A stretch of DNA of 64,000 nt. Origin: Desulforhabdus amnigena. Its GTDB lineage: Bacteria > Desulfobacterota > Syntrophobacteria > Syntrophobacterales > Syntrophobacteraceae. The DNA is taken from positions 585,001 to 649,000 of the forward strand of contig NZ_BSDR01000001.1 in the NCBI RefSeq assembly GCF_027925305.1. The letters run 5' to 3'. The position numbers and the translations under genes were made by a program. The notes beneath the pieces were generated by a model. It was not told the origin of the DNA, searched no databases, and saw only the letters and a program-made list of their open reading frames with translations. Shown here piece by piece: positions 1 through 64,000 of this stretch; position 1 is the first letter of the stretch; every line of letters begins with the position of its first letter.

Positions 1-2298
1 TGCCAGGGGAGCGGGGGCGGGGCCAAGGACCGCCACATGACAGTCCTTGTCGCGCAGTTCCAAAGCCACTTCCCTGCAGAGCACTCCCAATTCCATCGCT
101 GCCAGGCGGGTTGTCGTTTCATCGGACGCCGTGACCAGAAGCTTCAAAAAACGGGTAAAGGGAGGGTACTGGAGCTTTTCCCGCGATTCCAATTCCCTGG
201 CGCAGAAGGAGGAGTAATCCATCCGGACGACGGATTCAATGGTGTAGTGGGTGGGATTGTAGGTCTGAAGAATGACCCGGCCCGGCTCTTCTCCCCTGCC
301 GGCCCTGCCCGCCACCTGCATGAGAAGCTGCACCATGGTTTCTCCCGCGCGAAAGTCCGCAATCTGCAAGGCCGTATCCCCATTGATGATTCCAACGAGG
401 GTGATGTTGGGGAAATCGTGGCCCTTGGCGATCATTTGAGTTCCGATGAGCACATCGGCTTGCCGCTGCCGGACGGCATCGAGGGACCTGACCATGTCCA
501 GGGGGTGATTCACCGTGTCACGGTCGATGCGAACGATCCTTGCCGAGGGAAGGAGTTTCCGGACCTCTTCTTCCACACGTTCAGTACCGAATCCATGAGG
601 GGTCAAAATAGTGTTTCCGCACTGGGGGCAGGCTTCCGGCACGGTCTGTTCCCATCCGCAATAATGACAGCGCAGCCGATCCGCCTTCTGGTGATAGGTG
701 AGGCTCACACTGCAGGCGGTGCACTGGGGCACGTAGCCGCAGGAATTGCATAGATAAAAGGTCGCGAAACCTCTTCTGTTGAGAAAGAGAAGAGCCTGGC
801 GGCCGTTCTGCTTGGTTTCCTCGAGGGCTTCCCGGAGCGGTTTTGAAAGAATTCTGTTTCCCCTCATTTCCCTGCGCATGTCCACCACCTGCAGGTCGGG
901 AAGGGGACGGTCGAAAATGCGTCCGGGAAGTGTGAGCGTTGTATATCGGTTGTTTTGGCTATGATGAATCGACTGCAGAGAGGGGGTTGCAGAACCCAGC
1001 AGAATGGGAATTCCGAGCATGCTCGCCCTCATGAGTGCTGCATCCCGGGCGTGATAGCGGAGCCGGTCGTCCTGCTTGTAGGATGCGTCATGTTCTTCAT
1101 CCACAATGATGAGGCCGAGTCGCGGGATGGGCATGAAAATGGCGGAGCGGACTCCCAATACGACGTCTCTTTTGCCGCTCAGGATTTCGCTCCACTGGTC
1201 ATAGCGTGCCCCCGCCGGCAGCCCGCTGTGCCAGATGGCCAGGCGTGAGCCGAACCTTTGCCGGAAAAACGCTTCCATCTGTGTGCTGAGGGCGATTTCC
1301 GGGACGAGAATGAGAGCTCCTTTGCCCGCCGCTACGGTCTTTTCCACCAGTTGAAGATAGATTTCCGTTTTTCCGCTTCCCGTGACCCCGAAAAGCAGGA
1401 ACGGCTGAAAGCTTGACTGTTCGATGTGAGGCAGGATGGCCTCGAACACCTTTTTTTGATGTGGTGTGAGGGTGGGGGCGGGTGAGGGAGGAAGCGACTG
1501 TGCGCATTGGAATTCCCGGAATTCAACCGTTTCCAAGACTTGAACGGCGCCTTGTTTTTGCAGCTTTCTCACCCAGTAATCCAGGTTAGGGACGGTTTGG
1601 CGCAGAACCCGCAGGGGAAGCGTTCCTCCCGCATCGTCGAGAAGCTGCACCAGGAGTCGCAGAGGGACGCTGCGTTCCATCTGTTCAGATTCCGGGGGGG
1701 CGAGCAGCTGAAGGCTCTTGATTTTTTTCGGGCCCGGCTGAGGATTCTGCCATCTGAAGATGCGTTCGATGAGGGATTTTTCTTCCAACACCTTGAGTTT
1801 ATGGCGAATGTTTTTCTCGGAGGGAAGGGCCCGGGTGATCTCTTCAAGGGAAGTAGCGTCCCTTTCCGCCAGCAGTCCGAGAAGTGTGGAGTCTTTTTCC
1901 GCGGTGCACTTTTCTTTTCCTGTTGAAGTGAGAGCGAAAAGGGTTTGCGGAGAGCTTCCGGTTCCGGAGGGGAGGGCCGTCTGGAGCACTTCGCCGAGGG
2001 GATAGAAGTAATAGGAAGCCATCCACTTGCACAGGCAAATGAGATCTTCCGGAACGATGGGAGAGGAGTCCAGGACTGCGCGAATGGGCCTCAAGGCTAT
2101 GCCTGCAGAAGCATCGGGCCGTCTTTCGTGCAGGGCGACGATGAGGCCGGTAGCTTCGCGGCGTCCGAGAGGGACCAGGACCCTGATGCCGATTTGAAGC
2201 CGCTCGCAGAGATGGGAAGGCACCACATAATGGAGGGTTTTATCGAGAGCGCTGAAAACGGCGACTTCCGCGAAGCGTTCAGACTGTGAGTCACTCAT
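1..2298 (-). CDS. priA: PriA, primosomal protein N' (replication restart helicase), 3' end cut by window
   Basis: PriA binds stalled or repaired forks and reloads the replicative helicase. The frame runs leftward from the ATG at 2298 and leaves the window after 766 codons. As the family is about 730-830 residues, little is missing. Seen in order: an N-terminal DNA-binding region, Walker A GVTGSGKTE near residue 302, the DEEHD box near 398, paired zinc cysteines (LCNSCGY, QCTAC, RCHYCG, ACPQCG) at roughly 515-562, and AGRAGRGE in the last helicase motif. The start ATG overlaps the last 8 bases of the upstream M23 peptidase gene, so the two are probably cotranscribed and translationally coupled. 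The function is secure from the motif set. Confidence 0.95.
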   Translation of the reverse strand, partial: MSDSQSERFAEVAVFSALDKTLHYVVPSHLCERLQIGIRVLVPLGRREATGLIVALHERRPDASAGIALRPIRAVLDSSPIVPEDLICLCKWMASYYFYPLGEVLQTALPSGTGSSPQTLFALTSTGKEKCTAEKDSTLLGLLAERDATSLEEITRALPSEKNIRHKLKVLEEKSLIERIFRWQNPQPGPKKIKSLQLLAPPESEQMERSVPLRLLVQLLDDAGGTLPLRVLRQTVPNLDYWVRKLQKQGAVQVLETVEFREFQCAQSLPPSPAPTLTPHQKKVFEAILPHIEQSSFQPFLLFGVTGSGKTEIYLQLVEKTVAAGKGALILVPEIALSTQMEAFFRQRFGSRLAIWHSGLPAGARYDQWSEILSGKRDVVLGVRSAIFMPIPRLGLIIVDEEHDASYKQDDRLRYHARDAALMRASMLGIPILLGSATPSLQSIHHSQNNRYTTLTLPGRIFDRPLPDLQVVDMRREMRGNRILSKPLREALEETKQNGRQALLFLNRRGFATFYLCNSCGYVPQCTACSVSLTYHQKADRLRCHYCGWEQTVPEACPQCGNTILTPHGFGTERVEEEVRKLLPSARIVRIDRDTVNHPLDMVRSLDAVRQRQADVLIGTQMIAKGHDFPNITLVGIINGDTALQIADFRAGETMVQLLMQVAGRAGRGEEPGRVILQTYNPTHYTIESVVRMDYSSFCARELESREKLQYPPFTRFLKLLVTASDETTTRLAAMELGVLCREVALELRDKDCHVAVLGPAPAPLA

Positions 2299-3664
2299 GG
2301 ATGGTCGGAGTCGCGCTCTTGTTGAGAGCAAAGGTTTTTCCGTGCAAAGCTGAGAGATAAGTTTCCAATTTTTTTGTAAAATCAGCCTGAAGTGATTTGG
2401 GAATGGACTTGGCATGGGGGAAGTCCGTTTTCAGAAAGTCGATGGGCTTGCCATCCTTGTAGAAGCGAAAATCCAGATGGGGACCCGTCGCCAGACCGGA
2501 AGAGCCGACATAGCCGATGAGGTCCCCCTGCGCCACTTTCATTCCCTTGTGCAGTCCTTTGGCAAAGGCAGAGAGATGGCCGTAGGTGGTCCTGTAGGTG
2601 CCGTTGTGGCGAATTTCTATGTAGCGACCGAAGCCGCCTTTTTTGCCCACAAAAGTGATCGTGCCGTTGCCCAAAGCACTGATGGGGGTGCCCGTGGGAG
2701 CCGCGTAATCGATTCCCAGATGGGGGCGATAGATTTTGAGCACGGGATGTAAACGCTTTTTCGTAAATGTCGAACTGATACGGCTGTAGCTCAAGGGAGC
2801 CTTGAGGAAAAGTTTCCGCAGGGAATTGCCCTCGGCATCGAAATAGTCCTTGTAGCCGTCGGAAAATGTGTACAAAAAGGCCTGATAGCGTTCCCCGCCG
2901 ACCATCATTTCTGCAGCGAGGATGGGGCCTGAATGCACTCTTTTTCCTCCCTTGACCGAATCTTCGAAATGTACGGCAAAGGAATCCCCGGGTCTTAAAT
3001 CCGTATTGAAATCGATGTCGTAAGCAAAGAGATCGGCCAGATCCATGATGAGGTTTGCCGGCAGCCCGGCCCTGAGGCAGGAATCGTAAAGGGTGTCCGT
3101 TATGGTGCCCTTCACCGATTCCAAGATAGTGACAGGCTGAACGCTGCCCTGGCGGCATTCCCATTTGCCTCCGACCTTTCGGAAAACATAGGTGGCGCCG
3201 TCGACGGAAGCGTAAGTAAACTTGACGGGCTGACCATCCTCGCGGCCGACCCGAATGGTCAATTCATCGTCGGGCTGCAATTGGTCGAGCCTGCATATCC
3301 CTGCGCAGGATTCCTGCCAGGCGTAAAGGCAGTCCTGCGGAAGATGGAATTTTTCCATCACCTGAAGAAGAGTATCTCCCGGCCGTATAACGTAATGTTT
3401 GAAGGAATACTGCTTGAGATATTCCAAACGCAGTGCGAAATGATCCGGATAATCCAGTTTCGTTAAAGATGCAGGTATGGGGACCGGCGATGGTGCGTTC
3501 GGCAAAGAAAAAATGTTTTGCCAGGAAAGGACGCCGATGTTCGCAAGGAACACGACACAAAGGAGTCGTCCCATCCCCCATGTTCGCCTTTTGGGAGGCC
3601 GCATCGACCAATTGGATTTTGTGCTGAAAGTTTTTAGACCCTTCATCCCAAAAATTAGTATCAT
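2291..3664 (-). CDS. Membrane-anchored M23 family peptidase (murein endopeptidase type)
   Basis: Predicted cell-wall peptidase of the MepM/NlpD class, 457 residues. A hydrophobic N-terminal segment (GRLLCVVFLANIGVLSW, about residues 32-48) should act as a signal anchor. A LysM/OapA-like stretch follows (HYVIRPGDTLLQVMEKF, about 90-106), then the M23 domain from about 290. The HxxxD zinc motif reads HLGID near 314. The usual HxH motif reads HLD (GPHLDFRF) near 395, so the second histidine is replaced by aspartate. The start is uncertain. ATG at 3664 has no good ribosome site, ATG at 3646 (MKGLKTF) is an alternative, and an AAAGGAGG at 3704-3711 lies about 40 bases upstream. It is first in a pair with priA. 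Confidence 0.85.
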   Translation of the reverse strand: MILIFGMKGLKTFSTKSNWSMRPPKRRTWGMGRLLCVVFLANIGVLSWQNIFSLPNAPSPVPIPASLTKLDYPDHFALRLEYLKQYSFKHYVIRPGDTLLQVMEKFHLPQDCLYAWQESCAGICRLDQLQPDDELTIRVGREDGQPVKFTYASVDGATYVFRKVGGKWECRQGSVQPVTILESVKGTITDTLYDSCLRAGLPANLIMDLADLFAYDIDFNTDLRPGDSFAVHFEDSVKGGKRVHSGPILAAEMMVGGERYQAFLYTFSDGYKDYFDAEGNSLRKLFLKAPLSYSRISSTFTKKRLHPVLKIYRPHLGIDYAAPTGTPISALGNGTITFVGKKGGFGRYIEIRHNGTYRTTYGHLSAFAKGLHKGMKVAQGDLIGYVGSSGLATGPHLDFRFYKDGKPIDFLKTDFPHAKSIPKSLQADFTKKLETYLSALHGKTFALNKSATPTIHE

Positions 3665-3800
3665 AGAGAATGTAGGCGGTCAAAATCAAAAAAATGGATT
3701 TTGCCTCCTTTAGTGACAATTTTGTGCCCAAACATTTCGCATTTCAAGGTAAAATTTATAAAATATATTGATTTAGCGCCCGTTTTAAGTCATTTAAATA

Positions 3801-3828
3801 TTGCTATGCATCTTGAGGTCGGTATAAT
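3801..3828 (+). promoter_or_regulatory. Putative sigma-70 promoter for the HU gene
   Basis: A perfect -10 box TATAAT lies at 3823-3828. A fair -35 box TTGCTA lies at 3801-3806, with 16 bases between. The surrounding 3740-3830 stretch is AT-rich and separates the leftward M23/priA pair from the rightward HU gene. Called by eye; only the -10 box is strong. Confidence 0.45.
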
Positions 3829-3940
3829 TGCGATCCTGTACGCAGAGAGTCGACATGAGTTCTGTGATTCTTTTTTGTAATCCCTTTTATGGCGTATGAG
3901 GGGCGGGATTCGAAAAATCTTTGCTGAAGGAGGACGAGAT

Positions 3941-4213
3941 ATGACGAAGGCTGATTTGGTGGGAAGAATGGCTGACGATGCCGGCGTGACCAAAATAGCG
4001 GCGGAGAAGGCTCTGAACGGCTTTATCGCCGCAGTCACCGAAGCCCTTGCCGCAGGAGATAAGATCACGCTGGTGGGATTCGGTACTTTCGAGGTGTCCG
4101 AGAGGGCGCAGCGGGAAGGACGCAATCCTAGAACAGGTGATGTCATCACGATTCCAGCTTCGAAGATGGTCCGGTTCAAGGCGGGAAATAAGCTGAAAGA
4201 AGCGGTGCAATGA
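3941..4213 (+). CDS. hup: HU-family DNA-binding protein
   Basis: Small histone-like protein that bends and compacts DNA as a dimer, 90 residues. It begins MTKADLVGRMADDAGV, contains the core GFGTFEVSERAQREGRNP and the arm-tip signature GRNPRTGD near residue 59, and has the normal HU length. The ATG at 3941 is chosen over upstream in-frame codons because AAGGAGGACGAG sits just before it. It is the first gene of a rightward group and has its own likely promoter about 115 bases upstream. A second HU/IHF paralogue lies at 8104-8394. Confidence 0.93.
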   Translation: MTKADLVGRMADDAGVTKIAAEKALNGFIAAVTEALAAGDKITLVGFGTFEVSERAQREGRNPRTGDVITIPASKMVRFKAGNKLKEAVQ

Positions 4214-4248
4214 AAGGCAAGGGATTCCGGTTTCTCAGGAAATGAACA

Positions 4249-5097
4249 GTGAACCGGGATCCTGGCATTATATGGTCTACTATTTTTACTCGAATCTTAA
4301 TCCTCTACTATCACAATCATGCCATGGATAAAAATGCAGCCGTCATCGAACCCAGAAAAGGGAAGCGCGAAGATCCCTTGCCACCCCTTGCCGTTTTGAT
4401 TTTTACTCCTCTGGATCTGGACCAGTTTATCCGTTCTTTTCCCCTTCCTCCGCAACGCACGCATAGAATTTATCTTACAGACGTATATACAGGCACTTAC
4501 GGTTCCACTGCGGTGTCGCTCGTCGGCCCCATGCTTGGAGCCCCTCAAACCATTCTGGTCCTTGAAAAGCTCATTGCCTTGGGGGTGAAGAGCGTGATGG
4601 CTGTGGGATGGTGCGGTTCTCTGCAGCCTCACGTGCGCATCGGCGATGTCATCCTGGCGTCGGGCGGAATCTCGGAAGAGGGCACTTCCGCACATTATCC
4701 CATCGATTCGTCCCATCCCGGTCCATCCCCCGATCTCTTGAATGGTCTGAAAGGCCTCCTCCGGTCCCGGTACATCACCGTCCATGACGGTCCTGTCTGG
4801 AGCACGGATGCCCCATTTCGTGAGACCATAGGAAAGGTGATCGCCTATCGGGAGCAGGGGATTCTGGCAGTGGACATGGAGACCACAGCCCTTTTCACTG
4901 TCGCATGCTACCGGGGTATCCGTCTCGCAGTGGCGCTGGTGGTATCGGATGAACTCTGTACCATGAAATGGGTCCACGGGTTCAGGGATGCCAAATTCAG
5001 AGAGACGCGGGAACAACTCGTTCATCTGACGTTGAATGCCCTCTGCACCACTTCAACAGCGCTGCCCATCGAGGAAGATTATATGAAAAACCGGTGA
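4249..5097 (+). CDS. Nucleoside phosphorylase family protein (PNP/uridine phosphorylase fold)
   Basis: Predicted to cleave a nucleoside, or a related N-glycoside, with phosphate. The typical core is present: LVGPMLGAPQTILVLEKLIALG, with the substrate-fold stretch AVGWCGSLQPHVRIGDVILA, and the ligand-binding AVDMETTALFTVA with the ribose-contacting Met-Glu. The specificity (uridine, purine, MTA or futalosine) cannot be told from sequence alone. The frame opens at a GTG at 4249 behind CAGGAAATGAACA. An ATG at 4324 (MDKNAAV) would fit the conserved domain equally well but lacks a clear ribosome site. The next gene, ligA, follows after 56 bases. Confidence 0.8.
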   Translation: MNRDPGIIWSTIFTRILILYYHNHAMDKNAAVIEPRKGKREDPLPPLAVLIFTPLDLDQFIRSFPLPPQRTHRIYLTDVYTGTYGSTAVSLVGPMLGAPQTILVLEKLIALGVKSVMAVGWCGSLQPHVRIGDVILASGGISEEGTSAHYPIDSSHPGPSPDLLNGLKGLLRSRYITVHDGPVWSTDAPFRETIGKVIAYREQGILAVDMETTALFTVACYRGIRLAVALVVSDELCTMKWVHGFRDAKFRETREQLVHLTLNALCTTSTALPIEEDYMKNR

Positions 5098-5105
5098 ATG
5101 GATGA

Positions 5106-7337
<2,232 letters not shown>

Positions 7338-7388
7338 TCCGAAATCAGCAGGGCAGGATGTACCCTTTCCTGAAGCATGGAGGAAGTT

Positions 7389-7673
7389 ATGGGTAAGAAA
7401 CGTGTTCATGTCTGGATCGAGGGTAGGGTGCAGGGGGTGTTCTTTCGGGCCTTCACTCGAGATACCGCTATTGCGGAAGGTGTCACGGGATGGGTGAGAA
7501 ATATGCCGGATGGAAGGGTGGAAGCCGTCTTCGAGGGGGATGCCGATCGTGTTGACAGAATGGTAAAATGGTGTTTTGAAGGAAGCCCTTATAGCCGGGT
7601 GGATCATGTGGAAGTCCGGGAAGAAACCTACCATGGTGAATTCGATCAGTTTGCAATCAACTACGGGAGATAG
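7389..7673 (+). CDS. acyP: Acylphosphatase
   Basis: Hydrolyses acyl phosphates such as acetyl or carbamoyl phosphate; small soluble enzyme, 94 residues, of normal length. The family signature is intact: GRVQGVFFRAFT carries the catalytic arginine and GWVRNMPDGRVEAVFEG carries the catalytic asparagine. The ATG at 7389 is preferred because GGAGGA stands just upstream; an ATG at 7377 is in frame. It follows ligA by about 50 bases and precedes a small membrane protein gene by 17 bases, so these may be one transcript. Confidence 0.92.
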   Translation: MGKKRVHVWIEGRVQGVFFRAFTRDTAIAEGVTGWVRNMPDGRVEAVFEGDADRVDRMVKWCFEGSPYSRVDHVEVREETYHGEFDQFAINYGR

Positions 7674-7690
7674 GGGGGGCTTAGGAAAAA

Positions 7691-8023
7691 GTGAAGGAGT
7701 TCTGGGAAAGTTTCCTGCATTTCCTCAAGGAATACGATTCGCAAAAAATTGCTGGGGTCATTCGGGATATCGACTGGAGTGCGGCGGTGAGAAACCCTTG
7801 GGCTTGGGTGGTAGGCGTGTCGCTTCTGTCTTTCCTGATTTGGAAAAAACAGATCAAGTTGATGGTTTTCGGAGTCTCTCTCCTGCTCTTGACGGCCCTC
7901 CTGCAACACACCCTTCCCCCTGCAGGGGAAAGCATGTCCCTCGACAAGCTTCTGCAATTTATGGGAGGGGCAGTCGCATTGGGCGGTGTGAACCTTTACT
8001 TTCTCTTCATGCGCGAAAGCTGA
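7691..8023 (+). CDS. Small membrane protein of unknown function
   Basis: I do not recognise this 110-residue protein. It opens at a GTG behind TTAGGAAAAA. An amphipathic N-terminal stretch (about 1-35) is followed by two close hydrophobic segments (WAWVVGVSLLSFLIW and LMVFGVSLLLLTALL, about 43-70) and a third near the C-terminus (FMGGAVALGGVNLYFLFM). It is probably an inner-membrane protein with three spans. It is the last gene of the rightward ligA-acyP group and converges with the HU/IHF gene at 8104. Confidence 0.65.
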   Translation: MKEFWESFLHFLKEYDSQKIAGVIRDIDWSAAVRNPWAWVVGVSLLSFLIWKKQIKLMVFGVSLLLLTALLQHTLPPAGESMSLDKLLQFMGGAVALGGVNLYFLFMRES

Positions 8024-8027
8024 AAGC

Positions 8028-8071
8028 GCCCGGGGTATATTTCAAGCAGCACCATACCCACGGGCACTTTT
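8028..8071. terminator. Putative terminator between convergent genes
   Basis: An imperfect inverted repeat, GCCCGGGGTAT (8028-8038) against ATACCCACGGGC (8054-8065) with one bulged base, is followed by a short T run (ACTTTTA). It lies just past the stop of the small membrane protein and before the convergent HU/IHF gene. Loop size and T run are modest, so confidence is limited. Confidence 0.45.
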
Positions 8072-8103
8072 ATGAGAACGTTAATATTCTAAAGGGGTGA
8101 CCG

Positions 8104-8394
8104 TTATTCTTCTGAAATACCGCCATTCACCCGCTCTTTCAATTCCTTTCCCACCTTGAAGAAGGGTAGCTTTTTGGATTCCACTTCGATGAGCTCCCCC
8201 GTCTTGGGATTTCTGCCCTTGTACCCTTCGTAATTTTTGACTTTGAAGCTCCCGAATCCTCGAATTTCCAAACGATCTGAACGGATGAGCGCTTGTTCCA
8301 TGCTTTGAAAAGTGACGTTGACCGCCGTTTCCGCCGCTTTCAGAGTGATGCCTTCCGCTTTGGCCAACGCTTCTATGAGTTGACTTTTTGTCAT
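8104..8394 (-). CDS. HU/IHF-family DNA-binding protein
   Basis: DNA-bending protein of 96 residues. It begins MTKSQLIEALAKAEGI, has the core RLEIRGFGSFKVKNYEGYKG with the arm-tip signature GRNPKTGE, and ends ELKERVNGG. The N-terminal form and the RGFGSF core resemble IHF-beta more than HU, but the two cannot be separated with certainty by eye. It lies 40 bases downstream of serS on the same strand and may be read from the serS promoter. It shares the window with a second, more HU-like paralogue at 3941. Confidence 0.88.
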   Translation of the reverse strand: MTKSQLIEALAKAEGITLKAAETAVNVTFQSMEQALIRSDRLEIRGFGSFKVKNYEGYKGRNPKTGELIEVESKKLPFFKVGKELKERVNGGISEE

Positions 8395-8434
8395 TTTAGA
8401 ACTCCTTATCGATATCCAATCGAAAAAATATAGG

Positions 8435-9811
<1,377 letters not shown>

Positions 9812-9926
9812 TCAATTCCTTTTGTTACATCGATAAGTTAGCATCTATTTGGAGCGTGCGGAAGAGCTTGACAGCTCTCTTGCCGCTTTGACCGACGGCA
9901 GGGTGCCATGTGAGCCAGAATCGATC

Positions 9927-10724
9927 TCAATCCATTTTTGCGCTGATGACCTCAACGCTATAGTCGTTCAAAACGTTCAAGTCGGGCAGATTGTGGAAAA
10001 CCAGCATGAAGGGAATTTTGACTCCCGATGCCACGTGGACGTTGCTGAGGTTCTTGCCTTCGCGGTTCATCATGCGGTTTTGAATTTCGGCTATGGGCAT
10101 TTGTCGCAGTTCATCGCGTGTCATGGCATTTCCGCAGAAGGACTTTTGATTCTGAGCCACCTGATTGTTGCTTGTGTAGAGTTTTCCTTCGAGGAGGATG
10201 AAACTGACCGGCTTGCTGGATTCATTTACCGCTTCACCTTCGACGACGAAGAGCTGGCCCGCATGCACGTTTTCAAGGAAATAGGCCTTTGTGGAGTCGA
10301 GAATGCTCACGGTTGGTTGTTCCATTTCACCGGGAGAAGAAGCGGCGTTTTGATCCGGTGCGGACGTTGTCGAACCTCCTTTGATGGTGAAAAACCAAAC
10401 AACTACAATCCCAAGAACGATGAGTGGAACCAACCAGATGAGGACCGTTTTCCATGGACTGGATTTCCTGGGTTGAAGAGGGACTGAAGGTGCCGGCATG
10501 GAGCGGGATATCAACAGGTCATCCTCTTCAGTTTGTATCTCCTCGCTTGGAAGTTCCATTTGAACGAAAAGATCCTCTTTAGGTTTTTCCTCTATAAATT
10601 CAGGAGGATTCCCCACCGAAAAAACATTCCCGCACTTCGAACAGCGGACTTTGCTCTTTGGCCCTTTGAGACGCGCCGGATCGAGGCGAAACTTGGTTTT
10701 ACAAGATTCACAGGTGACAATCAT
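9927..10724 (-). CDS. Zinc-ribbon (MJ0042 type) membrane protein with DUF3426 domain
   Basis: 265 residues. A zinc ribbon at the N-terminus (CESCKTKF, then RCSKCGNVF, about residues 5-36) precedes an acidic, proline-rich linker. One membrane segment follows (TVLIWLVPLIVLGIVVVWFF, about 90-110), then a C-terminal DUF3426-like beta domain (LFVVEGEAVNESSKP, continuing to the end). This architecture is common in proteobacteria, and its function is not established. It follows hpt on the same strand after 116 bases, with AGAGGGGA 9 bases before the ATG. The cytoplasmic zinc ribbon and periplasmic tail suggest a membrane sensor or adaptor, which is inference. Confidence 0.8.
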   Translation of the reverse strand: MIVTCESCKTKFRLDPARLKGPKSKVRCSKCGNVFSVGNPPEFIEEKPKEDLFVQMELPSEEIQTEEDDLLISRSMPAPSVPLQPRKSSPWKTVLIWLVPLIVLGIVVVWFFTIKGGSTTSAPDQNAASSPGEMEQPTVSILDSTKAYFLENVHAGQLFVVEGEAVNESSKPVSFILLEGKLYTSNNQVAQNQKSFCGNAMTRDELRQMPIAEIQNRMMNREGKNLSNVHVASGVKIPFMLVFHNLPDLNVLNDYSVEVISAKMD

Positions 10725-10840
10725 CGATCTTTATCCCCTCTCTTATCTCTATGGCTCGGGAATCCACGCGAACATCGATTGTTCAGCAACCACTACACCA
10801 TTCTTTACCAGATCTTCCCTTCCCCGGCAGGGGGCGGGAT

Positions 10841-11371
10841 CTATTTCTGGAATTGAACCTCATAAATTCCCGGAAGATTTCTGTGCTTCTCTGAAAAATC
10901 CAGACCATATCCGACGAGAAAACCCTTTTCAAGACGGATGCCCGCATAATCTATGGGTACTTCTACCTGACGTCTTTCGAACTTGTCAATGAGGGCGCAC
11001 ACTTTGATCGATTCTGGATGATATTGACGAAGATGGTCAAGATACCAGGCGATGGTAAGACCGGTGTCGACGATATCTTCCACAATCAATACATTCCTGT
11101 CCTTGATGGAGAGCTCAATGTCCTTCGTTATCTTGACCTTGCCACTGGTCTCGGAACTTTCACCGTAGCTTGCGAGGCGCACAAAATCCACTTCCACGGG
11201 TATGGAGAGACGACGCACCATGTCTGCCAGGAAGATAAAGGCTCCTTTCAAAACACCGATGATGATGAGGCTCGTCCCCTCATAATCCCGGTTGATTCGA
11301 ACGGCCAGATCATCCAAACGCTTTTGTAGTTCTTCCGGTTTGATACGCGGTACCAACTGATACTCTTCCAT
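10841..11371 (-). CDS. hpt: Hypoxanthine phosphoribosyltransferase
   Basis: Salvages hypoxanthine (and guanine) to IMP/GMP with PRPP; 176 residues. The PRPP-binding loop NVLIVEDIVDTGLT lies at about 90-104. The N-terminal LIIIGVLKGAFIFLADMVR and the C-terminal VGYGLDFSEKHRNLPGI are typical of the family. The ATG at 11371 (MEEYQLVPRI) is chosen because AGAGGGAATAT precedes it; the longer in-frame reading from 11452 lacks similarity to the family. The zinc-ribbon protein gene lies downstream on the same strand. Confidence 0.95.
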   Translation of the reverse strand: MEEYQLVPRIKPEELQKRLDDLAVRINRDYEGTSLIIIGVLKGAFIFLADMVRRLSIPVEVDFVRLASYGESSETSGKVKITKDIELSIKDRNVLIVEDIVDTGLTIAWYLDHLRQYHPESIKVCALIDKFERRQVEVPIDYAGIRLEKGFLVGYGLDFSEKHRNLPGIYEVQFQK

Positions 11372-11548
11372 ATATTCCCTCTCTTCAACCTGAATTAACC
11401 CGCTGCACCCAGCCGTGTATAGAAAGTGCAATAGTACCGGGAAATCCTTCAAAAATCAACGGAGATTCAACTTAACTCATTAAAACCATTCATATTCCAA
11501 TTCTGGATAAATTATCCAGGCGGGGAGGGTGGAGCAGGGGAGTTTTCA

Positions 11549-11577
11549 TTGATTTTAAATGTCTAAATGGTTATAGA
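11549..11577 (+). promoter_or_regulatory. Possible promoter of the NifU-like gene
   Basis: TTGATT at 11549-11554 and TATAGA at 11572-11577 are spaced by 17 bases, inside an AT-rich stretch 34 bases before the start codon. Each box matches four of six consensus bases, so this is only suggestive. Confidence 0.3.
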
Positions 11578-11610
11578 AAGCTAAACTTTTTGATAGGAGG
11601 AATAAACAAG

Positions 11611-11829
11611 ATGCGCGAGAAAGTGGAAAAAGCTCTGGATAAAATCAGGCCGATGCTGCAACGTGACGGTGGAAATGTTGAACTGGTGGGTATAGAGGGA
11701 AAAGTCGTCAAAGTACGTCTGACCGGCGCCTGCCATGGTTGTCCCATGAGCCAAATGACGTTGAAGGCTGGTGTCGAGCGGGTGATCATGCAAGAAGTTC
11801 CTGAGGTCGTAGAAGTCGTGGCCGTCTAA
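11611..11829 (+). CDS. NifU-like C-terminal domain protein (Fe-S cluster scaffold/carrier)
   Basis: A stand-alone Nfu domain of 72 residues. The fold begins VEKALDKIRPMLQRDGGNVELVG, and the cluster-binding CxxC is in TGACHGCPMSQMTLKAGV. Such proteins carry or donate 4Fe-4S clusters, which fits an anaerobe rich in Fe-S enzymes. The ATG at 11611 follows ATAGGAGGAATAAACAAG; a TTG at 11590 is in frame but lies upstream of the ribosome site. It is monocistronic as far as can be seen and converges with rlmH. Confidence 0.93.
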   Translation: MREKVEKALDKIRPMLQRDGGNVELVGIEGKVVKVRLTGACHGCPMSQMTLKAGVERVIMQEVPEVVEVVAV

Positions 11830-11847
11830 AGACTCATGCGTTACCCC

Positions 11848-11888
11848 GGTCCTGTCTTCCATTGCTTCATGCAAAAAATGGCAGGACC
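11848..11888. terminator. Hairpin between convergent NifU-like and rlmH genes
   Basis: GGTCCTG...CCATT (11848 on) pairs with AATGGCAGGACC (ending 11888), with a four-base bulge and a short loop. There is no clear T run on either side, so it may be a processing or intrinsic stop structure of low efficiency. Confidence 0.3.
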
Positions 11889-11935
11889 CTTGATCCCATC
11901 CCCATTGGTCCATGGGGAAAGTAATCGCTCGTTCC

Positions 11936-12406
11936 TCACTTGTGATATGGTCCGCCCTTGATGATAGTAAAGGCCCTGTAGAGCTGTTCGGCGATCATCA
12001 AGCGGGCCATGTCATGTGGGAATGTCATCCTGGAAAGAGACAGCACGCAATCAGCGCGTTTGAGAACCTCGGGCGAGACCCCCACTGGACCGCCAATCAC
12101 CATCCACACCGAAGCCACTCCGCCATTCTGCAGTTTTTCCAGGAAGCGGGCAAAGCCGTTGGAATCCAACTGCTTTCCCCCTATATCCCATACCACTAGA
12201 TAATCTTGAGCATTCAACAGATTCAGTATCCGTTCGCCTTCGCGTTCACAAACGAGAGTTTCCGGGATTTTTGAAGATATTTTTTCCGCCTTGACGAGAT
12301 GGATTTCAATCCGCGCATAATGACGAAGGCGGTCCAGATATCTTTGGATACCCTTGTCCATTTCCTGGAAATTTGTTTTTCCGACGAAGACGAGATGAAG
12401 TTGCAT
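11936..12406 (-). CDS. rlmH: RlmH, 23S rRNA pseudouridine-1915 N3 methyltransferase
   Basis: SPOUT-class methyltransferase that modifies helix 69 of 23S rRNA in the assembled ribosome; 156 residues, normal length. Seen: the N-terminal MQLHLVFVGKTN, the knot region VWMVIGGPVGVSPEVLKRAD, and the C-terminal LSRMTFPHDMARLMIAEQLY ending AFTIIKGGPYHK. The ATG at 12406 begins the conserved region; an in-frame ATG at 12457 lies inside tlyA. It starts 11 bases after the tlyA stop and is probably the last gene of the long leftward operon. Confidence 0.96.
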   Translation of the reverse strand: MQLHLVFVGKTNFQEMDKGIQRYLDRLRHYARIEIHLVKAEKISSKIPETLVCEREGERILNLLNAQDYLVVWDIGGKQLDSNGFARFLEKLQNGGVASVWMVIGGPVGVSPEVLKRADCVLSLSRMTFPHDMARLMIAEQLYRAFTIIKGGPYHK

Positions 12407-12417
12407 GATCGAAAGAA

Positions 12418-13179
12418 CTATTCGGTAGAGGAGGGGGCTCCGGCGTAAACAGCCCATAGCAAAAATTCCTGGTTTCCCTTGGGACCAAGAATGGGAGAAG
12501 GGGTGATCCCTTTCACCTGAAGCCCTGCGTTTTGACAGAATTGAGCTATGGATTCGCAGACTTGCCGGCGCACGGCTTCGTCCCGCACCACCCCGCCCTT
12601 TCCGATGTGTTCGCGGCCGGCTTCAAACTGTGGCTTGATGAGAGCGATGAGTTGCGCACCGGCGGCAAGAAAGGGCAGCACTGCGGGAATGACGAGTTTG
12701 AGTGAGATGAAAGATGCGTCTATGGTGACGAGTTGAAGGGGTTCCGGAATGCATTCCTTTTCGAGATAGCGTATGTTTTTGCGTTCCAGAACGACGACCC
12801 TGGAATCCTGCCTCAGTTTCCAATCCAGCTGCCCATACCCCACATCCACGGCGTAAACCCGTGCGGCACCGTTCTGAAGCAGACAGTCCGTAAATCCCCC
12901 CGTGGATGCCCCCACGTCCATGGCCACCAGGCCTTGAACATCCACCTCAAAAGCCTTGAGGGCGTGTTCCAGTTTGAGGCCGCCCCGGCTGACGTAGGGG
13001 ATATCTTCACCGGTGATTTGAGTCCGGCAGTCCGTGGGCACCTTTTGACCCGCCTTCGTGATTTTTTGTCCGTCTACGAGCACTTTTGCTGCCAGTATCA
13101 GGGCCTGCGCCCTTTCGCGGCTGGGTGTCAGGCCTCTGTCCACGAGCAGTTTATCCAATCGCACGAAGGATCTGGCCAT
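12418..13179 (-). CDS. tlyA: TlyA family rRNA methyltransferase/hemolysin-like protein
   Basis: 253 residues. An N-terminal S4 RNA-binding domain ([19 protein letters not shown], about 7-65) is joined to an FtsJ-like SAM-dependent methyltransferase ([20 protein letters not shown], about 84-103; [20 protein letters not shown]). In mycobacteria TlyA makes 2'-O-methylcytidines in rRNA, and that role is only assumed here. The start overlaps the end of dxs by 29 bases, and the pairing dxs-tlyA is common in this group. Confidence 0.93.
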
Positions 13180-15082
13180 GACGCTCCTTCAGCAGAGTGT
13201 ACGCCGCATTTTCTATGCCTTCAGCATCTATGCCACAGAGATTCCTTATGATCTTCTGGCTGCCGTGGGGCACAAAAGCGTCAGGGAGGCCCAGTCTCAA
13301 GAAGGACTTCGGCAGGCAGCCGGCCTCCTGCAGCATCTCCAGTATCGCACTTCCGAATCCCCCCTGGATCACATTCTCTTCAATGGTGATGACGCAGCCG
13401 GTTTTCCTTGTCCACGACAAGATCAGCTCCTGATCAAGGGGTTTGATGAACCTGGCGTTGATGACGGCTGCACGGATATTGTTTTGCTCCAATCGTTCGG
13501 CAGCTTCCATGGCGGGATGCACCGTGGAACCCGCAGCAATGAGCAGCAGGTCATTTCCCTCACGCAGGAGCTCTCCTTTGCCCATGGGGAGCGTGTGGAA
13601 ATCTTCGTCCATGGCGACTCCCAAACCATTTCCCCGCGGATATCTTACGGCAACGGGGCCATTGTATTCCACGGCGGTTTTCAGCATGTGCCGCAGTTCG
13701 TTTTCGTCCTTGGGGGCCATCACTACCATGTTGGGAATATGGCGCAGAAAAGAGAGGTCAAATGCTCCATGGTGCGTCGGACCGTCTTCACCCACTATCC
13801 CGGCGCGGTCCATGGCAAATACGACGTGCAGGTTCTGCAGGCAGACATCGTGAATGATCTGGTCGTAGGCGCGCTGCAGAAACGTGGAATAGATGGCCAC
13901 CACCGGCTTGAAGCCTTCAGTGGCAAGACCTGCCGCAAAAGTAACGGCATGCTGTTCGGCGATGCCCACATCGAAAAACCTGGCGGGAAAGCGCTGAGAG
14001 AAGCCTTCAAGCCCTGTTCCTTGAGGCATGGCCGCAGTGATGGCCACTATCTTTGGATCGGATTCCGCAAGGCTGGTGATGGAACTTCCGAATACCTTGG
14101 TGTAGGACGGAGCACACGCTCCACCGTTGGAAGAGCCGCAACTCTCGCCCGTTGCGATGTCGAAGGAACCAACGCCATGAAAGCTCGTAGGATCGCATTC
14201 CGCGGGCTTATATCCCTTGCCCTTCTGGGTCATGACATGAATGAGAACAGGCCCTTCGATGTGACTGGCGGTTTCGAAGGTTTCAATGAGGCGATCCAGG
14301 CGGTGGCCCTTGATGGGACCGATATAATGGAAATCCAGGGCTTGAAAGAGCATGCCCGGAGTGAGGAGAGTCATCAATGAATCTTCACTGCGCTTGAGGA
14401 TCTGGAGAATATTGGGGCCCAGGCCGGGAATCGACTTGAGGAAATCCTCCACATCCTTTTTGAGATTCATGAGGGTCTTGTTGGAGAGTTTGCGGCTCAG
14501 AAAGGAGGAGAGGGCTCCAACGTTGGGAGAAATGGACATTTCATTGTCGTTGAGTACCACGATGAGGTTTTTGTTCAGGTCTCCTGCGTGGTTGAGGGCT
14601 TCGAAGGCCATGCCGCCCGTCATGCTTCCGTCACCGATGACGGCGATGGCCCGGTGCGAGCTCTCCTTGAGGGCCTTTGCGACCGTTATTCCAAGAGCGG
14701 CAGAAATGGAAGTCCCGGAATGTCCCGTTCCGAAGGCGTCGAACTTGCTCTCGGATCTTCTGGGAAAACCGCTGATTCCCTGGTATTGCCGCAGCGTATG
14801 GAACTGAGACCGACGCCCCGTCAGAATTTTATGGGTGTAGGCCTGATGGCCTACGTCCCAGATGATCCGGTCGGCGGCGGTGTCAAACACGTAATGAAGA
14901 GCAAGCGTCAGTTCGACCACTCCGAGATTCGGAGCCAGGTGCCCACCATTTTTAGCAACCGTACAGATGATCATTTCGCGGATTTCCTCCGCCAGTTGTT
15001 GCAGTTGTGGAATGGATAAATTTTTCAGTTGCGATGGGCAATCAATCTGAGAAAGTAGCGTTTTGACTTCTTGATCTTTCAA
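13151..15082 (-). CDS. dxs: 1-deoxy-D-xylulose-5-phosphate synthase
   Basis: Condenses pyruvate and glyceraldehyde 3-phosphate to DXP, the first step of the MEP isoprenoid route; 643 residues. Seen: [37 protein letters not shown], the thiamine-diphosphate signature [20 protein letters not shown] (about 143-162) with LNDNEMSIS, and in the second half [17 protein letters not shown] and [16 protein letters not shown]. It follows ispA on the same strand. A degraded repeat fragment lies in the 87-base gap before it. Confidence 0.98.
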
Positions 15083-15109
15083 GGCTCAACCTCTCCGTCT
15101 ATCTATAAC

Positions 15110-15142
15110 CCCATGACCGGCGGTCACAACGAAACATGAAAA
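15110..15142 (-). repeat. Fragment of the GGCTCATG-family dispersed repeat
   Basis: CCATGACCGG-CGGTCACAACGAAACATGAAAA corresponds to one end of the 130-bp repeat found complete at 29178, 29470 and 40739. It lies in the short ispA-dxs gap and holds a small palindrome (GACCG-GCGGTC). Confidence 0.6.
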
Positions 15143-15169
15143 TGCAAGCCGGGATTCTTTCCCGATTTA

Positions 15170-16069
15170 TTAAGCTTTACGCACTAAAAGATACTGAGCG
15201 ATGGCCCGCAGAGGATCGGCCTTCTCATCGAAATTCGACAGAGCCTCCATCGCTCCCTTGACATGGGCCAGAGCCGCCTCTTTTGAGCGCGTCATTCCCA
15301 GAAGAACGGGATAAGTCTTCTTGTTCTTCGCTATATCTGAACCGGGTGTTTTTCCCATGAGTGCAGCATCTCCCTCTATGTCCAGAATATCATCCGTGAT
15401 CTGGAATGCCAGTCCGAAATGCTGCCCGTATCGTGTGAGGATAGCAATCTGTTCCTCCGTTCCTCCTCCCAGCAAGGCCCCCACTTCCAGGGAAGCGGAA
15501 AGGAGAGCGCCCGTTTTGTGGATGTGCATATATTCCACCGTAGCCACGTCCACGGCCTGGTTTTCACTTTCAAGGTCAATGACCTGTCCGCCGACCATAC
15601 CCCGGTATCCGGACGCCTTCACGACGATGCCGATCACCTTGAGCAACTTGTCCGCAGGAAAATCCTTCTGCATCTGACCTTCCGCGATAAACCCGAAAGC
15701 TTCTGTCAGCAAAGCGTCCCCCGCCAGAATGGCGATGGCTTCACCAAAGGCTTTGTGGCAGGTTGGCTTGCCTCTGCGGAAGTCATCGTTGTCCATAGCG
15801 GGAAGATCATCGTGAATCAGGGAGTAAGTATGAATCATCTCCAGTGCGCACGCGGCGGGCAGAATGCTTTCTGGGGTGCCACCGACCACTTCGGCTGCAG
15901 CAAGGCAGAGAATTGGGCGAAGCCTTTTCCCCCCGGCAAAGAGACTGTAACGCGATGCTTCGAGGACACTCTTTTCGAGACCCGCCGGCACCGGAAACAG
16001 CCTTTCCAGGGCGGCATCCACCATCTGCTTTCGTTCCGCCAGATAACCCTTCAGATTGAAGTCGTTCAT
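15170..16069 (-). CDS. ispA: Polyprenyl synthetase, farnesyl diphosphate synthase type
   Basis: Chain-elongating prenyltransferase making GPP/FPP from IPP and DMAPP; 299 residues. The first aspartate-rich motif has the IspA form, HDDLPAMDNDDFRRGKPT (about 85-102), and the second is QITDDILDIEGD (about 222-233). GGKRLRPILCLAA and GQVIDLESE are also present. The ATG at 16069 (MNDFNLKGYLAER) is taken; an ATG at 16084 adds five residues and neither has a strong ribosome site. The order xseA-xseB-ispA-dxs-tlyA matches many proteobacteria. Confidence 0.95.
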   Translation of the reverse strand: MNDFNLKGYLAERKQMVDAALERLFPVPAGLEKSVLEASRYSLFAGGKRLRPILCLAAAEVVGGTPESILPAACALEMIHTYSLIHDDLPAMDNDDFRRGKPTCHKAFGEAIAILAGDALLTEAFGFIAEGQMQKDFPADKLLKVIGIVVKASGYRGMVGGQVIDLESENQAVDVATVEYMHIHKTGALLSASLEVGALLGGGTEEQIAILTRYGQHFGLAFQITDDILDIEGDAALMGKTPGSDIAKNKKTYPVLLGMTRSKEAALAHVKGAMEALSNFDEKADPLRAIAQYLLVRKA

Positions 16070-16361
16070 TGTAATTTTGTCCATTCATATTGGAAGATTT
16101 TATAACATATTAACATACCATGCTTGATCGAGGCTTTCCACTCTTTTGAGACATAACAAAGCAATTCTCATTTTAGATGTCTCTCATGGTATTGGCATTT
16201 CCGACATCCCCATTGATCGCCCTTCAAAGAGGAATTTTATCCTAAAAAATTCCCCCCCTTGAGGGGGGCAGGGGGGGTAGGTTTTTCAAAATGAAAATTG
16301 CTGGACATAACATGCATGCGAGAATGCGCCATTCGAGAATCGGCGGCAACGCTAAAAAGTC
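16070..16361. other. Gap between ispA and xseB with a C/G-tract palindrome
   Basis: 292 bases without a gene inside an otherwise tight operon. AT-rich near ispA; at 16241-16289 it holds a palindrome of C7 and G6-7 tracts (CCCCCCCTTGAGGGGGG) like the one at 27361 and the core of the 112-bp element. No convincing promoter was seen. Confidence 0.6.
16241..16289. repeat. C/G-tract palindromic repeat
   Basis: AAAAATTCCCCCCCTTGAGG followed by GGGGCAGGGGGGGTAGG resembles 27361-27402 and, in reverse, the centre of the elements at 47714 and 61309 (GACACCCC, then a run of C, then GAGGG and AATT). It may be a stripped core of the same family. Confidence 0.6.
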
Positions 16362-16616
16362 TCATTCGTTGGAATTTTTTGCCGTTGTGGGTTCAAAAGG
16401 CACAACACTCCAGCTCCCCTCCGGGTCCTTGAGGAGCATCTGAACTTTGTTTTCCGCTTCTTCCAGCTTCTGATGGCAGTACTGCGCCAATTTTATTCCC
16501 TCTGTGAAAGATTCCATAGCTTCTTCCAGGGGGAGATCCCCCTTCTCCAGCTTTTCAACGATCATCTGTAGTTTCTTGAGAGCCTCTTCAAACGGTTCAC
16601 CCTTTTTCTTAGCCAC
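16362..16616 (-). CDS. xseB: Exodeoxyribonuclease VII small subunit
   Basis: Partner of XseA in the single-strand exonuclease VII; 84 residues. The family core is FEEALKKLQMIVEKLEKGDL, followed by PLEEAMESFTEGIKLAQYCHQKLEEAENKV. The start is a GTG at 16616 with AAAGGATATGCC just before it; the in-frame ATG at 16736 would reach the end of xseA and add 40 unrelated residues. It lies 126 bases downstream of xseA. Confidence 0.93.
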   Translation of the reverse strand: MAKKKGEPFEEALKKLQMIVEKLEKGDLPLEEAMESFTEGIKLAQYCHQKLEEAENKVQMLLKDPEGSWSVVPFEPTTAKNSNE

Positions 16617-16742
16617 GGCATATCCTTTGTTTGAAATTCCTCTTCGGGGGGTGCAGAGAGATGTATATATGCTTGCTTTCCCTTTCCGCCACGAGGGGAG
16701 AATTGCATCGTTCGATGGAGTGAAACCATTGGCCACCGCGTG

Positions 16743-18113
16743 CTAGGGCTTCACTTCCAGTACTTTGCATTCCAGATAACCTTCGGAAAGCTGCACGAGA
16801 ACATCCTGCCCTTGAGAGACCTCGGCCGCTCTTCGCAGGACCTTTTTGTCCGGAAGGCGGTACGTGATGGAGTACCCGCGGGCCAGAACTCCCAGTGGGC
16901 TTAGACTCTCCAGTTGGGCGGTGGAACTTTGCAGCTTGAATCGATTCGCGTCAAGGATCTTTTGCTGGTGCAGGACGAGTTCCCGGTACTGCTGATCCAG
17001 CACCTTTCGATATGCCTGAATATCCCTGGCGGGATGAGTCCTTTGAAGCTTCTCCGTGAGATGCGTATGAAGCGTGCGTAATCTTTCCAGGTGCCTGCCA
17101 AAGGCCAGCTGCAGCCGCTCCAGACGGTCATCCACAAAGAGCCGCAGGTCTGCGAGCCGTCTCTGAGGGTGGACGAGCCTTTTTTCCAGAAAGTCCAGGT
17201 GCTGCTGATATTTCATGATTTTCTGGGCTGCAGCCTGCAGGATGCGTTCATGCAGGTTCGAAAGGTCCCTATGGAAACGTTCCAGCTGAGAAACAACCCA
17301 TTCGGCTGCGGCGGTAGGGGTGGGAACACGCATGTCGGCGGCCAGATCGGAGATGGTAAAGTCGATTTCGTGACCCACCGCCGAAATGGTTGGAACGTGC
17401 GAGGCTGCAATGGCCCGGGCCACGATCTCCTCGTTGAACGGCCAGAGATCCTCCATGCTTCCTCCTCCCCGCCCCACGATGATCACGTCCCATTGAAACT
17501 CCTCCGCCAGAAGATTTGCCGCATTCAATGCTGCGGCGATTTCTCCCGCCGCTTCCTGGCCTTGTACGCGCACCGGAAGCAGGGTCACTGAGAGGGGATA
17601 GGGACTCCGCCGCAGCACCTTCAGAATATCCTGAATGGCGGCTCCCGTTGGGGAGGTAATGATGGCGATATTCTGAGGGCAGGGGGGGAGGGGGAGTTTC
17701 AACCCGGAATCGAAGAGGCCTTCCGATTCGAGCTTTTTCTTGAGCTGCTCGAAAGCCAGCTGAAGAGCACCCAATCCCTGGGGTTCCATGACTTCTATGA
17801 TGAGCTGATATTCCCCGCGGGGTTCATACACGCTCAGACGTGCCTGGCAGAGCACCTGGAGTCCCGATTCGGGAACAAAGCGGAGACGGCGCTGCTGAGG
17901 ACGAAAAAAAACGGCTTTAATCTGGCTCTGATCGTCCTTGAGAGTGAAATAGTAGTGACCCGAAGCGGGAACTCGAAAGTTGGAAATTTCTCCCTTCACC
18001 CATACCAGAGGGAAATTGGATTCGAGAGTCCCCCTGATCTGAGCGTTCAGTTCACTGACGGTAAAAACGCTCGGTTTTTCTTCTAAAACAGGATGGAGCA
18101 TAGTGGAGCTCAT
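16743..18113 (-). CDS. xseA: Exodeoxyribonuclease VII large subunit
   Basis: Catalytic subunit of exonuclease VII, which degrades single-stranded DNA from both ends; 456 residues. The N-terminal OB fold (about 15-110) contains WVKGEISNFRVPASGHYYFT. The catalytic domain contains ITSPTGAAIQDI, VQGQEAAGEIAAALNAAN, IVGRGGGSMEDLWPFNEE and AVGHEIDFTISDLAADMR, all diagnostic. Long coiled coils follow at about 270-390. The upstream gene is a permease of the peptide transporter, 11 bases away, so the nuclease genes ride on that operon. Confidence 0.97.
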   Translation of the reverse strand: MSSTMLHPVLEEKPSVFTVSELNAQIRGTLESNFPLVWVKGEISNFRVPASGHYYFTLKDDQSQIKAVFFRPQQRRLRFVPESGLQVLCQARLSVYEPRGEYQLIIEVMEPQGLGALQLAFEQLKKKLESEGLFDSGLKLPLPPCPQNIAIITSPTGAAIQDILKVLRRSPYPLSVTLLPVRVQGQEAAGEIAAALNAANLLAEEFQWDVIIVGRGGGSMEDLWPFNEEIVARAIAASHVPTISAVGHEIDFTISDLAADMRVPTPTAAAEWVVSQLERFHRDLSNLHERILQAAAQKIMKYQQHLDFLEKRLVHPQRRLADLRLFVDDRLERLQLAFGRHLERLRTLHTHLTEKLQRTHPARDIQAYRKVLDQQYRELVLHQQKILDANRFKLQSSTAQLESLSPLGVLARGYSITYRLPDKKVLRRAAEVSQGQDVLVQLSEGYLECKVLEVKP

Positions 18114-18124
18114 GGGAATCTTTC

Positions 18125-19168
18125 CTATTGAAAAAGCTTTGGATCCATAGCGTCGCGCAGCCCTTCTCCTACCAGATTGTAGGCGGTAATGCTAAGAAAA
18201 ATCGCAAGACCGGGGAAGAATGTGAGCCACCAGGCAAATTCGATGTAATCCCGGCTCTGAGACAGGATGTCTCCCCAGCTTGGAGTTGGAGGCGGTACGC
18301 CGAACCCAAGAAAACTGAGGCTCGACTCGGTCAGAATCGCTCCGGCAATGCCGAATACGGCGGAAACCAGAACGGGGGCCATGGCGTTGGGAAGCATGTG
18401 GAGGAAAATGAGCCGCACATGTGATGCCCCCAGGGCTCGGGAAGCCATGATGAAATCCAACCGCTTCAATTTGAAAAATTCCGCCCGTACGAAACGCGCC
18501 ACTCCCGTCCACCCGGTGAGGCCGATCACCACCATGATGTTGTAAATGCTCGGAGGCAGAAAGGCGATGATGGCGATGATGAGAAAGAAGGTGGGAATAG
18601 TGAGCAGTATTTCTATGATTCTGCTGATCACCTGGTCCGACCAGCCGCCGAAATATCCGGCAAGAGCCCCCAGAAGGATGCCAATGAGAAGGGCGATGCC
18701 TACGGCCACGAATCCAACGGAAAGAGAGATGCGGGCCCCGTGAATCATGCGGCTCAGCACATCCCGTCCGCTGTCGTCCGTACCGAACCAGTGCGCTTTG
18801 CTCGGCGGCGCCAGGCTTTCCAGTAGGTCATATTCCGTGGGGGAGTAGGGCACCGGAGGCCAGACGGCAAAGTTTCCTTCCCCTCCCCCACTGTATTGAA
18901 GAACGAATGGAACCTCCTTCTTCATTTCCTTCCAGGTCGCAGTTCCCACCTGTTCCTCACCGGAAAAGATGGGCCAATGCCATTGACCCTGGTATCGGAA
19001 AAAAATGGGGCGGTCATTGGCCAAAAGGGGGGCAAAGATGGCGACGAAAAAGAGCGACAAAGTGACCCAGAGGCCCAGCAGGGCAAGCCTTTTTTTCTTG
19101 AAATGGTACCAGACCATTTTCCAGTAGGAGTTTGGAGGTGACTTTTGGGAAATGTCTTTGCTGTTCAT
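18125..19168 (-). CDS. Peptide ABC transporter permease, YejE/OppC-like
   Basis: Inner-membrane channel subunit, 347 residues. After TM1 (LGLWVTLSLFFVAIFAPLLA, about 32-51) there is a roughly 75-residue periplasmic insert (about 52-125), as in YejE. Then come HWFGTDDSGRDVLSRMIHGA and five more spans. The EAA loop reads ASRALGASHVRLIFLHMLPN, ready to dock an ATPase. It ends the transporter set (binding protein, nudC, OppB-like, OppC-like). No ATP-binding subunit gene is in the window, so the ATPase must be encoded elsewhere. Confidence 0.93.
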   Translation of the reverse strand: MNSKDISQKSPPNSYWKMVWYHFKKKRLALLGLWVTLSLFFVAIFAPLLANDRPIFFRYQGQWHWPIFSGEEQVGTATWKEMKKEVPFVLQYSGGGEGNFAVWPPVPYSPTEYDLLESLAPPSKAHWFGTDDSGRDVLSRMIHGARISLSVGFVAVGIALLIGILLGALAGYFGGWSDQVISRIIEILLTIPTFFLIIAIIAFLPPSIYNIMVVIGLTGWTGVARFVRAEFFKLKRLDFIMASRALGASHVRLIFLHMLPNAMAPVLVSAVFGIAGAILTESSLSFLGFGVPPPTPSWGDILSQSRDYIEFAWWLTFFPGLAIFLSITAYNLVGEGLRDAMDPKLFQ

Positions 19169-19273
19169 AGTTCACGCTTTGTTTTCCGATAGATGAAGGA
19201 AATCCTCATGATTCGGTGGTTGACCAAGTAATGAACCTCTCGCTGAAGTTTGGTTTCCCACGCTTCTTACGTG

Positions 19274-20272
19274 TCACTCCAGCTTGATCCTGGGATCGAG
19301 GGTGGCGTAGAGGATATCCGAGATGAGCAGCCCAATCAGGGTGAGAAAGGCCGAAAGGGTTGTGATGGCCATGATCACCGGGTAGTCGCGGCTCAGTACC
19401 GCCTCGAATCCCAATTGCCCCATCCCGGGAATGGAAAAAATGCTTTCGATGATGACGCTTCCGCCGAACATGGATGGAAGGAGAAAGGCGAGCAACGTGA
19501 TGATGGGCAGGAGGGCATTGCGGAAGGCGTGTTTGAAAATCACCACGCGTTCACTCAGTCCCTTGGCCCGTGCCGTGCGGATGTAATCCTCACGAATGAC
19601 TTCGAGCATATCCGCACGCGTCAGTCTTGAAAGGTACGCGAGCCCTCCGTAGGTGAGGCAGATGACCGGCAGGATCAGGTGCCAGAGGCGATCTGCCAGC
19701 CATTGGGCAAAAGGCAAGGTTTCTGCGCCGATGGAAGAAATTCCGTAAACGGGGAAAATATCCCAGAAATCTCCCCCTCCAAAAAGCATGATGAGCAGAA
19801 CAGCTACCCAGAAGCTGGGGAGTGAGTACAGAAAAAAGAAAAAGAGCGTCAGCAAACGATCCGAAAAGGATCCCGAGCGGGTGGCCGAATAGATGCCGCA
19901 GGGGATAGCGATGAGGTAGACGAGAAAAATGGAAATCACATTGAGCTGAATGGTTATGGGAAGCCTTTCAGCAATCTTGTCCCAGACTCTGCGATGATCC
20001 TTGTAGGATGTGCCGAAGTCCAGCGTGAAAACGCGTTTTACCCAAAGAAGGTATTGGACGGGAAGGGGCTTATCCAACCCGTAGAGTTTCTTGGTCTGTT
20101 CGATGATTTGTTGAGAAAGGGCTGAATCGCCTATCTGCCCCTGACTGGCCATCTGGAGTTTCAAAACAGCCGGATTTCCCGGTGCCAGTTGGATGATCAA
20201 AAAGGTGATGAGGGTAATCCCCAAAAGCGTTGGAATGATCTGAAGAAGCCTCTTGAACAGGTAGGCACTCAT
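19274..20272 (-). CDS. Peptide ABC transporter permease, YejB/OppB-like
   Basis: Inner-membrane channel subunit, 332 residues and six predicted spans. The N-terminal YLFKRLLQIIPTLLGITLIT is typical of the family. The EAA loop reads RTARAKGLSERVVIFKHAFRN, and the C-terminal region GSVIIESIFSIPGMGQLG matches OppB/DppB/YejB. AAAGGGG stands 10 bases before the ATG. It lies between nudC and the YejE-like permease gene, from which it is separated by 105 bases. Confidence 0.94.
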   Translation of the reverse strand: MSAYLFKRLLQIIPTLLGITLITFLIIQLAPGNPAVLKLQMASQGQIGDSALSQQIIEQTKKLYGLDKPLPVQYLLWVKRVFTLDFGTSYKDHRRVWDKIAERLPITIQLNVISIFLVYLIAIPCGIYSATRSGSFSDRLLTLFFFFLYSLPSFWVAVLLIMLFGGGDFWDIFPVYGISSIGAETLPFAQWLADRLWHLILPVICLTYGGLAYLSRLTRADMLEVIREDYIRTARAKGLSERVVIFKHAFRNALLPIITLLAFLLPSMFGGSVIIESIFSIPGMGQLGFEAVLSRDYPVIMAITTLSAFLTLIGLLISDILYATLDPRIKLE

Positions 20273-20410
20273 GATGTGCGAAGCCCCTTTCTGTGTGAAA
20301 GCCCTGGCAGTGAAGCGTATTTCCGAATGAACATCGTTTTTTCATCTTCCCTACGACTTGCTCGCGAAACCGTTTTTTGGGGGTGAGGGAGGGACTGTTC
20401 GCCTCTCGAC

Positions 20411-21391
20411 CTATCGGCTCACGATCTGTTCATTGATGCCCGGAAGGCTCTTGAGGGGAGTTGTACCTTCCGCATCGAACCAGTCTTCAATCAGTCTGTA
20501 GGCAATGGACAAGGGCGTTGGAAGGCGGAATGTGCCCGCCCTGAGCCCCTTCTCGATGTCACGCCTTGAAAACCATCCGGCATCTTCCAGTTCATTATCA
20601 TCGAGTCGAACAGGGGCTTTCACTGCTTCCGCCATAAAACCCAGCATGATGGAACTCGGAAAGGGCCATGGCTGAGAGGAATGATAATTGGCCCTGGTGA
20701 CCTCAATTCCCGTTTCTTCCATGACTTCACGCACTACAGCGCTTTCAAGGGTTTCCCCGGGTTCCACGAAACCTGCAAGAGTGGAATACATGTGCTGGGG
20801 CCATACCGTCTGCCGTCCCAACAGACAATATTCCCCGGAACTCACAAGCACGATGATGGCCGGATCCGTTCGAGGAAAATGCTGCTGCCCGCAATCCGGG
20901 TTCGTGCAAACTCTTACATGTCCTCCCAGTGCCGTAGCCGTAGGGCTGCCGCAGTCTCCGCAGAAACGGTTGCGGCGATGCCAGTGGGCGATGGCCCTGG
21001 CGTAAGCCAGCAAGGCTCCATCGCGCCGTCCGAGCATTGCGCTCACTCGCCGCAGATCCTGAAATTTCCCCAGCCCCGCAATATGAGAGGGCGGGGAATC
21101 CTCCCGATCAGGCAAGTCTACTGCAAAATAAACCCTTTCACCATCCTCCCCGAGTAGGGTGACGGATTCGGCCAGTTCTATCGCATCACCCAGGTGAGCC
21201 CGCGAAAGCAGGACCGGTCTGGGATTTCCCTCTTCGGAAAACAAATTCTTGGTCTGCCAGAGGGGAATGAATCGCGAGTTGGAAGCCTCCATCTGTTCTC
21301 TGATCCACTTTTCGTCTTTGCGTTTGAGGTGAATCCGATCGATGGAATACATGGAAAAACCGTTTAAAGAGGAACGTTCGTAATGGTCCAT
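20411..21391 (-). CDS. nudC: NAD(H) diphosphatase / NAD-decapping Nudix hydrolase NudC
   Basis: Cleaves NADH to NMNH and AMP, and removes NAD caps from RNA in E. coli; 326 residues. Seen: a zinc ribbon FCGDCGSPTATALGGHVRVC with a second CTNPDCGQQHFPRTDPA, a full Nudix box GFVEPGETLESAVVREVMEE (GX5EX7REXXEEXG), and the NudC-specific SQPWPFPSSIMLGF. All catalytic glutamates are present. It is placed between the binding protein and permease genes of a peptide transporter, which is unusual. The start is uncertain: an ATG 14 codons downstream is also possible. Confidence 0.94.
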   Translation of the reverse strand: MDHYERSSLNGFSMYSIDRIHLKRKDEKWIREQMEASNSRFIPLWQTKNLFSEEGNPRPVLLSRAHLGDAIELAESVTLLGEDGERVYFAVDLPDREDSPPSHIAGLGKFQDLRRVSAMLGRRDGALLAYARAIAHWHRRNRFCGDCGSPTATALGGHVRVCTNPDCGQQHFPRTDPAIIVLVSSGEYCLLGRQTVWPQHMYSTLAGFVEPGETLESAVVREVMEETGIEVTRANYHSSQPWPFPSSIMLGFMAEAVKAPVRLDDNELEDAGWFSRRDIEKGLRAGTFRLPTPLSIAYRLIEDWFDAEGTTPLKSLPGINEQIVSR

Positions 21392-21478
21392 GAATGTCTT
21401 GTCTGTTCCGTTGTCGAATACTTCGAGTGAAGCGTTTTAACGAATCTGATTTCCCGGCGAAAGTGCTGCGCCGGCATC

Positions 21479-23098
21479 TCATTGCTCCCTGTATTTTTGA
21501 GCGCCTGGCGGGACCCACCATTCACGAGGAGCCAGCCCCATGGGGTATACATTCACGTTTTCGAAGCGGCGCGCCACAGCCACCAGGGCTTCCGTCGTAA
21601 AAAGAAACGTATAGGGCTGCTCTTCGTGGAGGATTTCATGAAAACGATGGTAAAGTTTGTAGCGCTTCTGAGCGTCAAATTCCATACGGGCGGTTTCTAT
21701 GATCCGGTCGGCCTCTTCGTTTTGGAAACCGACGAAATTGGAACCCTGCGCCGCCTGCGAGGAATGCCACAACTGAAAGGGATCTGAAACCCAGCCCAGA
21801 CTCCATGCCATGGTGCAGGCATCGAAATCGTGTTGTTGAATTTTTTGAATGAAAACAGCCCATTCCAATTTGCGAATTTCCATCTTGATACCGACCTGCT
21901 TCAGATTTTCCTGGAGTATGGTGGCGAGCTGTTCACCGAATTTGGATCCAGCGGAAATCAGAAACTCAAAAGAAAAGGGAATTCCATCCCTGTCCAGGAT
22001 CCCATCGCCGTCATGGTCTTGCCATCCGGCGGATTTGAGAAGTTCCACTGCCGCTGCAGGGTCGTAAGGGTAAGGTTTGATGTTCTGATCGTATTCGGGG
22101 CTGTTGACATAAAAAGTACCTGTCACGACGGTACCCAGCCCGAAAAGGATTCTCTTGAGAATTGTTTCCCGGTTGACCAGGAGGGTCATGGCCTGCCGGA
22201 CTTTTCGATCCGCAAAGAGCGGTTTGCGCAGATTCCAACCGATGTAGGAGTAGCTGGGAAGATAATATTTGATCTTCCGGTAGTTCTGTTCGAAGCGTTT
22301 TCCCTGTGTCTGCTTGACCCATTGAATGGGGCGCAGTCCCAGGACATCGAGGCCTCCCTGCTTCAAAACCTGCAGAGCCACAGTGGAATCCGTAATGATT
22401 TTGAAGACGATCCTGTCGAGGTGAGGTCGTTCTCCCCAATAGTCTGGATTTCTCACCAGGACGATTTCTTTGCCTGTATCCCAGCGAAGGAGCTTATAGG
22501 GACCCGTGCCCAGAGGGTTCCGCCCGATGGGGTGCTGGTTGAAATCCTCGTCATCCTTGAAAAGATGAGCCGGCACGATGGGAATGCCGCCGCAAAATTC
22601 AAGCGCTCTGAAGTAAGGAATGCGGTAATGGTAACGGACCGTATAGTCGTCGAGCACTTCCAGTTTTTCGATGTCCTGATAATAGTTTCTGAGATGAGCG
22701 GCATCCACTTTGGGGTCTCGAATGCGTTCGAATGAAAATAAAACGTCCCGTGCCGTGAAGGGTTGTCCGTCCTGCCAGCGGATGTTTTTCTTCAGGTGAA
22801 AGGTGTAGGTCAGGTGGTCTTCCGCGATGTCCCATGAATCGGCCAGCACGGGTACCAGTTCGAGGCTTTTTTCGTCCCGTTTGAGAAGCGATTCGTATAT
22901 GTAATCGTTTATGTTGGAAGCGTACGCGTCTGTTGACGTGATGGGATTCAAAGTTGCGGGTTCGGCACCGAGGTGATTGATGAGCCAATCTCCATCTACC
23001 GGTGCCCCCCCATTTTCCGCGCAGAAAACAGAAGCACCCGGAACGCAGAACATCTGCAAAAAGAGCCAGATGAAAACTATGAGTGGATACATCTTCAA
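21479..23098 (-). CDS. Peptide ABC transporter substrate-binding protein (SBP family 5)
   Basis: Periplasmic or lipid-free binding protein of 539 residues. A signal peptide is clear (MKMYPLIVFIWLFLQMFC... to about residue 25, cleavage near ASVFCAEN). The mature part has the family 5 pattern: LGAEPATLNPITSTDAYASN, DSWDIAEDHLTYTFHLKKNI, WQDGQPFTARDVLFSFERIR, and YIGWNLRKPLFADRKVRQAM. The start ATG overlaps the stop of the yqaA-like gene by four bases (ATGA), showing tight coupling. It delivers oligopeptides or a similar ligand to the Yej-like permeases downstream. Confidence 0.94.
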   Translation of the reverse strand: MKMYPLIVFIWLFLQMFCVPGASVFCAENGGAPVDGDWLINHLGAEPATLNPITSTDAYASNINDYIYESLLKRDEKSLELVPVLADSWDIAEDHLTYTFHLKKNIRWQDGQPFTARDVLFSFERIRDPKVDAAHLRNYYQDIEKLEVLDDYTVRYHYRIPYFRALEFCGGIPIVPAHLFKDDEDFNQHPIGRNPLGTGPYKLLRWDTGKEIVLVRNPDYWGERPHLDRIVFKIITDSTVALQVLKQGGLDVLGLRPIQWVKQTQGKRFEQNYRKIKYYLPSYSYIGWNLRKPLFADRKVRQAMTLLVNRETILKRILFGLGTVVTGTFYVNSPEYDQNIKPYPYDPAAAVELLKSAGWQDHDGDGILDRDGIPFSFEFLISAGSKFGEQLATILQENLKQVGIKMEIRKLEWAVFIQKIQQHDFDACTMAWSLGWVSDPFQLWHSSQAAQGSNFVGFQNEEADRIIETARMEFDAQKRYKLYHRFHEILHEEQPYTFLFTTEALVAVARRFENVNVYPMGLAPREWWVPPGAQKYREQ

Positions 23099-23748
23099 TT
23101 GTCTCTTCTGTCTGTCACTGCAACGACCCGGGGCTCAGGGACGGTTGCCATATTTTTTTTTGACCAGAAGTGAATGAACCAAAAGCCGCCCATGAGCGCT
23201 ACAACAAACAAAATGGAAATGATGTTGAGATATTTCTGGATGACTTCCGAAATGGGCTTTCCGAAAAAATAGAAGAGAGTTCCCACTAGAAAGAACCGCC
23301 CGCTTCGGCCCAATGCCGAGGCGAGTATGAAGCGTTTCAGATCCAGCAGAAAAACCCCGGCCGTGACTGTAAATACCTTGTAGGGAATGGGAGTGAAACC
23401 CGCTATGGCCACTGCCCATACATCGTACTTCTGATAATAGTGTTCCACGAAACGGATCTTTGATTCCGAAACCATGCGCAGGAGCAGCGGGCGTCCACCC
23501 CATTTTCCCAATCCATAACCGAATATTCCTCCCATGACGGAAGCCAATGAACAGAGGATGGCATAGAAGATGGAATTTCCTGGATCGATGAGGCAGAGGG
23601 CAATGAGCAGGACATCGGGGGGGATGGGGAAAAAAGAAGATTCGGCAAATGCCAGGATACCCAGGGCCATTGCTCCATAAGGGGTATAGGCCCAGGCAAC
23701 CACCCAGTTGGCCAGTTCGTGTATCGCTTCCAGCATTAGGATCTCCAA
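23095..23748 (-). CDS. YqaA/DedA-type VTT-domain membrane protein
   Basis: 217 residues with about five membrane segments. AFAESSFFPIPPDVLLIALC and the later ALGRSGRFFLVGTLFYFFGK mark the VTT (SNARE-associated, DedA-like) family. GFTPIPYKVFTVTAGVF is the conserved re-entrant loop with proline and lysine. The closest type is YqaA. The family is linked to lipid scrambling and envelope homeostasis in general, but the substrate here is unknown. It heads the long leftward operon, 127 bases after a strong terminator, and overlaps the next gene by four bases. Confidence 0.88.
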   Translation of the reverse strand: MEILMLEAIHELANWVVAWAYTPYGAMALGILAFAESSFFPIPPDVLLIALCLIDPGNSIFYAILCSLASVMGGIFGYGLGKWGGRPLLLRMVSESKIRFVEHYYQKYDVWAVAIAGFTPIPYKVFTVTAGVFLLDLKRFILASALGRSGRFFLVGTLFYFFGKPISEVIQKYLNIISILFVVALMGGFWFIHFWSKKNMATVPEPRVVAVTDRRDN

Positions 23749-23874
23749 TTCAATATTATGGGGATTGTAAATTCAAGATATACAAAGACGGTGCATGCTT
23801 CTATCATACTGGGGCACAATCAACAAGAGGGCAATTCTCGTGGTTCGTGGCGCACGATAAAGGAAACTCCATAT

Positions 23875-23918
23875 AAAAAACCCCTTTCTTGATACGTTTG
23901 AAAGAAAGGGGTTTTTTT
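23875..23918. terminator. Strong bidirectional rho-independent terminator
   Basis: AAAAAACCCCTTTCTT (23875-23890) and AAGAAAGGGGTTTTTTT (23902-23918) form a perfect 10-bp stem flanked by A and T runs, with an 11-base loop. On the minus strand it ends the 80-residue gene at 23957. It therefore isolates that gene from the downstream yqaA-like operon. Confidence 0.92.
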
Positions 23919-23956
23919 ATATTCAATATGCCGCGGTCAAATGATTGCGACAAGTT

Positions 23957-24199
23957 CTACAAGTTGTTGATATCGATTTTGCGGATGAAAGCCATGATAC
24001 TGTCCATGAAAGCATTCAGTTCCTCTTCCCGCTCTTTACTCAGTCCTTCAACTTGCGGCTGCTTGGAATTTATTGCCGAGTAGGATTGCGTAGACATTCC
24101 CCCCTCCCCTTTGCTTCGCGGGGCTTCCATTCCTGCCGAAGGCAATTCATTTCCCCTGTAGAATTGGGAATTGTCGATGTTACAAAGTCTCAAGTTCAT
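23957..24199 (-). CDS. Small hypothetical protein (80 residues)
   Basis: Not recognised. The gene has an excellent ribosome site (AAAGGAGGACGAT then ATG) and a strong terminator 38 bases past its stop, so it is very likely real and monocistronic. The protein starts MNLRLCNIDNSQFYRGNELP, has a polar, low-complexity middle, and ends in a charged helix (LSKEREEELNAFMDSIMAFI, about 53-72). There is no signal peptide and no membrane segment. It could be a small regulator or an antitoxin-like peptide, but nothing in the sequence proves this. Confidence 0.75.
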   Translation of the reverse strand: MNLRLCNIDNSQFYRGNELPSAGMEAPRSKGEGGMSTQSYSAINSKQPQVEGLSKEREEELNAFMDSIMAFIRKIDINNL

Positions 24200-24373
24200 A
24201 TCGTCCTCCTTTGAACCATTTTTTTCGAGCTTGCCATGAAGTTAATCATATTCAAATTCAATGTAAAGGCGGGATTCTTCTCCTTTATTTTAAATTTTTG
24301 GATGGATGGGACGGTGAAAAGATAAAAGCCGGGGGGAATACGTTGAGATGAATGAAGATCGACCTGTTATTGC

Positions 24374-25180
24374 CTATAGCTGCTGCTTGTAAATGATGAT
24401 CGGTTCTCCCACGGGAATTTTGAGGTTTTTTGCAGCGCTTCCACGATTCACCGCAATTTCAAGATGCCCCGAGCTGCCCACAAGCGCTAGAACTTCGCCG
24501 GCTTCCCCTTCAGCCGCTTCGGCATAAGTTTTTGAAATTCCGGGTATCATCCTCTGAGCCACCCTGACAATGCACTGTTTTCGGTCAATAAATCCTTCAA
24601 TGTGTTCGGCCGTGACGTTGGTGATACAGTTTCCGAAATGATCGATGTAGATGACTTCTCCCCGCAGTCCCGTTTCGTTTTTGCTGGGAGAGACCCAGTC
24701 GGCCACTATGGGGGTACACGAAGGACCGAGGAGATCAATAGGGACGCCGCAAGCCAGGTGTGCCGCAACCGGTGCGAAGATGTCTCTTCCATGAAACGTG
24801 TTGCTGACCTCGGGGCGCCAGTAAACCGGATTCTCGAGGCTGTACGCCTGCAAGTCCTGCTTGCCTTCGATGACTAACGAAAAGAGTCCATTGTCCGGCC
24901 CCACGAATTGATAAGAACCGGTTTGAAGGGCAAGGCCCCTGCGTTCCGTGCCGACTCCCGGGTCGACCACCGCCAGGTGAATCGTACCCTTGGGAAAATC
25001 CCTGTAGACTGTGGAGAGGAGAAATGCTCCCGCTCGAACATCCTGGGGGGGAACTGAATGGGAGATATCCACAAGAGCGGCCTCAGGGCACAGCCCCAAA
25101 ATCACTCCTTTGAGGCTCGCCACGTAGCCGTCTTCGATTCCAAAATCGGTCAGGAGGGTAATGACGATCTTTTGCGACAT
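24374..25180 (-). CDS. SAM hydroxide adenosyltransferase (DUF62 family)
   Basis: Member of the family that includes fluorinase and chlorinase; most bacterial members hydrolyse S-adenosylmethionine to adenosine and methionine. 268 residues. Seen: ITLLTDFGIEDGYVASLKGV at the N-terminus (SAM-binding Asp), LVDISHSVPPQDVRAGAFLL, LAVVDPGVGTERRGLAL, and FVGPDNGLFS with TFHGRDIFAPVAAHLA. This Asp-Arg-His arrangement is the hydrolase type, so a halogenase is unlikely. It lies 14 bases downstream of an EamA exporter gene on the same strand. Confidence 0.92.
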   Translation of the reverse strand: MSQKIVITLLTDFGIEDGYVASLKGVILGLCPEAALVDISHSVPPQDVRAGAFLLSTVYRDFPKGTIHLAVVDPGVGTERRGLALQTGSYQFVGPDNGLFSLVIEGKQDLQAYSLENPVYWRPEVSNTFHGRDIFAPVAAHLACGVPIDLLGPSCTPIVADWVSPSKNETGLRGEVIYIDHFGNCITNVTAEHIEGFIDRKQCIVRVAQRMIPGISKTYAEAAEGEAGEVLALVGSSGHLEIAVNRGSAAKNLKIPVGEPIIIYKQQL

Positions 25181-25194
25181 GAGTTCACTTCATT

Positions 25195-26163
25195 TCATGC
25201 TGCTTTCGCAGTATTGCTGCGGGCGCGAATGAGAGCCGGCGTCTTGTCGTCGTATTCCTGCCTCAGCTGCAGGAGGACGATGGCTCCAATGACGAGAATC
25301 GCTCCCAGAATTTGCAAGGATGACAGGGATTCTCTCAAAAATATGTAGGAAATCACGCCTGCTGTAATGGGTTCCAATGTCGCCGTGATGCTGGCGCGGG
25401 TGGAACGGATGAGGTTGATTCCCTGAAAATAGAGGCCGAAGGGTAAAATCGTTCCCAAAACGACGATATAGAGAATCCATGCCCATTGAACGGGAGAGTA
25501 GCTTCTCAAGACGGAAGCGAAAGGTGGGGGCGCTGCATTCCATAGAGGATGCACACTGTTCCAGAAAATGGCGGCTATCAGAAGCGCATAGAAGAGCACT
25601 GTCCAGGGATCGTAGCGGCGCATCCCCCGTTCGCCGTACACAGAGTACCCTCCAAAGGCCATGGCGGAAAGGAGCCCGTAAATGACTCCCTCGCGGTTTA
25701 AAGTCAGTAGGTCAAGATTGTAGGCGCCTACGACGAGGTAACAGCCGGCGATGGCCCCCAGAATGGCCAGTACCGTGTATCTTGTCAGATTTTCCTTTGC
25801 CACGATGACGCCGTAGAGGGCAATGAGCACCGGCGCCTGATATTGAAGCAATATGGCGGCCGCAACCTTGATTTTGCTGATGGCGAGAAAATAGGTCAAA
25901 TGCACCATCGCCATGCCTGCGACTCCCAGGACGACGAAATAGGCGATATCCTTGTATGAGATGCGGAGAAGGGAAGGGCGGTGTAAAAGCAGCCAGAGGA
26001 AGAGGAGAACCGATGCCAGCGTGACCCGTGCCTGGGCCAGATCAAAAGGGGTCACTCCCTGTTGAAAGAGAAACTTCGCCGATGATCCGGAAATGGCCCA
26101 AAGAAGGGCGCCCAGGGCAACATAAAGGTAACCCCGCTTGGGAATGGAAGCCGATTGATCCAT
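25195..26163 (-). CDS. EamA/DMT family transporter
   Basis: Drug/metabolite-type exporter of 322 residues, with ten predicted spans in two EamA repeats. The first repeat begins YLYVALGALLWAISGSSAKF; the second includes YVGILYIVVLGTILPFGLYF-like sequence (WAWILYIVVLGTILPFGLYF) and ASITATLEPITAGVISYIFL. The substrate is unknown. The start at 26163 (MDQSASIPKRGY) follows AAGG at a distance of ten bases; an ATG at 26181 is in frame without a ribosome site. It sits 14 bases upstream of the SAM hydrolase gene and is probably cotranscribed. Confidence 0.88.
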   Translation of the reverse strand: MDQSASIPKRGYLYVALGALLWAISGSSAKFLFQQGVTPFDLAQARVTLASVLLFLWLLLHRPSLLRISYKDIAYFVVLGVAGMAMVHLTYFLAISKIKVAAAILLQYQAPVLIALYGVIVAKENLTRYTVLAILGAIAGCYLVVGAYNLDLLTLNREGVIYGLLSAMAFGGYSVYGERGMRRYDPWTVLFYALLIAAIFWNSVHPLWNAAPPPFASVLRSYSPVQWAWILYIVVLGTILPFGLYFQGINLIRSTRASITATLEPITAGVISYIFLRESLSSLQILGAILVIGAIVLLQLRQEYDDKTPALIRARSNTAKAA

Positions 26164-26515
26164 GAATTCAAAGCCTTGCATTAAAAAAAGTTGTCTGTAT
26201 GGATCTTCCGACGAACTGCTTTTTCAGGCATTTCGAAAAAGGAAAATCCGGCGGTTGAAACAGCGCATTGCAGCCGTATGAAAAAGTATAGAATTGAAAA
26301 TGGGGAAATTCAAGGGGAGCGCCGGGTTGAATGAGAAAGGGGAGGTGCATCTTCCGATTTTCTCATTGCCATCTATCGGTGCTCTGCTAACATAATCCGA
26401 AGAAGAGCTTCAAGGCCCCATCGTTTTGCATTCTTCAGCAAAGAGGCTGCTCGGGTGACGGGGTGGATGTTTCAGGAGGGTTTTCGTTTACGAACATCTT
26501 TTTTAAGGAGGGGAA
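26164..26515. other. Divergent intergenic region
   Basis: 352 bases between the leftward EamA gene and the rightward inositol-phosphatase-like gene. No repeat was seen. TTGCCA followed 19 bases later by CATAAT (about 26366-26396) is a weak promoter candidate for the rightward gene, which has an excellent ribosome site AAGGAGGGGAA. Confidence 0.5.
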
Positions 26516-27316
26516 ATGACGCAGTTGGCCAATCCCAGCATTGAAGAGTTGAGTCAGTTCGCCATCGATACGGTTCGGCGTGCAGGAGATGAGGCGCTTC
26601 GTTATTACGGCAAAGGCAATCCCGAGGTAAAGTTCGATGAGGCGCTTGTTACGGAAGCTGAACTCCATCTGGTTGATTTGTTCAAAAACGAGCTTCATGC
26701 ACAATATCCGGAGCATGGGATTTTTGGAGATAACCTGCCCAGGGAGGACTATGTGCACGGGCAGGAAAGTTATCTCTGGATTTACGATGCGCTGGATGGT
26801 GTAGCCAATTTTCAAGCGGGAATTCCCATATGGGGCATTTCTCTTGCGCTCCTGGAGAATTTCTGGCCGGTCTTCGGCGTTTTTTACATGCCGGTGACCG
26901 GGGATCTTTTTTACGCCCATGCCGGTCAAAAGGCCTACTGGGGCCAGGAAGAGATAAAAATTCCTGAAACGGGTGAGATCAGCAATGAAAGTCTCCTCTT
27001 GACGTATTCCCGTTTCCACAATCATTACCGATCGACTTTTCCTGGAAAAATCAGAAATCTGGGATGCACTGCGGCCCACATCTGCTATGTGGCAAGGGGA
27101 CGTGCGGAGGCTGCACTCCTCGCTCATGTTTCCTATCAGGATTTGGCGGCGGCTCAGATCATCCTCAAGGCGGCGGGAGGAGAAATTCGCAAGCTGGACG
27201 GAACGGAATTTCATCTCGCGGATTATCTCAACGGACAGAGGATTGAAGATCATCTCATCGCCGCGCCCCAGGGTGCCCATACATCTGTGCAGATGTACCT
27301 GCAAAAAGAAGTCTGA
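26516..27316 (+). CDS. Inositol monophosphatase-like protein, catalytic residues altered
   Basis: 266 residues with the IMPase/FBPase fold. The metal-binding signature that normally reads DPIDGT or DPLDGT is YDALDGVANF here, so both aspartates remain but the catalytic threonine is valine. The upstream GEE loop, whose second glutamate binds metal, reads GDN (HGIFGDNLP). The last metal aspartate is kept in SYQDLAAAQIILKAAGG. The protein may therefore be inactive as a phosphatase, or have a changed reaction. The start is secure (TTTAAGGAGGGGAA then ATG). It stands alone on this strand. Confidence 0.85.
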   Translation: MTQLANPSIEELSQFAIDTVRRAGDEALRYYGKGNPEVKFDEALVTEAELHLVDLFKNELHAQYPEHGIFGDNLPREDYVHGQESYLWIYDALDGVANFQAGIPIWGISLALLENFWPVFGVFYMPVTGDLFYAHAGQKAYWGQEEIKIPETGEISNESLLLTYSRFHNHYRSTFPGKIRNLGCTAAHICYVARGRAEAALLAHVSYQDLAAAQIILKAAGGEIRKLDGTEFHLADYLNGQRIEDHLIAAPQGAHTSVQMYLQKEV

Positions 27317-27360
27317 AGGTTCTTGTCCGATCCATATTTTTTTACGAGGCTGAGGGGTTC

Positions 27361-27402
27361 TTTGAAAATTCCCCCTTGAGGGGGGCAAGGGGGGTGTCAA
27401 GA
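27361..27402. repeat. C/G-tract palindromic repeat
   Basis: AAAATTCCCCCTTGAGGGGG then GCAAGGGGGGTGTCAAG. Read on the minus strand it gives GACACCCCCCTTGCCCCCCT, close to the centre of the 112-bp elements at 47714 and 61309. It lies between the convergent inositol-phosphatase-like and beta-CASP genes and could also slow transcription. Confidence 0.65.
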
Positions 27403-27446
27403 TTTGGCAAACCGGAAAAACATCCCCCTCCGGCCTCCTTTCATCC

Positions 27447-29075
27447 TCACCCGGCTTTTTGTCCATTCTTGTCCGCCAGTTTTTTTGCTTCCTCAAAGAT
27501 GGCGTCCAGGTGATGTTGAGGTTCGGCCAACCGTGCTTCCAACAGTTGTGCAAATTGAGTCTTTTGCGCGGAAGGCAAACTTTCCCACAGAGCCTTGATT
27601 TCTTCCATCCTTATCGTCATTTCGTTCAGGCGTTCTTGCCATCCCGCTTTTTCCATTTTCTTCGGTGCAACTTCAGACAGGTAGGGTGGCAACTTGATGA
27701 CAGAACCAATGGCGGGGACGCTGCAGGAAAATCCCAACCGCTTCTGGACCAGTGCGGCAAAACCTTCACTGACGCTTTTTTCCCCGTGGATCACGTTTAC
27801 CTGCATTTTGGGATTTTCAAAGTGTTTCAGCCATCCTAGGAGGTCCCTTTGATCGGCATGGGCGGAAAAGCCGCCAATGGTGAATATCCTGGCTCTTACC
27901 AGCAGCTTTTCTCCGAAGATCTTGATGCTGTTGGCACCTTCGACGATGGCCCTTCCCAGCGTTCCCTCCGCCTGAAAACCCACAATCACCAGGGATGAAC
28001 CCTTGCGCCAGATGTTGTGTTTCAGGTGGTGCTTGATCCGGCCCGCCGTACACATGCCGTTGCCCGCAATGACGATGGCCGGCCCTGGACTTTCATTTAT
28101 GGCGATGGATTCCTCGGAGCTCCTGCAGAAAATCAATTGGGGAAAGTCAAAAGGATCCTTTCCACTCGCCACGATGGCTGACGCTTCTTCATCGTAGCAG
28201 GATTGCATTTTTCTAAATATTTCGGTGGCGGCAATGGCCAGCGGACTATCGAGATAAACGGGTATTGACGGAATGACTCCCTGGCGGAAGAATTCTCCCA
28301 AAACATATAAGACTTCCTGGGTCCTCTCTACAGCGAAAGCGGGGATGATCACTTTTTCCTTGTATCCGTAGCTGTAGTTGATGGCTTCAAGCAATTCTTT
28401 CTTACTTTCTTCGAAGGATTTGTGATTGCGGTTCCCGTAGGTGGATTCAATGAAAAGCGTGTCTGCATTGAATATGGAGTGAGGATCCCGGACGATGAGC
28501 TGGTCTTTTTTGCCCAGGTCTCCTGAAAAAACGATTTTGTGCGGAAGGGGACCGGGACCGGCCCAGATTTCCAGTATGGAAGACCCGAGAATATGGCCTG
28601 CATTGCGAAACCGGACTTTCAATTCATCGTGGATTTTTAGCATTTCATCCCGCGGGATCACTTCCAGATGGGGAAAGCATGCTTCTGCATCCTCCACGGT
28701 ATAGAGCGGTTCCTGGTCGGGTAAACCCCGCCTGCGGTTCTTGCGCGTTTGCCAGGTGGATTCCATTTCCTGTATGTGAGCGGAATCGAGGAGCAGGATC
28801 TTGACGAGCTCTGCGGTGGGCAGGGTGGTATAGATTTTCCCCCTGAAACCGTCCCGTACGAGTTTGGGAATGCGCCCGCTGTGATCGATGTGTGCGTGTG
28901 TGAGAAAGAGAGCCGAGATGTCACGCGGATTGAAGCCCCATGGATCCCGGTTCATGTCCTCCATTTTTTTACCGCCCTGAAACAGTCCACAGTCGACCAG
29001 GTATTTCTTTCCGTTATCCAGGAGAAAACAGGAACCGGTAACACACCCTACCGCGCCCAAACAGGTGATTTGCAT
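27447..29075 (-). CDS. MBL-fold beta-CASP ribonuclease-like protein
   Basis: 542 residues. The metallo-beta-lactamase motif is FLTHAHIDHSGRIPKL (HxHxDH), preceded by DCGLFQGGK. The beta-CASP part contains VIIPAFAVERTQEVLYVLGE, GNGMCTAGRIKHHL and SAHADQRDLLGWL, as in CPSF73-type and YsbI-type nucleases, so an RNA endo- or exonuclease role is likely. A charged helical tail (about 450-542) extends the usual 460-residue family core. The ATG at 29075 (MQITCLGAVGC) follows GAAAGGCACCTC; an upstream ATG at 29150 is in frame but adds 25 unlike residues. Confidence 0.92.
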   Translation of the reverse strand: MQITCLGAVGCVTGSCFLLDNGKKYLVDCGLFQGGKKMEDMNRDPWGFNPRDISALFLTHAHIDHSGRIPKLVRDGFRGKIYTTLPTAELVKILLLDSAHIQEMESTWQTRKNRRRGLPDQEPLYTVEDAEACFPHLEVIPRDEMLKIHDELKVRFRNAGHILGSSILEIWAGPGPLPHKIVFSGDLGKKDQLIVRDPHSIFNADTLFIESTYGNRNHKSFEESKKELLEAINYSYGYKEKVIIPAFAVERTQEVLYVLGEFFRQGVIPSIPVYLDSPLAIAATEIFRKMQSCYDEEASAIVASGKDPFDFPQLIFCRSSEESIAINESPGPAIVIAGNGMCTAGRIKHHLKHNIWRKGSSLVIVGFQAEGTLGRAIVEGANSIKIFGEKLLVRARIFTIGGFSAHADQRDLLGWLKHFENPKMQVNVIHGEKSVSEGFAALVQKRLGFSCSVPAIGSVIKLPPYLSEVAPKKMEKAGWQERLNEMTIRMEEIKALWESLPSAQKTQFAQLLEARLAEPQHHLDAIFEEAKKLADKNGQKAG

Positions 29076-29177
29076 GAGGTGCCTTTCTCTATCAGAAGGT
29101 GACGCACAAAGAATGCAAGTTTCAAACGGGTTTCTTCCCTTAAATTTCAAACGGCCTTTTTTGTCAATGCCAATGAA

Positions 29178-29312
29178 CTCCCATGACCGGAACGGTCACA
29201 GCGAAAAATGAAAAATAGTCAACGAGGTACAATGTCTTATGAAAAGCGGGAAGCGCTTTTGAAAAGCGATGTTATCCTCAGCCATAAGCTATGAACCATG
29301 AGCCTTTCTTAT
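29178..29312 (-). repeat. GGCTCATG-family dispersed repeat, copy A (inverted)
   Basis: Its reverse complement reads AAAGGCTCATGGTTCATAGC, goes on through ATAACATCGCTTTTCAAAAG and CGCTTCCCGC, and ends GTGACCGTTCCGGTCATGGG. It matches 29470-29601 and 40739-40870 along the whole length, and a 15110 fragment at one end. Confidence 0.85.
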
Positions 29313-29357
29313 ATGGACGTTCGGTTTCCGAGTTCCACATTTCCTGGGATATTCTTC

Positions 29358-29386
29358 TTGACAGGGGGATAGAAGAAATCCTAAAA
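29358..29386 (+). promoter_or_regulatory. Putative promoter of the TetR regulator
   Basis: A perfect -35 box TTGACA lies at 29358-29363, and 17 bases later CTAAAA (29381-29386) is a poor -10 box. The FadR-like palindrome begins directly after it, the right position for repression by blocking RNA polymerase. Confidence 0.4.
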
Positions 29387-29412
29387 GCATTGAATGAATA
29401 ATCATTCAATGC
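29387..29412. promoter_or_regulatory. FadR(TetR)-like operator palindrome
   Basis: GCATTGAATGA-ATAA-TCATTCAATGC, an 11-bp perfect inverted repeat with a 4-base centre. Its core at 29391-29408 fits the consensus TGAATGAMTANTCATTCA known for the TetR-family fatty-acid regulator FadR (YsiA) of Bacillus subtilis. It lies about 215 bases before a TetR gene that heads a beta-oxidation cluster, so autoregulation and control by acyl-CoA are likely. Confidence 0.8.
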
Positions 29413-29469
29413 TCTAACCTGTCGGAAGTTTAAAAAGAGACGGAATGGTATCTCTCGCTCACTCGTTTA

Positions 29470-29601
29470 TATGAAAAAAGGCTCATGGTTCATAGCTCAT
29501 AGCTCATGATAATATCGCTTCTCAAGAGCGCTTCCCGCCTTCCCTGTCGCTTTGCATTGCTTTTTTTCATTCTTCGTTGTGACCGCCCCGTCATGGGGGG
29601 T
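29470..29601 (+). repeat. GGCTCATG-family dispersed repeat, copy B
   Basis: Forward copy starting AAAAAAGGCTCATGGTTCAT, continuing through ATATCGCTTCTCAAGAGCGC and ending TTGTGACCGCCCCGTCATGG. With copy A it forms an inverted repeat of about 130 bp around the promoter and operator. Confidence 0.85.
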
Positions 29602-29627
29602 CATTGGAAAGAAGTCCCGGAGTGCCC

Positions 29628-30236
29628 ATGCGCAATAAGAATGAAGACAAACATCAACGCATTCTCGATGCGGCCGTCAAAGTGTTTGCGCGAAAAGGTT
29701 TCTATCAATCCAAGGTCTCGGAAATAGCGAAAGCGGCGGGTGTCGCTGACGGCACCATCTACCTCTATTTCAAGAACAAGGAAGATCTTCTGATCTCTGT
29801 CTTTGAAGTGGAGATGCAGGCGCTCGTTTCCAAATTTCGAAGCGCCATTGCCGCTGAAAAAGATCCCCCCTCACAGCTCCGAAAAATCATCGCAATGCAT
29901 CTCTCAGAATTGCAGGCTTATCCAGAACTGGCTGCGGTTTTTCAGGTGGAGCTCCGCCAGAGCAGCCGGTTTATGCGCGAGTACAAGAAGCTGGAACTCA
30001 AACAGTACTTGGACCTCATCGGCGGTATCATTGAAGAGGGGCAGCGCAGCGGCCATTTCCGGCAGAACCTGCCCGTCGGACTCGTGAAACGGGCCATTTT
30101 CGGTACTTTGGACGAACTGGTGTCCACGTGGGTCCTTGCGGGAAATCGTTACGACCTGGAATCCCTTGCCGATTCCGTAACGGATATTTTTCTGAATGGC
30201 ATCCGGCAGGATGCTTCCCTGCCGGAAAAGAATTGA
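29628..30236 (+). CDS. TetR family regulator of fatty-acid degradation (FadR-like)
   Basis: 202 residues. The N-terminal helix-turn-helix domain (RILDAAVKVFARKGFYQSKV, then AAGVADGTIYLYFKNKEDLL, about 11-55) and the C-terminal ligand domain (ending LADSVTDIFLNGIRQD) are like those of the FadR/YsiA and PsrA groups. ATG at 29628 follows CCGGAGTGCCC; an ATG at 29604 is in frame but lacks a ribosome site. A matching operator palindrome lies upstream, and an acyl-CoA dehydrogenase gene begins 33 bases downstream. Acyl-CoA is the expected inducer, by analogy with FadR. Confidence 0.88.
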   Translation: MRNKNEDKHQRILDAAVKVFARKGFYQSKVSEIAKAAGVADGTIYLYFKNKEDLLISVFEVEMQALVSKFRSAIAAEKDPPSQLRKIIAMHLSELQAYPELAAVFQVELRQSSRFMREYKKLELKQYLDLIGGIIEEGQRSGHFRQNLPVGLVKRAIFGTLDELVSTWVLAGNRYDLESLADSVTDIFLNGIRQDASLPEKN

Positions 30237-30269
30237 AACACGACGACAAACAATCGGGAGGGAGTGAGG

Positions 30270-32129
30270 ATGAAGCTGCTCGTGGATGAGCGTGATGTCA
30301 AGTTTGTTCTCTATGAACAACTGCACGTGGAGGAGCTGTGTAAGCATCCTCGGTACCAGGATTTTTCAGAAGACATGTTCGACATGGCCATCGAGCAGGC
30401 AGAAAAACTGGCCGAAAGAGAATTCTATCCCACGAACAGGAAGGGAGATCTCGAGGGCTGCCGGTTCGAGGAGGGGAGGGTGATGGTGCCGGAGTGTTTT
30501 CATGAACCCTATCGGCTCTACTGCGAGGGGGGCTGGCTCGCCATCAGCGATTCCCCGGAAGTGGGCGGTCAGGGATTTCCCATGAGCATCGCCAATGCGT
30601 GCATGGAATTCTTCGGGGCGGCCAATTGGGCTCTTTTCATGTATCCGGGACTCACTCACGGGGCGGCCCGTCTGCTGGAAAACTACGGAAGTCCGAAGCT
30701 GAAGGATCTTTACCTCCACAAGATGTTTTCGGGGGAATGGGCCGGGACCATGTGTCTCACGGAGTCCGGTGCGGGAACCGATGTGGGAAACCTGCGAAGC
30801 AAGGCCTCACGCAATCCTGACGGCACCTTCAATATATCCGGTCAGAAAATTTTCATTTCCTCGGGAATGCATGATCTCACGGAAAACATCGTGCACATGG
30901 TTCTGGCGCGCATCGAGGGGGCGCCCAAAGGGGTGAAGGGCATTTCCATCTTTTTGGTGCCGCGCCTGCGCTACGATGAAAAGGGAAAACTGGTGGACAA
31001 CGATGTCAACTGTGCCGGCATCGAACATAAAATGGGGATTCACGGGTCAGCCACCTGTGCACTCAACTTCGGGGAGAGGAGCGACTGCGTGGGCTATCTG
31101 CTGGGGCAGGAAAACGGGGGCATGCGCATCATGTTCGAGATGATGAACGAAGCCCGTCTTTTCGTGGGGATGCAGGGGCTCTCCCATGCCGGCACCGCCT
31201 ACCTGCATGCCCTTCGCTACGCCAGGGAACGGCTGCAGGGGGCTCCCGCCGAGCGCATGAAGGATCCGGATTCCCCACGGGTTCCTATCATCCAGCATCC
31301 CGACGTGCGCCGCATGCTGATGTTCATGAAGAGCAGCACCGAGGGATTGCGCGCACTTCTCTATCTGGCCGCTTATTGCATCGACAGGGTACGCATTGCG
31401 GAAAACCGGGACGAGAAAGACGTTTTTCAGGGGTACGTGGATCTTCTGATTCCCATCTGCAAATCCATGGGAAGCGACCTGGGATTCCGCGTCTGTGAGA
31501 CGGCGGTGCAGGTCTACGGTGGATATGGATACTGTTGCGAATATCCCGTGGAACAATTTCTGCGCGATTGCAAGATCTCATCCATCTATGAGGGCACCAA
31601 TGGCATTCAGGCCCTTGACCTCGTGGGGAGAAAACTCACCCTAAAGCACGGGCAGCTCTTCAAGAACGCCATGCAATCCATGAGCGGAATTTTGAATAAA
31701 ATAGAGAAAAATTTTCATCTGAGGGAGTTGGTGCAAATTTATAAAGAGGCCCAGGAAAGCCTGATACAGGTCACGAAGTTCTTTGCCCTCAAGGGAATGA
31801 CGGACGAATTCCATATCCCCCTCCTCTACGCCAAGCCTTATCTTGATCTTTGTGGTGAGGTCACCATCGGTTTTTTGCTGCTATGGCAGGCTCACCTGGC
31901 CGACCGGAGACTGCGTGAAATCTATAAGGATCACAAGGCCGAAAATGAAGCGGCCCAAAGAAAACTTTTGGATGAAAACCGCAGTGCAGCGTTCTACTAT
32001 GGAAAAACGGCTTCGGCTCGATTCTTCATTCACCAGGTTTTGACTCAGGTGGGAGGAAAAGCGCGAGCCATCATGAACAACGATAAGTCGGCCTTGGAAA
32101 TACCGGAATATGGGTTTGCACTGGACTGA
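30270..32129 (+). CDS. Acyl-CoA dehydrogenase (long form with C-terminal extension)
   Basis: Flavoenzyme making the 2,3-double bond in acyl-CoA; 619 residues. Seen: MCLTESGAGTDVGNLRSKAS (FAD-binding), IKISGQKIFISSGMH-like sequence (NISGQKIFISSGMHDL), and the catalytic glutamate in ISSIYEGTNGIQALDLVGRK near residue 435. A 150-residue C-terminal domain (about 465-619) marks the long anaerobic/AidB-like subtype. ATG at 30270 follows GGGAGGGAGTGAGG; a GTG at 30264 is in frame. It lies between the TetR gene and the thiolase gene, and its electrons should pass to an ETF such as the one at 61.7-63.6 kb. Confidence 0.94.
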   Translation: MKLLVDERDVKFVLYEQLHVEELCKHPRYQDFSEDMFDMAIEQAEKLAEREFYPTNRKGDLEGCRFEEGRVMVPECFHEPYRLYCEGGWLAISDSPEVGGQGFPMSIANACMEFFGAANWALFMYPGLTHGAARLLENYGSPKLKDLYLHKMFSGEWAGTMCLTESGAGTDVGNLRSKASRNPDGTFNISGQKIFISSGMHDLTENIVHMVLARIEGAPKGVKGISIFLVPRLRYDEKGKLVDNDVNCAGIEHKMGIHGSATCALNFGERSDCVGYLLGQENGGMRIMFEMMNEARLFVGMQGLSHAGTAYLHALRYARERLQGAPAERMKDPDSPRVPIIQHPDVRRMLMFMKSSTEGLRALLYLAAYCIDRVRIAENRDEKDVFQGYVDLLIPICKSMGSDLGFRVCETAVQVYGGYGYCCEYPVEQFLRDCKISSIYEGTNGIQALDLVGRKLTLKHGQLFKNAMQSMSGILNKIEKNFHLRELVQIYKEAQESLIQVTKFFALKGMTDEFHIPLLYAKPYLDLCGEVTIGFLLLWQAHLADRRLREIYKDHKAENEAAQRKLLDENRSAAFYYGKTASARFFIHQVLTQVGGKARAIMNNDKSALEIPEYGFALD

Positions 32130-32186
32130 TCCCCAAGGGCCTCGCGTGCAATGCCCTTAAAGAGTTCCACTGCCATCAACCATGAG

Positions 32187-32228
32187 CCATGAGCTATCAG
32201 CCATGAGCTATCAGCCATGAGCTATCAG
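32187..32228. repeat. Three tandem 14-bp repeats
   Basis: Three perfect copies of CCATGAGCTATCAG, followed by CCATGAGCCATGAGCC. The reverse complement resembles the left end (GGCTCATGGTTCATAGCTCA) of the dispersed 130-bp repeat. It lies 48 bases upstream of the thiolase start codon. Confidence 0.85.
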
Positions 32229-32275
32229 CCATGAGCCATGAGCCTTTTTTTTTCATACAGACAAGAGGATTTCTC

Positions 32276-33487
32276 ATGAAGTCGAGAGATGTGGTCGTTG
32301 TGGATGGAATCCGGACCGCTTTTGGACGGGCCGGCGAAAAGGGATTTTTCTGGCTCACGAGGGCTGATGACATGGTGGTGAAGGTCATTCGTGAGCTCCT
32401 GCGGCGCAATCCTCGAGTGACGACCGAAATGGTGGAGGAAAATGTCTGGGGTGCGACGACCCAGGAAGGAGACCAGGGACTGACTCTCGGACGCACATCG
32501 GCCATTCTGGCGGGCCTGCCCCCGTCCTGTTCCGGTTTTTCGGTGGACCGCATGTGTGCCGGAGGACTTACGGCCATCACGAGTGCGGCATCCGAAATTG
32601 CCCTGGGCGCCTGCGAGGTGGCCATTGCGGGAGGCGTCGAACACATGGGGCATCATCCCATGGGCGCAACGGCAGATCCCAATCCCAGATTTCTGGCGGA
32701 AAAGCTGGTTTCCGAAGATGCCCTGGTGATGGGGAAGACCGCCGAAAACCTGCATGACATGTTCCCCGAAATCACCAAAGAAATGGCGGATATCTATGCC
32801 GTGCATTCCCAGCAGAAAACCGCGAGAGCCTACCGGAACGGCAGAATCCAGAAAATGATCGTTCCTATGACCGTTTACACCCGGGAAGGGTGGATGGTGG
32901 CGGACCGGGATCAACAGCCCCGCCCCGAAACGACCCTGGAAGGCCTGGCGGACCTCAAGACCCCCTTCCGGATGCAGGGACGGGTTACGGCGGGAAATGC
33001 CTCCGGTTTGAACGACGGAGCTTGCGGTGTTCTGCTTATGAGCGGGGATAAGGCCAGAGAGCTTGGGCTGCAGCCCAAGATGCGGCTCGTAGGATACTCT
33101 TACGCCGGAGTTCCGCCGGAAATCATGGGGTATGGTCCCGTGCCGGCCACCCACAAGGTTTTTGCCCAGACAGGCCTCACCATGGATGACATGAGCTTCA
33201 TCGAATTGAACGAAGCCTTTGCCGTGCAGTGCATTGTCTTCATGAAGGAGTTCGGTTTGAAATTTCCCGACGACGAGCGGCTCAATCCCCTGGGGGGGGC
33301 CATTGCATTCGGCCATCCGCTGGCGGGTTCCGGACCGCGGCTGGTGACGCATCTGATGCACCATTTCGCTGAGGCGCCCGGCGCGCGCTACGGCCTCACG
33401 GCTCTGTGCGTGGGGTTGGGGCAGGGCGCATCCGCCATTTGGGAAAACCTGCAGACCCAGGGAAACAAAACGCCAAAGGACGAGTAG
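32276..33487 (+). CDS. Acetyl-CoA acyltransferase (thiolase)
   Basis: Thiolytic last step of beta-oxidation; 403 residues. The acylated cysteine is in [20 protein letters not shown] near residue 93. The GHP histidine is in [17 protein letters not shown], and the second cysteine in [17 protein letters not shown] at 32276 follows AGAGGATTTCTC; an ATG at 32231 lies inside the tandem repeat and adds 15 unlike residues. It is followed after 11 bases by the FadB-type gene, as in a fadAB pair. Confidence 0.95.
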
Positions 33488-33498
33488 AGGGGAAGACC

Positions 33499-35544
33499 AT
33501 GGCAGAGCCGGTAACCCGTTTTTACAATCGCTTCTACGATTCACCCGTGGGAAAAATCGCCATCGTCACCATGGACAACGGTCACGATTACAAGAAACCC
33601 AACACCTTCAGCGAGGTGGCCCTGCAGTCCCTGAATGAAGCGCTGGACCAGATCCTCGCGGTGGGGGATGTGAAGGGGATGATGCTCACGGGAAAACCCT
33701 ATATCTTCGCTGCCGGAGCGGATCTTACGGAAGTTCCCTTCATCACTACCTTTGAGCAGGGCTACCGGATCGGAAAATTCGGCCACACGGTGATGAAAAG
33801 GATTCGGGATCTTCCCTTCCCGACACTGGCCGCCATCAACGGTGTGGCGCTGGGAGGCGGCCTGGAAATCACTCTTTACTGCCGGTATCGGACGGTTGCA
33901 CGCAGTGTTCAGGCCATTGGCTTCCCCGAATGCTTTCTGGGTCTCATTCCGGGGTGGGGAGGGTGCACTCTGGCCACGAAACTGCTGGGCCCCGATAAAT
34001 CCCTTGAACTCATTGTTTTCAATGCCTTGAATCAAAACCGCATGATCGGCGGCGCCAAGGCCTATGAAATGGGACTGGCCGACAGAATTTTCGACGGGGC
34101 CGAGTTCCTGGACGAGTCTCTTCGTTTTCTGCTCGGTATCGTTTCAGGAAATGCTTTAGTGGAACGCCCTGCGGTTGAGATGGCGAATGTGAAAGAACTC
34201 GTAGGCAAAGCCCGGGAATTTGTGGAGAGCAAAGTGCACGGAGCCGCCCCCGCCCCTTACCGGGCTCTGGAACTCATCGAAGGGGCGTGCCGTTGGGATG
34301 TGGAGCGAGGTTTCGAGGAAGAAAACAAGGCCCTTGGGGACCTCATAAAATCCAAGCAGTGCAAGGCCTCCATTTACTCCTTTGACCTGGTGAACCGCTA
34401 TGCGAAAAAACCCGCGGGAATTCCCGAAGCAGAGCCGAAGCCCGTCAACAAAGTGGGAATCATCGGCGCGGGGCTCATGGCGTCGCAACTGGCGCAACTT
34501 TTCATCTACCGCCTGGGTGTGCCGGTGGTGATGAAAGATGTGAAGCAGGAGCTTGTAGACAAGGGTTGCGCCCATGTTCGGAATGAGTTCCGGAAAATGG
34601 TGGAAAAGGGGCGTCTGAGCGATGGAAAAGCCTCCTATCTTTCCGGTCTGCTCAAAGGCACTCCGGATTATGCGGATTTTGCCGACTGCGATTTTGTCAT
34701 AGAAGCCGTATTTGAGCAGATGGAGATCAAGAAACAGGTCTTTGCCGAAGCAGAAGCCGCGATCCGGCCGGACGCGATCCTGGCGAGCAACACCTCTTCT
34801 CTCAGTGTGACTCGGATGGCTTCAGACCTGAAGCATCCGGAACGGGTGATCGGCTTTCATTTTTTCAACCCCGTGGCGGTCCTTCCGCTGGTGGAAATCA
34901 TCAAGACTCAAAAGAGCGATGAAGTGACCCTGGCAACGGCATTCGACCTTGCGAAAAAACTCAGGAAAACCGGAATCCTGGTGAAGGATTCCCCGGCTTT
35001 TCTGGTCAACAGGATCCTCACGAGAATGCTGGTGGACTGTCTCGCGCTGGTGGATGAGGGCGCCGGCTTTCGCCATGTGGATGATGCTTTGCTTGCACTT
35101 GGGCTTCCCATGGCCCCATTTGAACTGCTCTCTCTGGTAGGGCTTCCCGTTGCCCTTCATGTGATGGAAACGTTGAGCCGTGCCTTCGGCGCGGAACGTT
35201 TCCCCGTGAACGAAAACTTCAAGAGAGTGGTTGCTGCAAAGAAAGGGGGGATCTATATCCGCGAGGGCAAATCTAGCCGGGTGGATCCTGAAGTGGAGCA
35301 GATGTGGGTGAAAGCTGGGGAGAAGAAATTTTATCCCGAAGAGATTCGAGAGCGGGTTCTCTACGGCTTGGCCCGGGAGACGGATCTCATCTTGAATGAA
35401 AAAGTGGTGGGAGGTTCGAAGGATGTGGATCTTGCCATGATCTTGGGGGCGGGATGGCCTTTTTTCATGGGAGGTCTCACCATGTACCTGGATCTTGAAG
35501 GCATTACGCCCAAGGTGCTTCAGAAGGTCTTTTTCAGTTTTTAG
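33499..35544 (+). CDS. fadB: FadB-type enoyl-CoA hydratase / 3-hydroxyacyl-CoA dehydrogenase
   Basis: Bifunctional beta-oxidation enzyme, 681 residues. The crotonase domain (about 1-290) keeps both catalytic glutamates (VALGGGLEITLY; IGFPECFLGLIPGWGGCTLA). The dehydrogenase domain has the NAD motif VGIIGAGLMASQLAQ near 315 and the catalytic histidine in VIGFHFFNPVAVLPLVE near 453. A second, C-terminal dehydrogenase half follows. ATG at 33499 follows AGAGGGGAAGACC, 11 bases after the thiolase stop. No acyl-CoA synthetase gene is in the cluster. Confidence 0.95.
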   Translation: MAEPVTRFYNRFYDSPVGKIAIVTMDNGHDYKKPNTFSEVALQSLNEALDQILAVGDVKGMMLTGKPYIFAAGADLTEVPFITTFEQGYRIGKFGHTVMKRIRDLPFPTLAAINGVALGGGLEITLYCRYRTVARSVQAIGFPECFLGLIPGWGGCTLATKLLGPDKSLELIVFNALNQNRMIGGAKAYEMGLADRIFDGAEFLDESLRFLLGIVSGNALVERPAVEMANVKELVGKAREFVESKVHGAAPAPYRALELIEGACRWDVERGFEEENKALGDLIKSKQCKASIYSFDLVNRYAKKPAGIPEAEPKPVNKVGIIGAGLMASQLAQLFIYRLGVPVVMKDVKQELVDKGCAHVRNEFRKMVEKGRLSDGKASYLSGLLKGTPDYADFADCDFVIEAVFEQMEIKKQVFAEAEAAIRPDAILASNTSSLSVTRMASDLKHPERVIGFHFFNPVAVLPLVEIIKTQKSDEVTLATAFDLAKKLRKTGILVKDSPAFLVNRILTRMLVDCLALVDEGAGFRHVDDALLALGLPMAPFELLSLVGLPVALHVMETLSRAFGAERFPVNENFKRVVAAKKGGIYIREGKSSRVDPEVEQMWVKAGEKKFYPEEIRERVLYGLARETDLILNEKVVGGSKDVDLAMILGAGWPFFMGGLTMYLDLEGITPKVLQKVFFSF

Positions 35545-35580
35545 AATGGGTTTTCCTTCTGCGCTGCAGGGACCGGGACA

Positions 35581-36984
35581 TCAGGCTTCACCTTCCTCTT
35601 CAAGGTACTTTTTGAGTTTGAGCTGGAGCGTTCGCCGCGTGATTCCCAGACGACGGGCCGTTTCGCTCTTGTTGCCCCCTGTCTCTTTCAGTGCCTGGAG
35701 GATCATCCGCTTTTCCATTTCGGCAAGGGTAGAACCCATGGTGAGGAATCGCCCCATTTGCCCCATACTCCCGGCTGCATGGGGCGATTCCTCTTCATCT
35801 TTTAACTTCTGAATGCTCAGAGGCAGTTCTTTTTCGGAAATGTATTCCCCTCGAAGCAGAATCACCGCTCTTTCCATCACGTTTTCAAGCTCTCGCACAT
35901 TTCCGGGCCAGGAATACTTCAGCAGCAGGTCCATTGCCTGTGGGACCATTCCCTTTACGGTCTTGCGGTTTTTTTCCGCGAACCCCTCCCAGAAATGCCT
36001 GGCCAGAATGGGAATGTCTTCGATCCTTTCCCTGAGAGGGGGAACCACCAGGGTCATGACGTTCAGGCGGTAGTAGAGGTCTTCTCTGAACGTACCCTCT
36101 GCAATCATTTCTTCGACGTTGCAGTTTGTGGCCGCCAGGATGCGGACGTCCACCGGGATGGACGCGTCACTTCCCACGCGCTGGATTTCCCCCTCCTGAA
36201 GCACTCGCAGTAATTTGGCCTGCATGGGAAGACTCAGCTCCCCGATCTCGTCCAGGAAGATGCTTCCTCCATGGGCCTGGGCAAAACGCCCCTGCCTTTG
36301 CCGGTTGGCCCCCGTAAAGGCTCCTTTTTCATGGCCGAAGAGTTCGGATTCCACCAGGGTTTCGGGGATGGCTGCGCAGTTGACCTCGATCAAGGGCTTT
36401 GTGGAGCGGGAACTGTTGGTATGAATAGCTCGGGCGACCAATCCTTTGCCCGTGCCGCTCTCCCCGGTGATGAGCACGGTCGCCTCGGAAGGAGCGACCA
36501 GGGCGATGGTTTCCATCATCTGTTCCATGGCGGGGCTGCGGCCCAGTATCTCTGGGGCTTGCAACCGCGCCAACTGTTGGCGCAATCCCTCGTTTTCCCG
36601 TTGCAGGTGTGTATGTTCCAGGGCCCGTTCCATCACCAGTTTAAGCGCATCGAAGTCCAGGGGCTTTGTGATATAGTCGTAAGCTCCCGACTTGAGGGCT
36701 TCTACAGCGGAAGAAATGGAGGAGTAAGCCGTCATGATGATGATGGGAATGGAGGGATTGTACTGGGATATCCCCCGTGTGGCTTCTATTCCGCCCATAC
36801 GGGGCATGCGCATGTCCATCAGGACCAGGTCCACCGGGCCTTTATAGACCACTTCCAGGGCCTTCTGACCCTCTGCGGCTTCGACCACACGGTAGCCCCA
36901 TTCTTCCAAAAGAGTTGCCAGCATGAGACGGTGTGCTGCGTCATCATCCACCACCAGTACCAATGCTGACAGGGATTTTGTCAT
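35581..36984 (-). CDS. NtrC-type sigma-54 dependent response regulator
   Basis: 467 residues. Receiver domain (about 8-120) with LVLVVDDDAAHRLMLATLLE and phospho-acceptor in VDLVLMDMRMPRMGGIEATR near 53. AAA+ domain with Walker A TGESGTGKGLVARAIH near 170, the sigma-54 contact loop KGAFTGANRQRQGRF near 220, and an arginine finger region LYYRLNVMTLVVPPLRER. Fis-type helix-turn-helix at the end (NKSETARRLGITRRTLQLKL). ATG at 36984 follows GAGGAGAAAACAAA. It converges with fadB; no partner histidine kinase gene is visible nearby, so the signal is unknown. Confidence 0.95.
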   Translation of the reverse strand: MTKSLSALVLVVDDDAAHRLMLATLLEEWGYRVVEAAEGQKALEVVYKGPVDLVLMDMRMPRMGGIEATRGISQYNPSIPIIIMTAYSSISSAVEALKSGAYDYITKPLDFDALKLVMERALEHTHLQRENEGLRQQLARLQAPEILGRSPAMEQMMETIALVAPSEATVLITGESGTGKGLVARAIHTNSSRSTKPLIEVNCAAIPETLVESELFGHEKGAFTGANRQRQGRFAQAHGGSIFLDEIGELSLPMQAKLLRVLQEGEIQRVGSDASIPVDVRILAATNCNVEEMIAEGTFREDLYYRLNVMTLVVPPLRERIEDIPILARHFWEGFAEKNRKTVKGMVPQAMDLLLKYSWPGNVRELENVMERAVILLRGEYISEKELPLSIQKLKDEEESPHAAGSMGQMGRFLTMGSTLAEMEKRMILQALKETGGNKSETARRLGITRRTLQLKLKKYLEEEGEA

Positions 36985-37103
36985 TTTGTTTTCTCCTCGA
37001 TAGTGATTGACCACGGTTTCTCTTTGAGGTGGATAGATTTTATACACTCGATGAGACCAGGTAAAGGAGGAAGAAGCCAAACCGTAATCGTTATGAGGTT
37101 TGT

Positions 37104-37910
37104 ATGCATTTGCCTTTGAAATTTAAAAAAATTCTCCTTCGAGTCATCGATGGATTTTACTCTCTCATGCCACAGCCTTGTCCGGCTTCCGAAAGACTCA
37201 AGAATTGCAAAATCATATCCCATCGCGGGGAATACAATAACAGCGAAATCCTTGAGAACACGATTGCGGCGTTCGATAAAGCTCTTTCCTGCGGGATATG
37301 GGGAGTCGAATTCGATGTGCGCTGGACACGGGATTTGCAGCCGGTAGTTTTCCATGACATGGACTGTCAAAGGTTATTTGGCTCAGAGCTTGTGATCCAG
37401 CAGGTTACTTTTGCTCAACTTCAGAAAGCGTTTCCAGTGATTCCTTTGCTTGCGGAAGTCATACAAAAATTTGGCAAAAAGATGCATCTCATGGTTGAAA
37501 TCAAGAAAGAGGTTTATCCGGAACCGGCCTACCAGAAGCGGATTCTCAGGGATCTTTTCTCCACGCTGGAACCTGAGAAGGATTACCACTTTCTTGCTCT
37601 TCACCCGGAAATGTTCCATGCTGTTGACTTCTTGCCCCCCTCAACCTTCCTTCCCATTGCCCGGCTCAATTTGCGTGAGCTCAGTGCAATGTCCATTCAT
37701 GAAAACTTTGGGGGGATTGCAGGACATTACTCGCTTTTGACAGATGAAATGATCTCGAAGCACAAGAAGCATGGGCAACAGGTGGGGACTGGATATGTCG
37801 GTTCAAAAAATTGTCTGTTTAGAGAGTTGAACCGTGGGGTAGATTGGATTTTTTCCAACAACGCTTCCGAGATCCAATCCCTGGTCCATTCCCTTTCTGA
37901 TGCAAGATGA
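37104..37910 (+). CDS. Glycerophosphodiester phosphodiesterase family protein
   Basis: Predicted GDPD, releasing glycerol 3-phosphate from glycerophosphodiesters; 268 residues. Seen: ISHRGEYNNSEILENTIAAF (HR..ENT, catalytic His and metal Glu), GVEFDVRWTRDLQPVVFHD with the second His, and EIKKE as the later metal ligand. The second half (about 120-268) is less standard but ends in the family pattern VDWIFSNNASEIQSLV. No signal peptide is seen, so it acts in the cytoplasm. It starts at an ATG after GAGGTTTGT and is divergent from the NtrC-type gene. Confidence 0.88.
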   Translation: MHLPLKFKKILLRVIDGFYSLMPQPCPASERLKNCKIISHRGEYNNSEILENTIAAFDKALSCGIWGVEFDVRWTRDLQPVVFHDMDCQRLFGSELVIQQVTFAQLQKAFPVIPLLAEVIQKFGKKMHLMVEIKKEVYPEPAYQKRILRDLFSTLEPEKDYHFLALHPEMFHAVDFLPPSTFLPIARLNLRELSAMSIHENFGGIAGHYSLLTDEMISKHKKHGQQVGTGYVGSKNCLFRELNRGVDWIFSNNASEIQSLVHSLSDAR

Positions 37911-37985
37911 TGACGAAGCATCCCGCCTGATGGAGAAACGCCTTGTATATTCTGTGATCCGGGAAACTTCGAGTAGGGTGGAAAG

Positions 37986-38156
37986 ATGCATTACATTATT
38001 ACGCTGCAAAACGATAGCTTCGAAGATGCGAATGTGGAAATGGCGGATCGGTTGCCCCGCAACTTCCTGCTGATCAAAAACAGCATGGCCAGTGCTGTTC
38101 GATCTCTGCCTACCTTTTCATGCTTTGTTGTGGGCGTCCCAGCCATTGGGGAGTGA
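37986..38156 (+). CDS. Small open frame, possible 56-residue protein
   Basis: ATG at 37986 follows GGTGGAAAG, a fair ribosome site, and the frame runs to a TGA at 38154-38156. The product begins MHYIITLQNDSFEDANVEMA and ends FVVGVPAIGE; I recognise no family. It lies alone between the phosphodiesterase gene and a convergent gene. It may be a remnant or not translated at all. Confidence 0.35.
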   Translation: MHYIITLQNDSFEDANVEMADRLPRNFLLIKNSMASAVRSLPTFSCFVVGVPAIGE

Positions 38157-38180
38157 GCAAAAAAGACAATGGCTGAGGGA

Positions 38181-38630
38181 CTATTTTGCTTTGAAAGGTT
38201 CCTCGCAAAGGAAGGGTTTTTGGCCGGAGCCGCTGTGGTATTCATATATTTGATCTCTGGCTTTTAAAAGAATGAGCAGCCCGTCGCACTGCACCTGGGT
38301 GTAAGCCATATCGGGTTTTGGGCATCCGAAGCTGGAGTCGGGCCAGATGACAGGGCGCATTTCCACCAGGTCGATCTCATCTATCTGGATGGATAGCCTG
38401 GCAGCCAGGTCTTCTTTGGCTTGAATCAGCATTCTATCCAATGCGGGGTTGCGGATTTCTTCAGAAGGAGAGTCTGCTTTCATGGCTTGGGTCTCCGTTA
38501 AGGGAGCGGTTGCTGTTTGAGGGCCGGCCCCGGACGGTTGGGTGACGAGGTAGTAGGCGGACCGTGTCCAACCGATCATACCTATGGCGATAATCAATCC
38601 TGCCAGGATGAACATCCACTTTTGCTTCAT
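38181..38630 (-). CDS. Exported protein of unknown function (149 residues)
   Basis: An N-terminal hydrophobic segment (WMFILAGLIIAIGMIGWTRS, about 5-24) should anchor or export the protein. After a variable Ala/Thr/Pro linker comes a compact domain (about 68-149) with VEMRPVIWPDSSFGCPKPDM and QVQCDGLLILLKARDQIYEY. A WPDSSxGCP motif of this kind occurs in small exported proteins of other bacteria, so a shared family is likely, but no function is known to me. Two conserved cysteines could pair. It is alone on its strand. Confidence 0.75.
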   Translation of the reverse strand: MKQKWMFILAGLIIAIGMIGWTRSAYYLVTQPSGAGPQTATAPLTETQAMKADSPSEEIRNPALDRMLIQAKEDLAARLSIQIDEIDLVEMRPVIWPDSSFGCPKPDMAYTQVQCDGLLILLKARDQIYEYHSGSGQKPFLCEEPFKAK

Positions 38631-38704
38631 GGTTTGTCCTGTTCCAAACGAATGTCGAAATTGTGAGTTGGTGCCGGCATCCAGCGTATCGCAGTGGGAA
38701 AAAC

Positions 38705-39115
38705 TTATTCGCTTATGCGACGCATTTTGCCCGGTTCCTGTCCCTTCCAGGAGTAATAGACATTTCCTTTTTCTGCGAATATCCTCACTCCGGTATCCGA
38801 AGAAATTTCATTTCCATTGATCGTCCATGCTTTCCAGCCGAGATAACGTTTCTTTCCACCTCGAGTGATGCGATCGAAGTAGAGTGCGTATTTGTCTCCA
38901 TGTTTGGTGAGCCAATATTTGACGGGGTTGGAGTCTGACTGTCCCGTTTCTGTGGTTCGCACGTAGACAATCTGCCATCCCCCCAGGAGTAGGGGATCCG
39001 GCGGGCTTACCACGTCACAGAAAACCGTCGGTTCCCCATGGGGTTTCGACGCGCTCATGGTTGCACAGCCCGCCAGTACAACGAAGAGAGTGATCAGAAT
39101 GAAGTTTTTTTTCAT
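38705..39115 (-). CDS. Lipoprotein of unknown function (136 residues)
   Basis: Signal sequence MKKNFILITLFVVLAGC ends in a lipobox (LAGC), so the mature protein is a lipid-anchored 120-residue protein. The rest, VFCDVVSPPDPLLLGGWQIV with KHGDKYALYFDRITRGGKKR, looks like a small beta-rich fold, perhaps lipocalin-like, but this is guesswork. It lies 74 bases upstream of the other small exported protein, on the same strand. Confidence 0.78.
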   Translation of the reverse strand: MKKNFILITLFVVLAGCATMSASKPHGEPTVFCDVVSPPDPLLLGGWQIVYVRTTETGQSDSNPVKYWLTKHGDKYALYFDRITRGGKKRYLGWKAWTINGNEISSDTGVRIFAEKGNVYYSWKGQEPGKMRRISE

Positions 39116-39297
39116 TTGTGCCCCCTTTATTGACTATATTTTACCATAACGAGGCAACGAGCGGTTTAAAAGCTACATTCATCCCCTCGCAGGGTGGGTA
39201 AAGTCTTCTCCTTGCCCATCGCAACGACGCCGGATCCCCTCCCGGTGAGCAGCACTGCACTTTTGTCCATCGGGAGAGGATGAAAGTCCGCCGTGCT

Positions 39298-40644
39298 CTA
39301 GAAACCCACGTTGGGGCATGCTTTCAACGCTTCCTGGATGTCTTCCGCGGAATACTCCTCATCTTTAAGATCACCTCTCAGATACGTGTCATACGCACCG
39401 AGATCCAGGAGTCCGTGTCCTGAATAGAGGAAAGTGATCACGGTGCCGGGAGCCGCATCACGTGCTATGTCGATGGTTGCCTTAATGGCATGGGAGGTTT
39501 CCGGTGCCGGCAGGAAACCCTCCGTTTGCAGGAAGAGCATGGCTGCTTCAAACACTTCCGTCTGATAATAAGCTCTGGCTTCCACCAGTCCAAGCTTGGC
39601 AATATGGCTGAGTATGGGGGATTCCCCATGATAGCGCAAGCCGCCGGAGTGAATGGGAGGTGGAAAGAAGTTATGGCCAAGGGTATGCATTTTGAGCAGG
39701 GGAGTCAAACGGGCAACATCCCCGTAGTCATAGCGATATTCGCCTCGCGTGAGGGTAGGGCATGCCTGGGGTTCCACCGCGACGAAGCGCATGGGCTTTC
39801 CTGAAAGCTTGTCGGGAACGAAGGGCAGAACCAGGCCTGCAAAATTGCTTCCCCCTCCAACGCATCCTATGAGAATGTCCGGTTTTTCTCCAGCCATTTC
39901 CAGCTGCTTTTTGGTTTCCAGCCCTGTGATGGTCTGGTGCAGGATAACGTGATTGAGAACGCTCCCCAACGCATACTTGGTGTCGCCGCGCGACACCGCA
40001 TCTTCTATGGCTTCGGAAATGGCGACTCCGAGGCTTCCACCGCAATGAGGGTCCGTCTCGAGGAGGTGACGGCCAAAACGGGTACGCTCCGAGGGAGACG
40101 GAAAAACTTCCGCTCCGTAGGCCCGGATGAGAATACCCCGGTAGGGTTTCTGCTCATAACTGCAGCGAACCATGTAGACTGTGCACTGCAGGCCGAACAT
40201 CTTGCAGGCAAAGGAGAGTGCCGTGCCCCACTGTCCCGCACCTGTTTCCGTAGAAATGCGCCTGACCCCTTCCGTCTTGTTGTAGTAGGCTTGGGGAATG
40301 GCTGTATTGGGCTTGTGCGAACCGGCAGGGGAAACGGATTCGTTCTTGTAATAAATTTTAGCCCTGGTGCCTATGGCTGCCTCCAGTCGATGTGCGCGAA
40401 CGAGTGGAGTGGGACGGTAAAGGCGGTATACTTCCATGACGGGCTCGGGGATGGGAACCCAGGGCATGGAAGAGACTTCCTGTTCGATGAGGGACATGGG
40501 GAAGATCGGCGCCAACTGCTCCGGTTCGATGGGTTCGAGGGTCTCCGGATGCAATGGGGGCGGCAAGGGTTCCGGAAGATCGGGAAGCACGTTGTACCAT
40601 TTGTTGGGCATTTCGTTTTCCGGCAGGATAATTCGATGATTCAT
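39298..40644 (-). CDS. trpB: TrpB-like tryptophan synthase beta chain (TrpB2 type)
   Basis: PLP enzyme of the stand-alone TrpB2 class, 448 residues. Seen: the N-terminal extension [18 protein letters not shown], the substrate region [16 protein letters not shown], the PLP-binding lysine in [15 protein letters not shown] near residue 113, the phosphate-binding loop [11 protein letters not shown], and [18 protein letters not shown]. No trpA or other trp gene is nearby, as is usual for TrpB2. It is expected to make tryptophan from indole and serine (or another amino acid), which is not proved here. Confidence 0.93.
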
Positions 40645-41175
40645 AAAGCGGCCAACCTCCTGACTGTGAGTTTAAAGACTTGGGGTTGAAGGGTCATTGG
40701 TATAAGATCCATCAAATCGGCATCGTCCATAAAATTTGAAAAAGGCTCATGATTCGTAGCCATGGCTCACGATAACATCGCTTCTCAAGAGCGTTTCCCG
40801 CTTTCCCTATTGCCTTGTAGCTCACTGCCTTTTTTCATTTTTCGTTGTGACCGTTCCGGTTATGGGAGTTAAAAAGAGAACTCACGGCAGAAAAATCAAC
40901 GCAGGATCAAGCGATCATAGTTGTCGCAATTTTCTTTTTGCATTGATGCAAAACTTCTCTCATGTGCATGTTATAAAATCAATATAAAAACCGCAACGAT
41001 CGAGTGATTAAATGAGGAAACCGAAGACAACTTACTAAAAATACTATAATCGGAATGAGTCGGAAATATTTCTCTATTGCCCTTGACGAAAAAAATTCAA
41101 AAAGACCAGAATGGAGAAGTGTGGAGTCATGCAGAACTCTTACATCATGGACTGCTCACAGGAGGGAGAGCAAAT
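40645..41175. other. Intergenic region with a dispersed repeat and AT-rich leader
   Basis: 531 bases between the divergent trpB-like and FMN-reductase genes. It holds repeat copy C at 40739-40870 and then an AT-rich stretch (40900-41080) that may contain promoters; TTGACG near 41080 is a weak -35 candidate. No gene was recognised. Confidence 0.5.
40739..40870 (+). repeat. GGCTCATG-family dispersed repeat, copy C
   Basis: Forward copy starting AAAAAGGCTCATGATTCGTA, through GATAACATCGCTTCTCAAGA and GCGTTTCCCGC, ending GTGACCGTTCCGGTTATGGG. It aligns with 29470-29601 along its whole length. Confidence 0.85.
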
Positions 41176-41775
41176 ATGGGAAAGATTCTCGCAGTGTATG
41201 GAAGTCCCCGTCGCAACGGGAATACATCCATACTGCTCAAGCAGGCCGTGCAGGGCGCGCGTGATGCCGGGGCCGAGGTGGAAGAGGTGGTGTTGCGGGA
41301 TTTGAAAATGTCCCCGTGCCTGGAAATTTACGGGTGCAAGAAGAACGGGCGCTGCGTGATCCAGGACGATTTTCAGGGAGTTTACGACCGGCTCATCTCC
41401 TGTGACGGACTGATGCTCGCTTCTCCTATTTTCTTTTATACGGTGAGTGCTCATACCAAGATCCTCATGGACCGTTGCCAGTCTTTGTGGGTAAAGAAAT
41501 ACTGGATCGAAGAAGCTGTTTTCGGTCAGCGGAAGCCGACACGCAAGGGACTTTTCATTTCGGTTGGAGCCACGAGGGGGAAGAGACTCTTTGACGGAAC
41601 CCTGTTGACGCTCAAATATTTCTTTGATGTGCTGGACATGGAGCTTTCGAAATCCCTGCTCTATCGCGGATTGGATTTTGAGGGAGATGTCCTCAAGCAC
41701 CCGGAACATATCGAAGAGGCGTATCGGGCGGGAAGGGATTTTTTCCAGGACCTTCAGCCAAGGGAGAAGGGGTGA
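41176..41775 (+). CDS. NAD(P)H-dependent FMN reductase / flavodoxin-fold protein
   Basis: 199 residues. The N-terminal motif MGKILAVYGSPRRNGNTSIL is the NADPH-dependent FMN reductase type that binds FMN phosphate. YGCKKNGRCVIQDDF with two cysteines, and ASPIFFYTVSAHTKILMDRC, are typical of the iron-sulfur flavoprotein/WrbA-like group of anaerobes, though the compact CxxCxxC cluster motif is not complete. ATG at 41176 follows GGAGGGAGAGCAAAT; the frame starts earlier, at 41077. It ends 14 bases before the first ABC exporter gene. Confidence 0.9.
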   Translation: MGKILAVYGSPRRNGNTSILLKQAVQGARDAGAEVEEVVLRDLKMSPCLEIYGCKKNGRCVIQDDFQGVYDRLISCDGLMLASPIFFYTVSAHTKILMDRCQSLWVKKYWIEEAVFGQRKPTRKGLFISVGATRGKRLFDGTLLTLKYFFDVLDMELSKSLLYRGLDFEGDVLKHPEHIEEAYRAGRDFFQDLQPREKG

Positions 41776-41789
41776 GGTAGGTTGGGCGC

Positions 41790-43583
41790 GTGAAAAAATT
41801 CATTGTTTTGAAGAAAAGGAATGGGGAGAGTCCCATCTGGAAAAAGGGCCCATGGGGGGCTGTCCGCATCATTACCCCCTATTTCAGGCAATATGCCTTG
41901 AGAGTCTCTATCGGCTTTCTGACCCTTGTTTCAGTGGATTTTTTTCAGCTCGTGATTCCCCGGGTCATCAAATTTGCCGTGGATGCGCTGCAGAAGGGAA
42001 CGGCCACACCTCATCTGCTTTTGAAGTACGGGGCATATATCGTTCTACTGGCCTTATTGATCGCCGTCATGCGATTTTTCTGGCGGAACCTGCTCCTGGG
42101 GTTTTCCCGCCTGTTGGAAACGGATCTAAGAAATCGCATGTTTTCTCATATCTTATCTCTTGATAGGGCCTTTTTTCAGCGCAAAACGCCCGGGGATATC
42201 ATGGCGCTCGCCACCAACGACCTCTCTTCGGTCCAGCTCGCGAGCGGAATGGGATTGGTGGCTTTTGTGGATGCGGTGTTCATGGGGTTTGCCGCCATTG
42301 CCTTCATGGCCTACATCGATCCAGTGCTGACGGCCATCGCCATTGCCCCCATGCCCGTCCTGGCCCTGCTCACCCGCTTTCTCTCTTCCCGCCTCCATCG
42401 GCGATTCAGAAAGGTTCAGGAACAATTTTCCTCCATGACGGAATTCGTGCGCTCCACTTTTTCATCCATCCGCCTGGTCAAAGCCTACAACCAGGAAGCG
42501 TTTCAGGCCTCCCGTTTCAATGCCATGGGGGAAACCTATGTTCGTGACAACCTGAGTCTGGCACGCATATACGGAACCCTTTTCCCTGTATCCGGATTCA
42601 TTGGAAACATCAGCATGCTCCTGGTGCTTTTCTTTGGAGGGCGCATGACTATCGGTGGAACCATCACCGTCGGGGATTTCGTGGCTTTTATAACGTACCT
42701 TTTTCTCATGACATGGCCCATGATGGCCCTGGGATGGGTGACGGACCTCTTTCAGCGAGGCGTCACCTCTCTTCAAAGAATCCAGGAACTGCTTCGTGAG
42801 GAACCGAAGCTCAAGGGGCCCGTTGTTCCTGTTAAAACCGCCATCACGCGGGGCGACATCTCTATCAGGGGATTGTCTTTTTCCTATCCCAATCAGCAGG
42901 GGCAGGTTTTAAAAGGGATTCATTTGAATATCCAGCCCGGCATTTTTCTTGGGATTGTGGGAAAAACCGGCGCCGGCAAGACCACCTTGTGCCATCTCCT
43001 CGCCCGGCTCTATCCCGTCGAGGATGGAACGGTTTTCTTCGACGGCATGGACGTGAATACGCTTCCTTTCGAAGCGGTAAGGGGAGCCATCGCTTACGTA
43101 CCCCAGGAAGTGATCCTCTTTTCCAATACCATCGCCTTTAACATTGCCATGGGACGACAGGATGCCTCAGAGGCGGAAATCGAAGCAGTAGCCCGTGCTG
43201 CCGCTATTCATGACGAAATCGCGGCCATGCCCGACGGCTATCAGACGCGGATCGGCGAGAAGGGGGTTAAGCTTTCGGGAGGACAGCGCCAGAGGCTTGC
43301 CATAGCGCGGGCGCTGCTTTTGGATCGTCCTATCATCATCATCGACGATGGACTGTCGGCCGTGGATATGGAAACGGAGCACGCCATCATCGGTTCCATC
43401 GCCGGTTATCTCAAGGGGCGTACCTGCATCGTCGTTTCCCATCGGGTCGCCCCGTTGGCTGATGCCCATGAAATTGTGGTCATGGAGGACGGACGGATTA
43501 TAGACAGGGGAACTCATGAGCATCTCCTGAAGCAGAACGCTTTTTATGCGACCATTTACAGGCAGCAAACCCGTAATGCATGA
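41790..43583 (+). CDS. ABC exporter half, non-canonical ATP site (BmrC/YheI-like)
   Basis: 597 residues: six-span membrane domain (about 30-330) fused to an ATPase domain. Walker A is GKTGAGKTTLC near 390, and the signature LSGGQRQRLAIARALL is intact. Walker B reads IIIIDDGLSAVD near 514, so the catalytic glutamate is aspartate. This is the mark of the degenerate half in heterodimeric exporters such as BmrCD. Starts at GTG 41790; a TTG at 41808 is also possible. The partner gene begins 24 bases downstream, and the pair probably exports lipids or drugs. Confidence 0.93.
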   Translation: MKKFIVLKKRNGESPIWKKGPWGAVRIITPYFRQYALRVSIGFLTLVSVDFFQLVIPRVIKFAVDALQKGTATPHLLLKYGAYIVLLALLIAVMRFFWRNLLLGFSRLLETDLRNRMFSHILSLDRAFFQRKTPGDIMALATNDLSSVQLASGMGLVAFVDAVFMGFAAIAFMAYIDPVLTAIAIAPMPVLALLTRFLSSRLHRRFRKVQEQFSSMTEFVRSTFSSIRLVKAYNQEAFQASRFNAMGETYVRDNLSLARIYGTLFPVSGFIGNISMLLVLFFGGRMTIGGTITVGDFVAFITYLFLMTWPMMALGWVTDLFQRGVTSLQRIQELLREEPKLKGPVVPVKTAITRGDISIRGLSFSYPNQQGQVLKGIHLNIQPGIFLGIVGKTGAGKTTLCHLLARLYPVEDGTVFFDGMDVNTLPFEAVRGAIAYVPQEVILFSNTIAFNIAMGRQDASEAEIEAVARAAAIHDEIAAMPDGYQTRIGEKGVKLSGGQRQRLAIARALLLDRPIIIIDDGLSAVDMETEHAIIGSIAGYLKGRTCIVVSHRVAPLADAHEIVVMEDGRIIDRGTHEHLLKQNAFYATIYRQQTRNA

Positions 43584-43607
43584 TTTTTCAGGAATCGGGA
43601 AAAAAAT

Positions 43608-45455
43608 ATGAATCACGAATACGGTTATTTCGAAGACGATCACATTGGCCATATCGGCGATATCAGACTTTGGCGGCACCTTCTGGCATTTGTGCTGCCC
43701 CAGTGGCGGTGGGTTGCCCTGGCCGTCTTTCTCTCCATTGGAATCACGGCTGCAACCCTGGCTCTGCCCCGCCTGGTTCAAATGGGAATGGACCGCTACA
43801 TTGTGGATGCGAGCCTGGAGATGGGACAGAGGATCGACGGCCTGACAAAATTGGGAAGCATCTTCCTGCTGGTCGTCCTCGCGGGGTTTATCGTCAATTT
43901 CTTTCAGGTCATGGTGTTGGAGTGGACCGGCCAGAGGGTCATGCACGCTCTGCGGCAGCGCCTTTTCCATCATATTCTGGAGCTGAACCTCTCCTTTTTC
44001 CACAGGCACCCTGTGGGCAGGCTGGTTACGCGGCTGACCAACGACATTCAAAACATGTACGAGATGTTCACTTCGGTGATCGTTACGCTCTTCAACGATG
44101 GGGTCAAACTGATAGGTATTCTGGGGATTCTTTTCTGGATGAACTGGCGGCTGGCCCTGATCCTGAGCCTGACCTTCCCCGTCATGCTTGTGATCACGCT
44201 TTACTTCGGCCGGTTGAGCCGGGATGCTTTCAGACAGATTCGCACCCATCTTGCCGCCATCAACGCCTATATCCAGGAAGCGGTTTCGGGGATTTCGGTC
44301 ATCCAGATCTTTTTGAGGGAAAGGGATACGCTTCGGAAATTCAACGAGTTGAACGATCGCTATTTCCGTTCCACCTTCTACCAGATACGGATTTTCGGGA
44401 TTTTCATCCCCTTGATCGAAGTGGTGAGCTCCGTATCCATGGCTCTGATCATCTGGTATGGAGGCGGGGAGATTCTGCGTGAGCACATGACCATTGGTGT
44501 TCTGACAGCCTTCATTTCCTACATGCGGCTTTTTTTTCAGCCGTTGCGCGAGCTCTCTCAAAAATACTCCATCGTGCAGTCTGCCATGGCGTCGGCGGAA
44601 AGAATCTTTCACCTGCTGGAAAACAAGGAAATTTTGCCGATGCCTTCGCAGCCGGTTTCGCCTCCGAAGGTGGACGGAGAAATTGCCTTCGAGCACGTGG
44701 ATTTTGAATATGAACCGGATCAGCCGGTGATCAGGGACCTCTCTTTTCATGTGCAGCCCGGTGAAACCCTGGCTGTCGTGGGAGCGACGGGTTCGGGCAA
44801 GACCACGCTCATCAATCTGCTGGAACGGCTCTATGATCCTCTTCGGGGAAGGATCACCATCGACGGTCAGGATCTCCGAGAGCTGGACCTTCACTGGCTC
44901 CGGGACCAGATCGGGCTGGTCATGCAGGATGTCTTCATCGTTCCCGGGACCGTCAGGGAAAACATCCTTCTGGATCGCCGGATTTCCGATGAAGAACTGG
45001 ACCGGATCGTGCATCTCTCGCAGTTGTCGGAACTGGTGAAAAATCTTCCCGAAGGGCTGGAAACGAAAATAGGGGAGGGGGCCATGGATTTTTCGGCCGG
45101 CCAAAAGCAGCTCCTGGCCTTTGCCCGCGTGCTTGCCCGAAATCCGCGAATCCTGGTCCTGGATGAAGCTACGGCCAATGTGGATACGGGAACGGAAATG
45201 CTCATCGAACAAGCCATCCAGGTGGCCATGGCTCATCGGACGAGCATTGTCATAGCGCACCGGCTTTCCACCATCAGGCGGGCGGATCGCATCCTCGTTT
45301 TGGATCAGGGCCGCATCGTGGAACAGGGAACCCATGAAGACCTGATGTCCCGCAATGGGCTCTATTATCACCTGCAGATCCTGCAAAACGGGAATCACCG
45401 GGGCGATGCCCCGGGACTTTTCCAGGGGGATGCTGAAAGAAACGCTTTCACATAA
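43608..45455 (+). CDS. ABC exporter half, catalytic ATP site (BmrD/YheH-like)
   Basis: 615 residues: six-span membrane domain and ATPase domain. Walker A is GATGSGKTTLINLLERLYD near 390, and Walker B ILVLDEATANVDTGTEM has the catalytic glutamate. The signature reads FSAGQKQLLAFARVLA in place of LSGGQ. This is the complementary pattern to the upstream half: together they form one good and one poor ATP site. Such asymmetric exporters are known for drugs and lipids. It follows the partner after 24 bases and converges with the DUF554 gene. Confidence 0.94.
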   Translation: MNHEYGYFEDDHIGHIGDIRLWRHLLAFVLPQWRWVALAVFLSIGITAATLALPRLVQMGMDRYIVDASLEMGQRIDGLTKLGSIFLLVVLAGFIVNFFQVMVLEWTGQRVMHALRQRLFHHILELNLSFFHRHPVGRLVTRLTNDIQNMYEMFTSVIVTLFNDGVKLIGILGILFWMNWRLALILSLTFPVMLVITLYFGRLSRDAFRQIRTHLAAINAYIQEAVSGISVIQIFLRERDTLRKFNELNDRYFRSTFYQIRIFGIFIPLIEVVSSVSMALIIWYGGGEILREHMTIGVLTAFISYMRLFFQPLRELSQKYSIVQSAMASAERIFHLLENKEILPMPSQPVSPPKVDGEIAFEHVDFEYEPDQPVIRDLSFHVQPGETLAVVGATGSGKTTLINLLERLYDPLRGRITIDGQDLRELDLHWLRDQIGLVMQDVFIVPGTVRENILLDRRISDEELDRIVHLSQLSELVKNLPEGLETKIGEGAMDFSAGQKQLLAFARVLARNPRILVLDEATANVDTGTEMLIEQAIQVAMAHRTSIVIAHRLSTIRRADRILVLDQGRIVEQGTHEDLMSRNGLYYHLQILQNGNHRGDAPGLFQGDAERNAFT

Positions 45456-45505
45456 GGCGGTGCGGCTCAATGCGAAAAGCGCTTTAAGGAGAGTGATGAA
45501 GAGGC

Positions 45506-46216
45506 TCAGAAAAGAGACTTGATGATTGGAACGACGGCCACCAGAATTGGAGCCATAGCGAGGGCGGGCAGGAAGTTTGCCAGGCGAATCGCTTTGAGAT
45601 CCAAAAGCTTGAGGCCGATACCCACAATGATGAGTCCTCCCGTAGCGGTCATTTCCGTGATCATGGGGTCCGTGAGGATTCCGGCGAAAACGCCTGCAAA
45701 AAAAGTCAGGCTGCCCTGGTATATCAAAATGGTAAATGCCGAGAGGCCTACCCCCCAGCCCAGGCTTGAAGAAAACGCGATGGCGGCGAAAAAGTCCAGC
45801 ATGGATTTTACGGCCAGGGTCCTGTAATCGCCGGAAAGGCCGTCCTGGATGGAACCGAGAATGGCCATGGGGCCCACGCAGAAGACAAGGCTTGCCATGA
45901 CGAATCCCTCGCTGAAATTGCGGGCGGTTTGCCCTTTGGTTCCTTTGGAAAGACTCGATTGCAGGAATGTGCCCAGTTTCTGCAATCCTTCGTCGATCCT
46001 GAGCATTTCTCCCAGTATGGCCCCCGTGAGGACAGCACCCAAAACGATGAGGATGTTCTTGGTCTCAAGGGCCATCTGCAACCCTACCAGAGTCGTTACC
46101 AGCCCCAACCCTTGAAGGGCGGTTTCACGCATCTTTTCCGAAAGTCTGGAACCGATGGTGACTCCCAGCATACTTCCCGCAAGAATGGTCCCCACGTTGA
46201 TGGTGGTGCCTACCAT
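45506..46216 (-). CDS. DUF554 family membrane protein
   Basis: 236 residues, seven predicted spans, of unknown function. It begins VGTTINVGTILAGSMLGVTI, a typical DUF554 (YdfK-like) start, and contains FVMASLVFCVGPMAILGSIQ with DGLSGDYRTLAVKSMLDFFA, both family hallmarks. The length is normal. It lies 15 bases downstream of an M48 protease gene on the same strand. Confidence 0.9.
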   Translation of the reverse strand: MVGTTINVGTILAGSMLGVTIGSRLSEKMRETALQGLGLVTTLVGLQMALETKNILIVLGAVLTGAILGEMLRIDEGLQKLGTFLQSSLSKGTKGQTARNFSEGFVMASLVFCVGPMAILGSIQDGLSGDYRTLAVKSMLDFFAAIAFSSSLGWGVGLSAFTILIYQGSLTFFAGVFAGILTDPMITEMTATGGLIIVGIGLKLLDLKAIRLANFLPALAMAPILVAVVPIIKSLF

Positions 46217-46231
46217 TACATCATCTCCTTC

Positions 46232-47521
46232 TTATTTGGATGCATTGTTCCGCATGGATTCCATATGGTGTCCCTCTGTTTCCAAAAGCCCGATTCTTTC
46301 CACCAATGGCGGATGGGAATAATGAAACACCACGTAGAGGGGGTGGGGTGTCAGGTTTGAGAGATTGTCCAAAGCGATTTTTTTGAGGGCGGCAATGAGG
46401 AAATCCGGTGTCTTGAGGAAGCTGGAGGCGAAAAGGTCCGCCTGGCGTTCAAAACGCCGTGAGAGGGCCGTGTAGAAGGGTTGAAGGAAGAAGCCCGCTT
46501 TCTGCCAGAGGATGCCGATGATGAAGAGCCCGGCGTATACTTGAGACGCGTGGAAGCCGAAAGTTGAATACATGAGGGGCCACTCCATAAGGCGATAGGT
46601 CAGATAGAAGCCGACGAGCATGGAGAGTTCAAAAAACAGAAGCTGCTTGGGGACGTGCTTTGCCTTGAAGTGCCCCACTTCGTGTGCCAGGACCGACAGA
46701 ATTTCTTCGTGCGAGTGAGATTCGATGAGAGTGTCAAATAGCACGATCTGCTTGGTTTTTCCAATTCCTGTGAAATACGCGTTGGTATGGCGGCTCCGCA
46801 GACCCGCGTCCATCTGAAGGATCTTTTTTACTTTGATCCCGTTTTCTTCCATGAGGTTTTTTATCTTTTCCGAGAGCTCCTCGTCCTGAATCGGTTCGAA
46901 TTTATTGAAAATGGGTGCGATGAGGATCGGGTACAGCACTACCAGGGTGAGCTGCACGGCAGAAACAATGAGGAAGGCCCACAGCCACCAAAGAGTGGGT
47001 GAGATTCGAATGACCGACAGGACCGCGCTCAAAAGAAGGGCGAACAAGATAATGGAAATCATTCCCGATTTGACGTGATCCATGATCCAGAGGACGAGGG
47101 TGGAGCGGTTGAAACCGAATTTTTCTTCAACCACGAAGGAGTGGTAATAGTCGAAGGGGAGCTCCGCGAGGTACAGAATGAATCCAGGGATCATGAAAAA
47201 AAGGAAGCCCGAAAGTATGAAGTGAAACTGTGCGTCTTCCAGGCGATTGCCCAGGGCCGGCATGAATCCCGAGAGAATCAGGGCCAGGAGGATCGCCTGG
47301 GATGTGAGGTCCGAGACGAGACCGAGCCGGGTTTTGGCCCGAGTGTAGGCTGTGATCTGCGAGAGCTTCTCCTCTATGAGGATTCCTTCGAAAAAAAGGG
47401 GAACGCGACTTCCATAGCGTTTCATATATTCGAGGTTGATGCGCTCCAGCCAAAAAGAAAAAATGAACTGGAGGATGTAGATCGCCAGGAAGCTTGTGAG
47501 AATGTAATTTACTTGAAGCAT
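46232..47521 (-). CDS. M48 family metalloprotease (Ste24/CAAX protease-like)
   Basis: 429 residues, multispanning. The zinc motif is VLAHEVGHFKAKHVPKQ near 278, with a third zinc ligand in FERQADLFASSFL near 355. The N-terminal M48_N region (FSFWLERINLEYMKRYGSRV) and YKTYALPFDYYHSFVVEEKF-like sequence (ELPFDYYHSFVVEEKFGFNR) match Ste24-type proteases. It may cleave membrane proteins or peptides. ATG at 47521, weak ribosome site. It is followed at 15 bases by the DUF554 gene. Confidence 0.92.
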   Translation of the reverse strand: MLQVNYILTSFLAIYILQFIFSFWLERINLEYMKRYGSRVPLFFEGILIEEKLSQITAYTRAKTRLGLVSDLTSQAILLALILSGFMPALGNRLEDAQFHFILSGFLFFMIPGFILYLAELPFDYYHSFVVEEKFGFNRSTLVLWIMDHVKSGMISIILFALLLSAVLSVIRISPTLWWLWAFLIVSAVQLTLVVLYPILIAPIFNKFEPIQDEELSEKIKNLMEENGIKVKKILQMDAGLRSRHTNAYFTGIGKTKQIVLFDTLIESHSHEEILSVLAHEVGHFKAKHVPKQLLFFELSMLVGFYLTYRLMEWPLMYSTFGFHASQVYAGLFIIGILWQKAGFFLQPFYTALSRRFERQADLFASSFLKTPDFLIAALKKIALDNLSNLTPHPLYVVFHYSHPPLVERIGLLETEGHHMESMRNNASK

Positions 47522-47844
47522 TTGGAACTCTCGGTGTTTGTGGTCTGGTAAATAAAAAAGAGTCTGTCTCTTTTTAGAGAGGATAACATGCCTCAGAGGA
47601 GGTGCAGTCGTGACCGGATTGCGCTACGCAGGCATAAAAGCCCTGGAAATTCCATCAGGCATCCGGTCTGACCACGCTTTTCATGGGGTCCGCCCAAGGG
47701 GCATCTATGGCTTAGAACCTATCCGGAGACCCCCGTGTGGACTTTGCGACACCCCTGTTGGTCCCCCTTTGAGGAGGGAATTGAAGGGGGAGCCGCTCTG
47801 CCGAGGCAGGTTTTCGGATAGGCTCTTAATCGAGATAGTACCTT
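47522..47844. other. Intergenic region with the 112-bp element
   Basis: 323 bases between the M48 gene start and the 132-residue protein stop, both on the minus strand. It holds an AT-hairpin (AAAAAGAGTCTGTCTCTTTTT near 47568) that could end the sia transcript, an unassigned GC-rich stretch, and the 112-bp element at 47714-47826. Confidence 0.55.
47714..47826. mobile_element. 112-bp MITE-like element with terminal inverted repeats, copy 1
   Basis: AGAACCTATCCGGAGAC at one end and GTTTTCGGATAGGCTCT at the other form imperfect terminal inverted repeats. Between them, GTGGACTTTGCGACACCCCT and CCGAGGCAGG are shared with the copy at 61309 almost base for base. No open frame codes a transposase; non-autonomous movement is inferred. 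Confidence 0.7.
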
Positions 47845-48243
47845 CTATTGGTCAGGCTCAACATCCTTCAAAAATTCACCGTATTTCTTTTTCATGCATT
47901 CGGGACAGATGCCATGGCTGAACGCAAGATCAATATGCTGGGCAAAGTAGGATTCGATCTGTTGCCAATAGTTGTTATCGGTACGGATCTTTTTGCAGAA
48001 AATGCAGATTGGCAAGATGACTTCCTTGAGCTGATTCAATTGCATGAGAGTTGACTTTAAGTCATGGGTCACCTCCTGCAATTGGATTTGATACTTGTCG
48101 CTGATCGCGATAACCTTGTTGAATTTATGGAGGAGCTTCTCATATTCATCGAGCAGAATTTTATACTCGTTGTAAATGGGAGATGAGCTTCCTGAATGCA
48201 GCGATAGACATTTCTCCGCCCTCTGGACAATCCTGTCTTCCAT
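47845..48243 (-). CDS. Small protein with helical N-terminus and Cys-rich tail (sia operon)
   Basis: 132 residues, ATG at 48243 after AAAGGTGAAA. A long helical region (about 25-75) may form a coiled coil. The C-terminal part, LPICIFCKKIRTDNNYWQQI and HGICPECMKKKYGEF (about 77-122), has two CxxC pairs and a Cys/His pattern. The same tail is found at the end of many sensory and response regulator proteins of sulfate reducers, so it may be a zinc-bound partner module. It follows siaC by 36 bases, the place where siaD lies in Pseudomonas. Confidence 0.8.
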   Translation of the reverse strand: MEDRIVQRAEKCLSLHSGSSSPIYNEYKILLDEYEKLLHKFNKVIAISDKYQIQLQEVTHDLKSTLMQLNQLKEVILPICIFCKKIRTDNNYWQQIESYFAQHIDLAFSHGICPECMKKKYGEFLKDVEPDQ

Positions 48244-48279
48244 TTTCACCTTTCTCAATTCGACCGTAACCTTTGGAAT

Positions 48280-48657
48280 TCAGCCCTCTACGGGAATTAT
48301 ATTGAACGGCAGTTTCACGTCTTCACGAAAGTCCTCCGCCAGGTCCAAAGCGCGAGAATTTTCCCTGTCGTAGTACCAGTTGATGACGATCTCCTTGCCT
48401 CTCGCTGCCGCATTCCCCAGCATGTCCAACATATCCAACATGCACTTAATACTGCTGCTGTTCATATAGATTACCTTAATATCCAACTGAAGAGACTCCG
48501 ACTCCTCGAGATACTCCTGCAACCAGGAGAGTACAGGAGTGTAGAATTCGAAAGAATTCTCCGGGTAGGACTCCCCAGACAATTCGAGAATGCCTGCTGA
48601 TAAATCGGATCGGATAGCCGGCGTTGATGTGGTCGGCTGAACATTCAATACTTCCAT
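48280..48657 (-). CDS. siaC: SiaC-like phosphorylation target (DUF1987)
   Basis: 125 residues. Matches the DUF1987/SiaC family, e.g. FYTPVLSWLQEYLEESESLQ and VIYMNSSSIKCMLDMLDMLG. In Pseudomonas aeruginosa SiaC is phosphorylated on a threonine by SiaB, dephosphorylated by SiaA, and when free activates the diguanylate cyclase SiaD. In the present protein the corresponding loop reads NSSSIK, so a serine would be the acceptor; the exact residue is inferred. GAGGGTTAGAGT precedes the ATG. It is third in siaA-siaB-siaC and starts 10 bases after siaB. Confidence 0.88.
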   Translation of the reverse strand: MEVLNVQPTTSTPAIRSDLSAGILELSGESYPENSFEFYTPVLSWLQEYLEESESLQLDIKVIYMNSSSIKCMLDMLDMLGNAAARGKEIVINWYYDRENSRALDLAEDFREDVKLPFNIIPVEG

Positions 48658-48667
48658 ACTCTAACCC

Positions 48668-49207
48668 TCAAACCTCGGCAGTGAGAACAAAGAAATTGTA
48701 GTTGTCGTTGATCTCGTTTAACAGGTATTTCAGCTTTCTGGAAGATCTTCGTGCGATATCGATCAGGCCAACACCGGCCCCTGTGGCGTTTGGGGGGACT
48801 TCCCTTCGAATCTGTTCCCGGTAAAGTCTCTTCAGTCCATCCTTGTCGAGGGCATTGAGTCGTTCAATTTTTTCAACCAGTTCGGTTGCATCGTATTTTT
48901 TGATTATATTACCGGAGCTTATGGTGTATTTACCATTTTTCTTCGCGATTATTATAGTGGCGATATTGAATTCCTTGGGAGGAAATTGTTTTTTTGTGAG
49001 ATAATTTTTTACATTCTGCGTCAGCTCAATATAAACCGCGAAAACATCCATCATGGCATCTTTTTTAATTTCCTCATTTTCGAGGTGTCTCCGGATCGCA
49101 AGGCCGAGCTCTTCAATGATGCTGTGTAAAAATGGACCATTGAAACAGATCAAAATTCCCTTCTCAGTGAATTGGTTTTTCAGCCTCATCATCTCATGCA
49201 TCACCAT
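48668..49207 (-). CDS. siaB: SiaB-like protein kinase (DUF6272)
   Basis: 179 residues. The HATPase-like fold shows an N-box (FAVYIELTQNVKNYLTK) and a G-box (NATGAGVGLIDIARRS), as in SiaB of Pseudomonas, which phosphorylates SiaC. Start ATG at 49207 is supported by GGAGGAAAAACCA; it overlaps the end of siaA by 14 bases, which shows coupling. The whole N-box and G-box are kept, so kinase activity is likely. Confidence 0.88.
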   Translation of the reverse strand: MVMHEMMRLKNQFTEKGILICFNGPFLHSIIEELGLAIRRHLENEEIKKDAMMDVFAVYIELTQNVKNYLTKKQFPPKEFNIATIIIAKKNGKYTISSGNIIKKYDATELVEKIERLNALDKDGLKRLYREQIRREVPPNATGAGVGLIDIARRSSRKLKYLLNEINDNYNFFVLTAEV

Positions 49208-51203
49208 TGGTTTTTCCTCCAGTCATCATACTAAAACCCAGGAAAAGGATATCATCGCGCTGCGGAGCTCCTCCGCGATATTCGGCCAGTTCACGTCTGT
49301 ACATCTCTTCCTGTTGCTTCATCGGCAGGAAAGCGAAGGATTGGATCATTTCCATGAAACGCCCCCTTCCCATACTGAATCCCTTTGCGCCTCCGGCCTG
49401 ATCCAGGATGCCGTCGGTGGTGAGATAAAGTTGCGTGCCCTTTCTTACATTGAGTTCGTGGTTCGTATAGGAAAATTCCTCAGCTAAGGTTTTATAGCCG
49501 ATGCGCTTCCTGTCCCCCTTGATTTCTGAGACCCTGTTTCCGTCGAAATGATAGAGAGAGATGCCTGCACCTGCAAAAACAATCTTAGCTTCTTCCGGGA
49601 TGCAAAGACACAACCCGATGTCAAGACCTTTATCGATGAGAAGGTCCGAAGTGTCATGGTACAGGGTATTCCTGATGAGGTGGTTGAGTTCACCGAGGTT
49701 TCGAGCTGGGTCTTCCACGCAAACGGCATCCGGGATGTGATTGAGCAGGGCATTTACTGTCATGGTTATTAACGCGCCGGGCACTCCATGACCCGTACAG
49801 TCGATCACGGCGATCAGGAAACGCTCCCCGACCTCCCTGAAGTAGTAAAAATCGCCTCCCACGATATCGCGCGGCATGTAAAGAATGAAATATTCCTCAA
49901 GATATCGATCGAAGAGAGAAGTCCGGGGAAGTATGGACGATTGTATCAGCCTGGCATAATCGATACTGTCCATGATTTGCTTCTGGGCTTCTTGCAGCTT
50001 GTGGTAGGCATTGCTCAACTCCGTCGTTCTCTCCTGAATTTTGTTCTCAAGATTCCGAGTATAATCGAGAACGGTGGCGGTCATCGTATTGAAGGCTACG
50101 GTCAGTTGACCGATTTCATCATTGCGTGCAGCAGGAAGAGAAAAGTCGTATTCCCCTTGCGAGACCCGTCGTGAAGCATCTGTAAGGTTTGAGAGAGGCC
50201 TCAGTACGATTTTGTTCAGCATGGCGGTAACGATCAAGGGCATCAGGAAAAGAGACAGGAGGACTACGGCGATGATTGGCAGGAAATTTGTGATCTTCAG
50301 GATCTGGGATACATCCATCAAGACCACGTTATACCAACCGATTCCTTTCATATAAGTCACAGCTGCAAGATATCGCTTTCCCTCGAGGGTCATCGGAAAG
50401 GTCTCTACTTCTCGCTTTTCCAAGCTCAGATCTTCGATGGCTTGAGTGAGGCGGTCTTTGTCCTCCTGATTGCCCATAAGGCGATATACCATAAGCTTTT
50501 TTTCATCCTCCCACACGGTTGCGTTATGTTTGACGTATTCTCTGTTCGGATGGGCTTGAATGATGCCGGCCCTGTCCACTAATATTGCGGATATCCCTTT
50601 ATCCTTCGACAGGGTGATTTCATTAATGAAATCACTGATATCGATCCCGCTTCCGCTCACACCGATTTTGTAGCCGTTCTCATCCTTCAAAACGGCATTT
50701 ATCCATACTTTGGAGTCATTAATGATCGCATTGTAATCCACGTTCAGGATGAAGGTATCCACTTTCTGCAGAGCATCGAAAAACCATCTGTCTGCCGGCT
50801 TCTTTTCGCTAAGGAGGGTAATATCGACTTTTTGCGCTTTGGTGTCGTACACATAGTATCGTTTCGAATTCCTCACAGCGATGAAATAGCTTTTATCACG
50901 AAAAATGTTTCGATAGCTTTCCAATGCCTCGAAAGCGAGCTTTCGCAGGTTCTCATCTTCCTCGTCCCGGCACCAATCCTTCAGTATCCGGTCGTCAGCC
51001 ATTTTCAGGGCTAACGCCACTTCACGATCGATCACGGAGAGAATCTTGTTTTTTTCCAGCAGGGCGTGTTTTATGGCAAACTTCGTTCCCAAGTCCCTGA
51101 TAATTCTGTCGGTGCCCATGTAAAAGGCAATGAGAGTGAGGGAGCCAATGATCAAGAAGACCAGGCAGGTGATCAGAGTAAATTTGCTCTTGAGAGTCCT
51201 CAT
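49194..51203 (-). CDS. siaA: SiaA-like membrane PP2C-type phosphatase with Cache and HAMP domains
   Basis: 669 residues. An N-terminal span (FTLITCLVFLIIGSLTLIAF), a periplasmic dCache-like sensor (about 30-310), a second span (LPIIAVVLLSLFLMPLIVTA), HAMP (about 335-390), a coiled coil, and a SpoIIE/PP2C phosphatase (about 415-660) with YMPRDIVGGDFYYF, IDCTGHGVPGAL, LTTDGILDQAGG and QRDDILFLGF. All metal aspartates are kept. GAGGGACAACC precedes the ATG. In Pseudomonas SiaA dephosphorylates SiaC; here the signal sensed outside is unknown. First gene of the sia operon. Confidence 0.93.
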   Translation of the reverse strand: MRTLKSKFTLITCLVFLIIGSLTLIAFYMGTDRIIRDLGTKFAIKHALLEKNKILSVIDREVALALKMADDRILKDWCRDEEDENLRKLAFEALESYRNIFRDKSYFIAVRNSKRYYVYDTKAQKVDITLLSEKKPADRWFFDALQKVDTFILNVDYNAIINDSKVWINAVLKDENGYKIGVSGSGIDISDFINEITLSKDKGISAILVDRAGIIQAHPNREYVKHNATVWEDEKKLMVYRLMGNQEDKDRLTQAIEDLSLEKREVETFPMTLEGKRYLAAVTYMKGIGWYNVVLMDVSQILKITNFLPIIAVVLLSLFLMPLIVTAMLNKIVLRPLSNLTDASRRVSQGEYDFSLPAARNDEIGQLTVAFNTMTATVLDYTRNLENKIQERTTELSNAYHKLQEAQKQIMDSIDYARLIQSSILPRTSLFDRYLEEYFILYMPRDIVGGDFYYFREVGERFLIAVIDCTGHGVPGALITMTVNALLNHIPDAVCVEDPARNLGELNHLIRNTLYHDTSDLLIDKGLDIGLCLCIPEEAKIVFAGAGISLYHFDGNRVSEIKGDRKRIGYKTLAEEFSYTNHELNVRKGTQLYLTTDGILDQAGGAKGFSMGRGRFMEMIQSFAFLPMKQQEEMYRRELAEYRGGAPQRDDILFLGFSMMTGGKTNGDA

Positions 51204-51714
51204 GGTTGTCCCTCATCAAGCGTACTTGCTGCTGCAGTACGAACTGATAAGAATAAGTCATAGTCTCAATACCTTTAAAAAAAGCTTACTATATCATATA
51301 TACTAATAAATGATCCTTGAAAAAACTTCCTGAAAACGCTGGGCATGGGCATTACAAGAGGATTCATTCTTTTGGACTACAGAGACTACAGAGACACGGA
51401 GAACATAGAGATTTCATTTGGAGGTCTTTCTCTGTGCTCTCCGCGTTTCCGTGATTCATATGACAATGGGGCGATAAGAAGAGCCATCTAAAATATAGAA
51501 CGAGAACGGGTGTGGGACATTGTGATTGGTTGATTTTTCCGGTTTGGAAAGTTATATTGTCAAAACATGCTTGGTTTTGAATGAAGCGAACATTGTTGAA
51601 CATCATCAGGTGGATCCATTCGGTTTTTTGTCTGTTTTGCAAATAAATACGATGGATTGAGTTGGTATCTGCTCAAAGTCGGTTTTTACCCCTCTTTTTA
51701 AAAGGAGCAAGAAA
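51204..51714. other. Intergenic region with promoter-like AT block and CGGAGAC hairpin
   Basis: 511 bases between the leftward siaA gene and a rightward rubredoxin-like gene. 51265-51330 is AT-rich and probably holds the sia promoter (several TATA-like boxes, none clear). The CGGAGAC hairpin lies at 51376-51462. No gene was recognised. Confidence 0.5.
51376..51462. repeat. CGGAGAC-family hairpin repeat, copy 1
   Basis: GACTACAGAGACACGGAGAA..ATTTCATTTG..TCTCTGTGCTCTCCGCGTTTCC. The right half is similar to 53329-53401, where the same ATTTCATTTG middle and CTCTGTGTCTCCGTGGTTCA end are seen. The halves can pair into a long, imperfect stem. Confidence 0.6.
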
Positions 51715-51906
51715 ATGACCATTTTTAAATGCAACAATTGCGGAAACACCATTGAAGTTGAAGTTCCTCCCGACGTTTGTCCTTCCTGCAAGGAAAAGTG
51801 TGAATTTGTCGATGTGACCTGTTACATTCCCGAATGCGGTGGTCCGGAATCTCACAATATCAATCCGCAGGTATTCCAGGAAAGCTACAAATCCGGCGAG
51901 AAATAG
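51715..51906 (+). CDS. Rubredoxin-like small iron/zinc protein
   Basis: 63 residues. The N-terminal half is a rubredoxin-type knuckle pair, FKCNNCGNTIEVEVPPDVCP with CPSCKEKCEFVDV. Further cysteines follow in TCYIPECGGPES, as in small Fe(Cys)4 proteins of sulfate reducers. It is probably an electron carrier or zinc protein with a role in redox defence, which is inference. AAAAGGAGCAAGAAA precedes the ATG. It stands alone on its strand. Confidence 0.85.
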   Translation: MTIFKCNNCGNTIEVEVPPDVCPSCKEKCEFVDVTCYIPECGGPESHNINPQVFQESYKSGEK

Positions 51907-52205
51907 TCGCTCTCCGAGTTGTCCGCTCCTTTTGAACAGTTGATCTCAGCGGATTCCCTTTGATTCTCTCTGTTTGGTCTTGTGCACTTCCCTGCAGAAA
52001 TTGAGTTCGAGCGTTCAGTCACCTATCTTGCACCGTTTATATTATACCTCAGCTTCCTTTGAATCGGAAATCCTTGATTTTTAAGGGCATTATTTTGCCT
52101 CTTCCGCTTGACTTGAATGATGCCGTGGCTAATTTTTACTACAACGATGATATTTCAAGTTAAGTCCATGTAGTGAAAACCTCATTCGAAAGGAGGGGTA
52201 CATTC
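51907..52205. other. Intergenic region upstream of the orphan protein
   Basis: 299 bases without a gene. A TTGACT -35 candidate at 52108-52113 precedes AT-rich sequence 90 bases before the start codon; the -10 box is poor. No tRNA or repeat was seen. Confidence 0.45.
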
Positions 52206-52628
52206 ATGAGAGACAAAGGTGGTTTGCATCTAAAAGTCCAGGAATTTTGTGATTGCTATGCAACGACGGATCCACTGAGAGAGATGTCGGTGGTGAAATC
52301 GGAACCCGATAAGGAGGAAGGAGCCTTCAAGTGGCTGGCTCTGGCCGCTTTGCATGGGATCAACAACAATGCCAAAAAAATATCTATCACCAAGACCCCG
52401 TCTGGCGAGGTAAAGGTGATAGCCAAGTATCGTAAGTCCGAACTCCCCTCACCGGGCGCCGAAGTGGGGGAAAAGATCTTTGAAACCGTGAAAGGGATCA
52501 CTCACATCGAGGGTGGGGAGGGAAGCCTCCCGCTGGCCTTGGGGATTCGGGACAGTAGCATTGAACTCGTTGTGAGTATGGAGCAGGATGAAGAAGGAGA
52601 ATCGGTTACTATAGAATTTCCCAAATAG
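52206..52628 (+). CDS. Hypothetical protein, 140 residues
   Basis: Not recognised. ATG at 52206 has AAAGGAGGGGTACATTC before it. The protein begins MRDKGGLHLKVQEFCDCYAT, has a central FKWLALAALHGINNNAKKIS segment, and ends in VSMEQDEEGESVTIEFPK. It looks soluble and of alpha/beta type, with no membrane segment or signal. The isolated gene with a good ribosome site is likely real. It converges with nusB. Confidence 0.72.
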   Translation: MRDKGGLHLKVQEFCDCYATTDPLREMSVVKSEPDKEEGAFKWLALAALHGINNNAKKISITKTPSGEVKVIAKYRKSELPSPGAEVGEKIFETVKGITHIEGGEGSLPLALGIRDSSIELVVSMEQDEEGESVTIEFPK

Positions 52629-52713
52629 TGGCTTTCCTTCATGGATGCTTCAGATGTGCTTGTGTAATACGGAGTTTGGTGTGTGGACTCTCGTATGACG
52701 GGTGTGAGTAATA

Positions 52714-53196
52714 TCAAGAACTTTCTTGTTCCTTGGGAGCAGGGTTCCGGTTTTTTTCCTGCAATATCGGCAGAAGGTGGTCCAATATGCCGTTGATGAA
52801 GGCACCGGAGTCCTGGCTCCCAAATGTTTTTCCCAGTTCTACCGCTTCGTTTATGGAAACCTTGAGCGGGATATCCGGGCGATAAAGCATTTCGTAGAGT
52901 GCGATGCGCAGGATGTTCCGGTCGACGACGGGCATTCTATACAAGCGCCAGTGCTGGGAGGATGAGGTGATCAGTTCATCGATTTCAGCTTGGTGCAATT
53001 CGACCCCCTGGACCAAATCTTCCGCAAAAGGCCTTACGTCCATCGGAATATCAAAGTCCATATCCTCTTCATCATCGAAAAGCTTGTAATAAAGCTCAAT
53101 GGCATCTTCGGGAGGCGTCTCGCTCAGTTCCATGGCATAAAGGATTTGGAGCGCGATTTCTCTCGATCGCCTTCTTCGACTCAATTTCAATTTCAC
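52714..53196 (-). CDS. nusB: Transcription antitermination factor NusB
   Basis: Binds boxA RNA with NusE for rRNA antitermination; 160 residues. Seen: [20 protein letters not shown] at the start, and the C-terminal [20 protein letters not shown] with [19 protein letters not shown], all typical of NusB. It ends the fab/rib gene order and is separated from ribH by a 304-base gap that holds a repeat. Confidence 0.95.
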
Positions 53197-53500
53197 TTTT
53201 TGTATCTCCGGAGAAGCGCAAGGGGCGGTTGAAAAACCCCACCCCTTTTTCAGGCTTCACTCATATTTATCAAAATCTATCTTACAGAAAATTCGCTTTC
53301 CGCTGTATCCCGGCAAATCACATTGATTAACGGAGACGCAGAGGGCATAAGGATTTCATTTGAAAGTCCTTTCTGTGCCCTCTGTGTCTCCGTGGTTCAG
53401 ATGAAATCCGACAATGTCACTTTAAATCGTTCAGTGGTCAGTGGAGTGAGAACTTCTCGCCACTTGCTTCGACGAACCACGGAGTCCCGTGGAGATATAT
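53197..53500. other. ribH-nusB intergenic region with CGGAGAC repeat
   Basis: 304 bases within an otherwise tight gene row. It holds the repeat at 53329-53401 and, in 53440-53490, a partial second hairpin (CCACGGAGTCCCGTGG). No gene was recognised, so the repeat may have been inserted between ribH and nusB. Confidence 0.6.
53329..53401. repeat. CGGAGAC-family hairpin repeat, copy 2
   Basis: AACGGAGACGCAGAGGGCAT pairs with GTGCCCTCTGTGTCTCCGTGG to form a near-perfect stem around ATTTCATTTG. It shares its middle and right end with 51376-51462, and lies between ribH and nusB. Confidence 0.75.
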
Positions 53501-53968
53501 TCAAGGGTTGAGCGTCTTGATCAAGTTGGCCATCTCTATGGCTGCCATGGCGGCATCCCAGCCCTTATTGCCCGCTTTGGAACCTGCACGTTCGATGGCC
53601 TGTTCCAGGGTGTCTGTGGTGAGAACTCCGAATACAACGGGGATATCCGTTTCCAGGCTGACATGAGCGATGCCCTTGGATACTTCATTGGCCACGTAGT
53701 CGAAATGAGGCGTAGAGCCGCGAATAACCGCTCCAAGGCAAATGACGGCGTCATACCGACCCGTTTTGGCGACCTTTTTGGCCAGGAGTGGAATTTCAAA
53801 GGCACCGGGAACCTTGAACAGGTCAATGTCTTTCTCATCGGCACCGCTCCGCTTGAGAGCATCGATGGCTCCCCCCACGAGTCGCTCTCCAATGAAATCG
53901 TTGAAGCGACTTACAATGATCCCAAAACGGAGATCCTGAGCGAGAAGTTTCCCTTCATAGATTTTCAT
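53501..53968 (-). CDS. ribH: 6,7-dimethyl-8-ribityllumazine synthase
   Basis: Penultimate step of riboflavin synthesis; 155 residues, normal length. Seen: [20 protein letters not shown] at the start, [20 protein letters not shown], and the C-terminal GTVFG-like [20 protein letters not shown] with [14 protein letters not shown]. The start ATG overlaps the ribBA stop by four bases, so they are coupled. Confidence 0.96.
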
Positions 53969-55194
53969 TTCTGCGCTTCCTTTTCTTCAATGCAGCTCAG
54001 CAGATGACCCATTTTCGTACACTTCGTACTCAAGTATCGAATGTTGCATTCGTTGGGGGGGATTTCAAGGGGAACCCTCTCCGTAACGGTGATCCCATAC
54101 CCCTGGAGGCCGACAATCTTTTTGGGGTTGTTCGTCATGAGCCGCATTTTCCTGACGCCCAAATCCACCAGTATTTGGGCTCCAATGCCGTAATCCCGCA
54201 GATCGTCCTTGAACCCGAGCACCCTGTTTGCTTCCACCGTGTCGTAACCTTGCTCCTGAAGAGCGTAGGCCTTGATTTTATTGACAATACCAATCCCTCT
54301 TCCCTCATGATTCCTCATATAGAGTACAATGCCCTGTCCAGCTTTTTCGATTTGCAGCATTGCCGCACGGAGTTGGGACCCGCAGTCGCATCTCAGGGAG
54401 CCGAAAACGTCTCCCGTGAGACATTCCGAGTGGACTCTTACGAGGACTTCATCTTCGGGGTGAATCTCTCCCTTGACGAGGGCGATGTGGCTGTATTCGT
54501 CAATGTCGTTGCTATATACGATGCATTTGAATTCGCCGCCGAATGCCGAAGGAAGGTTGGCCGTGGCCGCACGGTGAACGAACATTTCATGCTGCATGCG
54601 GTAGTTGATGACATCCGCTACGGTGACGATTTTGAGATCGTGTTCCTTTGCAAATTCCTCGAGGTCCGGCATTCTGGCCATCGTTCCGTCATCCTTCATG
54701 ATTTCACAGATGACTCCCGCCGGTTTCAATCCCGCGAGCCTGGCGAGGTCCACGGACCCTTCCGTCTGGCCCGTTCTGAAAAGAACCCCGCCCTTCCTGG
54801 CGCGGAGTGGGAATATGTGGCCGGGACTGACGAGATCTTCCGGCCGAGCATTGTCTGCAATGGCCGTCAGGATGGTGTGGGATCTATCTGCAGCGCTGAT
54901 TCCCGTCGATACTCCGTGGCGGGCTTCGATGGAAACCGTGAAGGCGGTCTGAAATGGAGAGCGGTTGTCGGAGACCATCATGGGAATTTTCAGGCGTTCA
55001 ACGTATTCGGGGGTCAGGGAGAGACAGATCAGACCTCGGCCATATTTGGCCATAAAATTGATGGCCTCGGGGGTCACCTTTTCTGCGGCCATGCACAGGT
55101 CACCTTCGTTTTCCCGGTCTTCGTCGTCCACCAAAATGACGATCTTGCCCTGGCGAATGTCTTCCAAAGCCTCAGGGATGGTTGCCACAGGCAT
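53965..55194 (-). CDS. ribBA: Bifunctional DHBP synthase / GTP cyclohydrolase II
   Basis: Makes both precursors of riboflavin (3,4-dihydroxybutanone phosphate, and the pyrimidine from GTP); 409 residues. The RibB part (1-205) has [20 protein letters not shown] with the metal site, and the RibA part (about 206-409) has [20 protein letters not shown] with the three zinc cysteines and the GTP-site RNHEGRGIG. Both active sites are intact. It lies 130 bases downstream of ribE. A hairpin in that gap could be an attenuator. Confidence 0.97.
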
Positions 55195-55212
55195 TTTGTA
55201 AAACTCCTTTTA

Positions 55213-55245
55213 TGAAAAAAATGATAAGGGCCCCTATAAGGCCCT
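55213..55245 (-). terminator. Hairpin with T run between ribE and ribBA (possible attenuator)
   Basis: On the minus strand AGGGCC (55245-55240) and GGCCCT (55232-55227) pair, followed after five bases by TTTTTTT (55221-55215). It lies between the ribE stop and the ribBA start. A weak terminator or attenuator is possible; no FMN riboswitch motif was seen. Confidence 0.35.
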
Positions 55246-55324
55246 GCGCGAATGTATCAAAACCTACTTTCTATAGCATGAACACCGGCCTTTAACAAGC
55301 AGGCGGGGCCAAAGAAATGGGGGT

Positions 55325-55987
55325 TCAGAGGAAGCCGTGCCGTTGGAGAAACGCGGCATCGATACGGCTGGATTTTGTGGACTTCTCTTCCGCCGGCGTC
55401 CAGCTACGGAGCATCTTTTCAACGTATTTCCCGATGATATCGGTTTCGATATTCACTTCATCGCCGATCTGAAATTCGCTGATGGTGGTTTCTTTCGCCG
55501 TGTGGGGGACGATATTGACATCGAAACTCCCCTCGGAACAGCCGTTTACGGTGAGGCTGATGCCGTTGACGGCAACGGAACCCTTTTCGATGATATAGCG
55601 CGACAGCTCGCGGGGTACTTCGAAAAAGAGCCTCCAGGAGCGCCCTTCCTTCTTGCGCTCTTTCAAAACGCCTATCCCGTCCACGTGGCCGCTCACCAGG
55701 TGCCCTCCCAGGCGATCCCCCATGCGCAAAGCCCGTTCCAGGTTCAAATGTTGCCCGGCCATTTTTCGCCCGAGGGTCGTTCGGTTGAGAGTTTCCGCCG
55801 AAACATCGGCAGTGAATACCGTTCCCTGGAATGAAACCACTGTGAGGCACGCGCCGTCAACTGCGATACTTTCGCCCAGAGTCAATCCTTCCATGGCATA
55901 ATTTGCCTGGATCACCATTTTAGCATCGGGGCCTTGATGGTCGATGCGCAATAAGGTGCCCGTGCCCTCGATGAGTCCTGTAAACAT
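55325..55987 (-). CDS. ribE: Riboflavin synthase alpha chain
   Basis: Final riboflavin step, dismutation of lumazine; 220 residues. The repeat structure is present: MFTGLIEGTGTLLRID starts the first barrel, and SGHVDGIGVLKERKKEGRSW the second, with EGLTLGESIAVDGACLTV and EKGSVAVNGISLTVNG as matching inner motifs. It lies 12 bases after ribD. Confidence 0.96.
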   Translation of the reverse strand: MFTGLIEGTGTLLRIDHQGPDAKMVIQANYAMEGLTLGESIAVDGACLTVVSFQGTVFTADVSAETLNRTTLGRKMAGQHLNLERALRMGDRLGGHLVSGHVDGIGVLKERKKEGRSWRLFFEVPRELSRYIIEKGSVAVNGISLTVNGCSEGSFDVNIVPHTAKETTISEFQIGDEVNIETDIIGKYVEKMLRSWTPAEEKSTKSSRIDAAFLQRHGFL

Positions 55988-55999
55988 GCAATCCCCGCT

Positions 56000-57124
56000 C
56001 TAATAAAGGTGTTCGTGGAATCTACCCGAAAGCATCACATCTTCACCGAAGCGCCTGGTCCGGATATCGTATGCCGGCAGTGCTTCGGACATCTTGTCCC
56101 TGCCCCGGCCCAAAATCATGGGCACTCCTTCCGGATCTCCCAAAATTTTCGGCGCATAAAAAAAGTGAAAATTGTCAGCCAGACCTGCCTCCAGAAAAGC
56201 TCCCAGGACCCTCGCTCCCCCCTCTACCAGGAGGCTGGATACCTGCCGTTTTCCAATCATCTCGGTCATGGCTGCGAGATCGATGTGTTCTTCCTTCACG
56301 GGAAGACGGAGCACTTCTACGCCCGCAGCCAGCAGGAGGGCTTCCTTTTCCCGGGAGGCCTTTTCCCCGCAAAACACCCAGACGGGTACCTCACAAGCTG
56401 TTTGCACCAGTTTGCTTTCCAGGGGAATTCGCAGATGGGTGTCGAGGATCATGCGGATAGGTTGTCGGCATGGAGGTCTTCCGGACAGGCGCGCGGTCAG
56501 CTGAGGGTCATCTTTCAGAGTGGTTTCAATGCCCACGAGAATCCCATCCAAAACACATCGCAGATGGTGCACAAAACGCCTGGACCGTTCGTTACTGATC
56601 CATCTGGAGTCTCCGGAATGCGTCGCAATGCGTCCGTCCAAAGTGGCGGCGGCTTTCAGAGTAATGTAAGGCATTCCGGTCGTTGCATGTTTGATGAACG
56701 CCTGATTCAGAGCCCGGCATTCCTTTTCGAGGACGTGCGAAACAACTTCCAGGCCCTGGGATCTGAGACGCCCGGTACCACCTCCGGCAACTCGAGGATT
56801 GGGGTCGTCCATTCCCACGACCACACGCGAAATTCCGGCATTGAGGACGGCCTCGGTGCACGGAGGCGTCCGTCCATGGTGGTTGCAGGGTTCGAGAGTC
56901 ACATAGAGCGTTGCTCCCCGTGCATCACTGCCCGCCTCACGCAGGGCATTCACTTCTGCGTGGGGGCCGCCCACTTTTTCATGGTAGCCCTTTCCTATAA
57001 TGGAGCCGTCGCGAACCACAACGGCGCCCACCATGGGATTAGGACTGGTCCATCCGCTTCCCTTGGCGGCCAGGCGCAAGGCCTCCCGCATGAAGACCCG
57101 GTCTTGATCAGAATGTCGAATCAT
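56000..57124 (-). CDS. ribD: Bifunctional riboflavin deaminase/reductase RibD
   Basis: 374 residues. The N-terminal deaminase domain has GGPHAEVNALREAG and the zinc motif TLEPCNHHGRTPPCTEAVLN (about 50-90). The C-terminal reductase domain has LDGRIATHSGDSRWISNERS and SSLLVEGGARVLGAFLEAGL. Both activities should be functional. ATG at 57124, 66 bases after the glyA stop. nrdR, which often sits between glyA and ribD, is not present. Confidence 0.97.
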   Translation of the reverse strand: MIRHSDQDRVFMREALRLAAKGSGWTSPNPMVGAVVVRDGSIIGKGYHEKVGGPHAEVNALREAGSDARGATLYVTLEPCNHHGRTPPCTEAVLNAGISRVVVGMDDPNPRVAGGGTGRLRSQGLEVVSHVLEKECRALNQAFIKHATTGMPYITLKAAATLDGRIATHSGDSRWISNERSRRFVHHLRCVLDGILVGIETTLKDDPQLTARLSGRPPCRQPIRMILDTHLRIPLESKLVQTACEVPVWVFCGEKASREKEALLLAAGVEVLRLPVKEEHIDLAAMTEMIGKRQVSSLLVEGGARVLGAFLEAGLADNFHFFYAPKILGDPEGVPMILGRGRDKMSEALPAYDIRTRRFGEDVMLSGRFHEHLY

Positions 57125-57190
57125 AGATTCACACTTTTTCCATCGCGGCCCAGCTGGAAATTTCAGAAGCAGAAAGATCTGAGGGGCTGA

Positions 57191-58426
57191 TTACTTGAAC
57201 ATGGGGAACGAAGAACAGAATTCCGCCACCTCAGCTTTAAGCGATTTCAATTGAGCTTCGTTTCCTACCGACTGGAGCGCCCGATGAATAAAGGATGCAA
57301 CCTCATCCATATCCGACACATCCATGCCGCGCGTGGTTGCAGCCGGAGTGCCGATTCTGATGCCGCTGGTGACTTGAGGCTTCTGGGTATCGAAAGGAAT
57401 GGCGTTCTTGTTGACGGTGATTCCCGCGAGATCCAGAGTTTCCTCTGCGATTTTGCCCGTGAGCGAGGTCGCAGAAAGATCTACCAGCATGAGATGATTG
57501 TCCGTACCGCCGGAAACGAGCCTGTAACCGTAGCCTGCAAGTTTTTCAGCCAGCCGCCTGGCGTTGGCTACCACCCGCTTTTGATACTCGATGAACTGAG
57601 GCTGCAAAGCTTCGTTGAATGCCACCGCCTTGGCTGCGATGACGTGCATGAGAGGCCCACCCTGAATGCCGGGGAAAATCTGGCTGTTCAGTTTTTTGGC
57701 AAACTCCGGTTGAGACAAAATCATACCGCCTCGAGGTCCCCGCAAGGTTTTATGCGTTGTGGTGGTGACAAAATCGGCATGGGGAACGGGATTCGGGTGC
57801 TGGCCCGCAGCCACCAGTCCCGCGATATGCGCCATGTCTACCATGAGATAGGCCTCGACACTTTTGGCAATCGCGTGAAAGCGTTCAAAGTCGAGCGTGC
57901 GGGGATAAGCGCTCGCGCCAGCGATGATGAGCTTGGGACGGTGCCTTGCAGCCAGTTGTGCTACCTGGTCGAAGTCGATTTGCTCCGTATCCTTGCGGAC
58001 GCCGTAGGAAACTACGTTGAACAGCTTACCTGAAAAGCTTACGGGACTCCCGTGAGTCAAATGCCCCCCCTGGCTGAGATCCATGCCAAGAATGGTGTCG
58101 CCGGGCTTGAGGACCGAGAAATAGACCGCCATGTTGGCCTGAGAGCCGGAATGAGGCTGTACGTTGACGTATTCGGCATTGAAAAGCTTCCGAGCCCGAT
58201 CCTGTGCCAGAGTCTCGATGAGATCGACGAATTCGCAGCCGCCGTAGTATCTCTTTCCGGGATAACCTTCTGCGTATTTGTTTGTTAAGACAGAGCCTTG
58301 AGCTTCTCTAACGGCATCGCTCACAAAGTTTTCCGAAGCGATGAGTTCCAGTTTGTTTTTCTGACGACTTTCCTCTTTGAAAATCAGTTGAGCAATTTCA
58401 GGGTCTACAACCATGAGCTGCGACAT
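57191..58426 (-). CDS. glyA: Serine hydroxymethyltransferase
   Basis: Converts serine plus tetrahydrofolate to glycine plus methylene-THF; 411 residues. The PLP lysine is in [18 protein letters not shown] near residue 226. The N-terminal [20 protein letters not shown] and the [20 protein letters not shown] motif are diagnostic. GGGAAAGGGG stands just before the ATG. It follows rpiB by 133 bases on the same strand. Confidence 0.98.
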
Positions 58427-58559
58427 CCCCTTTCCCTTTCATAAACAGAAAAAAATGAATTGAACCGCTCTGTAGAAATCTGGTGTGGTAAAAAGCGGGA
58501 TGGAAAAATCTGATTGCCATCCTCCGATTTTCATTATCCCAGCAGAAGCTTACAGGTAC

Positions 58560-59018
58560 CTATCGGTCTTTGGAATTGAGCCCTTGAACCAGGGAATCAA
58601 TCAAATCCACTCTCCTTTGGTGTCGTCCGCCCTCGAACGGCTCTTTGAGCCAGCTGTCCACCACCTCGAAGGCCAGGTCCTGGCCGATGAAACGCCCCCC
58701 CAGGCACAAAATGTTGCTGTCATTATGGCGACGGCTCATTTTTGCGGCATAGGGTTCCGAAATCTGGATGGCCCGGACTCCCGGAACCCGGTTTGCCGTC
58801 ATGCACATTCCGATGCCGCTTCCACAGATCAGAATGCCGCGATCCGCTCTCCCTTCGGCGATGGCCTGCGCTACCCTTAAGGCGTAAACGGGATAGTCCA
58901 CGGACTCCATACTATGAGTACCAATGTCTTCTACTTCATAATTTTGCTTTTTTAAATGGGGAACCACTTTTTCTTTCAGCTCGTAGCCCCCATGATCACA
59001 TCCCACAATGATTTTCAT
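58560..59018 (-). CDS. rpiB: Ribose 5-phosphate isomerase B
   Basis: Interconverts ribulose and ribose 5-phosphates; 152 residues. Seen: MKIIVGCDHGGYELKEKVVP, GILICGSGIGMCMTANRVPG with the active-site cysteine, and CLGGRFIGQDLAFEVVDSWL. The start at 59018 is supported by conserved start sequence and an AGGT upstream; an in-frame ATG at 59123 would overlap the end of fabF by 6 bases. Confidence 0.95.
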   Translation of the reverse strand: MKIIVGCDHGGYELKEKVVPHLKKQNYEVEDIGTHSMESVDYPVYALRVAQAIAEGRADRGILICGSGIGMCMTANRVPGVRAIQISEPYAAKMSRRHNDSNILCLGGRFIGQDLAFEVVDSWLKEPFEGGRHQRRVDLIDSLVQGLNSKDR

Positions 59019-59129
59019 GAAAAATACCTGCTTTTTTAGCCCCCAGAGGGGCGGTATGCACTTGTCAAAAACGTTTTGCTCAAGCAATGAATGTCCGATC
59101 AAAACCTGCAGCCCATTTCGCACGGACTG

Positions 59130-60386
59130 CTACTTGTCGGTCCACCTGCGGAAGACCAGTGTTCCGTTCGTTCCACCGAAGCCGAAGGAATTGGACAAAG
59201 CCACGTCGATAAGAGCCTCCCTCGGATGATTGGCCACATAGTCCAGGTCGCAATCGGGGTCGGGATTTTCATAATTGATCGTGGGGGGCATCACCTGCCG
59301 CTCCAGTGTGAGCGCAGTGAAGGCGGCTTCAACCCCTCCGGCCGCTCCCAGCAGATGGCCTGTCATGGATTTGGTGGAGCTCACCCCCAATTTTCTCGCG
59401 TGTTCCCCAAAGACTGTTTTGATGGCCTGAGTTTCATACTTATCGTTGAGGTCCGTAGATGTCCCGTGTGCATTGATATACTGTACCTCTTCGGCTTTGA
59501 TGCCGGCGTCGTCCAAGGCCATCTGCATGCAGCGTGCGGCACCTTCACCCTCGGGTGCGGGCGCGGCCATGTGGTATGCATCCCCCGATGCCCCAAAACC
59601 GATTATTTCGCCGTATATTTTGGCGCCACGCTCCAATGCCATGTTCATTTCCTCGAGAATGACCACTGCCGCCCCTTCTCCGAGAACAAAGCCGTCCCGG
59701 TCCCGTTCGAAAGGACGGGAAGCTTTTTCAGGGGCATCATTTCGCGTGGAAAGGGCTCGCATGGCATTGAATCCCGCTACACAGAGAGGCGTGACAACGG
59801 ATTCGACACCGCCCGTGATCATGATATCCGCCATTCCGTCCCGCACCATGTGGAAGGCCTGTCCCACCGCATGCGTTCCCGCTGCGCACGCCGTTTGCAC
59901 CGCGAGATTGGGGCCCTTGGCTCCGTGGTAGATGGAAATCAGGCCGGGAGCCATATTGCCGATGAGCATGGGAATAAAAAAGGGACTCACTTTCTTGGGG
60001 CCAGATTCCATGAGGATTTTGTGATAATCTTCGATGGTGGTCAAACCGCCAAGGCCGCAGCCCATAAAGACTCCGGCGCGATGGGCCCTATCGGGGGGGA
60101 TCTTGAGCTTGCTGTCGTCGAAGGCCAGGCGGGAAGCTCCAAGGGCCAGGCGCAGAAACGGGTCCATTTTGCGGAGTTCCTTCTTGGGAATGAACTCTTC
60201 CGGGTGATAGTCTTTGACTTCAGCGGCAATGCGCGTAGCGAAACCGGTTGTATCAAAGCGCGTGATGGGGCCGATTCCGGATTTGCCCGCCATAAGGCTG
60301 GACCAGTTTTCCTCGTTGCCTATCCCCAAAGGTGAAACCAGGCCGACTCCCGTAATGACTACTCGACGACGTGAATTGGGTTCCAT
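59130..60386 (-). CDS. fabF: Beta-ketoacyl-ACP synthase II
   Basis: Elongates acyl-ACP chains in fatty-acid synthesis; 418 residues. The Cys-His-His triad is in QTACAAGTHAVGQAFHMV (Cys about 170), INAHGTSTDLNDKYETQAIK (His about 309) and SMTGHLLGAAGGVEAAFTAL (His about 345). It lies 106 bases after fabG with no acpP between. The conserved order fabG-(acpP)-fabF-rpiB-glyA is otherwise kept. Confidence 0.97.
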   Translation of the reverse strand: MEPNSRRRVVITGVGLVSPLGIGNEENWSSLMAGKSGIGPITRFDTTGFATRIAAEVKDYHPEEFIPKKELRKMDPFLRLALGASRLAFDDSKLKIPPDRAHRAGVFMGCGLGGLTTIEDYHKILMESGPKKVSPFFIPMLIGNMAPGLISIYHGAKGPNLAVQTACAAGTHAVGQAFHMVRDGMADIMITGGVESVVTPLCVAGFNAMRALSTRNDAPEKASRPFERDRDGFVLGEGAAVVILEEMNMALERGAKIYGEIIGFGASGDAYHMAAPAPEGEGAARCMQMALDDAGIKAEEVQYINAHGTSTDLNDKYETQAIKTVFGEHARKLGVSSTKSMTGHLLGAAGGVEAAFTALTLERQVMPPTINYENPDPDCDLDYVANHPREALIDVALSNSFGFGGTNGTLVFRRWTDK

Positions 60387-60492
60387 AAAATTCTCCCTGA
60401 CTGACTGAACGATGCATGGGTGTAGATGCTGACGGTGTTTGCCCGGAACGTGGCGATTTTCTGGAAATCATTTATGAAACACGAGCACCGCA

Positions 60493-61236
60493 TCACCCCA
60501 TGTACATGCCCCCGTTGACATGAATCACCTGGCCCGTGATGTATCCGGCAGCATCTGAGGCAAGAAAGTTGACCGCCGCTGCGACATCTTCCGGAGCTCC
60601 AACGCGGCCGGCCGGTATTTGTGGGAGGAGCGCCTCCCGGGCCTTTTCCGGAAGTTTTTGCGTCATATCCGTTTCGATGTAGCCGGGGGCTACCGCATTG
60701 ACCGTAATGTTTCTTGAAATGAGTTCCCGGGCCATAGATCTCGTGAGGCCCAGAATACCGGCTTTGGCCGCAGCATAATTGCACTGCCCTGCGTTACCGA
60801 TGACGCCCACCACGGAAGTGACATTGATGATCCGGCCGTAGCGCTGGCGCATCATGGTCTTTACAACGGCTTGAGAGCAGAGAAACGCACCTTTGAGGTT
60901 GGTGTTGAGCACCTCATCCCATTCGGCCGGTTTCATGAGAGCCACTAGGTTGTCCTTCGTGATTCCGGCATTGTTGACGAGTACATCCACTCGGCCACAT
61001 GCTTTTGTGATCTCTTTGAAAGCATCTTTTACCGCTTCTGGATCTGAGACATCGAAGGGACGCAAGTGGGGGGTTCCCCCCCGGGCTTCTATTGCTGCCG
61101 CTGTTTCTTCGGCTGCCTTGGGATTGGAGTGGTAGTTCACGATGATATCGTGTCCGGGGGCTGCCAGCGCTACGGCAATGGCCCGTCCGATACCCCGGCT
61201 GGCTCCCGTTACCACAATCACACGTTGTTCACTCAT
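60493..61236 (-). CDS. fabG: 3-oxoacyl-ACP reductase
   Basis: NADPH-dependent reductase of the fatty-acid cycle; 247 residues. Seen: the cofactor motif VVTGASRGIGRAIAVALA, LVNNAGITKDNL, and the catalytic Ser-Tyr-Lys in VTSVVGVIGNAGQCNYAAAK (YAAAK). ATG at 61236 follows ACAGGAGCATCC; an earlier ATG at 61269 is in frame. It is the first gene of the fab-rib row as seen here, and may share a promoter in the gap to 61660. Confidence 0.95.
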   Translation of the reverse strand: MSEQRVIVVTGASRGIGRAIAVALAAPGHDIIVNYHSNPKAAEETAAAIEARGGTPHLRPFDVSDPEAVKDAFKEITKACGRVDVLVNNAGITKDNLVALMKPAEWDEVLNTNLKGAFLCSQAVVKTMMRQRYGRIINVTSVVGVIGNAGQCNYAAAKAGILGLTRSMARELISRNITVNAVAPGYIETDMTQKLPEKAREALLPQIPAGRVGAPEDVAAAVNFLASDAAGYITGQVIHVNGGMYMG

Positions 61237-61308
61237 GGATGCTCCTGTCACTTTATTGGCTCCCTGCATATAAGTAACCGATACGCAGGGAGCTCTCCAC
61301 CCTTACTA

Positions 61309-61420
61309 AGAACCTATTCGGAAACTACCTGTGGACTTTGCGACACCCCTCTTGGTCCCCCCTCGAGGGAAGAATTGAAGGGGGGTGTTCGCTGCCGAGG
61401 TAGGTTTTCAGATAGGCTCT
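61309..61420. mobile_element. 112-bp MITE-like element with terminal inverted repeats, copy 2
   Basis: AGAACCTATTCGGAAAC at one end and GTTTTCAGATAGGCTCT at the other. The centre matches 47714-47826 almost throughout (GTGGACTTTGCGACACCCCT, GGTCCCCC, GAATTGAAGGGGG, GCCGAGG). It lies upstream of fabG. Confidence 0.7.
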
Positions 61421-61433
61421 AAATGCTGGTCTT

Positions 61434-61560
61434 CGTAATTACGCAGCCGTTTTTTCATACATATTCGTAGGAGCGGCATCCTGCCGCGACAAAGTGCTCG
61501 GTTGTCGGTTCCTGTCACGGCTGGAAGCCGTTCCTACAAAGAAATGACCGCGTAATTATG
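61434..61560. repeat. GTAGGAGCGGC palindromic (REP-like) element
   Basis: GTAGGAGCGGCATCCTGCCG (61467 on) and its inverted partner GGCTGGAAGCCGTTCCTAC (ending 61537) face each other, each with its own small hairpin. CGTAATTACGC (61434) and GCGTAATTATG (61550) are outer inverted arms. The motif resembles the REP sequences common in many proteobacteria. Confidence 0.65.
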
Positions 61561-61660
61561 GTAATCCACTATTATGCAACAAAAAAGGCTGCATGAAATT
61601 CATGGGCAGCGGAATGCGTGTTCTTTGGCATTCATTGTACCTAGGACTCCTTCCTCAAGC

Positions 61661-62854
61661 CTACTCTCCACGCTCCTGCTTGATCTTTTGAACGAAGGCC
61701 GGGACGAATTCGAAAAGATCGGCGACAACTCCATAGGTGGCCACATCGAAGATGGGAGCCTGTGGATCCTTGTTCACAGCCACGATCACTTTTGAACCCT
61801 GCATCCCCACTACGTGCTGGATGGCTCCGGCGATTCCAACTGCCATGTAGAGAGTCGGAGCGACCGTGCGGCCCGTCTGTCCCACCTGATGGGATGGAGC
61901 GATCCAACCCTCTTCGACAGCCCCGCGGGAAGCTCCGACAGCTCCCTTGATGAGCTGAGCGAGCTCCTCAACAATCGCGAAATTTTCGGACTTCCGGAGA
62001 CCGCGTCCTCCGGAAACGATGATATCGGCTTCCGTGAGTTTTGCCGTCTGATCCTGTTCCGGAATGACTTCCAGGACTTCCACCCGGCTTTTGAAGCATT
62101 CTTCAGACAGGGTTAAGTTTTCAACGCGCCCGTGATGGCCCGGCTTTTTCTCCGGCTTCATCACCTTGGGGCGAACTGTCGCCATCTGAGGGCGCCGGTT
62201 CGGGCACACGATGGTGGCCATGACATTGCCTCCAAAGGCTGGGCGTGTCTGGAGCAGAAGTCCTTCGTCGCTGATGTCCAATTCTGTACAGTCCGCCGTG
62301 AGGCCGGTCTTTACCGAAGCGGCCACCCGGGGGATGAAGGAACGACCCATGCTGGTGGCCCCGGCCAGAAGGATTTCAGGTTTCTTCTGACGGATCAGCT
62401 CCACGATGGCCTTGGCATAGGCTTCATCCCGAAAATGGGCGAGCTCCGGATGATCCACGACATAGACGACGTCTGCGCCATAGGAAATGAGTTCTTCAAT
62501 GGTGGTTTTATCGAGCTGGTAGCCCAACAAGACCGCGGCGAGTTCAACGGAGCGTTTGTCCGCCAGCTTGCGCCCGGCGCTCAGCAATTCGTGGCCGACC
62601 TTGTGGATGACGCCTTCCCGCCATTCAGCAAATACCCAGACCCCCTTATAGGAAGCTAAATCCGCAGCGGGACCCGTTCCCACCTCCGGGAGGGAGAGCG
62701 CCCCGAATTCACAGGTATCTACGCACATGCCACAAAGGGTACACTCATCGGAAATTTCAATGCAGGTTTCTTTGAGCGATATGGCTCCAAAAGGACACAC
62801 ATCCGTGCAGACCCCGCACACAGTGCATTTTTGACGATCGACAATGGCTTTCAT
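61661..62854 (-). CDS. etfA: Electron transfer flavoprotein alpha subunit with 2x[4Fe-4S] domain
   Basis: Receives electrons from acyl-CoA dehydrogenases; 397 residues. An N-terminal ferredoxin domain has two full CxxCxxCxxxC motifs (CTVCGVCTDVCPFG about 10-23, CTLCGMCVDTCEFG about 38-51). Then comes the ETF-alpha body with GLTADCTELDISDEGLLLQT and the FAD-binding GRTVAPTLYMAVGIAGAIQH with GSKVIVAVNKDPQAPIFDVA. The longer N-terminus is found in anaerobes. The ATG at 62854 overlaps the stop of etfB by four bases. Confidence 0.96.
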   Translation of the reverse strand: MKAIVDRQKCTVCGVCTDVCPFGAISLKETCIEISDECTLCGMCVDTCEFGALSLPEVGTGPAADLASYKGVWVFAEWREGVIHKVGHELLSAGRKLADKRSVELAAVLLGYQLDKTTIEELISYGADVVYVVDHPELAHFRDEAYAKAIVELIRQKKPEILLAGATSMGRSFIPRVAASVKTGLTADCTELDISDEGLLLQTRPAFGGNVMATIVCPNRRPQMATVRPKVMKPEKKPGHHGRVENLTLSEECFKSRVEVLEVIPEQDQTAKLTEADIIVSGGRGLRKSENFAIVEELAQLIKGAVGASRGAVEEGWIAPSHQVGQTGRTVAPTLYMAVGIAGAIQHVVGMQGSKVIVAVNKDPQAPIFDVATYGVVADLFEFVPAFVQKIKQERGE

Positions 62855-63642
62855 AGACCTGGCACCTTGGCTTCCTTGAGATGACGATAGAGTTGTTCGG
62901 CCTGTTCCTCGATGGTTCCCTGAATCAAAACGCGATCGGTGCGGCGGGGCGGGCTGAAGACCCTCACCACCTGAGTGAAGGAGCCTGAAAGTCCCACGCT
63001 TTCGGGGGGCAGTCCCATGTCCGCTGCGCCCCATACGGGGATTTCGGCCTTCTTGGCGCGCATTTTGTGCCGTAAGGAGGGCAGCCTCGGTTCTCCCACT
63101 TCTTTGATAACGGTGAGAAGGGAAGGGGTGGGCATCTTCCAGATTTCCACGCCTTCATCCGTCTGCCGGAAGATCTTTAGATCGCCGCCATCGAGCATTT
63201 GAATTTTCTTGACAAAAGTTGCATAGGGAACATCCAGGAGGGTAGCCATTTCGGGTCCCACCTGTGCGGTATCGCCATCCACCGCCTGCTTGCCGCAGAG
63301 GATGAGGTCGACGTCTCCCAGTTTTCGAATGGCGGCCGCCAGTGTGGTCGAGGTAGCCCATGTATCGGCGCCTGCAAACGCCCGGTCACTCAACAGGACA
63401 GCATCATCCACACCACGGGAAAGGACATCCCGAAGTGCCTCGTCCGCCTGAGGCGGTCCCATGGTCAAGACAGTGATTCTAGCCTGGGTTTCATCTTTGA
63501 TTTTTAATGCCGCCTCCACGGCGAAAAGATCAAAGGGGTTGATGATGCTTTCCACACCCTGGCGGACCAAGGTATGGGTGTCGGGATCTATCCGTACATT
63601 CTTGGTGTCGGGAACCTGCTTGATGCATACAGCAATATGCAT
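62851..63642 (-). CDS. etfB: Electron transfer flavoprotein beta subunit
   Basis: 263 residues; partner of EtfA. Seen: HIAVCIKQVPDTKNVRIDPD, VESIINPFDLFAVEAALKIK, and DLILCGKQAVDGDTAQVGPE (the AMP/FAD-binding site of ETF-beta). The ATG at 63642 follows AAAGGAAAGATCC; an ATG 7 codons earlier is in frame. It starts 26 bases after the acyl-CoA dehydrogenase stop, so the three form one transcription unit. Confidence 0.96.
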   Translation of the reverse strand: MHIAVCIKQVPDTKNVRIDPDTHTLVRQGVESIINPFDLFAVEAALKIKDETQARITVLTMGPPQADEALRDVLSRGVDDAVLLSDRAFAGADTWATSTTLAAAIRKLGDVDLILCGKQAVDGDTAQVGPEMATLLDVPYATFVKKIQMLDGGDLKIFRQTDEGVEIWKMPTPSLLTVIKEVGEPRLPSLRHKMRAKKAEIPVWGAADMGLPPESVGLSGSFTQVVRVFSPPRRTDRVLIQGTIEEQAEQLYRHLKEAKVPGL

Positions 63643-63668
63643 GGATCTTTCCTTTTTTCCCATTGCCG

Positions 63669-64000
63669 CTAAAAGAAGGTATCTTTTATCCGGCTGTATT
63701 CCTTATTTAACTCCTGCCCAATGATATTGCGCTGGATTTCATTGGTGCCTTCGTAGATCTGGAGGATTTTGGCATCCCGCATCATTTTCTCAACGGGGTA
63801 ATCCTGCATGTATCCATACCCTCCAAGGACCTGAACAGCCTCTGTAGCCACCTCCATGGCCACATCGCCTGCGAAGACTTTGCACATTGCCGCCACCTTG
63901 CTGGCGTCGGGGGCATCATTGGCATCCATGTATCTGGCGACGGAATAGATCAATGCCCTGGCCGCTTCCGTTTTGGTGGCCATGTTCGCCAGTTTGTGCT
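63669..64000 (-). CDS. Acyl-CoA dehydrogenase, C-terminal part (cut by window)
   Basis: The last 110 codons of a leftward gene that enters from the right edge. The end shows the family pattern VQVLGGYGYMQDYPVEKMMR and the catalytic-loop sequence AKILQIYEGTNEIQRNIIGQ, with the glutamate in YEGTN. As it is directly upstream of etfB and etfA, it is probably a short-chain dehydrogenase that reduces this ETF. Confidence 0.93.
   Translation of the reverse strand, partial: HKLANMATKTEAARALIYSVARYMDANDAPDASKVAAMCKVFAGDVAMEVATEAVQVLGGYGYMQDYPVEKMMRDAKILQIYEGTNEIQRNIIGQELNKEYSRIKDTFF

Follow-up and report, generated by a model that had tools for sequence, protein, structure and literature searches.

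What does a SiaABC phospho-switch act upon when the cyclase gene that normally completes it is missing? SiaABC serves in the control of c-di-GMP in Pseudomonas, and DUF1987 proteins have been suggested to modulate their neighbours (PMC8457831). The points of reference in P. aeruginosa are SiaABC (PMC7647112) and the SiaC-SiaD-GpCpp complex, PDB 7E6G (PMC8457831). The question is raised by Desulforhabdus amnigena (GCF_027925305.1), whose genome (4.54 Mb in one contig, 99.4% complete) carries four genes in the order siaA-siaB-siaC-SP on the minus strand of the window, the stretch of 64,000 nucleotides analysed here, with no GGDEF gene after siaC. The preliminary description had recognised siaA, siaB and siaC in their Pseudomonas order as overlapping or closely spaced genes and had noted the absence of SiaD behind them, and both observations hold. 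The siaA gene (49194-51203, 669 aa) encodes a membrane sensor phosphatase with dCache-like, HAMP and SpoIIE/PP2C domains and overlaps by 14 bp with siaB (48668-49207, 179 aa), the gene of the SiaC kinase (PF19788). A gap of 10 bp separates siaB from siaC (48280-48657, 125 aa), which encodes the switch phosphoprotein (PF09345). After a further 36 bp the place of siaD is taken by an open reading frame for a protein of 132 aa, here called SP (47845-48243), which runs from an ATG at 48243 to a stop codon ending at 47845; an alternative upstream TTG at 48258 would yield 137 aa. Scans for promoters and terminators at the locus returned matches at chance level only. A whole-genome search found one SiaC and one SiaB.

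In alignments with the Pseudomonas crystal chains the phosphatase and the kinase match in their catalytic residues. SiaA matches the Pfam SpoIIE (2.3e-17) and HAMP (3.9e-12) domains, scores 613.9 bits with the NCBIfam SiaA model (NF038263) over residues 5-659, against an equivalog cut-off of 700, and retains the GGDF, VIDCTGHG, TTDG and QRDD motifs with the catalytic Asp in its alignment to the SiaA PP2C domain (PDB 6k4e, E 1.9e-70). SiaB matches PF19788 (5.8e-41) and the crystallised SiaB (PDB 6kko_A, E 3.1e-40) with its catalytic glutamate (Glu61) aligned; it passes the SiaB-family kinase subfamily model NF038262 (191 bits, cut-off 85) and stays below the equivalog model NF038264 (179 bits, cut-off 225). 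SiaC matches PF09345 (E 3.6e-42) and the SiaC chain 6kko_C (E 4.3e-34) and exceeds the cut-off of the SiaC equivalog model NF038265 (157.2 against 150 bits). Its phosphorylation site, Ser67, aligns with Thr68 of the Pseudomonas protein, and the residues that contact SiaD are largely in place: Y65, N67, S69, I71, D79, R103, L107 and D114 are retained, while M75L and E110D are changed.

The coiled-coil-like helix that had been noticed in the small protein is real, and it corresponds to something that had been missed, the SiaC-binding stalk of SiaD. This predicted docking stalk occupies residues 22-75 (48019-48180, minus strand) as one long helix, which an AF2 model reproduces over the same residues with pLDDT block means of 90-97 for residues 31-70. 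Its docking motif reads NKVIAISDKYQ, against EKVARISDRYQ in SiaD. SP thus keeps the SiaD contact residues K77, V78, I81, S82, D83, Y85 and Q86, with R74 and R84 replaced by lysine (PMC8457831); S82, D83, Y85 and Q86 touch SiaC in the crystal structure PDB 7E6G (PMC8457831). A phmmer search of the PDB with SP gives SiaD (7e6g_A) as its top, weak match (E 0.097), and the NCBIfam SiaD model matches residues 12-71 (E 1.4e-5). A held-out stalk HMM, from which every stand-alone SP had been withheld, matches SP with an i-E of 2.9e-12, and the stalk profile recovers the crystallised SiaD (PDB 7e6g, E 4.6e-20) with both of its motifs. A chance coiled coil is ruled out as the source of this match: the SP stalk scores 45.9 bits, 2000 shuffles reached at most 10 bits, and 24 proteins that share the SP tail but lie outside sia loci reached at most 1.5 bits, which is to say that they have no stalk motif. 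SP is nevertheless not a SiaD, because the GGDEF domain is absent and the score with the SiaD model (NF038266) is 24.6 bits against a cut-off of 290. Compared with the P. aeruginosa SiaABCD system, the phosphatase, kinase and switch protein stand in the same order and the fourth gene encodes a stalk motif that preserves the contact residues; the D. amnigena protein bears a single SiaC motif against two in SiaD, lacks GGDEF and carries a module of four cysteines (Cys4), and SiaC offers Ser instead of Thr for phosphorylation.

The missing cyclase could lie elsewhere, and the preliminary description had itself named a SiaD homologue at another place as the finding that would speak against its proposal. 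The D. amnigena genome encodes five GGDEF proteins; none of them has the stalk, and a SiaD-like stalk-GGDEF protein was not found in the genome, which leads us to reject a relocated SiaD. A subtler version is that SP still contributes to c-di-GMP signalling in trans: once bound by SiaC, it would join one of these five proteins through its Cys4 module and so rebuild a split SiaD. Fused forms in relatives do combine the Cys4 module and a cyclase in one chain, and one of the five is a small GGDEF protein of 235 aa with a short helix. We consider such a reconstitution unlikely, however, as none of the five carries a second SiaC stalk or is linked to the locus, and SP is also the sole stalk protein in the two other genomes that encode it.

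Co-occurrence of siaABC with the tail protein, for which a survey had been suggested at the outset, is found among relatives: three of 97 genomes carry full-length SP, in every case immediately behind siaC, and no genome has it in the absence of SiaC. The two orthologues share 65% (G009) and 55% (G021) identity with the D. amnigena protein, SP is the only stalk protein in each of the three genomes, and it ends at about the same point in all of them, one of the contigs ending a few hundred bases past SP. The stalk itself tracks SiaC more widely. An adjacent stalk protein is present at every one of 80 sampled SiaC loci; at E<1e-4 the stalk was found in six of 395 genomes of the phylum, each of them with a SiaC; the 388 genomes that lack a canonical SiaC yielded no such match. 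At 16 of the 80 loci, mostly in Geobacterales and Desulfuromonadales, the neighbour of siaABC is a long SiaD with the architecture stalk-Cys4-stalk-GGDEF, which in the manner of a Rosetta stone joins the SP module to stalk-GGDEF. Long SiaDs such as L041, L053, L065 and L105 share with SP the N-terminal stalk and Cys4 module directly after siaABC at about 38-45% identity; in Geobacterales, Desulfuromonadales and others the chain runs on into the second stalk and GGDEF, whereas SP stops after Cys4. In a tree of SiaA, SiaB and SiaC the SP-only loci form a clade (100/100) whose sister is a mostly fused, Geobacter-type clade (87/99). SP would have been derived from a long SiaD of the Geobacter type through loss of the cyclase half, which left the N-terminal one.

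That SP corresponds to the N-terminal half of the fused chain might also mean that it is a decaying remnant, left after loss of the catalytic half in a switch without a working output. This is very improbable, and a pseudogene is rejected on the grounds of substitution rates and orthologues: dN for SP (0.227) equals that of siaC (0.217) and siaB (0.220), SP is intact with a common end in three genomes at 55-65% identity, no GGDEF remnant was detected at the locus, and the contact residues are retained. Truncation of the gene by a MITE-like repeat was likewise discarded, given the shared end of the orthologues.

The second half of SP is the Cys4 module (residues 77-121, 47881-48015, minus strand), in which the two CxxC pairs of the preliminary description are confirmed as C80/C83 and C113/C116. 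All four cysteines are invariant in 18 stalk-tail sequences and in nine tails of the REC/PAS/GAF/HAMP type, and judging from their spacing the module probably binds zinc. The module matches no Pfam family above cut-off, with weak zinc-finger matches below it; a tail profile finds only chance-level matches among PDB sequences, and Foldseek against the PDB returned unrelated helices for the full SP model and no match for the tail model, for which AF2 confidence is moderate (block means about 50-77). The tail had been described as a feature of sensory proteins, and this is true of relatives, while D. amnigena itself has it once, in SP. Examples are REC-, PAS/GAF-, HAMP- and VUPS-proteins (L007, L005, L008 and L026), which share with SP a coiled coil and the C-terminal signature PICxxCKKIR...YWxxxExY...FSHGICPxC; they differ in having two-component, PAS/GAF or membrane input, no SiaC stalk motif and no siaABC seen alongside. 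Literature searches on the tail motif found no report, and the module at the end of many response regulators and PAS proteins is apparently undescribed. Three viral contigs also carry the tail, and the two strong matches among them are, by eye, PAS-type tail proteins.

With four invariant cysteines the module could be a metal or redox sensor, and SP an input or sink that withholds SiaC according to zinc or redox state. In the long SiaD it is flanked on either side by a stalk for SiaC docking, a position from which it might gate the cyclase, and DgcZ is a known example of a cyclase under zinc control (cited in PMC8457831). This seems an improbable role, since elsewhere the module ends chains whose only other domains are REC, PAS, GAF, HAMP or membrane sensors, with no other output, and the SP genomes hold no other recognisable SiaC target left to regulate; such a position appears to fit better with an output or interaction role.

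The reading we prefer, and hold to be reasonably probable, is a SiaABC partner switch with the stand-alone stalk-Cys4 protein as its output. By homology, the membrane sensor SiaA would dephosphorylate SiaC at Ser67 and SiaB would phosphorylate it at the same residue. Unphosphorylated SiaC would dock on the single stalk motif of SP (residues 37-57, core ISDKYQ at 47-52), as the conserved contact residues suggest, most likely with two SiaC molecules bound to a parallel dimer of SP, the arrangement found at each motif of the Pseudomonas SiaD. Docking may fix the stalk coiled coil and thereby switch the C-terminal Cys4 module to act on some partner; without a GGDEF half, SP would produce no c-di-GMP in cis. 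SP as a SiaC partner without c-di-GMP, as first proposed, is well supported by the sequence through its stalk, its linkage and the lack of a SiaD-like protein elsewhere. Its novelty has to be qualified, because its helix is the SiaD stalk and the protein the N-terminal half of a long SiaD: it is not so much a new partner as the docking half of SiaD minus the cyclase, with an output that is presumed. As a 132-aa protein it offers a natural minimal case in which a SiaC switch without a cyclase could be tested directly.

The outputs found at other SiaC loci suggest a general plug-in control. Histidine kinases with the stalk occur in Azospirillum, Thermotogaceae and Methanospirillum and an HD-domain protein in one further genome (G095); they share with SP the N-terminal stalk and a non-cyclase output beside siaC; this output is not Cys4 but the kinase or the HD domain. 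The stalk is a sequence signature of predicted SiaC binding; it follows SiaC across phyla and is attached to outputs of at least four kinds. Whether it is a portable plug, connecting one Ser/Thr phospho-switch to a cyclase, an HD domain, a histidine kinase or a Cys4 module, with the present clade using Cys4 only and being fully independent of c-di-GMP, we judge to be evenly balanced. Literature searches on SiaC with other outputs found nothing. Related in principle are the STAS-type pairs HsbA-HsbD and BgrV-BgrR (named in PMC8457831), in which a STAS-like protein under kinase and phosphatase control also modulates an effector by binding it; in contrast to SP, the effectors there are cyclases, and the switch proteins belong to the classic STAS type rather than to DUF1987.

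The siaA (positions 49194-51203), siaB (48668-49207) and siaC (48280-48657) genes and the small gene encoding the 132-residue protein SP (47845-48243) follow one another on the minus strand, and the open reading frames bear out the gene set of the preliminary description. The first three products have Pfam, NCBIfam and PDB matches; in alignments with the Pseudomonas crystal chains the PP2C motifs of SiaA and the catalytic glutamate of SiaB are matched, and Ser67 of SiaC takes the position of Thr68. In NCBIfam, SiaC exceeds the equivalog cut-off, SiaB clears the subfamily cut-off and misses the equivalog one, and SiaA scores 613.9 against a cut-off of 700; judged by these sequence models, the third protein is therefore SiaC proper and the first two are SiaA/B-like. 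The genes downstream of SP vary among genomes, and the unit is thus siaA-siaB-siaC-SP. A MITE-like element of ~113 bp (47714-47826), with 18-nt terminal inverted repeats that are 83% complementary, lies 18 bp past the SP stop codon and has ~40 or more genome copies at 82-88% identity (only 40 candidates were scored).

The top PDB match of SP alone, albeit weak (E 0.097), is the SiaC-binding stalk of SiaD in its crystallised complex with SiaC (chain 7e6g_A). A stalk HMM of 119 motifs, from which every stand-alone SP was held out, matches SP with an i-E of 2.9e-12 and 45.9 bits, versus at most 10 bits in 2000 shuffles, and the NCBIfam SiaD model matches residues 12-71 (E 1.4e-5). A stalk profile made without any Pseudomonas SiaD retrieves 7e6g_A from the PDB, matching both of its motifs, at E 4.6e-20; the second-best chain has an E of 0.004. 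Among the SiaC-contact residues of SiaD (PMC8457831), K77, V78, I81, S82, D83, Y85 and Q86 are kept in SP, R74 and R84 are conservatively changed to K, and R80, M88 and R90 are not kept. AF2 predicts that residues 22-75 form a single helix, and the pLDDT block means are 90-97 over residues 31-70. By its sequence SP is the half of SiaD that docks SiaC; it is not itself a SiaD, because it is devoid of a GGDEF domain, and it probably works like the front half of that protein.

SiaC activates SiaD (PMC8457831), and the same work suggests that proteins of the SiaC family (DUF1987) generally modulate their neighbours; no reports of SiaC outputs other than SiaD were found in the literature searched. 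By homology, SiaA and SiaB would set the phosphorylation of SiaC, whose unphosphorylated form, going by the conserved contacts, would dock onto the SP stalk. Docking would order an SP dimer, which may in turn switch the C-terminal Cys4 module, or tail, toward a putative partner, presumably with no c-di-GMP synthesis in cis.

SiaD had been described as missing from the place after siaC, and no SiaD-like protein was found elsewhere in the genome (one contig, 4.54 Mb, 99.4% complete), which encodes one SiaC, one SiaB-type kinase and five GGDEF proteins, none of the five carrying the SiaC-docking motif. SP is the sole match to both the tail profile and the stalk profile (E 8.4e-17; the next is a 14-position piece at E 0.95), and it is again the sole stalk protein in two relatives with the same operon. 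The anticipated co-occurrence with siaABC was likewise found: among 97 relatives full-length SP occurs in three genomes, each time adjoining SiaC. The only other SiaC proteins there are in G095, a genome with other stalk outputs, and G090, with a divergent form; G001, the remaining genome of the genus, has neither SP nor SiaC. Canonical SiaC is present in seven of 395 phylum genomes (two more give a divergent match near the cut-off), and all six genomes with a stalk at E<1e-4 are among these seven, most of them having given profile rows, one with its first few residues altered, such that sensitivity there is trained. The stalk's absence at this threshold from the other 388 genomes (two best ~0.005) is a fair test.

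Each of 80 SiaC loci retrieved through their similarity to SiaC has a stalk protein next to it: plain stalk-GGDEF (SiaD) in 45, a fused stalk-Cys4-stalk-GGDEF in 16 (two also with a stalk-histidine kinase), stalk-histidine kinase together with stalk-GGDEF in 12 (11 Azospirillum, one Geobacter), a histidine kinase only in five and stand-alone SP in two; these counts leave out rows not among the 80, and the classes were assigned by regular expressions, with Pfam domains checked for example proteins rather than every protein. The motif Ser and Asp are part of the seed pattern, and their invariance among seeds is no evidence by itself. Genome G150 exemplifies the fused form: the gene after siaC encodes a single 393-residue protein with stalk, Cys4 tail, linker, second stalk and GGDEF. 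Most fused proteins belong to Geobacterales and Desulfuromonadales; some come from records under the names Fundidesulfovibrio, Holophagaceae, Opitutia and Chromatiaceae.

In a tree built on SiaA+B+C, with SP not used, the three SP-only loci form one clade (100/100), sister (87/99) to a mostly fused Geobacterales/Desulfovibrionaceae clade, and fused forms sit on deeper branches too; a second tree was built on SiaB+C. The simplest reading, albeit not proven, is that SP arose by loss of the stalk2-GGDEF half. Against L047, a relative's SP-only locus, dN is 0.227 for SP, 0.217 for siaC and 0.220 for siaB (dS is saturated), and SP is therefore as constrained as its neighbours; the contig of the other such locus, L048, ends shortly past SP.

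Other stalk arrangements were also seen. In G095 stalk-HD proteins adjoin SiaC, as does a stalk-histidine kinase-REC in G154. The Azospirillum loci (L057, L060, L061, L064, L067, L068, L074, L076, L078, L079, L109) carry siaABC followed by stalk-histidine kinase and stalk-GGDEF; because two stalk proteins follow one siaABC, one SiaC may control kinase and cyclase jointly. MAGs labelled as methanogenic archaea (Methanospirillum hungatei/Methanomicrobiales; L103, L126) have siaABC with a stalk-PAS-histidine kinase. G150, with two SiaC proteins, also encodes a stalk-histidine kinase adjoining no siaC (L142:1390-2406), a possible SiaC target. In G090 and G428 (L039, L038) a divergent SiaC-like protein has an HATPase-like small neighbour and adjoins a gene resembling, by eye, a GAF-adenylate/guanylate cyclase, possibly a further switch of the SiaC kind.

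The tail has the consensus PICxxCKKIRxDxxYWxxxExYxxxHxxxxFSHGICPxC, and its four cysteines, in two CxxC pairs, are invariant in 18 stalk-tail proteins and nine other tails. In 24 proteins retrieved from relatives through this tail, it lies near the C-terminal end, preceded by REC, PAS/GAF, HAMP-PAS or VUPS membrane-sensor domains, and this position favours, without proving, an output or interaction role. A Pfam scan of ten tail proteins found no other output domain (two had no match at all). In the non-sia proteins a helix precedes the tail and the SiaC motif is absent (<=1.5 bits). The cysteine spacing and weak zinc-finger matches suggest that the tail binds zinc; its AF2 models have too little confidence to define a fold. 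PAS-type tail proteins also occur on two viral-labelled contigs. As a C-terminal module the tail (L005-L031, L143, L144) is common among REC, PAS/GAF, HAMP and VUPS proteins; it matches no Pfam family above cut-off and reaches up to 14 copies per genome (G090).
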